Assembly: GCA_037783545.1 (NCBI GenBank)
Contig: JBBELK010000001.1
Span: 1,984,001 to 2,048,000 of the forward strand
Length of the DNA: 64,000 nucleotides
Reading direction: 5' to 3'
Origin: Henricia sp. BOLD:AAB3569
Lineage: Eukaryota > Echinodermata > Asteroidea > Spinulosida > Echinasteridae
How positions within the stretch are numbered: position 1 is the stretch's first letter; each line of letters opens with the position of its first letter. The translations under genes and the position numbers were made by a program. A model generated the notes under the pieces. The model worked only from the letters and a program-made list of their open reading frames with translations. It did not search any database and had not been told where the DNA came from. Positions 1 through 64,000 of the stretch are shown in pieces.

Positions 1-85
1 TACTACCACATCAACTGTTGGTCAGTATGGTTTCTTAATTACACATACATTGTATTTGTTTTGCATGTACATGTACATGTATGTC

Positions 86-265
86 TTACCATGGCGACTG
101 GATGCATGACCGTTCACCGATATGCATCCTCATGTGCCTTTTCAAGTGACCACTCTGTTTGAATGTCCGACCACAGTGGCTGCATGCATATGGCCGATCA
201 CCAGTATGGGTTTTCATGTGTCTCTTCAATGCACTATTCTCAGTAAATGTCTCACCACAGTGGCT
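86..265 (-). pseudogene. Read-through tail of zinc-finger array A
   Basis: In the same frame as array A, past the TGA at 266-268, the sequence encodes the rest of one finger (helix TENSALKRH) and one full further finger (CSHCGRTF, helix KQSGHLKRH), then a short tail before TAA at 86-88. The fingers keep their zinc ligands and linkers apart from the Cys changed to stop. This shows the array was longer before the nonsense change. It could still be made by read-through or in an allele without the change. Confidence 0.75.
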
Positions 266-1846
266 TCATACATATGGCCGCTCATCGGTATGGGTTATCA
301 TGTGTTTCTTGAAAGAACTATTCCAAGTAAATGTCTCACCACAGTGGCTGCATACATATGGCCGCTCACAAGTAAGGGTTCTCGTGTGTGTCTTCAAAGA
401 ACTATTCCGAGTAAATGTCTCACCACAGCGACTGCATGCAAACGGCCGCTCACCAGTATGGGTTCTCATGTGCGTTTTCAAGTGACTACTTTGTTTGAAT
501 GTCTCACCACAGTGGCTGCATACATACGGTCGCTCACCAGTATGGGTTCTCATGTGTCTCTTCAAAGAACTATTCAGAGTAAATGTCTCACCACAGTAGC
601 TGCATGCATACGGCCGCTCACCAGTATGGGTTCTCGTGTGTGTCTTCAAGCCACTATTCAGAGTAAATGCCTCACCACAGTGGCTGCATACATATGGCCG
701 CTCACCAGTATGGGTTCTCGTGTGCGTCTTTAAAGAACTATTCCGAGTAAATGTCTCACCACAGCGACTACATGCAAACGGCCGCACATTCAAGTGACCA
801 TTCTGTGCGAATGTCTTACTACAGTAGCTGCATACATATGGCCGCTCACCAGTATGGGTTCTCATGTGCTTCTTTAAGCTACCACTGTGTGAGAATGTCG
901 CATCACAGTAGCTGCATACATATGGCCGCTCACCAGTATGGGTTCTCATGTGCTTCTTCAAGTTACCACTCTGTGAGAATGTCGCATCACAGTAGCTGCA
1001 TACATATGGCCGCTCACCTGTATGGGTTCTTATGTGGTTCTTCAAGTGACTACTCTGTGCGAACGTCTCACCACAGTAGCTGCATACATATGGCCGCTCA
1101 CCAGTATGAGTTCTGGTGTGTCGTGTCAAGTCAGTGTTCTGTTTGAATGTCTCACCACAGTTGTTGCATACATGTGGACGCTCACCTGTGTGGATTCTCA
1201 TGTGTCTTTTCAAGGCACTATTCTGAGAGAATGTCTCACCACAGTGGCTGCACGCATATGGCCGTTCACTAGTATGGATTCTCAAGTGTGCCTTCAAGTG
1301 ACCACTCTGTGCGAATTTCTCACCACAATGACTGCATTCATATGGCCGCTCACCACTATGGGTTCTCATGTGTGTCTTTAAGTTACTACTCTCTGTGAAT
1401 GTCTGATCACAGTGGATGCATACATACGGACGCTCACCAGTATGGATTCTCAAGTGTGCCTTCAAGTGACCACTCTGTGCGAATTTCTCACCACAGTGGC
1501 TGCATTCATATGGCCGCTCACCAGTATGGGTTCTCATGTGTGTCTTTAAGTTACTACTCTCTGTGAATGTCCGATCACAGTGGATGCATACATACGGACG
1601 CTCACCAGTATGGATTCTCAAGTGTGCCTTCAAGTGACCACTCTGTATAAATGTCTTACCACAGTGGCTGCATTCATATGGCCGCTTACCAGAATGGGTT
1701 CTCTTGTGCGCCTTCAAGTTACTACTCCGTGTAAACGTCTCGCCACAGTCGCTACATGCATACGGCTTCTCATCACCAGAATGGGTTCTCATGTGTCTCT
1801 TCAAGCTACTTCTCTGTGTAAATGTAACATGCATATGGCCGTTCAT
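266..1846 (-). CDS. C2H2 zinc-finger array A, truncated by a nonsense codon
   Basis: The 526-codon ORF is built almost only of 28-residue C2H2 fingers (CxxC, conserved F and L, HxxxH, linker TGERP). I count about 17 complete fingers. The first unit has lost both Cys. One unit near 785 is cut after its NGHLN helix and fused to the next linker, an in-frame loss of about 12 residues including both His. Known for the family: such arrays bind DNA in the nucleus through helix positions -1, 2, 3 and 6. No KRAB, BTB or SCAN domain is visible. The stop at 266-268 is TGA where every other finger has TGC, and finger coding continues beyond it to a TAA at 86-88. The ATG lies in a decayed first finger and may not be the natural start. 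The open frame is clear; expression is unknown. Confidence 0.82.
1273..1665 (-). repeat. 168-bp tandem duplication of a two-finger unit in array A
   Basis: A block beginning TATGGATTCTCAAGTGTGCC starts at 1,273, 1,441 and 1,609, exactly 168 bp (two 84-bp fingers) apart. The first two copies are almost identical. The third diverges after about 50 bp. On the protein side this is the alternating pair with helices TESSNLKTH and AQSGHLKAH. It shows recent in-frame expansion by whole-finger units. Confidence 0.85.
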
Positions 1847-2180
1847 CAGTGGTGTCTAAGTTCTTTAAGGGCGGGTTCACACTGCACTTACATGTACATG
1901 TATAAGTGGTAATTCTAGAGCTGCATACATACATGTATACATGTATCGGTACTTGACTTATCGTGGGTTCTTTTATTAGATTCTTTTAAATGTTTACTGG
2001 GCATTTGATTATTTTAACTGAATAATTATTTTACCGTTATAGTGCTACAGGGTACAGTATATTAGTCAAATTTTTAATTTTCCTTTTAACGATTGTGGAA
2101 AGTCCAGTTTATATTTGGTTACCCGTAACTTTTATTTGTTTTGGTGTAAATGATGTTATTTTGTATGTTAACTACATGTA

Positions 2181-3145
2181 GGGGAGAGTGGGGTTAGTTG
2201 GAACATTTTTCATAAAATCGTCTATATAAAACACTAACAGAATTTATTAAAGAAAAAGAAAAGTACCACTTTAAGCATACATATTTGGGCTACAAATGGA
2301 GCCTATAAAATGTTAGGACTCGTTGATGGTTTCTCGTATAATCCACCTTGAACGTGACCATGTCAGCTGTTTCAACTTACCCCACCTATGGGGTAAGTTG
2401 AAACATGGTATGGGGTTAGTTGAAACACGGTACGTGGTCATTTAAAAACTACTATAACTTCTGTAATCACCCTAATTAGCAAGGCAGACACTTAAGCTGT
2501 ACATTTGGGCGGTAATTCAATTAATTAATAATTAAGGTTACAAGTAAAAGTAAAATATCTTACAATTTTTCGCCTTTAATTTTTCCTCTTTTGGGGAACA
2601 AAACCAAATGTACAGGCTGAGCTGTACAAGTTCATAGATTATAAACAAGTGAATGTTGTCCCCCTTGCACAAAATGTGAGAAAATAAACTCAAACTTCTA
2701 TCCAAAAGGCACTACCACATGTTCCAACTAATTTTACCCACTCATTTTGTTCCAACTAAACCCGCTGGCCTGTTTGACATTTGCAAGCTTACTACGAAAA
2801 ACAGGGACTTACAATTTGACATTTCGTTAACCTCATTTTGTAGCTTTGTACTATACCTTAAAATAATCACAAACTAGTCGAGTGAATCTATGAACATCAT
2901 TAGCATATAATGCAACATTTCTGAATGGTGAAAAAATGACTCGGAAGGTCAAAAAACAAACATTCCTTTCTCATTTTAATAGGGTTGTAGCACATGTGCT
3001 GTGGACAATATGGTGGATGGCTGTTGCAAATACATGTACTGTAGCAACATATGAGTGGCAGGATGTCATAAAAATAACTACAGCCGTGAAAGGAAAATAT
3101 CAATGTTTCAACATACCCCATGTTCCAACTAACCCAACTCTCCCC
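2181..3145. mobile_element. TA-flanked inverted-repeat element (MITE-like)
   Basis: The ends are 25-bp imperfect inverted repeats starting GGGGAGAGTGGGGTTAGTTG, flanked by TA at 2,179-2,180 and 3,146-3,147. Inside, the same GTTAGTTGGAACA or GTAAGTTGAAACA motif recurs in both orientations. No transposase ORF is present; the short ORFs inside look spurious. The TA duplication suggests a Tc1/mariner-type mobiliser, which is inference. The element separates array A from its 5' module, which resumes at 3,148. Confidence 0.8.
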
Positions 3146-3147
3146 TA

Positions 3148-3660
3148 ATATTTAGTCGTTCCACTTTGTAAAGGTCTTACCACAGTGGTTACATGCACAT
3201 ATATGTATGTATGTAGATGCTCACCAGTACGAGATATGGGTTTTGGCGTCAACTAAACGTAACACTCCCTGTAAATGTCCAACTGCATTGGCTGCATGCA
3301 TAGAGCCACTCACCAGTATGGATTATCCCTAACTCCATAGGGTCAACGGTATAATGGTATTGATTTTGGAAGATAGAGAAATGTTATGGTTATTGTAACA
3401 CTGCACCTCTTGAAGTGACAGTTCAATGTGAATGTCTCACCACAGTGGCTGCATAGGTTGTATGTATGGACACTTACCAGCATTGTTTCTCAAGAGACTA
3501 CTCTGTGAATGTTGGTTGTTTTGGCAAAGCACGTTCTTTGGACTCTTTGGGAAGTTACCGTATGCCTCTCTAAACGGAGGGATTGTCGAATAAGTCCACC
3601 GCGGGCAGAAACAAGTTGTAGTCGGTGAAGACTTAGAGTATGGACATTTTCAGCATCTAC
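3148..3660 (-). pseudogene. 5' module of zinc-finger array A (decayed fingers)
   Basis: The plus strand shows broken copies of the finger consensus (CTTACCACAGTGG, CACCAGTATGG) followed by a conserved tail (TTCTTTGGACTCTTTGGGAA, AAACGGAGGGATTGTC, CAGAAACAAGTTGTAGTC). The same order occurs 5' of arrays B1, B2, C, D and E. Here it is separated from array A by the 965-bp TA element. No long ORF survives. Confidence 0.65.
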
Positions 3661-3922
3661 GCATAAATTTTACAAGACATTAATACAAAATAATAGTCCG
3701 CTACCAATAAATTAGTTTACAAACATTTGGTGGTTTTTCAACGATATCTTCGGAAATATGCTGCCTAGAAGTATGGGAGATTAAGATTCGTAATGAGAAA
3801 AATATGACAGAGGTTAGATACCGGGTAGACCCAGTTGGCTTCGTTTTTGACGATTTTGGTTTTTTTTCTTTTGGCCCAACGACTCGGGCAATACATATAG
3901 GCCTACCGCTTACAGCTGAACT
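3661..3922. other. Unassigned noncoding stretch
   Basis: Noncoding DNA between the array A 5' module and the first TTAA element. I see no ORF of note, no clear inverted repeat and no RNA gene. Confidence 0.5.
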
Positions 3923-3926
3923 TTAA

Positions 3927-4460
3927 AGGGCCTGTGACATCCTAAACAACTTTGTGCCTAAGCTTTGCTTCATAATGACGGATTACTTGTTCAGCAAGAC
4001 ATACTATTGTTCGTTTGGATGTAAAATCAATAAAAGGTGGCATTTTTCAACTTTGAAGATTTCATTGCAATAAATCACAGAGGGCGCTGTTTTGAGTGCA
4101 TCACATAAGGAAGACAGAAGGGAAAAGTTAAGAAAAAACATAAGACTTCAAGTTGGACTTGTGGCAAATTGCTGCAGTTTCTACCCCAAGTTTTGTCATG
4201 GCTTACAGCAGGCAACATGTAAAACAAACTCAAACAGCCATGGATTACAAATGTTTCAGGAAAATTGAGAAAAAAGTGAAATCGTTTGTGCACAGTTGAA
4301 TGTGATTTTCCTGTGTTTGCCTCTTGTGACGTCGTGACCTTGGTCATGAATATGCATATTTGCATTAGCATAAAAACTAAAAACCTTTGTTTTAACCCCC
4401 AAAGCAAGCTCCAAATAGGATTTTTATGACTTTAACTGAGTACAGTGGTTTTAAAGCCCT
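3927..4460. mobile_element. TTAA-flanked element, family T2 (first copy)
   Basis: Flanked by TTAA at 3,923-3,926 and 4,461-4,464, with short ends AGGGCCTGTGACATCC and AGCCCT. An inverted copy lies at 22,064-22,634, where the empty site is known. The 110-codon minus ORF inside (4,075-4,407) has no recognisable domain and is broken in the other copy, so I treat it as chance. TTAA duplications are typical of piggyBac and Kolobok transposases; which one moved this element is unknown. Confidence 0.78.
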
Positions 4461-4511
4461 TTAAATTTCCCGCACTTTTTGCCAAATGATGTGTTCCAGA
4501 AACTACACCAA

Positions 4512-4790
4512 AAAGTGCACTTCCTGCATTCTAGACTTCCCAGAGTTCATTCTAGTCGTCGATGCGCCCGTGACAGTGCTTGTGCATCGCTCGGCTGTCA
4601 TCTGCAAATATATATTAAATGCGCAATGACAAAATCTTTTGCGGACAAAATGGCGTCAGAACAAGAGCTGTGGGAGTAGTTTTCTCAAACTTTTTACATT
4701 CACACCGTCTCAAGCAGAAGAAGGCACTAGAAAGTAGAATGATCTCTGGGAAGTCTAGAATGCAGGAAGTGCATTTTCGGCCAGGTTGAA
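4512..4790. mobile_element. Short inverted-repeat element
   Basis: AAGTGCACTTCCTGCATTCT near 4,512 is matched in reverse complement near 4,765-4,783, and the CTAGACTTCCCAGAG / CTCTGGGAAGTCTAG segments also pair. This gives arms of roughly 50 bp. No ORF with a known domain lies between. Target-site duplication was not resolved. Confidence 0.6.
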
Positions 4791-4959
4791 AATCGTCAAA
4801 AACAGAGCCAACGACTCAGTTACTGGGTCTAGACAGATGTTATGATAGGTCCAGGGTAAGTGGGGTTATTCGACCGGATAAGGTTAATTCAAGTATAAAA
4901 GTTGCGTCTGGGGAGGAGCAAGGCAAAACTTTCATTTTGCATAAAGCTCTAATTAACTC

Positions 4960-5071
4960 AGTCCGGGAAAGGTACGAATTCAACAACGTTGCTGTATTCG
5001 ACAATAGTTGTCGAATTCGACAACCATTGTCGAATACGACAATGTTGTCGAATTCGTACTTTTCCCGGACT
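4960..5071. mobile_element. 112-bp near-palindromic MITE with TTCGACAA repeats
   Basis: The ends AGTCCGGGAAA and TTTCCCGGACT are exact inverted repeats. Between them GTCGAATTCGACAA-type words alternate in both orientations, so almost the whole element can fold on itself. No coding potential. Confidence 0.7.
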
Positions 5072-5925
5072 AAGCTGGACGACTGATGGATGAGCCATAA
5101 GTGTTTTGATCCCTTATTAATCCCATAATGCTTTGCAAAAGGGCGCCCTCTGTTGGTGAAACACGATCAGCAATAGACCTTATGAGGTAGTCTGGTACCC
5201 GGACCAAAAATTCTTTGACTAGACTGAATTAAAGGTCCGGCAGCCGCCAATTCCGCCATTTTGAAACAGGAGGAATTCCTCCTTTTTCCGAAGGTTCCCG
5301 AAGTTACCCGAATGCACGTCCGGTTGTCCGGACGTTACCGTTAATCGTCGGGTACAATTCGTCATTGTTTCGAGAATTTGAATTGACGTCGCGTGCACGT
5401 ACGCGTGCCGCTGCGTGTGTATTTATGGTGATGCCACGGATTTAAAACTATGCAGTGGCTATATAGTTACGGTAACTGTAGCTAGGAGCTCACTGGATGA
5501 TGCAGACAAGGTTTGAATTTTCTTTTTGATGCTATAGCCTACATTCAAATAGGCATATTTAATATTTTAAGGTTAATATATTAAATTTGTATTGGTCAAA
5601 TAAGGAATTACCCCTTTCAAATTGTTGTAAACCCATGCCAGGCATAGCGCGCAGCGCGCTTTGAAAATTAACGGTTATGTGCTCCTAAAAATAAATGCAT
5701 GACGTAATGCTTAAAGTGCTATTTTAAACACGACAGTAGCCGGTCCTCATATTCAGTCGTTGTATGTGGAATATGTGGAGCGGGAACCAGTCTACTTATG
5801 AGGTGGATGAGGTAAAAAAATGTGATCTGGTCACACTCCTTTAATCTACACAAAAAAACAGGAAATGGTACATTTTTTTACACGGTGACAGATAGAAATT
5901 CAGAAATCGGCGGCCTCGCTCAGAC

Positions 5926-6950
5926 TAGCCCCGCGAGCAGTGCTTCGGGAAAACCCTCAGCCCTGTCATCTAATGTAGGCCCTACTCAAAATCTGTGGCA
6001 AACTCACGCAAATGAAATTTGTCCCATAGAGTCTGATATTTGCTCAATAGGTGCACTCACCCCAGTTTGCAAATATTCCGAAGAGTACGCATCGATCCGA
6101 TGTCTAGTTTCGGTGAAATCGTGGGGAAAGTTTGAGACTCCGTGCGATGAAATACCGACTTTCACCAAAAATCAAATGCGCGAGAGCGGAGAGGTCAACA
6201 CTAGACTGGTTCCACATCCTCAATTTACTTCCCTTCGTGGTAGGATGAAGGGAAGTAAATATGAGGACAGCAAACCAGTCTAGATTGTGTTGACCTCTCC
6301 GCTCTCGCGCATGGTGAAAGTCGTTATTTCATGGCAGTCTGTGAAAGTCGGACCATCCGGATCTTCCGGATCTTTGTTAAAAATTGATATTTAACTAACA
6401 GAAAGTACCTAGTTTGACTTCTAAATACGCTAATTACATACCTTTTACCACCATGTATTGCACCAATTTGTAATCATACACCACATCGACTATCCACAAA
6501 GTGAAATTTTCGAAGAAATAGGCGTAGGAGGTGCAGGACACTCCGAGACGCCGGATCTTTAAAAAATAAGGCCTGTACATGGCGGTATTGGTATGGAAGC
6601 GTGTTAAGAAGTCAAACTAGGCACTTTCTGTTCATTAAATAGCCATTTTTGAAAAAGATCCGGAAGATCCGGAAAATCTGGAAGGATCCGGAGGGTCCGT
6701 TTTTCACCCACACCCTTGGCCTTATTTCATCGCACGGGAGGGTCTCAAACTTTCCCCACGATTTCACCTAAACTAGACATCGGATCGATGCGTACTCTTC
6801 GGAATATTTGCAAACTGGGGTGAGTGCACCTATTGAGCGAATATCAGAGCCATGGGACAAATTTCATTTGCGTGAGTTTGCTACAGATTTTGAGTACATT
6901 AGACGACAGGGCCGAGGGTTTTCCCGAAGCACTGCTCGATCGTGGGGCTA
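5926..6950. mobile_element. MULE-like palindromic element with 9-bp target-site duplication
   Basis: The element begins TAGCCCC and ends GGGGCTA and is flanked by the 9-bp repeat CGCTCAGAC (5,917-5,925 and 6,951-6,959). Segment copy 2 has this 9-mer once, uninterrupted, at 21,132-21,140, so it is a true empty site. The outer arms are long inverted repeats, and another inverted-repeat element (6,349-6,699) sits in the middle. A 9-bp duplication with long terminal inverted repeats is typical of Mutator-like elements; that assignment is inference, as no transposase is present. Confidence 0.88.
6349..6699. mobile_element. Nested inverted-repeat element, CGGACC ends
   Basis: The ends CGGACCATCCGGATC and, in reverse complement, CGGACCCTCCGGATC are inverted repeats. 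Deeper, AGAAAGTACCTAGTTTGACT pairs with AGTCAAACTAGGCACTTTCT. It lies inside the MULE-like palindrome. No ORF of note. Confidence 0.65.
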
Positions 6951-7440
6951 CGCTCAGACATATGTCAGAACACATGGCTTAGCAAACGTGCAATTTATTT
7001 CGCTTTTTAGAAACCTCAGTCCAGTCAATTTACCACCAGTGTGTTCTTGAATTTACTAGAAACATTGATTTTGCTCACTTATATTCGTATGGACGATTTC
7101 AACGTTGATGTTAGTGGATTTTCGTGCAATGTTCACCGCTCCTTTTCACGTTTTATTGCTCCGTACACAACACATGTGGTCCGCGTGCAAAGCGCCCTCT
7201 CTTGCACGTACGTACGGCTCGAAGAGATAACTAGACTGATTCCCGCTCCACATATTCCACATACAACGACTGAATATGAGGACCAGCTTAGTGGTGTTTT
7301 AAATAGACTATTAAAGCATAATACGACATGCATTTATTTTTAGGAGCGCATAACCGTTAATTTTCAAAAGAGTGTATAACAATTTCGAAAAGGGTTATTC
7401 CATATTTTGCAAATAAAACACATGCCCATACACCAATCCG

Positions 7441-8250
7441 GTAATAAGGTCTTCTTCCCTGTACATCCGCCATAGCTGGGGGCCGGGGGCTTCCACTGAA
7501 TGAACTGTATGTTTTTGCTGTTGCTAAAGCTGCATTTGTTTACTTCGAACAAGTTGCGCGTCTTAGTAGGGTTGTGTGCATTGTTTTACATACATATACT
7601 GGTGTTTGTGTAGAAATGCGCGGCCGAACAATGGCGGCGCGTCGGGAGGGTAAACGCATGTAGCACTGCACGGCCTATTAACATTGCTGTTCTCATTAAT
7701 TCAAGAACCGTGAAATATTATGTTGTTACCCTACTTCGAAAATGCACGCGCGGACGCGATTCCAGCCAGATGCCGTCTCCAGTTATATACATTGAGCTAT
7801 ATATATATAACTGGAGACGGCATCTGGCTGGAATCGCGTCCGCGCGTGCGTTTTCAAAGTAGGGTAAACAACAATCTTGTTCGTATGCATGGTACACGTA
7901 CTGCAGCAAAGCACGCAAAGTGACGCGTTAATACCCTCCCTACGCGCCGCCATTGTTCGGCCTCGCATTTCTACAAAAACACTCCCAGATGGCGTATCCA
8001 GTATATGTATGTAAATCAATGGTTATATATATATATAGCTCAATGGTTGTGTGCGCGCGAAGGCGGGCGCGTCGCGTGTATACGCAAAGGCGGGCGCGTC
8101 GCGTATACGCGAATTAAGGAGGCTCGTTCGTGCATGTAATGGATGAGCGCTTTTCGTTCTAACAGCAACACAAAACGCACAGCCCATGCACTGGACGCCC
8201 CCCAGCTATGGCGGATATGCAGGGAGGAGATATTAGTTACCGGATTGGTG
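7441..8250. mobile_element. 810-bp TA-flanked foldback element with nested hairpin
   Basis: The ends CACCAATCCGGTAA and TTACCGGATTGGTG are inverted repeats that extend to the shared CGCCATAGCTGGGGG region. TA flanks both sides (7,439-7,440 and 8,251-8,252). Segment copy 2 lacks it and reads straight through at 22,761-22,765, apart from one base. A nested hairpin at about 7,720-7,873 has arms of nearly 70 bp (GATTCCAGCCAGATGCCGTC and complement). A fragment of the same end is at about 39,600-39,652. Confidence 0.8.
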
Positions 8251-8784
8251 TATAGCATCAAAATTCAAATTCAAACCTTGTCTGCATCATCGTACGTAAA
8301 ATAAACACGCGGCGAAACACTGTCCACAAATCGTACCCGACGATTAACGATAACGTCCGGACGACCGGGCGTGCATTCGGGTAACTTCGGGAACCTTTGG
8401 AAAAAGGAGGAATTTCTCCCGTTTCAAAATGGCGGAATTGGCGGTTTAGTTGCCGGACAACGCACCATTTCACTGCTGGTAAAGAGACTAAAGTTCCCCG
8501 TACAGATGAGTGTGCATGTACTATAGATTGTGTACGTACGTACATACTGTACATGTATTATAATAAGATAAATTTCATGATTGATTAGAAAGGGAAAAAA
8601 AATGCATACATATTAAAATATCAGCCAAAGGATCAGTGCATGTTTTTTTTATGTTGAATGAATTGTGAAATATTTTCCAAAAGTATGTATCAGCCCATAT
8701 TATTAGCTTAAAGCTAATTAAGGCATTTCCTTCCTCCATGTACATGTATAAGGTAACTCTGTTTCCAAAACTTTTTGTCTTCTT

Positions 8785-8965
8785 TCCCTTGAAACACGTT
8801 TCGATCGTTCTTTTGAAACGCGTTTCAATCGTTCTTTCGAAACGCGCGTTTCGATCGTTCTATCGAAATGTTTGGATGTTTTTTCGAAACGCGCGTTTCG
8901 ATCGTTCTTTCGAAACGACGTATTGGTCGTTCTTTCGAAACGACGTTTCGATCGTTCTTTCAAAA
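8785..8965. repeat. GAAACGCGTTTCGATCGTTC tandem repeat, copy 1
   Basis: Imperfect tandem units of roughly 24 bp built from TTTCGATCGTTCTTTCGAAA, themselves near-palindromic. The same block is at 23,300-23,478 in segment copy 2. The Arg-rich and Phe-rich ORFs on either strand are products of the repeat, not genes. Confidence 0.8.
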
Positions 8966-9077
8966 CACTTTTTGATTGTTTTTTTTAACACTATAATTTG
9001 AAGCACCCTTGAAGCACTTTTTGGTACCTAAAGTCACTTTTCAAACGTTTCCTCTAACACTTTTTCAATCACTTCTT

Positions 9078-9480
9078 CTAAATACTCAAAATTATAAAGT
9101 TGAGAATTGTAAACAGTCCACAGCAATTGGGCCAGACACGACATTTTTGACAAACAGATTGTGTACGACCAGCCATGTAAGATGAAAACCACTGAAGTGC
9201 TGTTCCGCTAATTCCATAAAGTTTCTCAAAACGAGCAATCAACTGCTTGTGGTCAATCGTACCGAACTCTGCACTGAAGTCCAACAATAGGGCTTACTAG
9301 AAGAGCTTCATTACGCTTATCAAGAGCCGTCAGGATGACTGTCCCTGTACTGTGGAAAGGACGATATGCAGATTGCACTGAAGCGTGAAGTTGGTTAGCA
9401 GTGAGATACGACTGTAGCTGGTTGACGGCAACTTTCTCAATCGCCTTCCCAAGAAATGGCAGATTAGAAATTGGGCGGCA
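9078..9480 (-). pseudogene. Non-LTR retrotransposon reverse-transcriptase fragment, copy 1
   Basis: Minus-strand peptides match the fingers and palm part of a LINE reverse transcriptase: [18 protein letters not shown], then FSAEFGTIDHKQLIARF, then GISGTALQWFSSYMAGRTQ. The reading frame is broken several times. The fragment stops before the YADD catalytic box. Family knowledge: this order is typical of Jockey/CR1-like elements. Copy 2 is at 23,642-24,060 and breaks at the same 3' point, so truncation preceded the duplication. Confidence 0.8.
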
Positions 9481-9490
9481 ATTGAGGAAG

Positions 9491-9654
9491 CCATTTTGCC
9501 CCAAACCACCTCGCCCGAGTGCCATTTCGCCCGAAATTACTTTGTCCAAATACTACATCACCCAAACGCCACTTCGCCCCAAAACCACTTCGTGCACAGG
9601 CCGTGGTTCAGGGCGAAATAGTTCAGGGCGAAGTGGCTTTGGGGCGAAATGACT
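9491..9654. mobile_element. TTCGCCC-rich inverted repeat, only in segment copy 1
   Basis: Short words such as TTTCGCCCGAA and CACTTCGCCCC recur on the left, and their complements GGGCGAAGTGGC and GGGGCGAAATGAC on the right. This makes a small foldback. Segment copy 2 has ordinary LINE sequence at this point (after 24,000). Boundaries are approximate. Confidence 0.6.
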
Positions 9655-9822
9655 GCAAACCCTTTTTTGACTGTTTTCTCAAAAGTCAGACGAATAAGTA
9701 CGGAGCTGGTTTTTGCTCAGGTTGGTTTTAATCCTGCATATCTTCAATCACACAGGGAGCTAAAACTATTTGTAACAGTTTACCAATCATGTAGGCCCTA
9801 TACTATCTTTAAAGGAACACAC

Positions 9823-10616
9823 CTTCTTTGTTGGGCTATTGTGGGCTCGAAATAGACCCATACATTATTCTGAAGCGCTTTCGAGAGTAAATCAGATATA
9901 TCCTGAAAAGACGCCGTCCAATTTGGCCGTTTTTGAAAAATTCAAGGTCACGTGACTTTTTGGAACCAAATTCTGGTTCCGAAAAGTCACGTGCATGGTC
10001 TTGTGAGTTAGTTGTATTTCCAGCCGTATAAAAGTTTGTTAACCAAATTCAACTCTGATTTTCCCCCAATATTTATAAGTAATTGACAAAAGAGAGACTA
10101 TTTATACAGGTACGAAACAGAGTTAAACATAAGTATAAAAATTCGAACATAACTGTTTGTTTCGAGAGTCCGGAAAACGGGAGCGAGCGCGTGCTACGGC
10201 AGGCTACCGTGGAGTGTAGGATATTTGCCCCGTGCAGCACGGCAAATAGCCCGAGTGAACACACGACCGGGTGTGTTGCTTCGTGTACGTTCGTGAGGAA
10301 AAAAACATGATGCCAACTCCTCAAAAGAAAACGGAAATTCCTATTCGGTCGTCCGGGCCGTCCAGTGAAATCGTGAGCAGAAAATTTGAGATATCCTGAG
10401 CAGGAGAAGAGCGAATCGTCTGTGACAAAGTCGTGAGGCTCGCGCGTAGTTGCAACGGCTGGTAAAGCGTATAGCCTGTCTTTTGACCGTTTCTGTTAAT
10501 TTTGCGCATCTTTAGTAAATTACGGGATATTTTGATGATCTTTTTTCACAACGACCATCAAAAAAGTATTGTCAATGCTCCTATCACTAAATCATGTAAA
10601 CAGTAGGCAGGTGTGA
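9823..10616. mobile_element. TTAA element splitting the LINE, copy 1
   Basis: Starts AGGAACACACC just after TTAA (9,819-9,822) and ends near GGTGTGA at 10,616, where the right end seems damaged. LINE coding sequence lies on both sides; in copy 2 the peptide breaks after GIFPIAL and resumes at [11 protein letters not shown], as if inserted in a CTTAAG. An internal hairpin is TTTTTGGAACCAAATTCTGG with its complement. The related left end appears at 12,446, 31,730 and, inverted, 25,690-25,744. Confidence 0.62.
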
Positions 10617-10617
10617 G

Positions 10618-10790
10618 GGCTATGGGAAAAATACCAAAACATAAGGAAGAATTTACAATCTTAGTGATAATAGGAAGAAGATCATGAATGCACATTTTCA
10701 GAACGTTGCCTGGGAGTGGATCTAGCAAGCATGACTTAATAGGTCTAGATTTAATGGCACTAAGAACCTCCTCTTTAGAGACTTCGGATC
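10618..10790 (-). pseudogene. LINE fragment upstream of the RT core, copy 1
   Basis: The minus strand encodes a degenerate EEVLSAIKSRPIKSCLLDPLP-like stretch, the region just before the reverse-transcriptase core in Jockey/CR1-like LINEs. It ends abruptly at about 10,787, where the long-TIR element begins. The fuller version is in segment copy 2 (24,884-25,685). Confidence 0.65.
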
Positions 10791-10867
10791 GGTCTACTGC
10801 GACGGAACGTCAACGTCAGCAGCGGTATAACGGTACCGCTGAAAGTTGTCGTTTCTCTGTGGACGTA

Positions 10868-11575
10868 CACTGTAAAGATTAAGTATTCATTTTGCACCAA
10901 CAATTAGTCAAACTGAAAATAAAAATTAGTCTTTGAACACGTGACTAATTTTGCAATCTAAAAGACTAACTTTACCTTTTTTGACTAATCAATTTTAGGA
11001 AATAACTATATAATCTCAGTCTATGCAAAGACTAATGCAGATTTTTGTAAGACTAATTTGTTTGAAAGACTAATGAGATCCAAATTACTAATCATGTTAG
11101 TCACCCGAGTTCCGGAAGACGAATTAAATTGCAAATGACTAATTCTATGACTAATTAATTCGCGAAATACTAATTCCTTACAAAATTAGTCAGGCTTTGG
11201 AAGCTTCCAAAGTTTGACCTCCCTCCCTCTGAACACTGACGTTAAATATGTCTTTCTTTAAGAAAATGAGCACGGCTCCATTGTCAGCTGGAAACTGTTT
11301 TTGTTGTCGTATTTCAAGCCAAGAACACAAGACGAACATTTGCCCTTTTTGCAGCTGCTTTTGGCAGTTTGTGCACCAAGCGTGAGTCCGCGTCTTATCG
11401 CTGGGTGTATTCCCAGCAAGAAAAATGATGTCGAAATGTCAGACTAATTTTTATTAGTCATTGCACAAATGTAATGACTAATCTTTCGACTGGGTGACTA
11501 AATAAATATTAATCAAATTATACCATGAAATTACTAATTGATTTTGGTCAAATGACTACTTATTTTTTTACAGTG
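10868..11575. mobile_element. hAT-like element with arrayed GACTAAT motif, copy 1
   Basis: Ends CACTGTAAA and TTTACAGTG are inverted repeats of a type common in hAT elements. Both subterminal regions carry about twenty GACTAAT/ATTAGTC words in mixed orientation, likely binding sites for a mobilising protein (inference). A 45-codon cysteine-rich ORF lies inside. An 8-bp target-site duplication was not found. Segment copy 2 has the same element split by the 3.75-kb foldback. Confidence 0.7.
11248..11385 (+). CDS. 45-residue cysteine-rich ORF inside the GACTAAT element
   Basis: ATG at 11,248 opens a short frame with cysteines arranged CFCC and, after about 15 residues, CPFCSC. This resembles a small zinc ribbon or the start of a larger zinc-binding domain. 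GTGAGT follows the stop region at about 11,382 and could be a splice donor, so this might be one exon of an element-encoded protein whose rest is lost. The same ORF is intact at 26,778-26,915, but that copy is a recent duplicate and gives no independent support. Function unknown. Confidence 0.35.
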   Translation: MSFFKKMSTAPLSAGNCFCCRISSQEHKTNICPFCSCFWQFVHQA

Positions 11576-11577
11576 CA

Positions 11578-12068
11578 GGGGCGTTCGAGATGCTTACACC
11601 GGGTAACACCAACTTACACCGGAGCGTTCTTTTAGCCATCACGTGATACACGAGTCTGCCACCACTGCCCGAGCTCGCGGCTGGGTCTCTGGTGTAATGA
11701 CGTCATCTAGTTACCGCGAGTAGTAAAACATGGCGGACAGTTTGGAATCGCGACGTGAGTCGAGTACATAGAAAAACACAGATTTATGACACAAAATAAA
11801 AGGGAATAGGGCTGTAATTAAATACGTTTTCCTTAATCAGTAGATGGCTGCGGGCATTGACAAAGTTTATTGCGGTACTTTAGGGCAACTGTTTTTGCGT
11901 AGCGCCGGCTTTATTTTTCATCGTGAGTCAAACGATAACAGCGTTTATAAAGCTCACCCGGCAACAACCTTTGACATGTGTTCCCAGAAACCCTGTGTCG
12001 TTCGTTTTGCATCTTCTGGAGGCTGAATTCCCCCGGTGTAAACCCCGTGTAAGCATCTCGAACGTCCC
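11578..12068. mobile_element. GGGGCGTTCGAGATGCTTAC element, copy 1
   Basis: Ends GGGGCGTTCGAGATGCTTAC and GTAAGCATCTCGAACGTCCC are inverted repeats with further ACACCGG pairing. The interior has a CRE-type palindrome TGACGTCA at 11,698-11,705, an ATG 25 bp later, GTGAGT at 11,755 and a 60-codon ORF at 11,844-12,026 after a pyrimidine-AG. This looks like the 5' end of a gene caught in an element, but joining at the obvious splice sites gives a frame with an early stop. Coding function is unsupported. Confidence 0.65.
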
Positions 12069-12445
12069 TATTGTGAACGTCAAAAATTAAGCGCGCCTAA
12101 AATACAACGGCAGCGGAACGGCAAAATGCTCGTGTGGACCGTACTATATGAACCCCGCACGTTTTCTTAAAGGCAAGGCTCGTCAGCAATGCGCGCGCGC
12201 CAAATTTGTGCCAAGGGGGATCCTAGCTCTTTAAGTATACGGTCAACACGAGAGCATTTTGCCGTCGCGTTCCGCTGCCGTTAGATTGAGCGCGCGCCCA
12301 ATTTTTGACGTTCAGTGTGGACGTCCACAGAAACGATAACGGTAGCCGTTAACGGCAAACGCCCAAAGTTGAAAAGTTTCAACTTTTAGCGGTACCGCTG
12401 ACGTTGACGTTCCGTCGCAATCCACTGGAGTGGACGCACCCTTAA

Positions 12446-12620
12446 AGGGAACACCGGCTTTGTTGGGCTATTTTGGGCTCGAAATAGTCCTATACATTAT
12501 TCTGAAGCGCTTTCCAGGGTAAATTAGAATTATTCTGAAAAGACGCAGTCAAATTTGGCAGTTAATGAGCATTTTGTTTAAAATTAAAGGTCACGTGACT
12601 TTTCGGAACCAGATTCTGTC
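12446..12620. repeat. Fragment of the AGGGAACACCGGC element
   Basis: Begins after TTAA at 12,442-12,445 with AGGGAACACCGGCTTTGTTG and runs into GGTCACGTGACTTTTCGG, both shared with the element at 9,823 and 24,065. The matching right end is not present. The same fragment is at 31,730-31,905. Confidence 0.6.
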
Positions 12621-12965
12621 TTTCCCAGGACGGTAAAGGCTAATATTTGCATACCTCTCTCTGGTTGGTCAATTTGCTATGGATATTACATGTAGGCTAA
12701 CAGTACATATATGCACCACATACTCAGTGCAGTGTGTGGTACATGTACGTGCCTTCAGTACAATCATTATTTCTTTCTGGTAAGGAATTAGAATTTATAT
12801 AGAAATGGCCAGAGAGAAATGGCCAGAATCCCCCTTGCTCTTCACGAAAGAAAGCTCTGGGATCTTTAGAGTGCGTTAACATGTAATACCTAACACAATG
12901 GACCAACGGCTCATCCCTTCCGAAGGATGGACCAAGTGTGGTTGATAGCCTTGCCCAAGGGCACA

Positions 12966-13051
12966 GGTACCGCAGCCGGATTCGAACCCGCAACCCCAAG
13001 TTTCCACCCATGATTGCGAGTCAATGGCCCTAACCACTCGGCCACGGTACC
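12966..13051 (-). repeat. tRNA-like (Ser/Leu-type) sequence, probably SINE-derived, copy 1
   Basis: On the minus strand an 86-nt unit starts GGTACCGTGGCCGAGTGGTT (A-box-like) and carries GGGTTCGAATCC (B-box-like). The ends GGTACCG and CGGTACC pair as an acceptor stem. The anticodon arm has a bulge and the T-stem one mismatch plus extra bases, so it looks like a decayed tRNA-derived repeat rather than a working tRNA. A second B-box-like GGATTCAAACCC lies at about 13,340. Copy 2 is 32,215-32,300. Confidence 0.55.
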
Positions 13052-13532
13052 CCACAAGAGAGGTATTTGGTACAAACCATAATAATAATAGGTATAGCGC
13101 ATTTCAGAACCGACAGAACGCTCAGTGCGCTTTCTGCATTATTACCCCTGGTCATTGGGCTCAGTAGTACCTAGCTTCTCAACTCCCTGGGGAGTATGCA
13201 GTCCCGTGCAGCTTATAATCGCACAGGGACTAATCAAACACATCAGCTTTCACTACCCTCACAGGTAATTTCCTCCTGGGTGGAGAGAGACAATTCGTGG
13301 CAAGGTGCCTTGCCCAAGGGCACACGAACGAGCCGGGGTGGGATTCAAACCCACGATCTGTAGATTCACCACTAGCGGTACGCAGGAGTTAGGGAGTGCG
13401 TTAAAGGGACACTGTTGCAAGAGGATGGCCTATTGAGGGCGCTAAAGACACCGAAACTAGTCAGCGCTGACCTGAGGGATCATGCAAGGTGTGAGGAGTC
13501 AGGGCCAGGGGAAAACAAGGTATCGAGGTTAA

Positions 13533-14054
13533 AGGCCCAGTGTATCATTTGCAATGACCCCAAAAAGTAATCGACGAGTTTACAGGGGAAAAGTTCTGAA
13601 AGTAAAGATTTAATTAATAGCAACTAACCAATGAAAGGTTTTCGCTCAAAATTATATAATTTTACCAGAAAATAATCCGTAAAGATTCAATTATTTAGAT
13701 CGTTTGCAAACGATTTACCGGTACTTATTTTTGGTTCGCATCTCGCGGTCCAAAATGCATGGGCGCTGTGTACTCCGTGTGCGTGTTCCAACGCGATGCG
13801 TTTTTATAGATCGCGCGCGCACGCAGTATGAGCGCCACAGAGTGCATGACGCAAGCCACATAGTACCCGATCAACTGAGAACGAATATTTGAAACACCGC
13901 GCCAAGACCAGGAAAATGCATATGGTTTTCATTGTTTTTTTAAACGTGGTACATTTGACAAAGCTGAAATTTCTTCGGATGAGTTTGTTGATGTCTTTCT
14001 TTTGATTTATAATGGTTTTATTCGCAGAATCACTCAAAAACAGATCATCAGCCT
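13533..14054. mobile_element. TTAA-flanked element, family T1, copy 1
   Basis: 522 bp, flanked by TTAA at 13,529-13,532 and 14,055-14,058. Ends AGGCCCAGTGTATCATTTG and, inverted, AGGCTGATGATCTG. A third copy in the other orientation is at 21,521-22,059. Small ORFs inside have no recognisable domain. Confidence 0.82.
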
Positions 14055-14410
14055 TTAAACACGTGTCGACCCATATCGAACGCCACCTTTACTTACAAAC
14101 ACATAAAGCGTATAGCCCAAAATTTGTCTTTTTTGTTAATTTTAAACATCTCTAGTTAATTACGTGACATTTTGATTTTTTTAGTGGATATAAGCTTGTG
14201 CCGGTATTTAAATTTATGACCGCGGTATATCGTCTGAGAAATATCGCGGTATGCGATATTGTTATATAAAATGAAACTTTTGTGGATACCGTGCATTTCT
14301 GATACTACTGTGCAGCACAGAGCCACGCACGCTGGGCGCACACAAGCACACGCGTACGGGCGCGTCGTGCATTGAGTGCGCGTGTGTTCTACGCGCGCAA
14401 GAGTACAGTA

Positions 14411-14714
14411 AGGCGCGTTCACACTATCGCAGAAATATCACACTTTTGCGCTGCGCTTACCGCATTGCATAAGCTCCCAATGACCGATTATTCCAAAATA
14501 GAAAATTCCACTCTGGTAGCTTGGGGCTTCTCTGATACCTCATTGGCTGCGCGTTGGAAAGGTCAGCGCACCGCGGTCAAAGTTCAACAGATTTGAACTT
14601 TGACCCAGCTCAAAACGTTTTGCGCGTCGCGATAGGCCGCGCACAAGCGGCAAACCAGTTTGTGTACAAACCAATGGCACAGTGTGATTTTTCCGCGATA
14701 GTGTGAACGCCCCT
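14411..14714. mobile_element. TA-flanked MITE with AGGCGCGTTCACACTATCGC ends, copy 1
   Basis: Inverted ends AGGCGCGTTCACACTATCGC and GCGATAGTGTGAACGCCCCT, flanked by TA on both sides. No ORF with a known domain. Copy 2 is 33,664-33,968. Confidence 0.78.
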
Positions 14715-14885
14715 TAACAAACAATTGTACATTAACAAAAGCATATGCAGTTGTAAACTGAAGTTTTCAACACCAAACAGACAAAGATCTCGCGGAAATC
14801 TTTCAAAACAAAGCTTCATGTTATATAACAATAATAATAATATTGGATGTCTTTTCAGGTGATATACATGGGTCTTTCTATAAAT

Positions 14886-16296
14886 TAGGGGTCCAATTTT
14901 GGTGTCCCCCGTTACATTTTACATCTTGTTTTTGTAAATTCAGGACACATTCTTTAAATACTTTCCATCTCAAAGAGTGAGTACATAAAGTACAATTCAT
15001 ACAAAATGTCTGCATTTAAACTCAACCATTTGTAGATAAAAATGGATTTCGTTTCAACTTAAAGAGGAAGAATCCCCCTTGACGAAAATTCAGCATTTAG
15101 GCCTTTTTCGATAGTCCAAACATCCCTAGCCTCTTACCGACGTGGATTTTTATTATTTTTTTAATTGTCGGTTTTAAGTGGATAAATTGCAAGCAAAAGT
15201 GCGCTTTTCGCGATTTCTGAAACGCTTATAAGGCATTCATGATATGCGCGTGACCCCGTGACGCAATCCTGAGAAAGCGAAGTCAACACGATTGTTAGCT
15301 TCATACGTTTACACGCAAAAAACTTGGAAAACCGTCTGTTAGATGGTGTTTTTTTTAAGAATTTTGTTGGTCCAAAAAGCCAGAGATATGCCCAGTAGCT
15401 GCGTGGTTGTATGTTTTACCAGACACTATGAAAAAAAAAGAGCAGAAAGATTTGTTTCTATTACCAAGAGAGAGAAAAATGAGTCGCTCATTCTAACTTG
15501 TACCGGCCGATGTTCAAACACGTGGGGCTACGGCCCGCAGGGAACCGTTCCAAGCTGTACACAGACCGCTGTGAATGTAGCCTTTAGTCAAGGCGTCCGT
15601 GGCGAGGTTTGTTTTGTGCACTGTTTTGCTAGCGCTTGATTAAAGACCAACATTCATACTGCAGACTGTTCGGACAGTCCGTGCGTGCTAGTCTTTCCTC
15701 AAGCGTTGGGAAAACTGACTGCGCGCGAATATATAACTCGCCAAGGCAGCCTTGACTAAAGGCTACTGTGAATGCCGTTCGTTCCGTGACAAAACCACCC
15801 GTCGCATGCGCAATGCACCAGTATTTACTTCAAAAGAGCTTCATTGTGAACCACAATTTCACCGTTTTTTTTCACAAAACAGGTAATAGTAGATTGTTGT
15901 CATATTACATGGAGTGTTTTTCACGTTTGTATTTTGAATTACAAGGACAAAACAGGCATGATAAACATTCACTTCGTGTATTTTCCATTCAATACTGCAC
16001 AGGCCGTTTTGTATGTTTCTCAGGATGACGTCAAAACCCTGTTGATAAACAAACTAGGTGACCTCGAGCGTTTCAGAATTTCGGGTAAAGAGGGTCGGAA
16101 CCGCTTTACGTTTTAAGCAAAAGCCTGTCGATTTTTTTGTGAAAAACAAGTTGTGATGGACACATACACCTCCATGATAAACAGAAAAACTTTTTAAAAA
16201 ATGCGGACGGGGGATTCTAGCTGTTTAATGATTTTTGTACAAAAAATAACATCGGGTGTAACGGGGGACACTAAATGTCACACGTTTAGACCCCTA
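14886..16296. mobile_element. Inverted-repeat element carrying a THAP-like remnant, copy 1
   Basis: Ends TAGGGGTC and GACCCCTA, with subterminal GGTGTCCCCCGTTACA pairing with TGTAACGGGGGACA. The interior contains a THAP-like start (15,388) and a nested inverted repeat (GTAGCCTTTAGTCAAGGC with complement, 15,574-15,775). Segment copy 2 lacks about 540 bp (15,190-15,728) including the THAP remnant. THAP domains occur in P-element and Kolobok transposases, so this may be a degenerate autonomous element. Confidence 0.65.
15343..15639 (+). pseudogene. THAP-domain-like ORF fragment
   Basis: Within a 98-codon ORF, the internal Met at 15,388 begins MPSSCVVVCFTRHYEKKRAE, then RFVSITKREKNE. This resembles the THAP start (MPxxC, second Cys a few residues later, basic stretch, FxxIPK-like). 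The later conserved W and the C/H pair are not found; the frame passes into an unrelated nested repeat. THAP domains bind DNA and form the N-terminus of P-element/Kolobok-type transposases. Called as a fragment; the resemblance is by eye. Confidence 0.45.
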
Positions 16297-17599
16297 ATTC
16301 ACTCGTCATGAAAATACCGAGCTCGCCTTCGGTTTGTTCCGTATTTTCATGACTCGTGCGGTATTCTCATATCACCCTCAAAGCCATCCAATATTATATA
16401 AATATCACGGTATTAAATTTCAGCCGGTATAAATATCGTCTGGTATTTGGAATACCGAGATTATCGTGAATAAACGGTACCGAAATATTCACCGCGATAT
16501 TTGCAGGCACAATTAACATGACTATCATATTTCATCGCCTGCATTAACTTGTAAATTGGTCCTGTGCCTGAAAAGGTCACGGCATAGCTTTATGTTTTGT
16601 GAAAAACTAATGCCAAACTCATGGACGCACGGCCCCTTTGTTTGACTTTATTGTTCTGCATTGTCTTTATACACCATATAATGTCCAATTGTCTAGTACT
16701 ACAAGGGATTAGGAAATGTCCGCGGCCCGGTGATGCTTTTTCGGCAGCGATGTGCCTTCTCACCGGGCGGCTTATATTATGGAGTTTTGTTCAAATAATG
16801 ACGATATTATCGAATATCGCGATATTTATCAGACGATATACCGCGGTGATAAATTTCAATAAAGGCACAAGCTTATTCAGTGCCTTTAAAAGGTACTAGT
16901 AGTATACATGATTGGTAAACTGTTAAAAACGGCGTGATTTCCACAGGTTATTGAAAGCCTACATCATACATGTATGTCGAGAAAACTACCTTTAATAGAC
17001 ATTTCAGCCACACAGATACAGTAATACTTCAGAAAACCTACAAAATCCAAGCACGGTTTTTGTGCATAAATGAATGGCTTGTCAAAATTAAAAATCGCCT
17101 ACAGGTGATCTTTGGAGATTTAAACACACGAGTTATTTTTCTCATGAATGGGTGAACTTCAGACGAAATAATTTCACAGGATGATTTCATTACCATTTTG
17201 ATAACAAGTAAATAAGCTTTTAGATAATAATTCAGACACTTTTTTTGGAGGGTAATTACCAAACAAGCAGACCACCTTCGAAGGTGCATGAAATATACGT
17301 ACATGTAATCTAGACTAGAGGTTCGTCCCTACACTCCCTCTTTAATAGATGCACAAAATTACAGCCACCTTAACAATTATAAAATACAAATTACATGTAT
17401 AATTAAAGCACTGTAAAAATAGTTTATTTCATATGTAAAATTCAATAAAAACACAAATTTAATTAGCAAACGCAAGTCTAACAAATAAGTCTAGGATCAA
17501 TTGACTTTTTAGTAATTCCTTTTTCAGGGACTTTAGGCACAACTTTGTCTCCACACCAAAATTTGGGTTGACTTGTTTTGGATCTGACCCTATCCTCAA

Positions 17600-17905
<306 letters not shown>

Positions 17906-19264
17906 TCACAGTGGCTGCATGGGTACATACGGGCGCTCACCAGTATGGGTTCTCATGTGTACATTCAAGTTACCACTCTGTATAAATGTCTTATCACAGT
18001 GGCTGCATTCATACGGCCGCTCACCAGTGTGGGTTTTTATGTGTCTATTCAATGCACTATTCTGAGTAAATGTCTCACCACAGTGGTAGCATACATGCGG
18101 CCGCTCACCAGTATGGGTTCTCATGTGTCTCTTCAATGTACTTCTCCATGCAAATGTCTCATCACAGTGGCTGCACACATATGGCCGCTCTCCAGTATGG
18201 GTTCTCAAGTGTGCATTCAAATTACCATTCTGTATAAATGTCTTATCACAGTGGGTGCAAACATATGGCCGTTCACCAGTATGGGTTCTCATGTGTCTCT
18301 TCAATGCACTATTCTGAGTAAATGTCTCACCACAGTGGCTGCATACATGCGGCCGCTCACCAGTATGGGTTCTCATGTGTCTCTTCAATGCACTATTCTG
18401 AGTAAATGTCTCACCACAGTGGCTGCATACATGCGGCCGCTCACCAGTATGGGTTCTCATGTGTCTCGTCATTGCACTTCTCCATGCAAATGTCTCATCA
18501 CAGTGGCTGCATACATATGGCCGCTCTCCAGTATGGGTTCTTATGTGTGTCCTCAAGTGAACACTCTGTTTGAATGTCCTATCACAGTGGCTGCATACAT
18601 ACGGGCGCTCACCAGTATGGGTTCTGATGTGTGCATTCAAGTTACCACTCTGTATAAATGTCTTATCACAGTGGCTGCATTCATATAGCCGCTCACCAGT
18701 GTGGGTTCTCATGTGTCTCTTTAATGCACCATTTTGAGTAAATGTCTCACCACAGTGGCTGCATACATGCGGCCGCTCACCAGTATGGGTTCTCACGTGT
18801 CTCTTTAATGCACTATTCTGAGTAAATGTCTCACCACAGTGGCTGCATACATACGGCCGCTCACCAGTATGGGTTCTCATATGAGTCTTCAAAGCACTAT
18901 TCTGAGTAAATGTCCCACCACAGTGGTTGCATACATATGGCCGCTCACCAGTATGGATTCTCATGTGCATCTTCATGGCACTTTTCCATGCAAATGTCAC
19001 ACCACAGTGGCTGCATACATATGGCCGCTCACCAGTATGGGTTCTCATGTGACTTCTCAAATTACTACTTTCTGTGAATGTCCTATCACAGTGGTTGCAT
19101 GCGTACGGCCGCTCATGGATTATCATGTGTCTCTTCAAGTGACCACTCCGTGTAAATGTCTTATCACAGAGGCTGCATGCATATGGCCGCTCACCAGTAT
19201 GGGTTCTCACGTATGTCTTCAAGTTACTTTTCCATGCATAAGGTTGCTCATCAGTGGTTTCCAT
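17906..19264 (-). CDS. C2H2 zinc-finger array B1
   Basis: A 452-codon ORF with 15 near-perfect C2H2 fingers after a decayed N-terminal unit ([16 protein letters not shown], no CxxC). Linkers are TGERP throughout except a shortened one after finger 1 (IIHERP). Helix types repeat ([36 protein letters not shown]), showing internal duplication. Expected role: nuclear DNA binding; target unknown. The C-terminus is abnormal: a 4-bp insertion at 17,921-17,924 changes the frame within a CxxC, giving the tail YVPMQPL and stop. The start shares the MxTTD signature of arrays B2, C and E, but it lies at a frame change in an older finger, so the true first exon may be elsewhere. Confidence 0.82.
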
Positions 19265-19680
19265 CTTTCTTCAAGACGTTATGATTTGTAAATGTCTTAC
19301 TGCAGTGGTTGCATGTATACAGATGCTCGCCAGTTTTTGGGTCAAGTAAACATCCTGCTCTTATAAATGTCCCATCACATTGGCTACATGCATACATGTA
19401 TATAGGGCCACTCACAAGTACGGGTCTTTTCAAGTGACAGTAGCTGTATATGACAACTCAGTTGTTTTAGCAAATCATGTTGTTCTGTGGACTCTTCAGT
19501 AGTTACATCACTTTAAACGGAGGGATTGTCAAAGAAGTCCATCGGGCAGAAACTTGTAGTCTGTGAAGACTTTACTGCATTTTGGAGTATGGACGGAGGT
19601 AAACATCTGTGCATTTTGTATGGACGGTGTTAAGCATCTGTACAAAATTTTTAGAAGATAATAAAACAAAATCAAAGTCT
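19251..19680 (-). pseudogene. 5' module of array B1 with a 60-codon two-finger ORF
   Basis: The ORF at 19,251-19,433 (minus) has two degenerate fingers ([24 protein letters not shown]) and overlaps the array B1 ATG by 14 nt in another frame. Beyond it lie the conserved words GTGGACTCTTCAGTAGTTAC, AAACGGAGGGATTGTC and CAGAAACTTGTAGTC, present 5' of the other arrays. On the minus strand they give a start-like MDFFDNPSV followed by TAA. It may be an untranslated leader, a lost first exon, or decay. Confidence 0.55.
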
Positions 19681-19974
19681 ATTGACTAAATTAAGATTCA
19701 TCATTCATGTACTACAATAAAGTTCGAACAAATTGAACATGTCAGTTGTAAATAGAATTTACCGGTAGTGGGTTCGTATTGTATCAATAGGGAACATTTA
19801 AAATGGTGTGTGTACGAACAAAATATGCAGCTCAGGAAAAACTGCGAGGTTATACCGGGACACCAGGTACATGTACATTGTGTATTTTTCGAGGTTATTT
19901 TATTTGACATAATACACATGTACCGACACAAGTCACAGTAAGATACGGAAAGTGAATACGTCATATTCTGTTAG

Positions 19975-20083
19975 TTGCCTAGGCAATTGGCTCTACACTA
20001 AAAATCACTGAACTGTGTGCCTGTGCTTTTGCAATGGTACTTTTGCCGACGGCCATGATGTTTAGAGCCAATTACCATGGCAA
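19975..20083. mobile_element. Small MITE, TTGGCTCTA / TAGAGCCAA type, copy 1
   Basis: TTGCCTAGGCAATTGGCTC on the left pairs with GAGCCAATTACCATGGCAA on the right across about 60 bp. Copy 2 is 38,892-39,000 and a larger relative is at 60,973-61,399. No coding potential. Confidence 0.68.
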
Positions 20084-20350
20084 ATAATGCACATCACACT
20101 TCGGTTGTCTATTAATTCTTCCAGTGTTCTATTGGTGCGGTTCAATTTCCGAACTTTTTTATTTTATTTTTCAAATAAAAGTGTTCAAAAACCTAATCCT
20201 CTTACTGACGAGCCAGCCCCCTATTAATACCACATGAACTATTGTCCACTTTGGGTTCTTATGCGCCTAGGCATCACACTTTGCTGTGTATACATGTACA
20301 TGTACATGTATGTCTCACTATAGTGACTGCATGCATATGGCGGCTCACTC

Positions 20351-20681
20351 GTGTATGGAACTCTTATACCATAACCCTTACTGCTGTGCTCAGAGTATGA
20401 CACATGTATATAAGATGATTTTGTTTACAGTTTTCTTGCTGTAAAGTTCTGCAGGAGTGGTGTCCAATTTACATGTTCATCTCTGAATGTATTGGGTCCA
20501 CATGACTCTCAAAATATAAAATATAAAATGGCCTAGTCATCGGAATTGATCGGATTGTGCTGCGAGAATCCGCTTTAATACCCAAAAAATATATATAAAT
20601 TATAAAATATAAATTGCCCTGGTCGTACAAATTTTTACCCATGTTCTGATGAGAATCAAGCAATATTTTTTATGGAGCCTT
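20351..20681. other. Junction interval between the two segmental copies
   Basis: Unique AT-rich sequence with no convincing ORF. Homology to copy 2 ends at about 20,350 and homology to the start of copy 1 resumes at about 20,682. It is not found at the outer edges of either copy. Confidence 0.6.
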
Positions 20682-21520
20682 ACGGTAACCGTAGCTAGGA
20701 GCTCAAGGTTTGAATTTTCTTTTTGATGCTATAGCCTACATGTATTCAAATAGGCATATTTAATATTTTAAGGTTAATATATTAAATTTGTATTGGTCAA
20801 ATAAGGAATTTAAAACCCCTTTCAAATTGTTGTACACCCATGTCATAGCGCGCAGCGCGCTTTGAAAATTAACGGTTATGTGCTCCTAAAAATAAATGCA
20901 TGACGTAATGCTTAAAGTGCTATTTTAAACACGACAGTAGCCGGTCCTTGTATGTGGAATACAAGTTGTATGTGGAATATGTGGAGCGGGAACCAGTCTA
21001 CTTATGAGGTGGATGAGGTAAAAAAATGTGATTTTTTTTAATCTACCAAAAAAACAGGAAATGGTACGTTTTTTAAGGATGTTTTTACACGGTGACAGAT
21101 AGAAATTCAGAAATCGGCGAATCGGCGGCCTCGCTCAGACATATGTCAGAACAGGTTGAAACTTGATGGAACTAAGGACCATCATGACCATGGCATAGCA
21201 AACGTGCAATTTATTTCGCTTTTTAGAAACCTCAGTCCAGTCAATTTACCACCAGTGTGTTCTTGAATTTACTAGAAACATTGATTTTGCTCACTTATAT
21301 TCGTATGGACGATTTCAACGTTGATGTTAGTGGATTTTCGTGCAATGTTCACCGCTCCTTTTCACGTTTTATTGCTCCGTACAACACATGTGGTCCGCGT
21401 GCAAAGCGCCCTCTCTTGCACGTACGTACGGCTCGAAGAGATAACTAGACTGATTCCCGCTCCACATATTCCACATACAACGACTGAATATGATGAGGAC
21501 CAGCTACTGTGGTGTTTTAA

Positions 21521-22059
21521 AGGCCTGTAGATGATCTGTTTTTGAGCGATTCTGCGAATAAAACCATTATAAATCAAAAGAAAGACATCAATAAACTCAT
21601 CCGAAGAAATTTTAGCTTTGTCAAATGTACCACGTTTAAGAAAACCATGAAAACCCCTGTGCATTTTCCTGGTCTTGGCATAAGGTCTTGGCGGGGTGTT
21701 TCAAATATTCGTTCCCAGAGAATCGGGTACTATGTGGCTTGCGTCATGCACTCTGTGGCGCACATCATATACTGCGTGTGCGCGCGATCCATAAAAATGC
21801 ATCGCGTTGGAACACGCACACGCAGTACACAGCGCCCATGCATTTTGGACCGCGTAGATGCGAACCAAAAATAAGTAAATCGTTTGCAAACGATCTAAAT
21901 AATTTCATCTTTACGTATTATTTTCTGGTAAAATTATATCATTTTGAGCGGAAACCTTTCATTGGGTAGTTGCTATTAATTCAATCTTTACTTTCAGAAC
22001 TTTTCCCATCTAAACTCGTCGATTACTTTTTGGGGTCATTGCAAATGATCCACTGGCCT
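21521..22059. mobile_element. TTAA element, family T1, third copy (inverted)
   Basis: 539 bp between TTAA (21,517-21,520) and TTAA (22,060-22,063). It is the reverse complement of 13,533-14,054. Segment copy 1 has a single TTAA at this place (7,301-7,304), so it inserted after, or was lost from one copy since, the duplication. Confidence 0.87.
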
Positions 22060-22063
22060 TTAA

Positions 22064-22634
22064 AGGGCCCCTTATTTAGGATTTGTATCAATGAAATTTA
22101 TGCTTTAAAACCACTTTACTCAGTTAAAGTCATAAAAATCCTATTTGGAGCTTGCTTTGGGGGTTAAAACAAAGGTTTTTAGTTTTTATGCTAATGAATA
22201 TGCATATTCATGACCAAGGTCACGATGTCACAAGAGGCAAACACAGGAAAATCACATTCAACTGTGCACAAAAGATTCCACTTTTTTCTCAATTTTCCTG
22301 AAACTTTTGTAATCCATGGCTGTTTGAGTTTGTTTTACATGTTGCCTGCTGTAAGCCATGACTAAATTGGGGGTAGAAACTGCAGCAATTTGCCACAAGT
22401 CCAACTTGAAGTCTTATGTTTTTTCTTAACTTTTCCCTTCTGTCTTCCTTATTTGATGCACTCAAAACAGCGCCCTCTGTCTGTGATTTATTGCAATGAA
22501 ATCTTCAAAGTTGAAAAATGCCACCTTTTATTGATTTTACATTCAAACGAACAATAGTATGTCTTGCTGAACAAGTAATCCGTCATTATAAAGCAAAGCT
22601 TAGGCACAAAGTTGTTTAGGATGTCACAGGCCCT
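22064..22634. mobile_element. TTAA element, family T2, second copy
   Basis: 571 bp between TTAA (22,060-22,063) and TTAA (22,635-22,638), directly abutting the preceding T1 element through a shared TTAA. It is inverted relative to 3,927-4,460 and carries an extra piece at its left end. The empty site is 7,301-7,304. Confidence 0.87.
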
Positions 22635-22763
22635 TTAAATAGCACTAAGCATAATACGACATGCATTTATTTTTAGGAGCGCATAACCGTTAATTTTCAA
22701 AAGAGTGTATAACAATTTCGAAAAGGGTTATTCCATATTTTGCAAATAAAACACATGCCCATT

Positions 22764-22977
22764 ATAGCATCAAAATTCAAATTCAAACCTTGTCTGCATC
22801 ATCGTACGTAAAATAAACACGCGACGGAACACTGTCCACAAATCGTACCCGACGATTAACGATAACGTCCGGACGACCGGGCGTGCATTCGGGTAACTTC
22901 GGGAACCTTTGGAAAAAGGAGGAATTTCTCCTGTTTCAAAATGGCGGAATTGGCGGTTTAGTTGCCGGACAACGCAC
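22764..22977. repeat. Right arm of the large foldback, segment copy 2
   Basis: Nearly identical to about 8,254-8,458, reading from TAGCATCAAAATTC to GTTGCCGGAC. The 810-bp TA element just left of it in copy 1 is absent. Confidence 0.8.
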
Positions 22978-23299
22978 CATTTCACTGCTGGTAAAGAGAC
23001 TAAAGTTCCCCGTACAGATGAGTGTGCATGTACTATAGATTGTGTACGTACGTACATACTGTACATGTATTATAATAAGATAAATTTCATGATTGATTAG
23101 AAAGGGGAAAAAAATGCATACATATTAAAATATCAGCCAAAGGATCAGTGCATGTTTTTTTTATGTTGAATGAATTGTGAAATATTTTCCAAAAGTATGT
23201 ATCAGCCCATATTATTAGCTTAAAGCTAATTAAGGCATTTCCTTCCTCCATGTACATGTATAAGGTAACTCTGTTTCCAAAACTTTTTTTCTTCTTTCC

Positions 23300-23478
23300 C
23301 TTGAAACACGTTTCGATCGTTCTTTTGAAACGCGTTTTAATCGTTCTTTCGAAACGCGCGTTTCGATCGTTCTATCGAAATGTTTCGATGTTCTTTCGAA
23401 ACGCGCGTTTCGATCGTTCTTTCGAAACGACGTATTGGTCGTTCTTTCGAAACGACGTTTCGATCGTTCTCTCAAAAC
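23300..23478. repeat. GAAACGCGTTTCGATCGTTC tandem repeat, copy 2
   Basis: Same imperfect units of roughly 24 bp as 8,785-8,965, with a few substitutions. Open frames across it are repeat artefacts. Confidence 0.8.
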
Positions 23479-23641
23479 ACTTTTTGATTGTTTTTTTTAA
23501 CACTATAATTTGCCCCTTGAAGTACATTTTGTTACCTAAAGTCACTTTTCAAACGTTCCCTCTAACACTTTTTCAATCACTTCTTCTAAATACTCCGAAA
23601 ATTATAAAGTTGAGAATTGTAAACAGTCCACAGCAATTGGG

Positions 23642-24060
23642 TCAGACACGACATTTTTGACAAACAGACTGTGTACGACCAGCCATGTAAGATAAAAACC
23701 ACTGAAGTGCTGTTCCGCTTATTCCATAAAGTTTCTCAAAACGAGCAATCAACTGCTTGTGGTCAATCGTATCGAACTCTGCACTGAAGTCCAACAATAC
23801 TAGAAGAGCTTCATTACGCTTATCAAGAGCCGTCAGAATGTCACTCTGCACACGCAACAATGCAGTCTCTGTACTGTGGAAAGGTATGCAGATTGCACTG
23901 AAGCGTGAAGTTGGTTAGCAGTGAGATACGACTGTAGCTGGTTGACGGCAACTTTCTCAATCGCCTTCCCATGAATGGCAGATTAGAAATTGGGCGGTAA
24001 TTGAGGAAGCATTCGGTATCCAGACCTGGTTTCTTCAACAGTGGAATTACATGCGCATGC
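23642..24060 (-). pseudogene. LINE reverse-transcriptase fragment, copy 2
   Basis: Peptides in order: [65 protein letters not shown]. This is the N-terminal half of a Jockey/CR1-like reverse transcriptase with at least one frameshift, ending before YADD. It is better preserved than the copy at 9,078-9,480. Confidence 0.82.
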
Positions 24061-24064
24061 TTAA

Positions 24065-24877
24065 AGGAACACACCTTTCTTTGTTGGGCTATAAATAGAC
24101 CCATACATTATTCTGAAGCGCTTTCGACAGTAAATCAGATATATCCTGAAAAGACGCCGTCCAATTTGGCCGTTTTTGAGCACTTTTGAAAAATTCAAGG
24201 TCACGTGACTTTTCGGAACCAAATTCTGGTTCCGAAAAGTCACGTGGTCTTGTGAGTTAGTTGTATTTCCAGCCGTATAAAAGTTTGTTACTGCACAACT
24301 GCACCAAATTCAACTCTGATTTTCCCCCAATATTTATAAGTAATTGACAAAAGAGAGACTATTTATACAGGTACGAAACAGAGTTAAACATAAGTGTAAA
24401 AATTCGAACATAACTGTTTGTTTCGAGAGTCCGGAAAACGGGAGCGAGCGCGTGCTACGGCAGGCTACCGTGGAGTGTAGGATATTTGCCCCGTGCAGCA
24501 CGGCAAATAGCCCGAGTGAACACACGACCGGGTGTGTTGCTTCGTGTACGTTCGTGAGGAAAAAACATGATGCCAACTCCTCAAAAGAAAACGGAAATTC
24601 CTTTTCGGTCGTCCGGGCCGTCCAGTGAAATCGTGAGCAGAAAATTTGAGATATCCTGAGCAGGAGAAGAGCGAATCGTCTTTGACAAAGTCGTGAGGCT
24701 CGCGCGTAGTTGCAACGGCTGGTAAAGCGTATAGCCCGTCTTTTGACCGTTTTTGTTAATTTTGCACATCTTTAGTAAATTACGGGATATTTTGATGATC
24801 TTTTTTCACAACGACCATCAAAAAAGTATTGTCAATGCTCCTACATCACTAATCATGTAAACAGTAGGCAGGTGTGA
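24065..24877. mobile_element. TTAA element splitting the LINE, copy 2
   Basis: Begins AGGAACACACC after TTAA (24,061-24,064) and ends near GGTGTGA. The LINE protein is continuous across it (GIFPIAL before, [11 protein letters not shown] after), so it is an insertion in LINE coding DNA. Its right end lacks the expected mirror of the left end. Confidence 0.65.
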
Positions 24878-24883
24878 GGGCTA

Positions 24884-25685
24884 TGGGGAAAATACCAAAA
24901 CATAAGGAAGAATTTACAATCTTAGTGATAATAGGAAGAAGATCATGAATGCACATTTTCAGAACGTTGCCTGGGAGTGGATCTAGCAAGCATGACTTAA
25001 TAGGTCTAGATTTAATGGCACTAAGAACCTCCTCTTTAGAGACTTCGGAGAAACAACTGAAGGTACTGGAACATGACTCATTCAGTTTAACAGAGAGGGG
25101 CCCACTAATAGTGACATGCTGCCCATCACGAAGTTTAACTCCGCAAAACTGTCGGCCAGATCTTTAGGGCAACTGTGCGCAGGTAATGCTTGCGAATCCT
25201 TTGGAGACGACAGATTATTGACTACACGGAAAAGGTCACGTTGATCAGATTTTGTAATTTGATCACTATGGTACTCTGTCTTTGCTTTGACAGGAATAGA
25301 GTTATACTTGATACATTGCTCCCTATAGGATTCTCTATCCCGTAAGCCCACTTTGTATCCACTTGCGCTCAAGGCGCCTGCGTTCTTTTTTCTCTGCACG
25401 CAGGACCTCCGAGTACCATGGAGCATGAGGACGAAGGACAACGGTCCGATTGACCAGAGGAGCATGGTCTTCAAGAACCTGAAACAGAGTATCGTTAAAA
25501 TAAGTGACAGTCCAATTAAGGTCAGCGTTTGAAGACAAAGAGAGGACAGCAGACCGAATATCTGAACAGAAATTGTCTCTGTTGATACTGGAGATTCTTC
25601 GAGACTTTAGACACATCTTAGTTGGTCCAGGGCGACAAATGTAGATAAGACACTTGACTGCACGGTGGTCAGAACAGAAAGCGCT
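24884..25685 (-). pseudogene. LINE fragment: endonuclease end to RT start
   Basis: The minus strand reads, 5' to 3': SDHRAVKCLIY (the SDH box ending the apurinic-like endonuclease), APWYSEVLRAEKKERRRLER, YREQCIKYNSI, SDQRDLFRVVNNL and EEVLSAIKSRPIKSCLLDPLP. This is the linker between endonuclease and reverse transcriptase in Jockey/CR1-type elements. Frameshifts break it into two ORFs (25,082-25,474 and 25,335-25,616). Segment copy 1 keeps only its last part. Confidence 0.8.
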
Positions 25686-25687
25686 TT

Positions 25688-25744
25688 AAAATAATGTAGG
25701 TCTATTTCGAGCCCAAAATAGCCCAACAAAGCCGGTGTGTCCCT
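25688..25744. repeat. Inverted end of the AGGGAACACC element beside the LINE
   Basis: The segment ending ATAGCCCAACAAAGCCGGTG TGTCCCT is the reverse complement of the left end seen at 9,823, 12,446, 24,065 and 31,730. It abuts the 5' truncation of the LINE. It may be the right end of a larger composite beginning at 24,065. Confidence 0.6.
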
Positions 25745-26303
25745 TCAAAAGGCCTATACACGAAAATACCATGCAGTGGAGTGTACTGGGGGCCGGTGGG
25801 CATTTTGGGTTTTCTCGTTTAGAAAAATATGCTTGATCTGATGCTTGATTGTCATCAAATCATGAAATGCTCCATATTCAATTTTTGTCTGCCAAAAAAA
25901 TAATACAAAAGCGGGCCTAAATCGTGCCTGGCATTCCAGGAAATCAGGAAAAAAAGTAGACACTCGTAAAATTGTACTATATTTAGATATTTGGCTCACA
26001 AATATGAGTAGACATAGGTTTAATTTTTTCATTAACGTCGTCATCACGTTGGGAATTTTACGCCTAACTGAACAAGGGCTATAGTTCTGTAAACAAAGCT
26101 AAAATTAACACGCGCATAAAAAGGGCAGATGCAAAACAGGATTAAAGGAGACGAGAGGTCAATTTGAAATGTCCTTTCTTTGCTTTTCAGAAAGTTTAGC
26201 TAGCCCCTCAGTCCTCTCACTTATGGCTCTTAAAATTAAAATGGCTCATATTAAATTAAGATGTACAGCTGTCATAACTTTTTAACTATAAACACTTTAT
26301 ATA
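25745..26303. other. Unassigned noncoding stretch
   Basis: Present only in segment copy 2, between the LINE-linked element end and the left end of the long-TIR composite. A 97-codon minus ORF (25,754-26,047) shows no recognisable domain. Nothing else noted. Confidence 0.45.
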
Positions 26304-26943
26304 AGGTGCGTCCACACTGAAGTGAATTGCGACGGAACGTCAACGTCAGCAGCGGTACCGCTGAAAGTTGTCGTTTCTCTGTGGACGTCCACACTACACT
26401 GTAAAGATTAAGTAGTCATTTTGCACCAAAAATTAGTCAAACTGAAAATAAAAATTAGTCTTTGAACACGTGACTAATTTTGCAATCTAAAAGACTAACT
26501 TGACCTTTTTTGACTAACCAATTTTAGGAAATAACTAATCTCAGTTTATGCAAAGACTAATGCCGATTTTTGTAAGACTAATTTGTTTGAAAGACTAATG
26601 AGATCACATCCAAATTACTAATCATGTTAGTCACCCGAGTTCCGGAAGACGAATTAAATTGCAAATGACTAATTCTATGACTAATTAATTCGCGAAATAC
26701 TAATTCCTTACAAAATTAGTCAGGCTTTGGAAGCTTCCAAAGTTTGACCTCCCTCCCTCTGAACACTGACGTTAAATATGTCTTTCTTTAAGAAAATGAG
26801 CACGGCTCCATTGTCAGCTGGAAACTGTTTTTGTTGTCGTATTTCAAGCCAAGAACACAAGACGAACATTTGCCCTTTTTGCAGCTGCTTTTGGCAGTTT
26901 GTGCACCAAGCGTGAGTCCGCGTCTTATCGCTGGGTGTATTCC

Positions 26944-29900
26944 TATGGGGCGCCGTTCGTCAACTAATTATTTAGGCGAATTATAGCATGTTTTTTCCAT
27001 GGTTTATCTTAATTCTGTGTAAATAATGCATTTGTGTCAAAGGCCGTTTATGGTTTACAAACAACTCGTTTCTTTACAAAACAGGAAATATACTTGTAGC
27101 TGTGCAAATTCATTATTTACAAATAATGAAAATTACCTCGGCGTTCCATACTTTATTAATGAAACCGACCAGTGTACATTTCAATGGTTTACAAACAAGA
27201 GAATTGTATCGTTCATAGACAATTCCATGGTTTATAAATAATGAATACTGCACATTGCTGCACGTTTTTCTGGTTTACAAATAATACCAAACTATCCAGT
27301 GCGCAATTAGGCCCTACATGGTTTATAAACCAAGAAACTTGCACCGGGGTCTGATTTTCTATGGTTTATAAATAATGAAAATTGGTTAGTGGACGTACAA
27401 TTCCATGGTTTATAAACAATCTAAACTGCGCCGTTCTAATCAATTTTGTGGATTCTGTGGTTTGTAAACAATTACAAATAGTCAATAGGCGTGCATTTTG
27501 ATGGTTTGTAAATAATTGAAAGTGATCGTTGGCTCACAATTTCATGGTTTATAAATAATGAAAATGAACTAGTTAGTGTGTCGCAAAATTTCATGGTTTA
27601 CAAACAGAAAAAAATAAAGCTTTATACACTTGTCTGTCGTTTGTAAAGGTTGACTATCGATAAAATAAGAAGTATTATGCACTCGGTACATCTCAAAATA
27701 CGATCATTGACGAAAAATTGAAGGGTTTGTAAATAATGAAAATGGACTAGTTAGTGTGTCGCAAAATTTCATGGTTTACAAACAGAGAAAATTAAAGCTT
27801 TATACACGTTTCTGTCGTTTGTAAAGGTTGACTATCGATAAAAAGAGAAGTATTATGCACTCGGTACATCTCAAAATACGATCATTGACGAAAAATTGAA
27901 GGGTTTGTAAACCATGAAAAACACGCTTCATAAACGTTTATTATAATCCAGTAACGTTGCGAGAGCAATGGGTGCGTTCAATTAGCTATCATCGAGTCAT
28001 AGGGGTGCTCGTTCATAGTGTGAACAGTCCGGCAGACCATGGGAACAAAGGTATTTATGTGTACAGCTCATCGAACGCCACGGCACAGCCTTCAGCGCGC
28101 GCGCGGGAAATTCCAGGTTCATTACCTGTCTAAACCTAGCCGCGTATTGGGCCCAAAATCCAGCCGCGGTCTCAGCCGCGGTTTCAGCCGCGGTCTTAAA
28201 ATCTCAAACGGATGTAGTAAAAGGTGATAGAATAATAATAATAATAACACATGCATTTGTAAAGCGCCATCTATCTATGTAAACATATTCTTATTTTTTA
28301 TTACACGAGTTCTGAGACTCTGGCAAAGAAATTGTTAAAATTCTCATAGAAATGTATTTCTTTTCACGGTGTTACCTAACTTAGTCATCTCTACCGGGCT
28401 GATTAAATTTTAAATGGTAATTTTAATTAATTAATTTTTAATTAATTTTAATTAATGAGGAGTCTCCATTTTTTACCCCAAAAGTGCCAAAAATTTAAAA
28501 GAAAACGTACACCACATAGTTTTAAAAATTAGCATTTGTATTACATACTAGTAATCCAATTAATCCGTTCATGGGGCAGATCAAATTTTGGAGGAAGCCA
28601 AATCGGTACACTAATTAGTGCTTAATTAAAGGGATAATAAGGAGTCTGGTTTCCACTAAAAAAGTGCCGAAAACTTAATACTGCTGACAAAATGGTCCCT
28701 TTAAAATAAAATGTACACCACATAGTTTGAAAAATTTGCATTTTTATTACATAATCCGTTTGAAACTATGTAGTGTACATTTTCTTTTAAAGGGACTATT
28801 TTGTAAGCAGTATTCAGTATTCGGCACTTTTGGGGTGGAAAATGGAGACTTCTCATTAGCCCTTTAATTAAGCACTAATTTGTGGACCGATTTGGCTTCC
28901 TCCAAAATTTGATCTGCCCCATGGACGGAACAAACGGAATATGTAATAAAAATGCAAATTTTTCAAACTATGTGGTGTACATTTACTTTTAAAGGGAAAT
29001 TTTGTCAGCAGTATTAAGTTTTCGACACTTTTATAGTGGAAACCAGACTCCTTATTAGCCATTTAATTAAGCACTAATTTGTGGACCGATTTGGCTTCAT
29101 CCAAAATTTGATGTGCCCCATTGACGGATCAAACAGATTATGTAATAAAAATGCTAATTTTTGAAACTATGTGGTGTACATTTTCTTTTAAAGTCACCAT
29201 TTTGTCGGCAGTATTAAGTTTTCGGCACTTTTGGGGTGGAAAATGGAGACTCCTCATTAATTAAAATTAATTAAAAATTAATTAATTAAAATTACCATTT
29301 AAAATTTAATCAGCCCGGTAGATGACTAAGTTAGGTAACACCGTGAAAAGAAATACATTTCTATGAGAATTTTAACAATTTCATTGCCAGAGTCTTAGAA
29401 CTCGTGTAATAAAAAATAAGATTTTATCACCTTTTACTACATCCGTTTGAAATTTTAAGACCGCGGCTGAGACCGCGGCTGGATTTTGGGCCCAATACGC
29501 GGCTAGGTTTAGTCGGGTAATGAACCTGGAATTTCCCGCGCGCGCGCTGAAGGCTGTGCAGTGGCGTTCGATGAGCTGTACACATAAATACCTTTGTTGC
29601 CATGGTCTGCCGGACTGTTCACACTATGAACGAGCACCCCCTATGACTCGATGATAGCTAATTGAACGCACCCATTGCTCTCGCAACGTTACTGGATTAT
29701 AATAAACGTTTATGAAGCGTGTTTTTCATGGTTTACAAACCCTTCAATTTTTCGTCAATTATCGTATTTTGAGATGTACCGAGTGCATAGTACTTCTCTT
29801 TTTATCGATAGTCAACCTTTACAAACGACAGAAACGTGTATAAAGCTTTAATTTTCTCTGTTTGTAAACCATGAAATTTTGCGACACACTAACTAGTCCA

Positions 29901-30692
29901 TTTTCATTATTTACAAACCCTTCAATTTTTCGTCAATGATCGTATTTTGAGATGTACCGAGTGCATAATACTTCTTATTTTATCGATAGTCAACCTTTAC
30001 AAACGACAGACAAGTGTATAAAGCTTTATTTTTTTCTGTTTGTAAACCATGAAATTTTGCGACACACTAACTAGTTCATTTTCATTATTTATAAACCATG
30101 AAATTGTGAGCCAACGATCACTTTCAATTATTTACAAACCATCAAAATGCACGCCTATTGACTATTTGTAATTGTTTACAAACCACAGAATCCACAAAAT
30201 TGATTAGAACGGCGCAGTTTAGATTGTTTATAAACCATGGAATTGTACGTCCACTAACCAATTTTCATTATTTATAAACCATAGAAAATCAGACCCCGGT
30301 GCAAGTTTCTTGGTTTATAAACCATGTAATTGCGCACTGGATAGTTTTGTATTATTTGTAAACCAGAAAAACGTGCAGCAATGTGCAGTATTCATTATTT
30401 ATAAACCATGGAATTGTCTATGAACGATACAATTCTCTTGTTTGTAAACCATTGAAATGTACACTGGTCGGTTTCATTAATAAAGTATGGAACGCCGAGG
30501 TAATTTTCATTATTTGTAAATAATGAATTTGCACAGCTACAAGTATATTTCCTGTTTTGTAAAGAATCGAGTTGTTTGTAAACCATAAACGGTCTTTGAC
30601 ACAAATGCATTATTTACACAGAATTAAGATAAACCATGGAAAAAACATGCTATAATTCGCCTAAATAATTAGTTGACGAACGGCGCCCCATA
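26944..30692. mobile_element. 3,749-bp foldback element with arrayed TGGTTTAYAAAY motif
   Basis: Ends TATGGGGCGCCGTTCGTCAA and TTGACGAACGGCGCCCCATA are exact inverted repeats. They are flanked by TATTCC at 26,938-26,943 and 30,693-30,698; copy 1 has one TATTCC at 11,408-11,413, the empty site. Nearly the whole element is two inverted arms of about 1.8 kb around 28,818. Each arm carries a palindrome-like word, TGGTTTATAAACCA or TGGTTTACAAATAATGAAAA, roughly every 60 bp over the outer kilobase. A 180-bp unit follows in two copies (27,553-27,910), then an AT-rich core. Mirror-image 71-codon ORFs in the arms are chance. No transposase is visible. The superfamily is not known to me. Confidence 0.88.
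27553..27910. repeat. Two-copy 180-bp direct repeat in the left foldback arm
   Basis: The segment from AATGAAAATGRACTAGTTAG through TTGACGAAAAATTGAAGGG occurs twice in tandem, with a few differences, and is mirrored in the right arm at about 29,726-30,085. It includes the TATCGATA and GGTTTACAAACAGA words. Confidence 0.78.
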
Positions 30693-30862
30693 TATTCCCA
30701 GCAAGAAAAATGATGTCGAAATGTCAGACTAATTTTTATTAGTCATTGCACAAATGTAATGACTAATCTTTCGACTGGGTGACTAAATAAATATTAATCA
30801 AATTATACCATGAAATTACTAATTGATTTTGGTCAAATGACTACTTATTTTTTTACAGTGCA

Positions 30863-31353
30863 GGGGCGTTCGAGATGCTTACACCGGGTAACACCAACTT
30901 ACACCGGAGCGTTCTTTTAGCCATCACGTGATACACGAGTCTGCCACCACTGCCCGAGCTCGCGGCTGGGTCTCTGGTGTAATGACGTCATCTAGTTACC
31001 GCGAGTAGTAAAACATGGCGGACAGTTTGGAATCGCGACGTGAGTCGAGTACATAGAAAAACACAGATTTATGACACAAAATAAAAGGGAATAGGGCTGT
31101 AATTAAATACGTTTTCCTTAATCAGTAGATGGCTGCGGGCATTGACAAAGTTTATTGCGGTACTTTAGGGCAACTGTTTTTGCGTAGCGCCGGCTTTATT
31201 TTTCATCGTGAGTCAAACGATAACAGCGTTTATAAAGCTCACCCGGCAACAACCTTTGACATGTGTTCCCAGAAACCCTGTGTCGTTCGTTTTGCATCTT
31301 CTGGAGGCTGAATTCCCCCGGTGTAAACCCCGTGTAAGCATCTCGAACGTCCC
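30863..31353. mobile_element. GGGGCGTTCGAGATGCTTAC element, copy 2
   Basis: Essentially identical to 11,578-12,068, including TGACGTCA, the short ATG frame and the 60-codon ORF (31,129-31,311). Identity here reflects the recent segmental duplication. Confidence 0.65.
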
Positions 31354-31729
31354 TATTGTGAACGTCAAAAATTAAGCGCGCCTAAAATACAACGGCAGCG
31401 GAACGGCAAAATGCTCGTGTGGACCGTACTATATGAACCCCGCACGTTTTCTTAAAGGCACAGGCTCGTCAGCAATGCGCGCGCGCCAAATTTGTGCCAA
31501 GGGGGATCCTAGCTCTTTAAGTACGGTCAACACGAGAGCATTTTGCCGTCGCGTTCCGCTGCCGTTAGATTGAGCGCGCGCCCAATTTTTGACGTTCAGT
31601 GTGGACGTCCACAGAAACGATAACGGTAGCCGTTAACGGCAAACGCCCAAAGTTGAAAAGTTTCAACTTTTAGCGGTACCGCTGACGTTGACGTTCCGTC
31701 GCAATCCACTGGAGTGGACGCACCCTTAA

Positions 31730-31905
31730 AGGGAACACCGGCTTTGTTGGGCTATTTTGGGCTCGAAATAGTCCTATACATTATTCTGAAGCGCTTTCCA
31801 GGGTAACTTAGAATTATTCTGAAAAGACGCAGTCAAATTTGGCAGTTAATGAGCATTTTGTTTAAAATTAAAGGTCACGTGACTTTTCGGAACCAGATTC
31901 TGTCT
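31730..31905. repeat. Fragment of the AGGGAACACCGGC element, copy 2
   Basis: Same as 12,446-12,620, following a TTAA at 31,726-31,729. Confidence 0.6.
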
Positions 31906-32214
31906 TTCCCAGGACGTAAAGGCTAATATTTGCATACCTCTCTCTGGTTGGTCAATTTGCTATGGATATTACATGTAGGCTAACAGTACATATATGCACC
32001 ACATACTCAGTGCAGTGTGTGGTACATGTACGTGCCTTCAGTACAATCATTATTTCTTTATATAGAAATGGCCAGAATCCCCCTTGCTCTTCACGAAAGA
32101 AAGCTCTGGGATCTTTAGAGTGCGTTAACATGTAATACCTAACACAATGGACCAACGGCTCATCCCTTCCGAAGGATGGACCAAGTGTGGTTGATAGCCT
32201 TGCCCAAGGGCACA

Positions 32215-32300
32215 GGTACCGCAGCCGGATTCGAACCCGCAACCCCAAGTTTCCACCCATGATTGCGAGTCAATGGCCCTAACCACTCGGCCACGGTACC
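32215..32300 (-). repeat. tRNA-like (Ser/Leu-type) sequence, copy 2
   Basis: Identical in layout to 12,966-13,051: A-box-like GTGGCCGAGTGGTT, B-box-like GGGTTCGAATCC and paired GGTACCG/CGGTACC ends. Probably a tRNA-derived SINE remnant. Confidence 0.55.
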
Positions 32301-32781
32301 CCACAAGAGAGGTATTTGGTACAAACCATAATAATAATAGGTATAGCGCATTTCAGAACCGACAGAACTCTCAGTGCGCTTTCTGCATTATTACCCCTGG
32401 TCATTGGGCTCAGTAGTACCTAGCTTCTCAACTCCCTGGGGAGTATGCAGTCCCGTGCAGCTTATAATCGCACAGGGACTAATCAAACACATCAGCTTTC
32501 ACTACCCTCACAGGTAATTTCCTCCTGGGTGGAGAGAGACAATTCGTGGCAAGGTGCCTTGCCCAAGGGCACACGAACGAGCCGGGGTGGGATTCAAACC
32601 CACGATCTGTAGATTCACCACTAGCGGTACGCAGGAGTTAGGGAGTGCGTTAAAGGGACACTGTTGCAAGAGGATGGCCTATTGAGGGCGCTAAAGACAC
32701 CGAAACTAGTCAGCGCTGACCTGAGGGATCATGCAAGGTGTGAGGAGTCAGGGCCAGGGGAAAACAAGGTATCGAGGTTAA

Positions 32782-33303
32782 AGGCCCAGTGTATCATTTG
32801 CAATGACCCCAAAAAGTAATCGACGAGTTTACAGGGGAAAAGTTCTGAAAGTAAAGATTTAATTAATAGCAACTAACCAATGAAAGGTTTTCGCTCAAAA
32901 TTATATAATTTTACCAGAAAATAATCCGTAAAGATTCAATTATTTAGATCGTTTGCAAACGATTTACCGGTACTTATTTTTGGTTCGCATCTCGCGGTCC
33001 AAAATGCATGGGCGCTGTGTACTCCGTGTGCGTGTTCCAACGCGATGCGTTTTTATAGATCGCGCGCGCACGCAGTATGAGCGCCACAGAGTGCATGACG
33101 CAAGCCACATAGTACCCGATCAACTGAGAACGAATATTTGAAACACCGCGCCAAGACCAGGAAAATGCATATGGTTTTCATTGTTTTTTTAAACGTGGTA
33201 CATTTGACAAAGCTGAAATTTCTTCGGATGAGTTTGTTGATGTCTTTCTTTTGATTTATAATGGTTTTATTCGCAGAATCGCTCAAAAACAGATCATCAG
33301 CCT
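32782..33303. mobile_element. TTAA element, family T1, segment copy 2
   Basis: 522 bp between TTAA (32,778-32,781) and TTAA (33,304-33,307), the duplicate of 13,533-14,054. Confidence 0.82.
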
Positions 33304-33663
33304 TTAAACACGTGTCGACCCATATCGAACGCCACCTTTACTTAGGTACAAACACATAAAGCGTATAGCCCAAAATTTGTCTTTTTTGTTAATTTTAAAC
33401 ATCTCTTGTTAATTACGTGACATTTTGATTTTTTTAGTGGATATAAGCTTGTGCCGGTATTTAAATTTATGACCGCGGTATATCGTCTGAGAAATATCGC
33501 GGTATGCGATATTGTTATATAAAATGAAACTTTTGTGGATACCGTGCATTTCTGATACTACTGTGCAGCACAGAGCCACGCGCGCTGGGCGCACACAAGC
33601 ACACGCGTACGGGCGCGTCGTGCATTGAGTGCGCGTGTGTTCTACGCGCGCAAGAGTACAGTA

Positions 33664-33968
33664 AGGCGCGTTCACACTATCGCAGAAATATCACACTTTT
33701 GCGCTGCGCTTACCGCATTGCATAAGCTCCCAATGACCGATTATTCCAAAATAGAAAATTCCACTCTGGTAGCTTTGGGGCTTCTCTGATACCTCATTGG
33801 CTGCGCGTTGGAAAGGTCAGCGCACCGCGGTCAAAGTTCAACAGATTTGAACTTTGACCCAGCTCAAAACGTTTTGCGCGTCGCGATAGGCCGCGCACAA
33901 GCGGCAAACCAGTTTGTGTACAAACCAATGGCACAGTGTGATTTTTCCGCGATAGTGTGAACGCCCCT
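33664..33968. mobile_element. TA-flanked MITE, copy 2
   Basis: Duplicate of 14,411-14,714, with TA at 33,662-33,663 and 33,969-33,970. Confidence 0.75.
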
Positions 33969-34135
33969 TAACAAACAATTGTACAACATTAACAAAAGCA
34001 TATGCAGTTGTAAACTACAGACAAAGATCTCGCGGAAATCTTTCAAAACAAAGCTTCATGTTATATAACAATAATAATAATATTGGATGTCTTTTCAGGT
34101 GATATACATGGGTCTTTCTATAAATTAGGGGTCCA

Positions 34136-35001
34136 ATTTTGGTGTCCCCCGTTACATTTTACATCTTGTTTTTGTAAATTCAGGACACATTCTTTAAATA
34201 CTTTCCATCTCAAAGAGTGAGTACATAAAGTACAATTCATACAAAATGTCTGCATTTAAACTCAACCATTTGTAGATAAAAATGGATTTCGTTTCAACTT
34301 AAAGAGGAAGAATCCCCCTTGACGAAAATTCAGCATTTAGGCCTTTTTCGATAGTCCAAACATCCCTAGCCTCTTACCGACGTGGATTTTTATTATTTTT
34401 TTAATTGTCGGTTTTAAGTGGATAAATTGCGAATATATAACTCGCCAAGGCAGCCTTGACTAAAGGCTACTGTGAATGCCGTTCGTTCCGTGACAAAACC
34501 ACCCGTCGCATGCGCAATGCACCAGTATTTACTTCAAAAGAGCTTCATTGTGAGCCACAATTTCACCGTTTTTTTTCACAAAACAGGTAATAGTAGATTG
34601 TTGTCATATTACATGGAGTGTTTTTCACGTTTGTATTTTGAATTACAAGGACAAAACAGGCATGATAAACATTCACTTCGTGTATTTTCCATTCAATACT
34701 GCACAGGCCGTTTTGTATGTTTCTCAGGATGACGTCAAAACCCTGTTGATAAACAAACTAGGTGACCTCGAGCGTTTCAGAATTTCGGGTGAATAGGGTC
34801 GGAACCGCTTTACGTTTTAAGCAAAAGCCTGTCGATTTTTTTGTGAAAAACAAGTTGTGATGGACACATACACCTCCATGATAAACAGAAAAACTTTTTA
34901 AAAAATGCGGACGGGGGGATTCTAGCTGTTTAATGATTTTTGTACGAAAAATAACATCGGGTGTAACGGGGGACACTAAATGTCACACGTTTAGACCCCT
35001 A
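34136..35001. mobile_element. THAP-family element, copy 2, internally deleted
   Basis: Same TAGGGGTC/GACCCCTA ends as 14,886-16,296. Sequence jumps from GTGGATAAATTGC to GAATATATAACTCGCC, removing the THAP remnant. A GC dinucleotide is shared at the breakpoint. Confidence 0.68.
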
Positions 35002-35668
35002 ATTCACTCGTCATGAAAATACCGAGCTCGCCTTCGGCTTGTTCCGTATTTTCATGACTCGTGCGGTATTCTCATACCACCCTCAAAGCCATCCAATATT
35101 ATATAAATATCACGATATTAAATTTCAGCCGGTATAAATATCGTCTGGTATTTGGAATACCGAGATATCGTGAATAAACGGTACCGAAATATTCACCGCG
35201 ATATTTGCAGGCACAATTAACATGACTATCATATTTCATCGCCTGCATTAACTTGTAAATTGGTCCTGTGCCTGAAAAGGTCACGTACGGCATAGCTTTA
35301 TGTTTTGTGAAAAACTAATGCCAAACTCATGGACGCACGGCCCCTAAGCCATTGCACGCAGTTAGGCCTATAGGCCCTACAGGTTTTACTTTATTTTTTT
35401 TGCATTTTTTTTGCTTTATTTTTTTGTTTGACTTTATTGTCTTTATAACACCATATAATGTCCAATTGTCTAGTACTACAAGGGATTAGGAAATGTCCGC
35501 GGCCCGGTGATGCTTTTTCGGCAGCGATGTCCCTTCTCATCGAGCGGCTTATATTATGGAGTTGTTCAAATAATGACGATATTATCGAATATCGCGATAT
35601 TTATCAGACGATATACCGCGGTGATAAATTTCAATACCGGCACAAGCTTATCCAGTGTCTTTAAAAGG

Positions 35669-35877
35669 TACTGTAAAAGCCAATATTTTCGCGTACAGAT
35701 ATTTTCGCGCATAGTTGTTATTTTCGCGGATGTAAATTATGTTTTGTTTCAGGGATCGCCACAATTGTTGCAAACAATATTTTCGCGGGTTGTTATTTTC
35801 GCGGGCTCTAGCTGTCGTGTCTGGTGCGCGAAATGCGCGAAAATAAAACCACTGCGAATATTTCAGCTTTTACAGTA
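35669..35877. mobile_element. TATTTTCGCG hairpin MITE
   Basis: Ends TACTGTAAAAGC and GCTTTTACAGTA are exact inverted repeats, and ATTTTCGCG recurs inside in both orientations. Segment copy 1 has only TACTAGTA here (16,894-16,901), exactly what would remain if the element were cut out between its first and last four bases. Confidence 0.8.
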
Positions 35878-36125
35878 GTATACATGATTGGTAAACTGTT
35901 AAAAACGGCGTGATTTCCACAAGTTATTGAAAGCCTACATCATATACATGTATGTCGAGAAAACTACCTTTAATAGACATTTCAGCCACACAGATACAGT
36001 ACCGATAATACTTCAGAAAACCTACAAAATCCAAGCACGGTTTGTATGAATGGCTTGTCAAAATTAAAAATCGCCTACAGGTGATCTTTGGAGATTTAAA
36101 CACGAGTTATTTTTATCATGAATGG

Positions 36126-36285
36126 CAGGGCTTGAAATTAACGGAGGCCACAGCCTCTGTTGCCCCTGCTCTTACCTTGGTGACCTTTTGCAATCCTCCC
36201 ATAGACTTTTTTTCATTTTCCAATGGAAGTGCCCTTTTTAAACTCCAAATGGCAGTGCCCTTTCAGTGATGAATTTTAAGCCCTG
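36126..36285. mobile_element. 160-bp element with 6-bp duplication GAATGG
   Basis: Ends CAGGGCTTGAAATT and AATTTTAAGCCCTG are imperfect inverted repeats. GAATGG flanks both sides (36,120-36,125; 36,286-36,291) and occurs once in copy 1 (17,146-17,151). CAGGG-type ends recall hAT elements, but those normally duplicate 8 bp. Confidence 0.85.
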
Positions 36286-36734
36286 GAATGGGTGAACTTC
36301 AGACGAAATAATTTCACAGGATGATTTCATTACCATTTTGATAACAAGTAAATAAGCTTTTAGATAATAATTCAGACTCTTTTTGGAGGGTAATTACCAA
36401 ACAAGCAGACCACCTTCGAAGGTGCATAAAATAGACTAGAGGTTCGTCCCTACACACCTTAATAGTACACAAAATTACAGCCACCTTAACAATTCTAAAA
36501 TACAAATTACATGTATAATTAAAGCACTGTAAAAATAGTTTATTTCATAAGTAAAATTCATTAAAAACACAAATTTAATTAGCAAATGCAAGTCTAACAA
36601 AAAAGTCTAGGATCAATTGACAATTTTAACAATTCCTTTTTCAGGGACTTTAGGCACAACTTTTACTTTGTCTCCACACCAAAATTTTTAGTTTGGGTTG
36701 ACGTGTTTTGGATCTGACCCTATCCTCAAGTACA

Positions 36735-37179
36735 TGTATGGATTCTCGTGTGCGACTTCAAGTGACCATGCACTGTGTGAATGTCTTATCACAGTGGCTG
36801 CATGAATACGGCCGCTCACCAGTATGGGTTCTTATGTGTCCTTTTAAGTCACAACTCCGTGTGAATCTCTTATCACATTGGCTGCATACATGCTCACCGG
36901 TATGGGTTTTCAAGTGGTTCTTCAAAACACCGCTCTCTGTGAATGCCTTATCACAGTGGCTGCATGCATATGGCTGCTCACCAGTATGGGTTCTCATGTG
37001 TCTCCAATGCACTTCTAGTATGCAAATGTCTCATCACAGTGATTGCATACATGGCCGCTCTCCAGTATGGGTTATAATGTGTGTCTTCAAGTGATCATTC
37101 TGTTTAAATGTCTTATCACAGTGGCTGCATGGGTACATACGGGTGCTCACCAGTATGGGTTCTCATGTGTACATTCAAG
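36735..37179 (-). pseudogene. Out-of-frame finger remnants 3' of array B2
   Basis: Four or more finger units continue beyond the frameshift in B2; 36,758-37,012 still reads three fingers. The 4-bp insertion found in B1 is also present here at about 37,131. Confidence 0.7.
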
Positions 37180-38223
37180 TTACCACTCTGTATAAATGTC
37201 TTTATCACATTGGCTGCATTCATACGGCCGCTCACCAGTGTGGGTTTTTATGTGTCTATTCAATGCACTACTCTGAGTAAATGTCTCACCACAGTGGTAG
37301 CATACATGCGGCCGCTCACCAGTGTGGGTTCTCATGTGTCTCTTCAATGTACTTCTCCATGCAAATGTCTCCTCACAGTGGCTGCATACATATGGCCGCT
37401 CTCCAGTATGGGTTCTCATGTGTGCATTCAAGTTACCATTCTGTATAAATGTCTTATCACAGTGGGTGCAAACATATGGCCGCTCACCAGTATGGGTTCT
37501 CATGTGTCTCTTCAATGCACTATTATGAGTAAATGTCTCACCACAGTGGCTGCATACATGCGGCCGCTCACCAGTATGGGTTCTCATGTGTCTCTTCATT
37601 GCACTTCTCCATGCAAATGTCTCATCACAGTGGCTGCATACATATGGCCGCTCTCCAGTATGGGTTCTTATGTGTGTCCTCAAGTCATCACTCTGTTTGA
37701 ATGTCCTATCACAGTGGCTGCATACATACGGGCGCTCACCAGTATGGGTTCTGATGTGTGCATTCAAGTTACCACTCTGTATAAATGTCTTATCACAGTG
37801 GCTGCATTCATATGGCCGTTCACCAGTATGGGTTCTCATGTGAGTCTTCAAAGCACCATTTTGAATAAATGTCTCACCACAGTGGCTGCATACATATGGC
37901 CGCTCACCAGTATGGATTCTCATGTGCATCTTTATGGCACTTTTCCATGCAAATGTCACACCACAGTGAATGCATACATATGGCCGCTCACCAGTATGGT
38001 TTCTCGTGTGACTTCTCAAATTACTACTTTCTGTGAATGTCCTATCACAGTGGTTGCATGCGTACGGCCGCTCATGGATTATCATGTGTCTCTTCAAGTG
38101 ACCACTCCGTGTAAATGTCTTACCACAGTGGCTACATGCATATGGCCGCTTACCAGTATGGGTTCTCACGTGTGTCTTCAAGTTACTTTTCCATGCATAA
38201 GGTTGCTCATCAGTGGTTTCCAT
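37180..38223 (-). CDS. C2H2 zinc-finger array B2, frameshifted
   Basis: A 347-codon ORF with 11 complete fingers and a broken twelfth, after the same decayed N-terminus as B1 ([16 protein letters not shown]). Compared with B1 it has three fewer fingers: one B2 finger (helix IQNGALKTH) stands for three in B1 and one (THNSALKRH) for two, so copies differ by whole 84-bp units. Its finger 6 helix reads KQSDDLRTH where B1 finger 8 has KQSVHLRTH, a change at contact positions 2 and 3. An extra T at 37,201-37,203 shifts the frame and ends the protein at [12 protein letters not shown]. Likely a decaying duplicate. Confidence 0.8.
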
Positions 38224-38640
38224 CTTTCTTCAAGTCGTTATGCTTTGTAAATGTCTTACTGCAGTGGTTGCATGTATACAGATGCTCGCCAGTTTTTGCG
38301 TCAAGTAAACATCCTGCTCTTATAAATGTCCCATCACATTGGCTACATGCATACATGTAGGGCCACTCACAAGTACGGGTCTTTTCAAGTGACAGTAGCA
38401 GTATATGACAACTCAGTTGTTTTAGAAAATCATGTTGATCTGTGGACTCTTCAGTAGTTACATCACTCTAAACGGAGGGATTGTCAAAGAAGTCCATCGG
38501 GCAGAAACTTGTAGTCTGTGAAGACTTTACTGCATTTTGGAGTATGGACGGAGGTAAACATCTGTGCATTTTGTATGGACGGTGTTAAGCATCTGTACAA
38601 AATTTTTAGAAGATAATAAAACAAAATCAAAGTCTATTGA
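38224..38640 (-). pseudogene. 5' module of array B2
   Basis: Near-identical to 19,265-19,680: two decayed fingers, then the GTGGACTCTTCAGTAGTTAC, GAGGGATTGTCAAAG and CAGAAACTTGTAGTC words. Confidence 0.6.
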
Positions 38641-38891
38641 CTAAATTAAAATTCATCATTCATGTACTACAATAAAGTTCGAACAAATTGAACATGTCAG
38701 TTGTAAATAGAATTTACCGGTAGTGGGTTCGTATTGTATCAATAGGGAACATTTAAAATGGTGTGTGTATGAAAAAATATGCAGCTCGGGAAAAACTGGG
38801 AGGTTATACCGGGACACCAGGTACATGTATTTTTCGAGGTTATTTTATTTGACATAATACACATGTACCGACACACGTCATATTCCGTTAG

Positions 38892-39000
38892 TTGCCTAGG
38901 TAATTGGCTCCACACTAAAAATCACTGAACTGTGTGCCTGTGCTTTTGCAATGGTACTTTTGCCGACGGCCATGATGTTTAGAGCCAATTACCATGGCAA
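38892..39000. mobile_element. Small MITE, TTGGCTC / GAGCCAA type, copy 2
   Basis: Duplicate of 19,975-20,083. Confidence 0.65.
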
Positions 39001-39473
39001 CGCGCATCACACTTCGGTTGTCTATTACTTCTTCCAGTGTTCTATTGGTGCGGTTCAATTTCCGAACTTTTTTTTTTCTTCAAATAAAAGTGTTCAAAAA
39101 CCTAATCCTTGTACTGACGAACCAGCCCCTTTAATACCACATGAACTATTGTCCACTTTGGGTTCTTATGCGCCTAGGCATCACACTTTGCTGTGTATAC
39201 ATGTACATGTACATGTATGTCTCACTATAGTGACTGCATGCATATGGCGGCTCACCTGTGTGGGTTCTCATTGGACATGCGTCTATCTCCAAGTTACCAA
39301 TCTTTATGTACAACAGCAAATTTTCAAATTTGGCAGGCAGTGAGTGATGAGTTCATGAATAACTAGAGGTATGACGTTTGTTGTTACAAACGCCAGGTGA
39401 TCGGGATAAATGAACATTTTGTGATGAATTTCAGACGTTGTTATCACCTGTGGAATGGCAAAAATGGAAGTTC

Positions 39474-39594
39474 AGCAGCCGATTTCACGAAACTTTACGC
39501 AATTGCGCAAGTCCACTTACGCCATTACTTGCGCAATAACTTATGGCGTAAGTGGACTTGCGCAATTGCGTAAAGTTTCGTGAAATCGGCTGCT
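39474..39594. mobile_element. Perfect 52-bp-arm hairpin MITE
   Basis: Arms 39,474-39,525 and 39,543-39,594 are exact reverse complements over 52 bp, with a 17-bp loop. Ends are AGCAGCCGATTTCACGAA and complement. A diverged, larger relative is at 54,456-54,619. Exact arms suggest recent insertion or gene conversion between arms. Confidence 0.88.
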
Positions 39595-39599
39595 GTATA

Positions 39600-39652
39600 C
39601 ACTAATCCGGTAACTAATATCCCCTCCCTGCATATCCGCCATAGCTGGGGGG
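39600..39652. repeat. Solo end of the CCAATCCGGTAA TA element
   Basis: ACTAATCCGGTAACTAATAT through CGCCATAGCTGGGGG matches, in orientation, the complement of the right end of 7,441-8,250. Confidence 0.65.
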
Positions 39653-40208
39653 TTGATAGCTTGCACCGTTTTGAGATATGAATTGTTGAAATAATAACCT
39701 TTGAAATCTTGTAATGTGACACCTGTGACGACATCATGACGTCACAATTTTGTGCACAAATTGTTGAACAATATGTTGAACATCAAGTTCTTAAATGTGG
39801 CGAAGGAATCATACCAATATCTGTTGTAGTTTTCAAGATACAGCATTTTAAAACATCTCAGCTCCACATTTGCGTGATTTGACACCACATTACGTAACCA
39901 CCGTCCATGTAATGACGTCACCAATGGTATAGTCAAAAGGTCCACATGTGTGGAAACATTTCGTTCCGTAGAAATATGGTCAAATTCACTACCACTTTGA
40001 ATCTATTTGCATTCAAAATGCTAAAAAATTTCACATTTTCGAACAACTTCCGGTTTGGACCGGAAGTAGGCGTCACACAGGGGTCATGACATCGTATGAT
40101 TTGTTCAGTTCATTTAGACTTATCATGTTGTGAAAGAATTGTTCAAGTATCTATTACGGTTCTTGAGATATGAATTTTGAAAATAATAACCTTTGAATTT
40201 TTGTAATT

Positions 40209-40945
40209 TGACATCTGATGACGTCATTATTACGTCACACTTGATGCCATCATGATACTATACATGCTGGTGAAAGTCTGCCGTAGGGCCTATGTCTGTA
40301 TCTAATTTACTAACGATTCAGCTTGGTTTGATGGGCATTGTTACTGGTAAGTGTAAAAACTGAGATTTCCGTTTTCGTTGAACTTTGACCTCCAATTGAC
40401 CCCAGACGGAAGGGTCAGATGAAAATGCCCACACAAAGAAAGTTGTAGCACAGAATGTCATCTATAAACCTGCCAAATACGAAGATCCTGGGTCACGTGG
40501 TTTTCGAGACGGAAGCATTTTAAAATATGCATATTTTGGTTTTTTGGGAGGTGTAATTTGATACTTGATGACGTCACGATGACGTCACGCTTGATGCCAT
40601 CATAATATTAAACACGCTGGTGAAAGTCTGCTATAGGACCTATGCCTGTACTTAGTTTCTTAAAGATTCAGCTTGGTTTGATGGGCATTGTTGCTCAATA
40701 AGTGCAAAAATTGAGATTTTCGTTTTCGTTGAACTTTGACCTCAGATTGACCCCAGAAGGAAGGGTCAGATGAATATGCCCACACGAAGAAAATTGTCGG
40801 CCATGATCTGATATATAAGCCTGTCAAATACGAAGATCATGGGTCACGTGGTTTTCCAGACGGAAGCATTTTAAAACATGCATATTTTGGTCATTTTTGG
40901 TTTGTAATTTGATACCTAATGACGTCACAATGACGTCACACTTGT
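40209..40945. repeat. 350-bp tandem repeat with TGACGTCA pairs
   Basis: TTGATGCCAT occurs at 40,241 and 40,591, and the related CTTGTATGCA at 40,941, a 350-bp spacing. Each unit repeats GCTTGGTTTGATGGGCATTG, GTTGAACTTTGACCTC and GGGTCACGTGG and has two nearby TGACGTCA-like palindromes. Confidence 0.8.
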
Positions 40946-41205
40946 ATGCACATCTTCACATTGGGGTTGATGTTCCTACCAAGTTTTAAGTTGATAGCTT
41001 GAACCGTTTTGAAGAAAACCTCTGGAAACGTTTGAGTGGAAAAAGAAAAAGAAAAAAAAAATAAATAAAAAAAAATAAATAAATCGTACGAGAGTAATAG
41101 GTGATCGGGCTGTTGGCCCGATCACCTAAAAAGACAAAGAAATCGTACGAGAGTAATAGGTGATCGGGCTGTTGGCCCGATCACCTAAATATCTATAACT
41201 GAATG

Positions 41206-42249
41206 TTATATCGAGTGTCCACTAGTATGGGTTCTCATGTGTGACTTCAAGCGACTACTCTGTGTGAATGTCTCATCACAGAGGCTGCATACATACGGCC
41301 GCTCACCAGTATGAGTTCTCATGTGTATTTTTAAGTCAATTCTCCGTATGAATGTCTTATCACAGTGGCTGCATACATACGGTCGCTCACCAGTATGGGT
41401 TTTCAAGTGGTTCTTCAAAACACCGCTCTCTGTGAATGCCTTATCACAGTGGCTGCATACATACGGCCGCTCACCAGTATGGGTTCTCATGTGCCTCTGC
41501 AACTTACTACTCTGTGTGAATGTCTTATCACAGTGGCTGCATGCATACGGCCGCTCACCAGTATGGGTTCTCATGTGCCTCTGCAACTTACTACTCTGTG
41601 TGAATGTCTTATCACAGTGGCTGCATACATACGGCCGCTCACCAGTATGGGTTCTCATGTGAATTTTTAAGTTACTTCTCCTTGTGAACGTCTTATCACA
41701 GTGGCTGCATACATACGGTCGCTCACCAGTATGGATTCTCACATGTGTCCTTAAGTGACAACTCTGTGTGAATGCCTCAGCACAATGGCTGCATACATAC
41801 GGCCGCTCACCAGTATGGGTTCTCATGTGTATTTTTACGTCACCTCTCCGTATGAATGTTTTATCACAGTGGCTGCATACATACAGTCGCTCACCAGAAT
41901 GGGTTCTTGTGTGTGTACTCAAGTGATCACTCTGTGTAAATGTCTCACCACAGTACATGTAGCTGCATACATATGGCCGCTCACCAGTATGCTTTCTCAT
42001 GTGTTTCTTCAAGGCACTATTCTGAATAAATGTCTCACCACAGTGGCTACATGCATACGGCCGCTCACCAGTATGGGTTCTCATGTGCGCCTTCAATTGA
42101 TCACTTCTTGTGAATGTCTGACCACAGTGGCTGCATACATGCGGACGCTCACCAGTATGAGTTCTGATGTGTCTCTTCAAAGCACTTTTCCATGCAAATA
42201 TCTCACCACAGTGGCTGCACGCGTACGGCCGCCCATCAGTGGTTTTCAT
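41206..42249 (-). CDS. C2H2 zinc-finger array C
   Basis: A 347-codon ORF starting [16 protein letters not shown] with 12 fingers. Eleven have the standard CxxC. Finger 4 reads CSYMYC (Cx4C) because six extra bases (TACATG) lie between the cysteine codons at about 41,955. Fingers 8 and 9 (helix TQSSKLQRH) are an almost exact 84-bp duplication. Linkers are TGERP. The end (THTSGHSI, stop) follows the last His pair, so unlike the other arrays this one ends after a complete finger. It is the best candidate in the cluster for an intact product. DNA binding in the nucleus is expected; target and effector domain are unknown. Confidence 0.85.
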
Positions 42250-43220
42250 TTTTCTTTAAGTTGTTATGCTTTGCGAATGTCTTACCACAGTGGTTGCATG
42301 CAAAGAGCCCCTCACCAGTATCATGGGTTATATAATTTCTCTTCAAGTGACAGTTCAGTGTGAATGTCTTTATACCGACGCTAACTTACTAACATCGTTT
42401 CTCAAAAGACTGCTCTGTGAATGTCCCACAGTGGCTGTATGACAATTCAGTTGTTTTGGCTAATCATGTTTTGTCTTTGGACTCTGAGAAGTTCATCGGG
42501 CAGAAATGTGTAGGCATATTCTGTGAAGACAGTATGAGTTCTCATGTGCCTTCCTAAGTCACTACATGTACTCTGTTTGAATGTCTCACCACAGTGGTTG
42601 CATACATACGGCCGCTCACCAGTAAGGGTTCATTATGCGTCACTTCAAGGCACTATTATGAGTAAATGTCTCACCACAGTGGCTGCATGCGTACGGCTTC
42701 ACACGAACACTTAGTTTGAATGTCTTATCACGGTAGCTACATACGTATGGTTGTTTATCAGTAGTTTTCATAGTTCTTTAAGTTTTTACGCTTTGTGAAT
42801 GTTGTACCACATGTATGTTTACAGATGCTTGCTAGTATGAGTATGGGCTTTCACATCAAGCAAACGTCCAACTCCCTGTAAATGTCCCACCACATTGGCT
42901 GCATACATAGAACCACTCACCAGTCATGGTTATATCATGTCTCTTCAAGAGACAATTCAGTGCGAATGTCTCACTGTAGTGGCTGCATGGATGTGGACAC
43001 TTACCAGCATTGTTTCTCAAGAGCCTACCCTGTGAATGTCCCACAGTGGCTGCATATGACAACTCAATTGTTTTGTAAAATCCTGTTCTTTGGACTCTTC
43101 GGGAAGTTGTACCACTCTAAACAGAGGAATTGTCAAGGAAGTTGTAGTCTGTATGTGAATATTTCACTGCAGTTTGAAGTATGGACGGTGTTCAGCATCT
43201 GCACATAGATTTTTAGAAGA
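42250..43220 (-). pseudogene. 5' region of array C: decayed fingers and repeated module
   Basis: Two broken copies of the upstream module lie in tandem (42,250-42,540 and 42,780-43,220), separated by decayed finger units at 42,540-42,780. A 68-codon minus ORF (42,856-43,062) has a partial finger (CSQCGGTF). None is an intact array. Confidence 0.6.
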
Positions 43221-43915
43221 CATTAAAACAAAATCAGTGTTTTGTTCAAATTTAAGAATAGGCTCATCAAACACTGTTTTGACCATTTATCCTAAATGTG
43301 ACTTGTCAGACAAAACTGCTGGCTACATCAGATTCATAAACCATTTCCCCTTTAATGTAAATGTTGGCATAGTCCCCAGGTTCGTGACCTTGACACCTTA
43401 TTTGATGAAGAATGGCCGATGAATAAGTTGACGAGGTCACGGACCTGGCAAATACACGCAGGCCGACATTTACGCTCTATATACATGTAGGTACATGTAG
43501 GCCCTAGTACAGTACTAATTCTAAACACACAAGTTCGAAGGTACATGTTGGTCAAAAGTGTGCAAACTAACTTTTAAATGACATTTATATTATTTTTAAT
43601 GGCGTGGTCCTTGAAGGTGTCATGACAAATCATAAGTTTAATGCCGTCATTTTCTAATTTTGGGCAGATTACAACAAAAAGATGCTGCCACAGACATCAG
43701 TTTATTAAATGTACGGTAGGTTTTGGTAATTTTTCAGTTTGGGTGATAAGCTGCAGGGCAAATTTCATGACAGCATTTTTCCCTGTTTTGTAGAACATGT
43801 GTAATTTTGCCCCTAATCATTGGTGATAAGGTACTGTGCAAGCTAATTGCCCATTATCATGGTGCTTTTATAAGATGGCTTGAAATTACTGATGGAATGA
43901 ATTTGACGAATGAAT
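43221..43915. other. Unassigned noncoding stretch
   Basis: Between the array C module and array D remnants. Short ORFs show no recognisable domain. TACATG-type words occur at about 43,485. I see no clear inverted repeat. Confidence 0.45.
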
Positions 43916-44128
43916 CCTTGTCTTTCTTCAAGTGACTACCCTGTGCGAATATCTTACCACAGTGGCTGCAAACATGCCGCTCACCAGTACGGGTTCTCAT
44001 GTGTCTCTTCAAGTGAATACTCTATGTGAATGTCTCGCCACAATGGCTGCATGCATTACGGCCGCTAACCTGTATGGGTTCTCATGTGTCTTCAAGTGAC
44101 TACTACCAGTACTTGTGAATGTCTTACC
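43916..44128 (-). pseudogene. Finger remnants 3' of array D
   Basis: Two or three finger units with small deletions, out of frame, homologous to 46,800-47,037 beyond array E (both begin near TGAATGAATCCTTGT). Confidence 0.65.
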
Positions 44129-44701
44129 TCAGTGGCTGCATGCATATGGCTGCTCACCAGTATGGGCTCTCGTGTGTCTCTTCAAAGCACTATTCCGAGT
44201 AAATGTCTGACCACAGTGACTGCATACATATGGTCGCTCACCAGTATGGGTTCTCATGTGCGTCTTCAAACCACTTTTCCATGCAAATGTTTGACCACAG
44301 TTGCTGCATACATACGGCCGCTCACCAGTATGGGTTCTCATGTGCCTATTCAATGTACCATGCTGTGTAAATGTCTCACCACAGTGGGTGCATGCATATG
44401 GCCGCTCACCAGTATGGGTTCTCATGTGCGGCTTCAAGTGACTACTAGTTGTGAATGTCTCACTACAGTGACTACATGCATATGACCGCTCACCAGTATG
44501 GGTTCTCATATGCGTCCTCAAGTTACCCCTCAGTGTGAATGTCACACCACAGTGGCCGCATGCATACGGCCGCTCACCAGTATGGGTTCTTATGTGTCTT
44601 TTTAAGTCAGTATTCTGTTTGAATGTCATATCACAGTGGCTGCATACATAGGGCCCTTTATTAGTGGTTCTCATGTTTATGTTATGTGAATGTCTTACCA
44701 C
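44129..44701 (-). CDS. C2H2 zinc-finger array D, ends at a nonsense Cys codon
   Basis: A 190-codon ORF with six complete fingers after a remnant N-terminus (MRTTNKGP). The stop at 44,129-44,131 is TGA in place of the second Cys codon (TGT) of a seventh finger, and the frame continues GKTF after it. Fingers 3-6 (helices [36 protein letters not shown]) match fingers 9-12 of array E in order, so D and E are tandem duplicates. Probably a truncated or dying member. Confidence 0.78.
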
Positions 44702-45090
44702 AGTGGTTGCATGTGGAGATGCTCACCAGTATGTATGAGTTTTCATGAGTACCCACTCCCTGTAAATGTCTTACCACATTGGCTGCATGCATAGGGCCAT
44801 TCACCAGTATACATGTAGGTTATGCATCATGTCTTTTCATGTGACAATTCGGGTTGAATGCCTCACCGTAGTGGCCCGTGGATGTGGACACTTACATGTA
44901 CCAGCATTGTTTCTCAAGAGATTACTCTGTGAATGTCCCACAGTGGCTGCATATGACAACTCAGTTGTTTCGGCAAATCGTGTTCTTTGGACTCTTACAT
45001 CACTTTGAATGGAGGGATCGTCAAAGAAGTCCATCAGACAGAAACTTGTAGTCAGTGAAGACTTTACTGCATTTTAGAAGACATTAAAAC
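44702..45090 (-). pseudogene. 5' module of array D with a 65-codon ORF
   Basis: The ORF 44,837-45,034 begins MDFFDDPSIQSDVRVQRT. The same start, MDFFDNPSV, then a stop, is found in B1 and B2, where CAA is replaced by TAA. Further on the frame reads a finger in the wrong phase (SYAATVGHSQ). This may be the least damaged copy of an ancestral first exon. Confidence 0.5.
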
Positions 45091-46795
45091 AAAATCATGT
45101 CCATGAGTCGAGCGAACGCAGGCTCTAATAGTCTGCTGAGCAATGCTGCCAACTGACTGCAAACTTACAATGCCTACTCTAGTACTCGGGACAATTACAG
45201 TTGTGTATGGTAAGTTTTACAATCAGTGGTGTACAGTAAATTGTGTGTCAACAAAATCTTAAAGTTAGACCAGTCTTAAAATTTAAGCCCGCGGTGAGCA
45301 GGCTATAATTTGTAGACACCGCGCTACATCCCCTAATCTTGCATGAAAAAAGGCTAACAAAACGCACATTGTGCCCATTAGAGCCTTTATAGTGCTATTT
45401 GATGCAAAAACTGCACCACACACGCGTCATCAAGTGGCTTCGTGAGGACGTTTGTTTGGCTTGAAATCACGCAAGGATAGCCGGCTGCGTCACTTTCCGT
45501 TAAGGTGTGTGTGTTTTCGGCTGGCGCAGCCGTACTTCAGTTAGACTGGTTTATTGCAATGGGCTAAAGTAGCGTCTAAGCTGAGACCGGCTAAGTCGGA
45601 TATAAAACGTCGGTCTTAGACCAGTGGCTAAGTCGATTTTATTGCAATCCACCCCCTGTTTACATGGTTATTCCCAAATGCAAGTTGCAAAATTTAGTAA
45701 CACATACATGTACCTGGTATTTACAAAGTTGGAATTTTCACACGTAGTCATTTCGGATGTGACAGCTGACACTGTTATTGTTTTGGAGGTGCACAGCTTC
45801 CCAAAGGGGAATGTTACAAAGTCTTCTCATTGTGCCGGTACATGTACATGTACAGATGTACAATGTAAGTTTAATAGTTGTAACCATGTACCGTACTGTA
45901 GCACCGGCCAAATGCGTCAGCATAGAGAAAGGACACTCTACTATGATCTCAGTAATGCATAGTTCCGAGATTGCCCAATTAACCCCGCCCCCTGGGATAT
46001 TGTTGCTATGCCTCACACGCTATCATCAAAATGTCCACACACACTGCACAAACCAATGGGACTTTCAACGGAAAGCACAGATTCATTGGAAAAAACTCAA
46101 AGGTATTCATGCTTCAGGGTTGACAGTTACTGTAGCACGCACTTAGTAAAAGACCAGTGATACAGAGATGTCATATATTCATAACAATTCGCTTTCTTAC
46201 CGTACCTAACAGCGAATTGCCAGGCCTTGAAACCAATAATCCACCCGGAATACCTCATACAACGTATCGGCAGAAAATCGCGTGATGTTGGTTTGTGAGG
46301 CAATGTGGGCGCTGGCTGCTATCTCTGTTGTGATTGGTCGGCGGGTTCGGTTGATTGACAGGTCGGAACTATGCATTACGCTTGTGTCATTGTTTTGGAG
46401 ACCGTGACATATTAACTGTTACATGTATCACAAAGCAGAAGGTTAATTTTTTGTGGGAACAATGTGTGACACACATTTAAATTAGTTTTTACCAAGTTTC
46501 GAGTAATTTTCAGAACCAGTTTGCATATTTTTGTAGTGACGACCATTGCAGCTCTTTTTTCTTACCAATTTTCCTTTACTAATGTTTTGTACGTTTACAT
46601 TGAAAAGGCTCTTAACTCACTGTGCTCTTGTACCCTCCAAGATACATACATGTACATACATGTATATACTAGCCACTAAGAGTTCTTAGACGTACGTGCC
46701 TACTTAGTACACTTGCATACAAGTACATCTGAAAGTATACAAATATAGCCTAAAAAGTCTCCGATGTAACAAGGGACGCTGTATCCCAAATTTAT
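45091..46795. other. Intergenic stretch between arrays D and E
   Basis: Holds TACATG microsatellite tracts (about 45,838-45,856 and 46,640-46,665) and a CCAAT-like ATTGGTCGG near 46,336. ORFs of 92-122 codons overlap on both strands at 45,624-46,146 with no recognisable domain. No RNA gene seen. Confidence 0.4.
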
Positions 46796-47037
46796 GGACT
46801 GACCTATGTCTGAATGAATCCTTGTGTTTCTTCAAGTGACTACCCTGTGCAAATGTCCCACCACAGCAGCTGCATGTATACGGCTGCTCACCAGTATGGG
46901 TTCTCATGAGTGTCTTCAAGTGACTACTCTGTGAATGTCTCACCACAGTTGCTGCATACATGTACATGCCGCTCTCCAATATGGGTTCTCATGTGTCTTC
47001 AAGTGAATACTACTTGTGAATGTCATACCTCAGTGGC
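46796..47037 (-). pseudogene. Finger remnants 3' of the transposon in array E
   Basis: Decayed finger units continuing array E beyond the inserted element, homologous to 43,916-44,128. Confidence 0.65.
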
Positions 47038-47268
47038 CAGGGGCGGATCCAGGAATTTTTCCAGGGGTGGGGTTCGGCCCGTCAGATTTTGTTATATATA
47101 CATTATGCAATCTATCACTTGTACATTGCTGAGTGATGCACTTACCTTATGATGGGGAAGACTTGTATATCGGGAAAAATAACCTCCTTGGATTTCTCTT
47201 TTTTTTTTTTTTTTTTTAAGAGCAGGGGGGGTTTTGACCCCCAAAACCGCCCCCTGGATCCGCGCCTG
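47038..47268. mobile_element. GGCGGATCC element inserted in array E
   Basis: Ends CAGGGGCGGATCC and GGATCCGCGCCTG are inverted repeats. The flanks GTGGC (47,033-47,037) and GTGAC (47,269-47,273) form a 5-bp duplication with one change; the uninterrupted finger sequence in array D has GTGGC once. It includes a run of T at about 47,200-47,218. The same family with 5-bp duplications is at 54,675-55,724 and 61,772-61,883. Confidence 0.82.
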
Positions 47269-48315
47269 GTGACTCCATGCATATGGCTGCTCACCAGTAT
47301 GGGCTCTCGTGTGTCTCTTCAAAGCACTATTCCCAGTAAATGTCTGACCACAGTGACTGCATACATATGGTCGTTCACCAGTATGGGTTCTCATGTGCAT
47401 CTTCAAGACACCTTTCAATGCAAATGTTTGACCACAGTTGCTGCATACATATGGCCGCTCACCAGTATGGGTTCTCATGTGCCTATTCAATGTACCATGC
47501 TGTGTAAATGTCTTACCACAGTGGGTGCATGCATACGGTCGCTCACCAGTGTGGGTTCTCATGTGCGGCTTCAAGTTACTACTAGTTGTGAATGTCTCAC
47601 TACAGTGACTACATACATATGGCCGCTCACCAGTATGAGTTCTCAAGTGTATCTTCAAGTCACACCTCAGTTTAAATGACGTGCAACAGTAGCTGCATAC
47701 ATACGGCCGCTCACCAGTATGGGTTCTCATGTGTCTCTTCAAAGAACTATTCCGAGTAAATGTCTCACCACAGTTGCTGCATACATATGGCCGCTCACCA
47801 GTATGGGTTCTCATGTGTCTCTCTAATGTACCACGCTGTGCGAATGTCTCACTACAGTAGCTACATGCATATGGCCGCTCACCAGTATGGGTTCTCAAGT
47901 GTATCTTCAAGTCACCACTCTGTGTGAATGTGTCACCACAGTGGCTACATGCATATGGCCGCTCACCGGTATGGGTTGTCATGTGTGTCTTCAAGTTACC
48001 ACTCTGTGTGAATGTCTCACCACAGTTGCTGCATACATATGGCCGCTCACCAGTATGGGTTCTCATGTGTCTCTTCAATGTACCACGCTGTGTGAATGTG
48101 TCACCACAGTGGCTACATGCATATGGCCGCTCACCAGTATGGGTTCTCATGTGTGTCTTCACGGCACTTTTCCATGCAAATTTATCACCACAGTGGCTGC
48201 ATGCATACGGCCGCTCACCAGTATGGGTTCTCATGTGCTGCTTCAAGTGACCACACCGTGTGAATGTCTTACCACAGTGGCTGCATACATATGGTCGTTC
48301 ATCAGTGGTTTTCAT
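47092..48315 (-). CDS. C2H2 zinc-finger array E with transposon-derived C-terminus
   Basis: A 407-codon [11 protein letters not shown], 12 complete fingers, then a broken thirteenth (YAWSH) where the frame enters the inserted element and continues [15 protein letters not shown], a Lys run, and about 40 more residues. The element is at 47,038-47,268. Finger 8 has an atypical CxxCC (CSYCCTSF). Fingers 9-12 match array D fingers 3-6. The protein as read would be a normal zinc-finger array with an unrelated basic tail. Array E beyond the element survives only as remnants. Whether the chimera is transcribed is unknown. Confidence 0.8.
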
Positions 48316-48770
48316 TTTTCTTTAAGTTGTTAAAATGCTTTGTGAATGTCTTACCACAGTGGTTCCATGTACAGTACATAGATGTTTGCCAGTACATGTA
48401 CATGTACGAGTTTTTGCATCAAGCAAACGTCCCACTCCCTGAAAATGTCCCACCACATTGGCTGCATGCATAGAGCCACTCACCAGTATGGGTTTAATAT
48501 ATCAAGTACCCAGTAGCTTCAGGTGACAGTTCAGTTTGAATGTCTCACTGCAGTGGCTGCATGGATGTGGACACTTACCAGCGTTGTTTCTCAAGAGACT
48601 ACTTCGTGAATGTCCCACAGTGGCTGCATATGACAACTCGGTTGTTTGGACAAATCATGTTCTTTGGACTCTTCGGGAAGTTACACCACTCTAAACAGAG
48701 GAATTGTCAAGGAAATTCATCAGGCAGAAACTTGTAATCAGTTACAGTATGTGAAGACTTAACTGCATTT
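48316..48770 (-). pseudogene. 5' module of array E
   Basis: Decayed fingers, a TACATG tract, then the TTCTTTGGACTCTTCGGGAA, GAGGAATTGTCAAGG and CAGAAACTTGTAATC words. The start-like MDFFD is changed here to a MNFLDN-like reading followed by a stop. Confidence 0.6.
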
Positions 48771-48775
48771 AAACC

Positions 48776-48860
48776 AACTCGACCGTTGTGCATTGAGTAC
48801 GCACAGTGGTCGAGTTGGTTTGAGTCGAGTTGGTAATGGTAAACGGTCGAGTTGGTAGCG
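48776..48860. repeat. CAACTCGACCGTT-type short inverted repeats
   Basis: CCAACTCGACCGTTG, then CGAGTTGGTTTGAGTCGAGTT and ACGGTCGAGTTGG within 85 bp. The core matches the 17-bp unit in the arms of the foldback at 62,540-63,673. Confidence 0.6.
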
Positions 48861-49350
48861 GAGTTCGCGTACACGGACTAGCAGTGCAGCACACTAAATC
48901 TAACCAGCGCCGTGCCGATACGATGCGTGTTGCATTGCGCATCACTGAACTGCGAGCGCGGTACTCGGACGCTACTACTACGCAGGGAATCCCTGATGAT
49001 TTCTCGAATTTGCAAAGAGGTTGATTCTTAAACTCTTTTTGCACATTTGGCGGGCAATTTTGTCATTCAATCCCATAATGCATTGACATGATTGAGAACG
49101 TCAATAAGTTAATTTTTGCTTCAAAAACGGTGTTGTATTTCTTTTTAATTATTTTCCAATCATGGACATCTACACCACTAGAGAACACAACCAGCTGGGA
49201 ATTTTTGTGTGTGATTACAATTGAGGCAAAATGACAACTGCTGCCGGTACATAAAAAGGGTGTGCACAGACTACATTTGCACATGTATGTGTACTTGTTT
49301 GTACACGATAAGGTTTACGGCATTAACGCAGTGGCTATACATTAGACAAG

Positions 49351-49405
49351 GTTTACCTCGGCTCGAATTTTTTCATGTGGTGTAATCTGTTCGAGCCGAG
49401 GCTAC
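49351..49405. repeat. CCTCGGCTCGAA hairpin (solo MITE)
   Basis: TTACCTCGGCTCGAA pairs with TTCGAGCCGAGGCTA over a 20-bp loop. The same ends frame the nest at 54,629-55,767. Confidence 0.65.
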
Positions 49406-49433
49406 GGCATGATCCTTATGCACCTATCAATTG

Positions 49434-49477
49434 TTCCCCCCCCCCCCCCTCCCCCCCACCCCCTTTTTTTTTTTTTT
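49434..49477. repeat. Poly-C/poly-T low-complexity tract
   Basis: Runs of C broken by single T or A, followed by about 15 T. Confidence 0.85.
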
Positions 49478-49904
49478 GTGAAAAGAGGACAGGGTTTTGA
49501 TTTTTGAGGGAAATTGTGGGGTAAAAACAGGAATAACTGGCCAAAGGTTTAACAAATTAAAGATGGCATTTTATGCTAATATGGCATGAAAGGCCGTTTA
49601 TGATTGGCTGAGAAAGGTTTCACTTTAATACCCGGTCTCTGATTGGTCAATGAGTGGGAGTTTTTTACAACATGAAACAGCAGCAGGCCAAATTCGAACG
49701 AGTTAGCAATGCTGAAGCTGACAAAACAGGTAACAAAAACTGTATTTTTTTAAAGGAATTACCGTCCAAAAGTTAAAAACTATGGATTAGAGGAATGAAG
49801 AAGAGTTGGTTGTTTCCACAAAAGTGAAATTAGTGCAAAAAAGTCAGTTTTACAGCTGTACTAAAAGGTATTACAAAAATGGGTGGCCTAAAAGTAAGGA
49901 ATGC

Positions 49905-50459
49905 CCGAGGCTACATATTAACATGAACACGCTACCGGTATCTGAAACGTGAAATCAAAATGTGTCATTTTCTCCCCGTGACACACTAATTCCCCCTGGG
50001 ACTCACCCCAACCTTGTCAGGCATAACCACTACGCAGGTCCTTGAGGGAAATAACGAGCCACGATGAAGATTTAGCCTACAATTCCAGCGAAACGGGGAG
50101 GTATGCTGACAGTAGGTGTTGTTGTTTTGTGTGGAAGCTAGTATGTGGCGCGCGTGACGGTGCTGTACGTCTATGTACAAAGGAATGTATATGCGCGCAT
50201 ATACATTCCTTTGCGGCCCACCAGTCAAACTTATTTTTAGATCACGTCCGCACTGCGTACGACCAACCGACAGAAGCGCACACCCGATGACTGTTTGCTG
50301 CACTACTGCTACACTATAAAGTTTGGCCGACCATCACTGATTTATTACTGGTGGACGTTTTTTGGGTAATTTCTTTCACGGTAGAAAATGACACATTTTG
50401 ATTTCACGTTTTTTCAGACATGTTTCAGATAGCGTGTTCATGTTCATATGTAGCCTCGG
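49905..50459. mobile_element. Foldback with CCGAGGCTACATA ends and a 36-bp perfect palindrome
   Basis: CCGAGGCTACATATTAACAT pairs with ATGTTCATATGTAGCCTCGG, then GAAATCAAAATGTGTCATTT with its complement. The centre (50,178-50,213) is an exact 36-bp palindrome CAAAGGAATGTATATGCG plus complement. The inner arms (TTTCTCCCCGTGACAC, AGGTCCTTGAGGGAAATAAC) are shared with 62,540-63,673, so the two are one family. Confidence 0.78.
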
Positions 50460-50993
50460 CTCTAGATTATCAACTTGGAACGAAATGCTTCGTCTTCACT
50501 GGCCGCCCAATCATCACAACCGACCGTAGACCCGTTCACGGGTCTAACCCGACCGTATACGAGCAACGCAGGCCGGCAAGCGGTAAGGCCCGGACGACGG
50601 TACCGGCGAGCCACTGAGTGCAACGCGCAAGATAGCTTTGTCCGTGGACAACGTGTTTGCCTCATATCATGTTTGCCTGCTGACTGCTGATCGATCGATC
50701 GATCAGCGACTGGAAAAGCAGCGACATTTGTATGCACTGTCCTGTCCAGTGTGTACTCTGGGTACCAGACAGACCAGAGCTGTTGTGAATTATGGAAATT
50801 AGATGACGTCACGCATTTCAACGTGTCACGCAAAGGTATGCCAGGAATTCGCTCGGTATTTTGCGAGCGATTTATACGGAATATGAAAGACTGTCTTTTC
50901 GACTGTATTTCAGGTGCGCCCTCTGGCGGCCAATGATGAATAGTCTATGTACATCGTGTATTGCGCGCAAAAAGGCAGTCTTTCCGAAAGACT
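50460..50993. other. Unassigned noncoding stretch with GATC microrepeat
   Basis: GC-richer than its surroundings. Contains (GATC)4 at about 50,688-50,704. Overlapping short ORFs on both strands have no recognisable domain. Confidence 0.4.
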
Positions 50994-52240
50994 AGTGCTA
51001 TGCACGTCCTTGCCGGGATATTGCGCTGTTTCAATTTCATTGTGTTCCCGCCAAAAAACAACAGGGAGGAAGTTTTTCGAATTTGGATATATGATAGCTT
51101 AATGTTTGAAAATTAGTCCAAAGTGCGATTTACTTAACCCTAAAGCGCTAGCGGGCCTCCCACTGTGCGATTTTGGCCACGAATTTCCTACGAATTGGTA
51201 CGATTATCGGAGACTGCCTATAGACTCTACACACAATCGTACCCAATCGTACCTAATTCGTGGCCAAAATCGCACAGTAGGAGGCCCGCTTAAAGCAGGC
51301 CTCCCACTTTGCGATATTCGCCACGAATTACCTACGAATTGGTACGATTATCGCAGACTGCCTATAGACTCTACACACAATCGTACCTAATCGTAGCTAA
51401 TCGTACCAAATTCGTGGCCAAAATCGCACAGTGGGAGGCCTGCTTAAAGCGGGCCTCCTACTGTGCGATATATGCCACGAATTTCCTACGAATTGGTACG
51501 ATTATCGGAGACTGCCTATAGACTCTACACACAATCGTATTAAATCGTACCCAATCGTAGGAAATTCGTGGCCAAAATCGCACAGTGGGAGGCCCGCTTA
51601 ATTCCTCGGCCAACTTCACCGCCACTCACTCCACGTGTGCTATGCACGTCGTTGCCGGGATATTGCGCTGTTTCAATTTAATTGTGTTCCCGCCAAAAAA
51701 CAACGCGGAGGAAATTTTTCTAATTTGGATATATCATAGCTTGATCTTTGAACATTATTCAAACAAAATTACAGGGTGGCACACGAAGAATGGATTGTGT
51801 TTTTATGGGAATTACTTAACCCTAATTCCTTGGCCAACTTCAGCGCCACTTTCTCTACGTGTGCTATGCACGTCTTTGCCGGGAAAATGCGGTGTTGACA
51901 TTTTCCTAATTTGGATATTATTATAGCTTGATGATTGAAGAACTTTCACACAAAATTACAGGGTGCACGTGGCACACGAAGAATGGATGTTGGTTTGGTG
52001 CGATTTACTTAATCTTCCTTGGCCACCTTCAGGGCCACTCAGTGCACATGTAGCCGGGATGGCTATCTTTGAATGTGGTGTTGGAATACCGTGGTCCCAC
52101 TAACAAAAAAGCACAACGTGGTTGAAATTTTTCAAATTTGGATATCTTATAGCTTGATGTTTTAAGATTATTTCAAAAAACTAAAGACAATGGATATTGG
52201 CTTCGTGCGATCTACGTAACCTTTCTTGGCCAATTTTGGG
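50994..52240. repeat. About 220-bp tandem repeat, four diverged copies
   Basis: The phrase GTGCTATGCACGTC(C/G/T)TTGCCGGGA, then TTGGATAT, ATAGCTTGAT and TTACTTAA, recurs at about 50,994, 51,637 and 51,859, with a weaker copy at about 52,050. Three hairpin units are inserted after the first copy. No coding potential. Confidence 0.72.
51138..51601. repeat. Three tandem 154-bp hairpin units separated by TTAA
   Basis: TTAA occurs at 51,290, 51,444 and 51,598, exactly 154 bp apart. Each unit opens GC(G/A)GGCCTCC and closes GGAGGCC(C/T)GC, with long inverted arms (GCGATTTTGGCCACGAATT and complement). They look like a MITE with a TTAA target present as a head-to-tail trimer. Confidence 0.85.
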
Positions 52241-52661
52241 TGCGTTATCATTAATTAAGGGTGATTTGGGGGCTCATTTTTGCTCAAAAATATGATTTTC
52301 CAGATATCGATATTTTGAACATCTACAAAACAGACCTCATCCAGGAAACCACGCTCAGTAAACCAAAATGCAAATTTGAAAAGTAGAAAATGTATACATG
52401 TAAGTATACAGGAAACGTTGGTATAAATTGTGATTTTCTCGAAATCATAGTTAAAGTACAAATAATGGTCAAATTTTCTCTTTGTCGGGGATGATGCATA
52501 CGCGATGTGGGGCTCCAAAATTGGCATAAATGTTTATGGGATTTTTGCCTTCTATAGACGTTAAAAACGTTAACATGTCCTCCCGCAAACACCGTGGTAT
52601 ATTTCACGCTGATAATGTGAGGCTGAATCTGGTGCCAGCTGTGGGTACGGTTTCGAGTCAT

Positions 52662-54202
52662 GTCGGACCCAAACCAAGTCGGACCTGGACCAAGTCGGAC
52701 CCGGACCAAGTCGGACCCACGACTGACTCGGACCTGAACCAAGTCGGACCTGGACCAAGTCGGACCTAGACCAAGTCGGACCCGGACCAAGTCGGACCAA
52801 TGCATGACCAAGTCGGACCCACATATATCTATTAACAATAATAGATATAATAATAAATAATAGATATCTGTGGTCGGACCCTAGCCCAGGCCAGGTTTGA
52901 CGTCGTCTTCATTGCATTACGAAAATACGAGTCAGTGACGTCCAGGTTACGATGTCTCTAAACAGGGGGACTGAAACTTGCACATTTTCTTTTGAGCTAT
53001 TTTACCTTTTATTGGACGTCGAATACATAGGCCTAGACAGAATTATAAATAAAATTAATAAGTGTAAAGTGAAAAACTGAGTTATTTAGCATTTTAGTCG
53101 ATTTTATACCCACTGCAAAGTGCGCCCTCTATTGTGTCCGCCATACTTCAAAAAGGCCAATGTAGTATAGTGATGTCCCCTAACTTGGCGCACTTCGACA
53201 ACTCACTGGAAATCCGCTCACCTTATAGCAAAACCCCCTAGCAGAATTAGTTGAAACTTACACACCTTGTAGTATAATTCATAGGCTCCAAGAAAAAGTA
53301 ATACTTTAATATTTTGACTCATCAACAAGTACAAAATAACACAAACAATCAGGACAAAACGATGAACACTTTTTTCCCGAAATCGCCCCGACTGTCCCCT
53401 AACGTGGAGCGCGTCGCTGATTGGCTGAAATGGTTTGATGCCTTACTACGATGGCCCACAAAGACCACTTGCACGCACACACTGTGACACTGTACACAAC
53501 GCCAGTATGCCTGGTTTTATTAACGTGAAATGCCTATTACAGGCTTCCGTGTATGGTGTCGTGACAACCTGAAGCAAACGGCGATGCCTTCACATTCCGG
53601 TGAATTTCTAGTAACTGAATGATTCTTCTCCGTATTTCAGTTTTATAATTTATGAAGGTACTTGAGAACTTTATTTCTATTTAATGCCAAGTGCAACAGA
53701 TTGTTTATTGCGCCAAGAGAGAACGGAAAGTCAATTGAAGCCCGCCACGTTAGGGGCCGCGCCACGTTGGGGGACATCAACAATATGCGGTACGGAGTCC
53801 GACCTGGGCTAGTCGGACCCATGAAGTGCGCGGTTCAGTGTCGCTGGACTTTTGTTTGATTAATGCAGTTTATCATCAAAATATGTATGAATAGGCCTAC
53901 ATGTTTCTTGAACATAAAATTTTTTTTTGCACTTTTGACTCCTTTTACGATCGTAATTAGAACCAATTTCCATTGAAAAAGTGCACGTATAGATCGTGCA
54001 CACGTCATGGGTCCGACTTAGTCATGCATGGGTCCGACTTGGTTTAGGTCCGACTTGGTTTGGGTCCGACTTGGTTCGGGTCCGACTTGGTCCGGGTCCG
54101 ACTTGGTCCAGGTCCGAGTTGGTCAAGGGTCCGACTTGGTCCGGGTCCGACTTGGTTTGGGTCCGACTTGGTTTGGGTCCGACTTGGTTTGGGTCCGATT
54201 TG
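52662..54202. mobile_element. Foldback element with arms of 16-bp tandem repeats
   Basis: Left arm 52,662-52,820 is about nine units of GTCGGACCCGGACCAA. The right arm 54,009-54,202 is about twelve units of the reverse complement. The inner ends mirror each other through a variant with TGCATGA. Between lie about 1.2 kb with a second inverted-repeat pair (53,171-53,777) and GTCGGACCCTAGCCCAGG with its near-complement. Arm ORFs (RLGPGPTW repeats) are artefacts. Confidence 0.82.
53171..53777. mobile_element. Nested element, TGATGTCCCCTAACTTGGCG ends
   Basis: The left end TGATGTCCCCTAACTTGGCG pairs with CGCCACGTTGGGGGACATCA on the right; CTAACGTGG and CCACGTTAGGGG repeat the pattern inside. No recognisable ORF. 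Confidence 0.6.
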
Positions 54203-54224
54203 ACCTGCTCCCGTGGGGGACGGT

Positions 54225-54397
54225 GTATTTTATCGCACGGAGGATCTCAAGTTTGCCCACGATTTCACCGAAACTAGTCATCGGATCGATGCGTACTCTT
54301 CGGAATATTTGAGAATTGGGGTGAGTGCACCTATTGAGCAAATATCAGAGCCAAGGGAAAAATTTCATTTGCGTGAGTTTGCCACAGATTTGGGGTT
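54225..54397. repeat. Single-arm fragment of the TAGCCCC palindrome family
   Basis: CATCGGATCGATGCGTACTC through CATTTGCGTGAGTTTGCCAC matches the right arms of 5,926-6,950 and 54,782-55,390. No matching left arm is adjacent. Confidence 0.75.
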
Positions 54398-54455
54398 AGA
54401 AACGGCCGGCTCCTGTAGGACCATGTGTTTCTTCCTCCATGGTAGCCATGTAGTA

Positions 54456-54619
54456 GCAGCCGATTTCACGAATCCTAACGCACTGCGTAAGTCCGCTTGC
54501 GCAACATTTTATTGCGTAGGCTGCGCAACATTCCTGTGAAAATTACACGCAAGCTATAGGGCTTGCGCCATTTTGCAAAAGTTGCGCAAGCTGCGCACTC
54601 TTTCGTGAAATCGTCTGCA
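54456..54619. mobile_element. Diverged GCAGCCGATTTCACGAA hairpin MITE
   Basis: GCAGCCGATTTCACGAA on the left and TTTCGTGAAATCGTCTGC on the right pair with mismatches; GCGCAA words recur inside. Related to the perfect hairpin at 39,474-39,594. Confidence 0.65.
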
Positions 54620-54710
54620 GGTTACCATGGTTACCTCGGCTCGAATGTTTAATATCAATTTATCATGTGGTAATCAGGGGCGGATCCAGCCACATTAAAA
54701 TACAGAAACA

Positions 54711-55655
54711 CAATAGACCTTTATCACGGTGCGTCCATCTTTGTCTTGTTCCCCACTGCATAATACGTGTACGTGTCGGGCTAGCCCCGCGAGCAGTGCT
54801 TCGGTTTTCGGAACCTTAGCCCTGTGTTCTGCTATACACCAAATCTGTGGCAAACTCACGCAAATGAAATTTGGCCCACGGCTCTGATATTTGCTCAATA
54901 GGTGCACTCACCCCAGTTTATAAATATTCCGAAGAGTACGCATCGATCCGATGTCTAGTTTCGGTGAAATCGTGGGGAAAGTTTGAGACTTTCGTGCGTG
55001 AAATTCCGACTTTCACCATGCGCGAGAGCAGAGAGGTCAACACAATCTAGACTGGTTCGCTGTCCTCATATTTACTTCCCTTCATCTTACGACGAAGGGA
55101 AGTAAATTGAGGATGTGGAACCAGTCTAGTGTTGACCTCTCCGCTCTCGCGCATGGTGAAAGTCGGAATTTCACGCACGAAAGTCTCAAACTTTCCCCAC
55201 GATTTCACCGAAACTAGACATCGGATCGATGCGTACTCTTCGGAATATTTATAAACTGGGGTGAGTGCACCTATTGAGCAAATATCAGAGCCGTGGGCCA
55301 AATTTCATTTGCGTGAGTTTGCCACAGATTTGGTGTATAGCAGAACACAGGGCTAAGGTTCCGAAAACCGAAGCACTGCTCGCGGGGCTAGTGTCGGGCA
55401 TGATCAGTGCGTGTGCGTGTCTGCGCGATAGCGCGTGCATGCAGTCTTCCGTTGTTGTTGTTTTGAGAGAATCACTGTCCGCGCTGCGCGCGCTGCGCGT
55501 TTTCTTGATCGCACCACGCGTATGTCATTGTGATGTACACAATTAACATTTTCAACACGGGGCCAAACTATTTTATTTCGGCAAGCCTCGCTTTGGTTAC
55601 GTTCATTTTAATAGGGGAAAAGGGAAGATGGCCGCACAGTGATAAAGGTCTATTG
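54711..55655. mobile_element. Third-level element, CAATAGACCTTTATCAC ends
   Basis: CAATAGACCTTTATCAC and GTGATAAAGGTCTATTG are exact inverted repeats, with CCATCTTTGTC/AAGATGGC just inside. It holds the TAGCCCC palindrome. Confidence 0.75.
54782..55390. mobile_element. MULE-like TAGCCCC palindrome, fourth level, 9-bp duplication
   Basis: 609 bp, TAGCCCC to GGGGCTA, flanked by GTGTCGGGC at 54,773-54,781 and 55,391-55,399. The two arms of about 300 bp are nearly exact inverted copies meeting near 55,088. Same family and same duplication length as 5,926-6,950. No transposase. Confidence 0.88.
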
Positions 55656-55767
55656 ATTTAGGGGGCGTACGCCCCCCTAAATCCATTGTATTCCTGTATT
55701 TTAATGAACCTGCATCCGCGCCTGGTAATCTAGATTACCACATGATAAAATTCGAGCCGAGGTAACC

Positions 55768-56420
55768 TTGTCTACCTAATCAGCGTTTCAGAAATCCCGA
55801 AAATTCCTTTTGCTTGCCCTTTTGCTTGCGATTTACCGGTATCCACTTGAAAAGGAAATTTGAAAAGAATTGCGTTATATTAGCCGGCTAGAGGGATATG
55901 TGGACTATCGAAAAAGGTGCAAATGCTTTTATTTGGTACCAAGAATGTAAAAATCCGTCAAGGACAAGGTATAACATAATGCCAGTCGATTAAAAATAAT
56001 AAATAATAAAAGACAGGCCCCGGGCCTGTCTTTTAATCGACGGGGTTATGAATGAACATATGTGCGTGTACGTGTGTACATTGTACACATAGGCCTACAT
56101 GTACTATGTTAGTATGTACATGAACGTACATGCATGTACAACATGTGAAGCCATTTCAAGAAAAAGGCTAGCATCTCCTTTTAATTTTTTTTTTTTTTTT
56201 ACAGAGACGTGTAATTAGCTTTCTGTTAGCTTGTGTGAACCATGGATTTCTTCCTCCATGTGTGAACTATGTTTCCTGTATAGGCAACATAATTATGTAT
56301 TTGAGAGAATGTATCTTTATGTCATAAAGTGTAAACATGAATAAATTAGTTGTATGTACATGTACTCTCATCTATGGTACAAGCACTAAACCTTTTTTTT
56401 ATTATAAATTTACAAACAGC
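55768..56420. other. Upstream region of the sulfotransferase-like gene
   Basis: Contains a small hairpin AAAGACAGGCCCGGGGCC-like palindrome (56,008-56,041) and TACATG-type tracts (56,050-56,140). The pyrimidine-rich run with ACAG near 56,203 and a second TTTACAAACAG at 56,410-56,419 could be splice acceptors. No certain promoter. Confidence 0.4.
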
Positions 56421-56450
56421 CTCTGAAAATCCACAAGATCATCATACAAA

Positions 56451-57260
56451 ATGTTGAAATCAACACCCAAACGCATAGCACTGTGGACTCATCCGAGGTC
56501 CTTGTCCACTGCAATGGTAATGTGCTTTGGTAACTATGGCAATGTGGAAGTCTTCAACGAGATGTATGGAGGAGCTTTTGCGTTTGGTCCTGAAAAGGAG
56601 ATAGTCATACCTTTTCCTTTTCCATTCGAGGAGGACCTGACGTATGGGTCTGTGCTATCTCAGCTCCAGGCTCCGTATCCAGAAAAAGAACTTGTCTTTC
56701 TGAAGGACCACGCTGTTTCCCTCAACAGGAAATACAACCGGCTCCCTGCTGGTTTTGTGCACACGGTGCTCATCCGGGAACCAGTGCAGACGGTCATCTC
56801 CAATCACAAGATGGGTCTTAAAGGTGGGATGACAACGGATCAGTTTGCCCAGATGACCCAGCTGATGCTTGGCAAAGCACTTGGCTATGATCACTTGCTA
56901 GATCTCGTCGACTACGTCGAAGGCACACTTAAGCAACGAGTTGCTATTTTGGATGCGGACGACCTGCGACGCGACCCATCGAAGATGCTACGTGCGTTCT
57001 GCGAGGCCATTGGACTTCCCTTTCACGAGTCCCTGCTGAAGTGGGATCCTATTACTGATATACCCTGGCATATCCCAAAGTCATTGTTGGCGTTTAATAA
57101 GGCAAACGGAGCCTATGAAAATGCACTGAAAAGCCACGGTTGGATCACATCTGAGCCAAACATGCCAGACCTCTCCGATTTTCCCAAGACACTTACTTCT
57201 ATGATGGAAGATGCTAGACCATTTTATGAGAAGCTTCATGCCAAACGGTTGCAACCATAA
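56451..57260 (+). CDS. Sulfotransferase-like P-loop protein
   Basis: A 269-residue intact ORF. Residues 11-22 (LWTHPRSLSTAM) match the 5'-phosphosulfate-binding loop of PAPS-type sulfotransferases. Residues 106-117 (VLIREPVQTVIS) match the 3'-phosphate motif (R...S). Residues 164-191 (VAILDADDLRRDPSKMLRAF to GLPF) match the region before the dimerisation part. Length fits a single-domain cytosolic form; no signal peptide or membrane segment is seen. I recall similar proteins in marine invertebrates annotated as sulfotransferase-family or 'branched-chain aminotransferase-like'; substrate unknown. The ATG is the first after an in-frame TGA, with A at -3. TTTACAAACAG at 56,410-56,419 may be a 3' splice site, making this a terminal coding exon. 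Codon use is ordinary, and it is the only clean non-repeat gene here. Confidence 0.88.
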   Translation: MLKSTPKRIALWTHPRSLSTAMVMCFGNYGNVEVFNEMYGGAFAFGPEKEIVIPFPFPFEEDLTYGSVLSQLQAPYPEKELVFLKDHAVSLNRKYNRLPAGFVHTVLIREPVQTVISNHKMGLKGGMTTDQFAQMTQLMLGKALGYDHLLDLVDYVEGTLKQRVAILDADDLRRDPSKMLRAFCEAIGLPFHESLLKWDPITDIPWHIPKSLLAFNKANGAYENALKSHGWITSEPNMPDLSDFPKTLTSMMEDARPFYEKLHAKRLQP

Positions 57261-57407
57261 CCCTTCAGAGACCATATAGCAGCCACAAGGGGCCTTAAGC
57301 CTAACATACACAGTAGCCGTACAATGTGGCCACGAGCCCCACGACATTTGAATACTTTACATTCGCACGCTGTACTCGACACCTCAACGGTTTTAATTCT
57401 GTTTTAA

Positions 57408-57867
57408 AGGAGCGTGACCAGATTACATTTTTTCTTCCATACTTTTCCCAGGCTTACCTCATTGGTCCTGAGACTTTTGTATTAAACATCCGTCATATTT
57501 TTCTCATTACGAATCAGCAGGGTGTTCAACACACATATGCGTCTGCATAAAAATTAGGGACAGTTTCGACTTTAAAAAATGTTGGCGCAAAGCAGCCTAG
57601 TACCCTGGTTTTATTTACACGAAATCGCTACACAGCGCTATGCACCCGACTATGATTTTTTGCCGCTGGTGGCACTGTCGGCTCGTCATTTAGACTGGTT
57701 TTCGCTCCACGTATTCCACATACAACAAATGAATATGAGATTCATTCCTGGTACATGTATGTGGAGTATGTGGAGCGGGAACCACTCTACTCGCGATTAG
57801 CATCTCCGCACGAGTTCGTTTCAATGTTAGTTCAAAAATGGATCATTAAGAGTCTGGACACGCTCCA
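57408..57867. mobile_element. TTAA element in the 3' flank of the sulfotransferase-like gene
   Basis: 460 bp between TTAA (57,404-57,407) and TTAA (57,868-57,871), with ends AGGAGCGTGACCAGA and TCTGGACACGCTCCA. It carries a GCTCCACGTATTCCACATAC / GTATGTGGAGTATGTGGAGC hairpin shared with the large foldback arms at 5,770 and 7,230. It starts about 145 bp after the stop codon and may lie in the 3' UTR. Confidence 0.8.
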
Positions 57868-58189
57868 TTAAGTATATGTATTCATCAGCGTTCAATTGAT
57901 GTACCAATATGTATACATATGTAAAGATTTACTTATTTTTAGCCACTGACATTTTCAACTGACAAGGTATAACTCTGGCTTTATACACACGGAAATGCAT
58001 GGTCTCTAAATGGCCAACGGCAATCCTTAAATGGCCAACGCCAATGATTTTCCGTTTCGTCAAGATTTATTTTTATTTGAAAACTCTGAGAAATCTGCTT
58101 TTGTTTGAAATGCTCCCTGCATGAAGAAGAACTTAAGCCCTGTACAAGATGCAGAATTTTGATACAAATGTCCATTGGAAAATCTTGAC
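57868..58189. other. Unassigned noncoding stretch
   Basis: Contains two ATGGCCAACG(G/C)CAAT repeats near 58,010-58,045. No ORF of note and no polyadenylation signal clearly linked to the gene. Confidence 0.4.
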
Positions 58190-58268
58190 GCACTGGAAAA
58201 CAACTTGGCTCTCCTGGGAATCGAAAGGCGGACCTGCTTAATGTGCAGACGCTCTACCAATTGACAAC
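58190..58268 (-). repeat. tRNA-like sequence, probably SINE-derived
   Basis: The minus strand has GTCAATTGGTAGAGCGTCTG (A-box-like), an anticodon-like stem CTGC/GCAG with a 7-nt loop, and CTTTCGATTCCC (B-box with one change). The acceptor stem does not pair, so it is not a working tRNA. Confidence 0.5.
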
Positions 58269-58947
58269 TCTCACAGATGCCATCTTTGTAGGAAAAATGC
58301 TACTGCATATTAAACGCCATCAAATAATAACCACACGCACACCCTAGGAAATTTTCCAAACGCGCGCGTGTTGCTCGAAATTTTTTCGAAATACGGCGCA
58401 ACCGATACGCGTCACAAAAAAATTACGCTTATAATCCTAATGCACGTGACAATTTGTAGGAAGTAACGTCATTTGAACGTGATCAATTGAGCTACATGTA
58501 TGAAGCCAACTGGTACTCTCGAATCACGGTACAGCAGTTGTTCCCCACTGATTGAGATTAGCCATCACGTCGTGACAGAGGGATAAAAGTGATTTTGTGA
58601 ATTTTCAGTCATATGGAAAACATTTAGCTCTATATGAATATTTATCATTTTTAGATATATTTTTTCAAAATGTTTTATTTTTCCAAACCTTTAGTAACAT
58701 CAAATGTATTTTTATTACATGAATTTTATCAGTAAATCAATAACCAAAAAAATGTTGTAATTTTAGCTTCAACATCTTTTCAAAGTACATGTTTTGCTTG
58801 AAAATTTACCCAAAATGAAAGAAATGGGATGTAATGTAATTACATGTAACTTAAAATTATGGGGAAATCATGTCAGTAGACTTTTAAATTTTGATAAATG
58901 GCTAATTCTTTGGACGAGTCATAAATTGTTTGGAGAGATTGTGCATT
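58269..58947. other. AT-rich noncoding stretch
   Basis: No ORF, RNA gene or clear repeat recognised. Confidence 0.4.
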
Positions 58948-59284
58948 AGGCCAAACAAAATAAATGGTGTGTTTACGGTAACCCGACCTACCTGGATCTG
59001 TTTAGGCCAAATTGCCGACCTCAAACTTTTTATTTCCAATTTTCAAGTTGATAATTTTAAATGAGCACTCTTTGCAAAAATTTCCAACGAACATAACATT
59101 TTCTACACTTGTACATGAACATGGTTAATAGTGTTAATAGTGAGTTTCAAACATTGCAAAACGACAAGCAAATGTATGAACTGAAATGTAAAAACAAAAG
59201 ACAAAATAAAATTATTTTACTGCCTACCTACCTGGATTTTGTTTAGGCCGTTACCGTAAACACACCATTTATTTTGTTTGGCCT
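58948..59284. mobile_element. MITE with AGGCCAAACAAAATAAATGG ends
   Basis: The left end AGGCCAAACAAAATAAATGG continuing GTGTGTTTACGGTAAC is matched exactly in reverse complement at 59,249-59,284. A direct repeat CTACCTGGAT(C/T)...GTTTAGGCC lies inside each end. Target duplication unclear. Confidence 0.82.
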
Positions 59285-60972
59285 TATTAAAGGGGTCAAA
59301 ATATCCATTGTTGCTATGCAAATTATTTGCGGCAGCACCATGAGTAATGTCTCCTTTAAAGATGTGTGAGAAGAGAGAAGTGTGAGAGTGAGAAGTCAAC
59401 GTTTTAAACGGTGTACTCTGTTCGTCTTCACAAGAAAAACAGTTATAACCCTTTTTTGCAGTCGGTCCCAAATAATTATGTCTGTAGTTTTTAATCAGCA
59501 AAACATAGTTGCTTTGTGTATCATAACTTTGTTCAAAAAGCTTGTACTGTACATGTATATTTTTTTGGTTCTATACTCGGATTCAAAATTGTTATTTTGT
59601 TGCCTGTATTATTGCTTTTTCATCGAGCTACTTACATTATTTGTGTGGGCTGTAACTTTTTGTGTACATGTAGTTTTTAATCAGCAATACATTTTTTTTT
59701 GTTATTGTTAACTTTTTATATATTGTATGTTCAAAGAGCTTGTACTGTATATTTGTTTGTGCTTCAGACTAGTACTACATGTATATTTACTAAGATTTCA
59801 GAATAATTTTGAATAACTTTTGCTTTGAAAAAAAATCCATGCACATACACTGTGTATGCAACCAGATAGGTCTTACGCAGAAAGAGTAATGGCCGATAAT
59901 GTGATAGTGTTTTTTCAAAGGAAATTTATAAAATAAAAAAAATAACTTTTCAATAAAATCCATAGGGCTATTTCCTCACCGAATTTACACCTTTCAGGAG
60001 TTGGAATTTATTCCTCACTTTTTAAAGTCCCATTGTATCGTTTGCAACATTCTTATGAATTTCTGAAATAATGGCATAAGATTGTTGGTAACTAGCCAAA
60101 AGACATTTCAGCTAGCCTACATGTACATAGCTGGAGCAGTACTCAGAAATATGGAAATCCACACTTGGGTCTTAGATTAAATGTAAATACTTTTTAAAAA
60201 TGAGTGTACACTCTTTTTTAATATCTAGTATTTATATTCCTACAAAATTGTATCATTTTTGATGGAAAAAAAAAGGTGGTATTTTGTCATTGTCACTGCT
60301 TTCAGCACTGCATGACTGTTTCTTGTCAACCCATGAGGTAAAATTTGGAGTCATTGTTAATGATGTTAATAATACAATGGGTCCTACTCTTAAAATGTTC
60401 ACAATGAAAGACCAAGTAACTCTGTATACTGTATAATATGCCATTATACCATCTAGTAGGCTTGGGCGAATCCAGTCAACTCCGAAAAAGAATCACGATT
60501 CCATTTTTCACATTAACGTGTGTGCATACTTATGTTTAAGTGCGTGTACAGTACATTGACTGCATTATTGTACAGACGATGATCTAATTATTGGCACTAA
60601 ACATCCATGAAATAATGCCGGCCTGTGCCACGCCACACACGTTCCTAATGTGTGAATCATCAGAGGCTGGAAATTTAGTGAGTCGGCAAGTTATCCCTGG
60701 GAATTGAATCTAAATGAAAGGGAATCGATTCCTCAAAAATCTGGAATCGCGATTCCTAAGTGGAATCGCTTCTACTCGACTCCAACATGGAATCACCCAA
60801 GCCTAATCTAGAGGCGTCACAATTTGTTTATTTTCAGAAATAAATGGATTTAGCGGTAGCAGCTAATGGCCGCGGTGCTACATTCACTTTTTACAATAAG
60901 TGTCCAGTGTTCTCCCCTTGTTCATTTTTAATTCCCCTTTTTTAATTTTTAATTCTCCTTTTTCATTTTTAA
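59285..60972. other. AT-rich noncoding stretch
   Basis: Contains a direct repeat TGTA(G)TTTTTAATCAGCAA(A/T)AC and GAGCTTGTACTGTA words at about 59,480-59,760, and a short inverted pair (GGCTTGGGCGAATCC and complement) at about 60,461 and 60,795. No coding region recognised. Confidence 0.4.
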
Positions 60973-61399
60973 GTGAAAATGTCACCCTTTGTGTATTGCC
61001 AAGGTTACTGGGTCTACACTAATACCATTGAATTGTTTACCTGCGCTTCAGCAATGGACATTTCAGATTACCAGCGAATGTTTAGACCCAGTTATAGTAC
61101 CCTTGCAACTGTCCCACTGTAGTAGTCTATAGACAGCCTAAGTGTGACGTGGTTGCCATGGTAATTGGCTCTAAACATGGCTATCAGAAAAAAATACCAT
61201 TGCAAAAGCACAAGGACACAGTTTAGTGGTTTTTAGTGTAGACTACTAAAGTGTGACGTCAGTTGACATGGTAATTGGGTCTAAACATTCGCTGGTAATC
61301 TGAAACGTTCATTAATTGCTAAAGCACAGGGAAACGGTTCACTGGTTTTAGTGTAGACCCAGTAACCTTGGCAACACACAAAGGGTGCACGTTTTCACA
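60973..61399. mobile_element. Foldback MITE with GGTTACTGGGTCTACACTA arms
   Basis: The left arm (GTGAAAATGTCACCCTTTGT, GTTACTGGGTCTACACTA, CAGATTACCAGCGAATG) is mirrored on the right to 61,399. An inner pair uses GGTAATTGGCTCTAAACATG, related to the small MITEs at 19,975 and 38,892. Confidence 0.75.
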
Positions 61400-61771
61400 T
61401 GCTGAATCCACTGAATTATTAATTTGGGGGTGGGGGTTGTGTTGGATTTCTGCACTGGTATTTGGTACAATTAGTGTCAACCAATCAGTGACGAGCTTTT
61501 CACCGAAAGTGACCAGACTTTTTGGATGAGTATTTCCATCAGGTCTGGCATGTCTGCGCACAAGACTACTTTTGGAGTATGTGTATATTGGAGTATGTGT
61601 ATATTGGTTTTTATGCAAATTAATATCCATATTCACAACAAAAATTGATGTGTCGCTGAAAGAAATAATCCACTAAGCCATTAAAAAAATGTGTCCGATG
61701 ATGTATGGTTTATGCTTGTTTGCTTTTTCTTGCTTCGCATTCCTCAAAAGCTGTTATATCATTTGCAGTGA

Positions 61772-61883
61772 CAGTGGCGGATCCAGCCTCATTAAAATAC
61801 AGGAATACAATGGATTTCAGGGGGCTGTATCCCCCGCTTTTCCTTTGTATTCCTGTATTTTAATGAGGCTGGATCCGCCACTG
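61772..61883. mobile_element. 112-bp MITE, perfect 39-bp ends, 5-bp duplication AGTGA
   Basis: Starts CAGTGGCGGATCCAGCCTCA and ends with its complement; the arms 61,772-61,810 and 61,845-61,883 are exact. AGTGA flanks both sides (61,767-61,771; 61,884-61,888). It is a short relative of the elements at 47,038 and 54,675. Confidence 0.88.
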
Positions 61884-61888
61884 AGTGA

Positions 61889-62539
61889 ACCAAAAGTTTA
61901 CTAATTCATACCACATGAATTTATTCCTCTTTAAGATGGTGCTTTCTGTAAGAAATTAACCACTGAAGTGATGATGGTTTTTAAATACAAATGTTTGCGC
62001 GCACACTTGAGATGACGAAGGAGTTGCATTCGCAGTTTTAGAAGTGGCGCGGAGGTAAACCCCAAGGAGGGAAAACCCACACGGTCAAGTAGGGACATGC
62101 AAATCCAATCCACATACACGCCCCGGACTCGAAACCGTACCAAGCACATGGCAATCTATTTTTAAGGTTTCCTTGATCTAGCAAGAGCGCGCGACAGAGG
62201 GCGGGCGGGCTACTGTTTTATCAGTGTCACTTATCACTGCACTGCATGCTGTGCGTGTGATGTGCTGTATGAAATGCGTGACACTGACTGACAGATACCG
62301 TTTGGCATCGATTGATCTTTTGGACTTGTAAAGGCCTACTTGTTGTTCAAGTAAACGCCATTTCACAATTAGGCCCAACCTGAAGATTTTTGGTATCGTA
62401 AAATCCATTCGTCAGGGACGTCGGATCTCAATAATTCATCAAAACGAATGATGTAAACTAGTTTAGGTGAGGAGTCATGGGAGTACAGTGGCAATCGTCA
62501 ATCAGTAGCATCTATCATCATGTCTATGGATATGATGGT
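61889..62539. other. Unassigned noncoding stretch
   Basis: Short minus-strand ORFs (61,931-62,149 and 62,178-62,408) lack recognisable domains. No RNA gene seen. Confidence 0.4.
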
Positions 62540-63673
62540 CAGACAAGTCGACCGTTGAGACAACTCGACTTGAGACAAGTCGACCGTTGAGACAACTCGA
62601 CCGTTGAGACAACTCGACCGTTGAGACAACTCGACTCGAGACAAGTCGACCGCTGAGACAACTCAGCGGACACACTTAAATTTTGAAATTAAAATAACAT
62701 ATTTTATTTTCAAACAATAAAAACATGTCGACCAGTAGCTAAGATAATCTCAGCTCTTTTTTTATCATTTTTCATTGGGATGTGGTCTCTTAGCAGTAGA
62801 GCTGAGAGAAGTTATGAACATGAACACGCCATCACAAAAACAGGACAAAACAAATGTGTCATTTTCTCACCGTGACACCCTAATTCCCCCTAAAACTCAC
62901 CCAAACCTTGTCAGGCAAAACCCCTACGCAGGTCCTTGAGGGAAATAACCAGCCACGATGATTATTTTGCTAACAATTCCAGCAAAACAAACCGGTATGC
63001 TCACAGCCTAACCGTTGTCATGTTGTGTTTAAAAAGTCTATCTGCCTAGTCTGTGTACAAAGGAATACCGATGCGCATTGGTTACCAGACTTGACCTTAA
63101 CTTCTGGACGTTAAGGTCAAGTCTGGTAACCAATGCGCATTGGTATTCCTTTGTACACAGACTAGACACTTGGTTGTTTTTGAACAAGACAAAAACGGCT
63201 AGGCTGTGAGCATACCGGTTTGTTTTGCTGGAATTGTTGGCAAAATAATCATCGTGGCTGGTTATTTCCCTCAAGGACCTGCATAGGGGTTTTGCCTGAC
63301 AAGGTTTGGGTGAGTTTTAGGGGGAATTAGTGTGTCACGGTGAGAAAATGACACATTTGTTTTGTCCTGTTTTTGTGATGGCGTGTTCATGTTCATAACT
63401 TCTCTCAGCTCTACTGCTATAAGAGACCACATCCCAATGAAAAATGATAAAAAAAGAGCTGAGATTATCTTAGCTAGTCGACCAGAACGGCCGTGTCACT
63501 GAATGGGTAAGCACCATCACCTCCCCCCTTTTACTTGTCTCAACGGTCGACTTGTCTCAACGGTCGACTTGTCTTTCCATTTATCGCACATACGGTCGAG
63601 TTGTCTCAACGGTCGAGTTGTCTCAACGGTCGACTTGTCTCGAGTCGAGTTGTCTCAACAGTCGACTTGTCTG
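62540..63673. mobile_element. Foldback element with arms of 17-bp tandem repeats
   Basis: The left arm 62,540-62,665 is tandem GACAACTCGACCGTTGA-type units; the right arm 63,535-63,673 is the complement. Inner arms (CTTAGCAGTAGAGCTGAGAG, GTGTCATTTTCTCACCGTGA, AGGTCCTTGAGGGAAATAAC) pair over more than 300 bp to a centre near 63,105. The inner part is shared with 49,905-50,459, which lacks the tandem arms. No transposase. Confidence 0.82.
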
Positions 63674-63935
63674 ACGCCCCCTTCCGATGGTAGTACATGT
63701 AGTAGTACAGTCCGAATAGCTTTTGACGCTCATCCACAGATATCCATTAAAATCTAGATAAGAAACAGAGGCCGTGCGCGCATATATAACCGCGCCTCAT
63801 TACCATATAATTTATAGCCACCTTCATTTGCATACTTTTGAGACATTTGCATAGGCCTAACTATTTGCATAGTTTTGGGCAAAATTTTTCGGTGTTTTTC
63901 CGGTAAGGGGCCATCCATAAAGTACGTACGCACGG

Positions 63936-63966
63936 AGGGGGGGAGGGGGGGAGGGGGGGGGGGGGG
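63936..63966 (+). repeat. G-run tract
   Basis: GGAGGGGGGGAGGGGGGGAG followed by a longer G run. Four or more G tracts separated by single A could form a quadruplex; this is inference from the pattern. Confidence 0.75.
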
Positions 63967-64000
63967 CCAAGCCAATGCGTATGTACGCAAACCGAAAATG

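Follow-up and report, generated by a model that had tools for sequence, protein, structure and literature searches.

A foldback element in the window (the whole 64,000-nucleotide stretch of DNA that was analysed) is probably a recent insertion of a non-autonomous, foldback-shaped cut-and-paste transposon of the IS3EU type, in which two long inverted arms carry arrays of self-complementary words that would form the transposase-binding region (Table 1). The borders drawn by the first-pass annotation proved exact to the base, as did the TATTCC duplication around the element and the empty site that had been placed in the other segmental copy. Most of the element consists of the two inverted arms with their internal tandem repeats; this makes it a foldback element, a term that describes shape and not a descent group. 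The outermost inverted pair (26944–27309 and 30327–30692) extends over 366 nt at 99% identity and the next (27315–28005 and 29638–30328) over 691 nt at 100%, with the inner pairs at about 87–98%. When the arms are compared in full, element positions 1–1819 and 1988–3749 are 91% alike.

Table 1. Coordinates of the foldback element, its parts and its empty site in the window.
Feature	Position	Strand	Basis or remark
Whole foldback element, 3,749 bp, ends TATGGGGCGCC...GGCGCCCCATA	26944..30692	.	Sequence, arm alignment, family copies
Left copy of the 6-bp target site duplication, TATTCC	26938..26943	+	Sequence; the same 6 bp stand singly at 11408–11413
Right copy of TATTCC	30693..30698	+	Sequence
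Left terminal bases TATGGGGCGCCGTTCGTCAACTAATTA	26944..26970	+	21–27 of them are the whole remnant of an arm in L082, read as a deleted copy
Left arm, matching the right arm in inverted orientation (91% overall, 99–100% in the outer kilobase)	26944..28762	+	
Right arm	28931..30692	-	Inverted-repeat comparison
Left dyad array, 18 TTTRYAAA-centred words, mostly 43–49 bp apart	27047..27919	+	
Right dyad array, mirror of the left	29723..30589	-	
Tandem repeat of the left arm (178-bp unit, about 2.1 copies)	27546..27920	+	
Empty site with a single TATTCC, in the paired segmental copy	11408..11413	+	Flank alignments

The insertion site can be read from the flanks of the element. The left flank aligns to 10798–11413 (95.2%) and the right flank to 11408–12408 (99.7%). 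Because these two matches overlap by exactly 6 bp, which are TATTCC, positions 11408–11413 represent the unoccupied site, and it follows that either the insertion is later than the segmental duplication or the duplicate derived from an unoccupied copy. The whole window was also scanned for TAYGR..YCRTA end pairs separated by 0.1–30 kb, bordered by the same 6 bp on both sides and matching in 12 or more of 16 end bases; the foldback element was the sole return.

The element belongs to an abundant and uniform family that, judged by its sequence, appears young and devoid of genes of its own. A 122-bp end query returned 435 candidates in the 740.7-Mb assembly, and all of the 40 that were scored were 100% identical to it. 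A 26-bp end, with up to three mismatches allowed, matched 215 times in forward and 201 times in reverse orientation (reversed control, 0); the first 100 of these 416 matches, those listed, are all without mismatch. Among the matches listed, 39 spans shorter than 8 kb were paired by eye, with a median of 3.9 kb and a range of 2.9 to 7.9 kb; pairs set further apart (12.7, 15.4 and 52.9 kb) and single ends do not enter these figures. Twenty places were fetched, 19 with both ends and one (L039) with the left end alone; they were picked from perfect matches to the 122-bp end, and degraded copies are therefore under-represented among them. The first-pass annotation had proposed that the flanks of other copies be read for 6-bp duplications, and these are indeed present: the flanking 6 bp are identical in 14 of the 19 paired-end copies (window copy included), with sequences that differ from copy to copy, agree at five of six positions in two more, and do not match in the other three. 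All 19 copies have TATGG..CCATA termini; the 16-bp end was the search term, but the element borders were set independently by the duplications. Over the outer 700 bp the median difference between copies is 1 mismatch, which suggests recent spread. At 141 codons, one stop-to-stop frame is the longest that these 19 copies contain. Homogenisation of the two arms within each copy was considered and set aside, as the median over the outer 700 bp is 1 mismatch both between and within copies; the partner arm is the nearest, or tied for nearest, for 20 of 38 arms.

One further place has a distinct structure. At L082 (G000:C1359:71450-72150), 21–27 bp of a family end directly abut the inner end of the opposite arm, which is most simply explained by an internal deletion that removed the centre of this copy and nearly all of one arm. 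A search for ends that share 17 bases but not bases 32–33 gave one match, L082 itself (control, 0), and no separate family. Candidate related families that share the first 13 bases but not bases 19–20 were rejected as being at chance level (2 matches against 1 in the control).

The arms are dominated by their dyad words. The first 1000 bp of the element contain 18 TTTAYAAA/TTTGTAAA words, against a mean of 0.5 and a maximum of 4 in 500 first-order Markov simulations, and 37 of the 51 such words in the window lie inside the element. The dense array of self-complementary words reported earlier for the outer arms is thus borne out, but the period of about 60 bp then given for it is not: spacings in the left arm are uneven and mostly 43–49 bp (19, 43, 72, 43, 43, 48, 43, 44, 52, 44, 43, 49, 43, 86, 49, 43 and 86 bp). 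Over the outer 700 bp of the left arm in the 19 copies, the spacing is 43–44 bp in 132 of 237 cases, the remainder being 19, 41, 47–49, 52 and 72 bp. Beyond the 8-bp core, the flanks of the words mirror each other with a correlation of 0.70, a value reached by 0.1% of 2000 column permutations. Letter by letter, the left flank most often reads TTCCATGG and the right flank, taken from the opposite strand, TTTCATTG. Of the 22 places in the word TTCATTATTTACAAATAATGAA, 20 are self-complementary.

The duplication and the ends point to a described superfamily. According to the first-pass annotation, no known family combined these features; yet a 6-bp duplication together with TA..TA termini is the published mark of IS3EU, and TAYGG..CCRTA ends are that of its fungal members. 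In the covered portions of the two sources, IS3EU elements are described with TA..TA termini and usually 6-bp duplications (PMC10045372), and the fungal members with inverted ends of over 30 bp finishing TAYGG..CCRTA (PMC12730594). The foldback element agrees with IS3EU (with GingerRoot) in all of these respects, its inverted ends (the 366-nt pair at 99% and the 691-nt pair at 100%) being well over 30 bp, and related transposases are present in the same genome. It differs in that it has no transposase, has arms of about 1.8 kb and carries dyad words 43–49 bp apart. Neither an array nor a foldback form of IS3EU appears in the portion of the IS3EU literature covered, and the words 'tandem', 'palindrom' and 'subterminal' are absent from the covered text of PMC10045372. 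A foldback-shaped IS3EU member with a dyad array was likewise not found in the covered parts of the IS3EU, GingerRoot and foldback literature, although a catalogued Repbase or Dfam consensus may exist. As far as these descriptions extend, the superfamily is already known, and what would be new is a foldback-shaped member with a dyad array. IS481EU has a related transposase group, and its Trichomonas vaginalis signature, TNT..AYA, is compatible with the TAT..ATA of the foldback element; however, its duplications are given in the covered part of the source as about 4, 15 or 25 bp (PMC10045372), as opposed to 6 bp in 14 of the 19 foldback copies.

IS3EU-type transposases are present in the same genome. 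In a profile search, the rva_4 integrase core (PF24764) gave 53 matches in the source genome and none in 14 control genomes. Seven chosen frames, all of which pass the rva_4 cut-off, align over the catalytic region, with the six others 39–56% identical to the first. Below threshold, these frames display domain matches to rve (in two), HTH_21 (in one) and Clr5 (in one). Among PDB chains, the transposase profile had no match at E 1 or better. The transposase copies at L058 and L059 (G000:C829, about 380.1–407.8 kb) lie 28 kb apart and are 99.97% alike over 2.9 kb.

The ends of the transposase-bearing elements were placed beside the gene, at the point where copies with different flanks diverge. 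Three families have readable ends, and all begin TACGR: the L056/L058/L059 family (TACGGAAGCG), the L061/L065 family (TACGAAGACC) and the L055/L079 family (TACGAAGGCC and TACGAAAGCC). A fourth end, TACGGAGCCC at L068, was placed by eye and is less certain. It lies with its array about 1.15 kb 3' of the gene, past the stretch that L068 shares with L066 and L067, and both may belong to a neighbouring element. An instance of TATTGGGCGCCATT near the L064 array is oriented away from the gene and was attributed to chance. Arrays of the L056–L059 family sit immediately internal to the end, whichever way the end faces. GTTTCG is the outer flank both of the L058 end and of an end in L059 that faces it on the same contig at a distance of about 27.6 kb (computed by hand). 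This shared flank suggests a very long or nested IS3EU-type element bordered by a 6-bp duplication.

Several of the transposase genes stand beside arrays of their own. Arrays with 20–23-bp units in at least 8 copies were found in 9 of 30 fetched rva_4 loci, a sample in which many loci may stop short of the end of their element. In eight of the nine the array is within about 0.5 kb of the gene match, the ninth being the distant one of L068. Further loci with arrays are L073, L074, L075, L077 and L078 (in L073 and L077 at about 1 kb from the frame), whereas L076, L080 and L081 have none and L079 has two units. Seven array word types with 20–23-bp units thus occur near rva_4 transposase genes. 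The circular self-complementarity of the unit is above that of shuffles in five of the seven types (p below 0.02) and borderline (0.05–0.09) for the L064/L068 and L074/L075 units. The foldback word is unlike all seven, and its spacing is 43 bp as against 20–23 bp. Its ATTATTT/AAATAAT half resembles the L064/L068 unit, a likeness to which we give no weight because the stretch is AT-rich.

These observations suggest how the family might move. The element would be mobilised by an IS3EU-type DDD/E transposase, related to those of bacterial IS3 and IS481 and supplied by another element. Its recognition sites would comprise the TATGGGGCGCC ends as well as the subterminal dyad rows, the latter probably bound through an N-terminal helix-turn-helix region; the enzyme would align the two arms and then cut the element out, and insertion with a 6-bp stagger would leave the 6-bp duplication. 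The nearest tested precedent for a binding region of this kind is Galileo, whose duplication is 7 bp and whose ends differ from those of the foldback element. In the covered part of the source, Galileo is placed in the P superfamily, with a THAP domain, and its transposase domain binds several sites in the long, internally repeated arms of the element (PMC3688188). Galileo and other Drosophila Foldback elements share with the present family arms of over 1 kb with internal tandem repeats; the several transposase-binding sites within the arms are, in the descriptions covered, a feature of Galileo. Tetris of Drosophila virilis, as described in the part of its source covered, is foldback-like and apparently non-autonomous, has tandem units of ~220 bp inside its arms and shares its end portions with the element DAIBAM (PMC4079207); both its units and its host are different.

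A broader reading, which we put forward tentatively, is that the IS3EU-type transposons of this lineage might each carry a family-specific 'address' of subterminal dyad rows, read by the helix-turn-helix of the matching transposase, with word and transposase changing together and with foldback forms arising as this address grew to take up nearly the whole element. It would cover both the 20–23-bp units near the transposase genes and the 43-bp spacing in the foldback family. The little-studied IS3EU group would gain a foldback form present in some two hundred copies or more, and a single genome with seven array types close to related transposase genes provides a testable case for the purpose of foldback arms. 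In the covered literature on that purpose, binding tests concern Galileo only (PMC3688188). The point of interest is that the array is common to the group in kind, not in word.

Several results weigh against the IS3EU-type reading: the three copies without a duplication, the different word and spacing, the rva_4 loci without arrays, the short-unit arrays elsewhere in the window and the outcome of the search for a partner. Among the loci and spans searched, no transposase-bearing element was found with the TATGGGGCGCC end or with TTTRYAAA arrays. GGTTTAYAAA or TTTRTAAACC is present in none of the 30 rva_4 loci fetched of the 53 matches, and nine further stretches at rva_4 genes contain 0–3 TTTRYAAA cores each. 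The family end has no exact match in the 30 loci; it has four 14-letter matches with up to three mismatches, which is about the chance expectation. Searches for GGTTTATAAACCATG pairs at gaps of 15–45 and for TTATTTACAAATAAT pairs at gaps of 15–40 returned 0 matches. Transposase remnants were sought in the 19 copies and in parts of two longer spans, with the IS3EU-type transposases of the same genome as queries; this search, which recovered 29 of the 30 rva_4 loci, gave only hits of 12–14 residues at E 0.047 or worse.

The longer relative encoding a transposase that the first-pass annotation had called for did not emerge from the spans fetched. The 6,439-bp copy (L021) was rejected as an autonomous form, as it contains a nested, different element with 86-bp inverted ends. 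The 7,861-bp and 6,388-bp spans were rejected as well: the parts fetched hold other inserts, one of them LINE-like by eye, and no transposase match. In L072, one of the long spans, positions 2559–4257 contain several AACAGATCTGTTAAC palindromes, which are unlike the TTTRYAAA words. An autonomous copy may be among the end matches beyond the 100 of 416 listed.

Alternatively, the arrays might be selfish sequence with no role in binding, left as a by-product when long inverted repeats undergo slippage and hairpin replication. Such an origin would accord with the number of 178-bp units, which varies between copies and, by exact-word count, is unequal in the two arms of 6 of the 19 copies, and with the frequency of short-unit arrays in the window. 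We regard it as unlikely, given that the bases between words are less conserved than the mirrored flanks and the 8-bp cores (the cores being the search term) and that seven array types occur near transposases of one kind. Membership of a different superfamily whose duplication is 6 bp or close to it, be it Dada, a Polinton derivative or an undescribed group, is quite unlikely too; on this view the IS3EU-like ends of the element would result from convergence. In its favour, the searches recovered no transposase bounded by the family's own ends, the clear likeness to the transposase-bearing families is limited to the first ~5 bases (TAYGR), and Polinton, in the covered part of the source, likewise makes 6-bp duplications (PMC10045372); against this, the combined marks agree with IS3EU, namely the 6 bp, TA..TA, TAYGG..CCRTA, arrays inside the ends and transposase relatives with a similar layout in the same genome.

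The array had also been likened to forkhead-type sites, and this likeness holds in part. The forkhead core is GTAAACA in its strict and RYAAAYA in its loose form. The loose core exceeds expectation over the first 1000 bp of the arm (16 occurrences against a mean of 4.2 and a maximum of 13 in 500 simulations), but it overlaps 13 of the 18 array words and is largely part of the TTTRYAAA dyad itself. The strict core occurs once in the first 1000 bp (0.36 expected), in 1 of the 18 array words, and hence is not repeated along the array, so that forkhead binding finds little support in the sequence. That the dyad array is a host transcription factor site of forkhead or homeobox type, giving a promoter, a tether or replication timing, is very unlikely, since the conserved feature is the TTTRYAAA dyad with its mirrored flanks and since related transposons have unrelated dyads (for example TTCGTACGTACGAA or TTCGTTGCAACGAA), which suggests element-specific rather than host-specific sites.

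The window contains further repeats. An inverted pair of arrays with 16-bp units (GTCGGACCCGGACCAA) is located at 52662–52798 and 54029–54202, about 1.2 kb apart, and an inverted pair with 17-bp units (AGACAACTCGACCGTTG) at 62541–62664 and 63533–63672. In the end scan of the window, neither pair was associated with a TAYGR end with 6-bp flanks; as short-unit arrays thus occur without such ends, an array alone is not diagnostic. An array with 25-bp units (GAAACGACGTTTCGATCGTTCTTTC) occurs twice, at 8791–8984 and 23303–23496, and was probably doubled through the segmental duplication. C2H2 zinc-finger gene arrays with an 84-bp unit are found at 162–1825, 17641–19222, 36773–38181, 41220–42321, 43925–44655 and 46825–48306.
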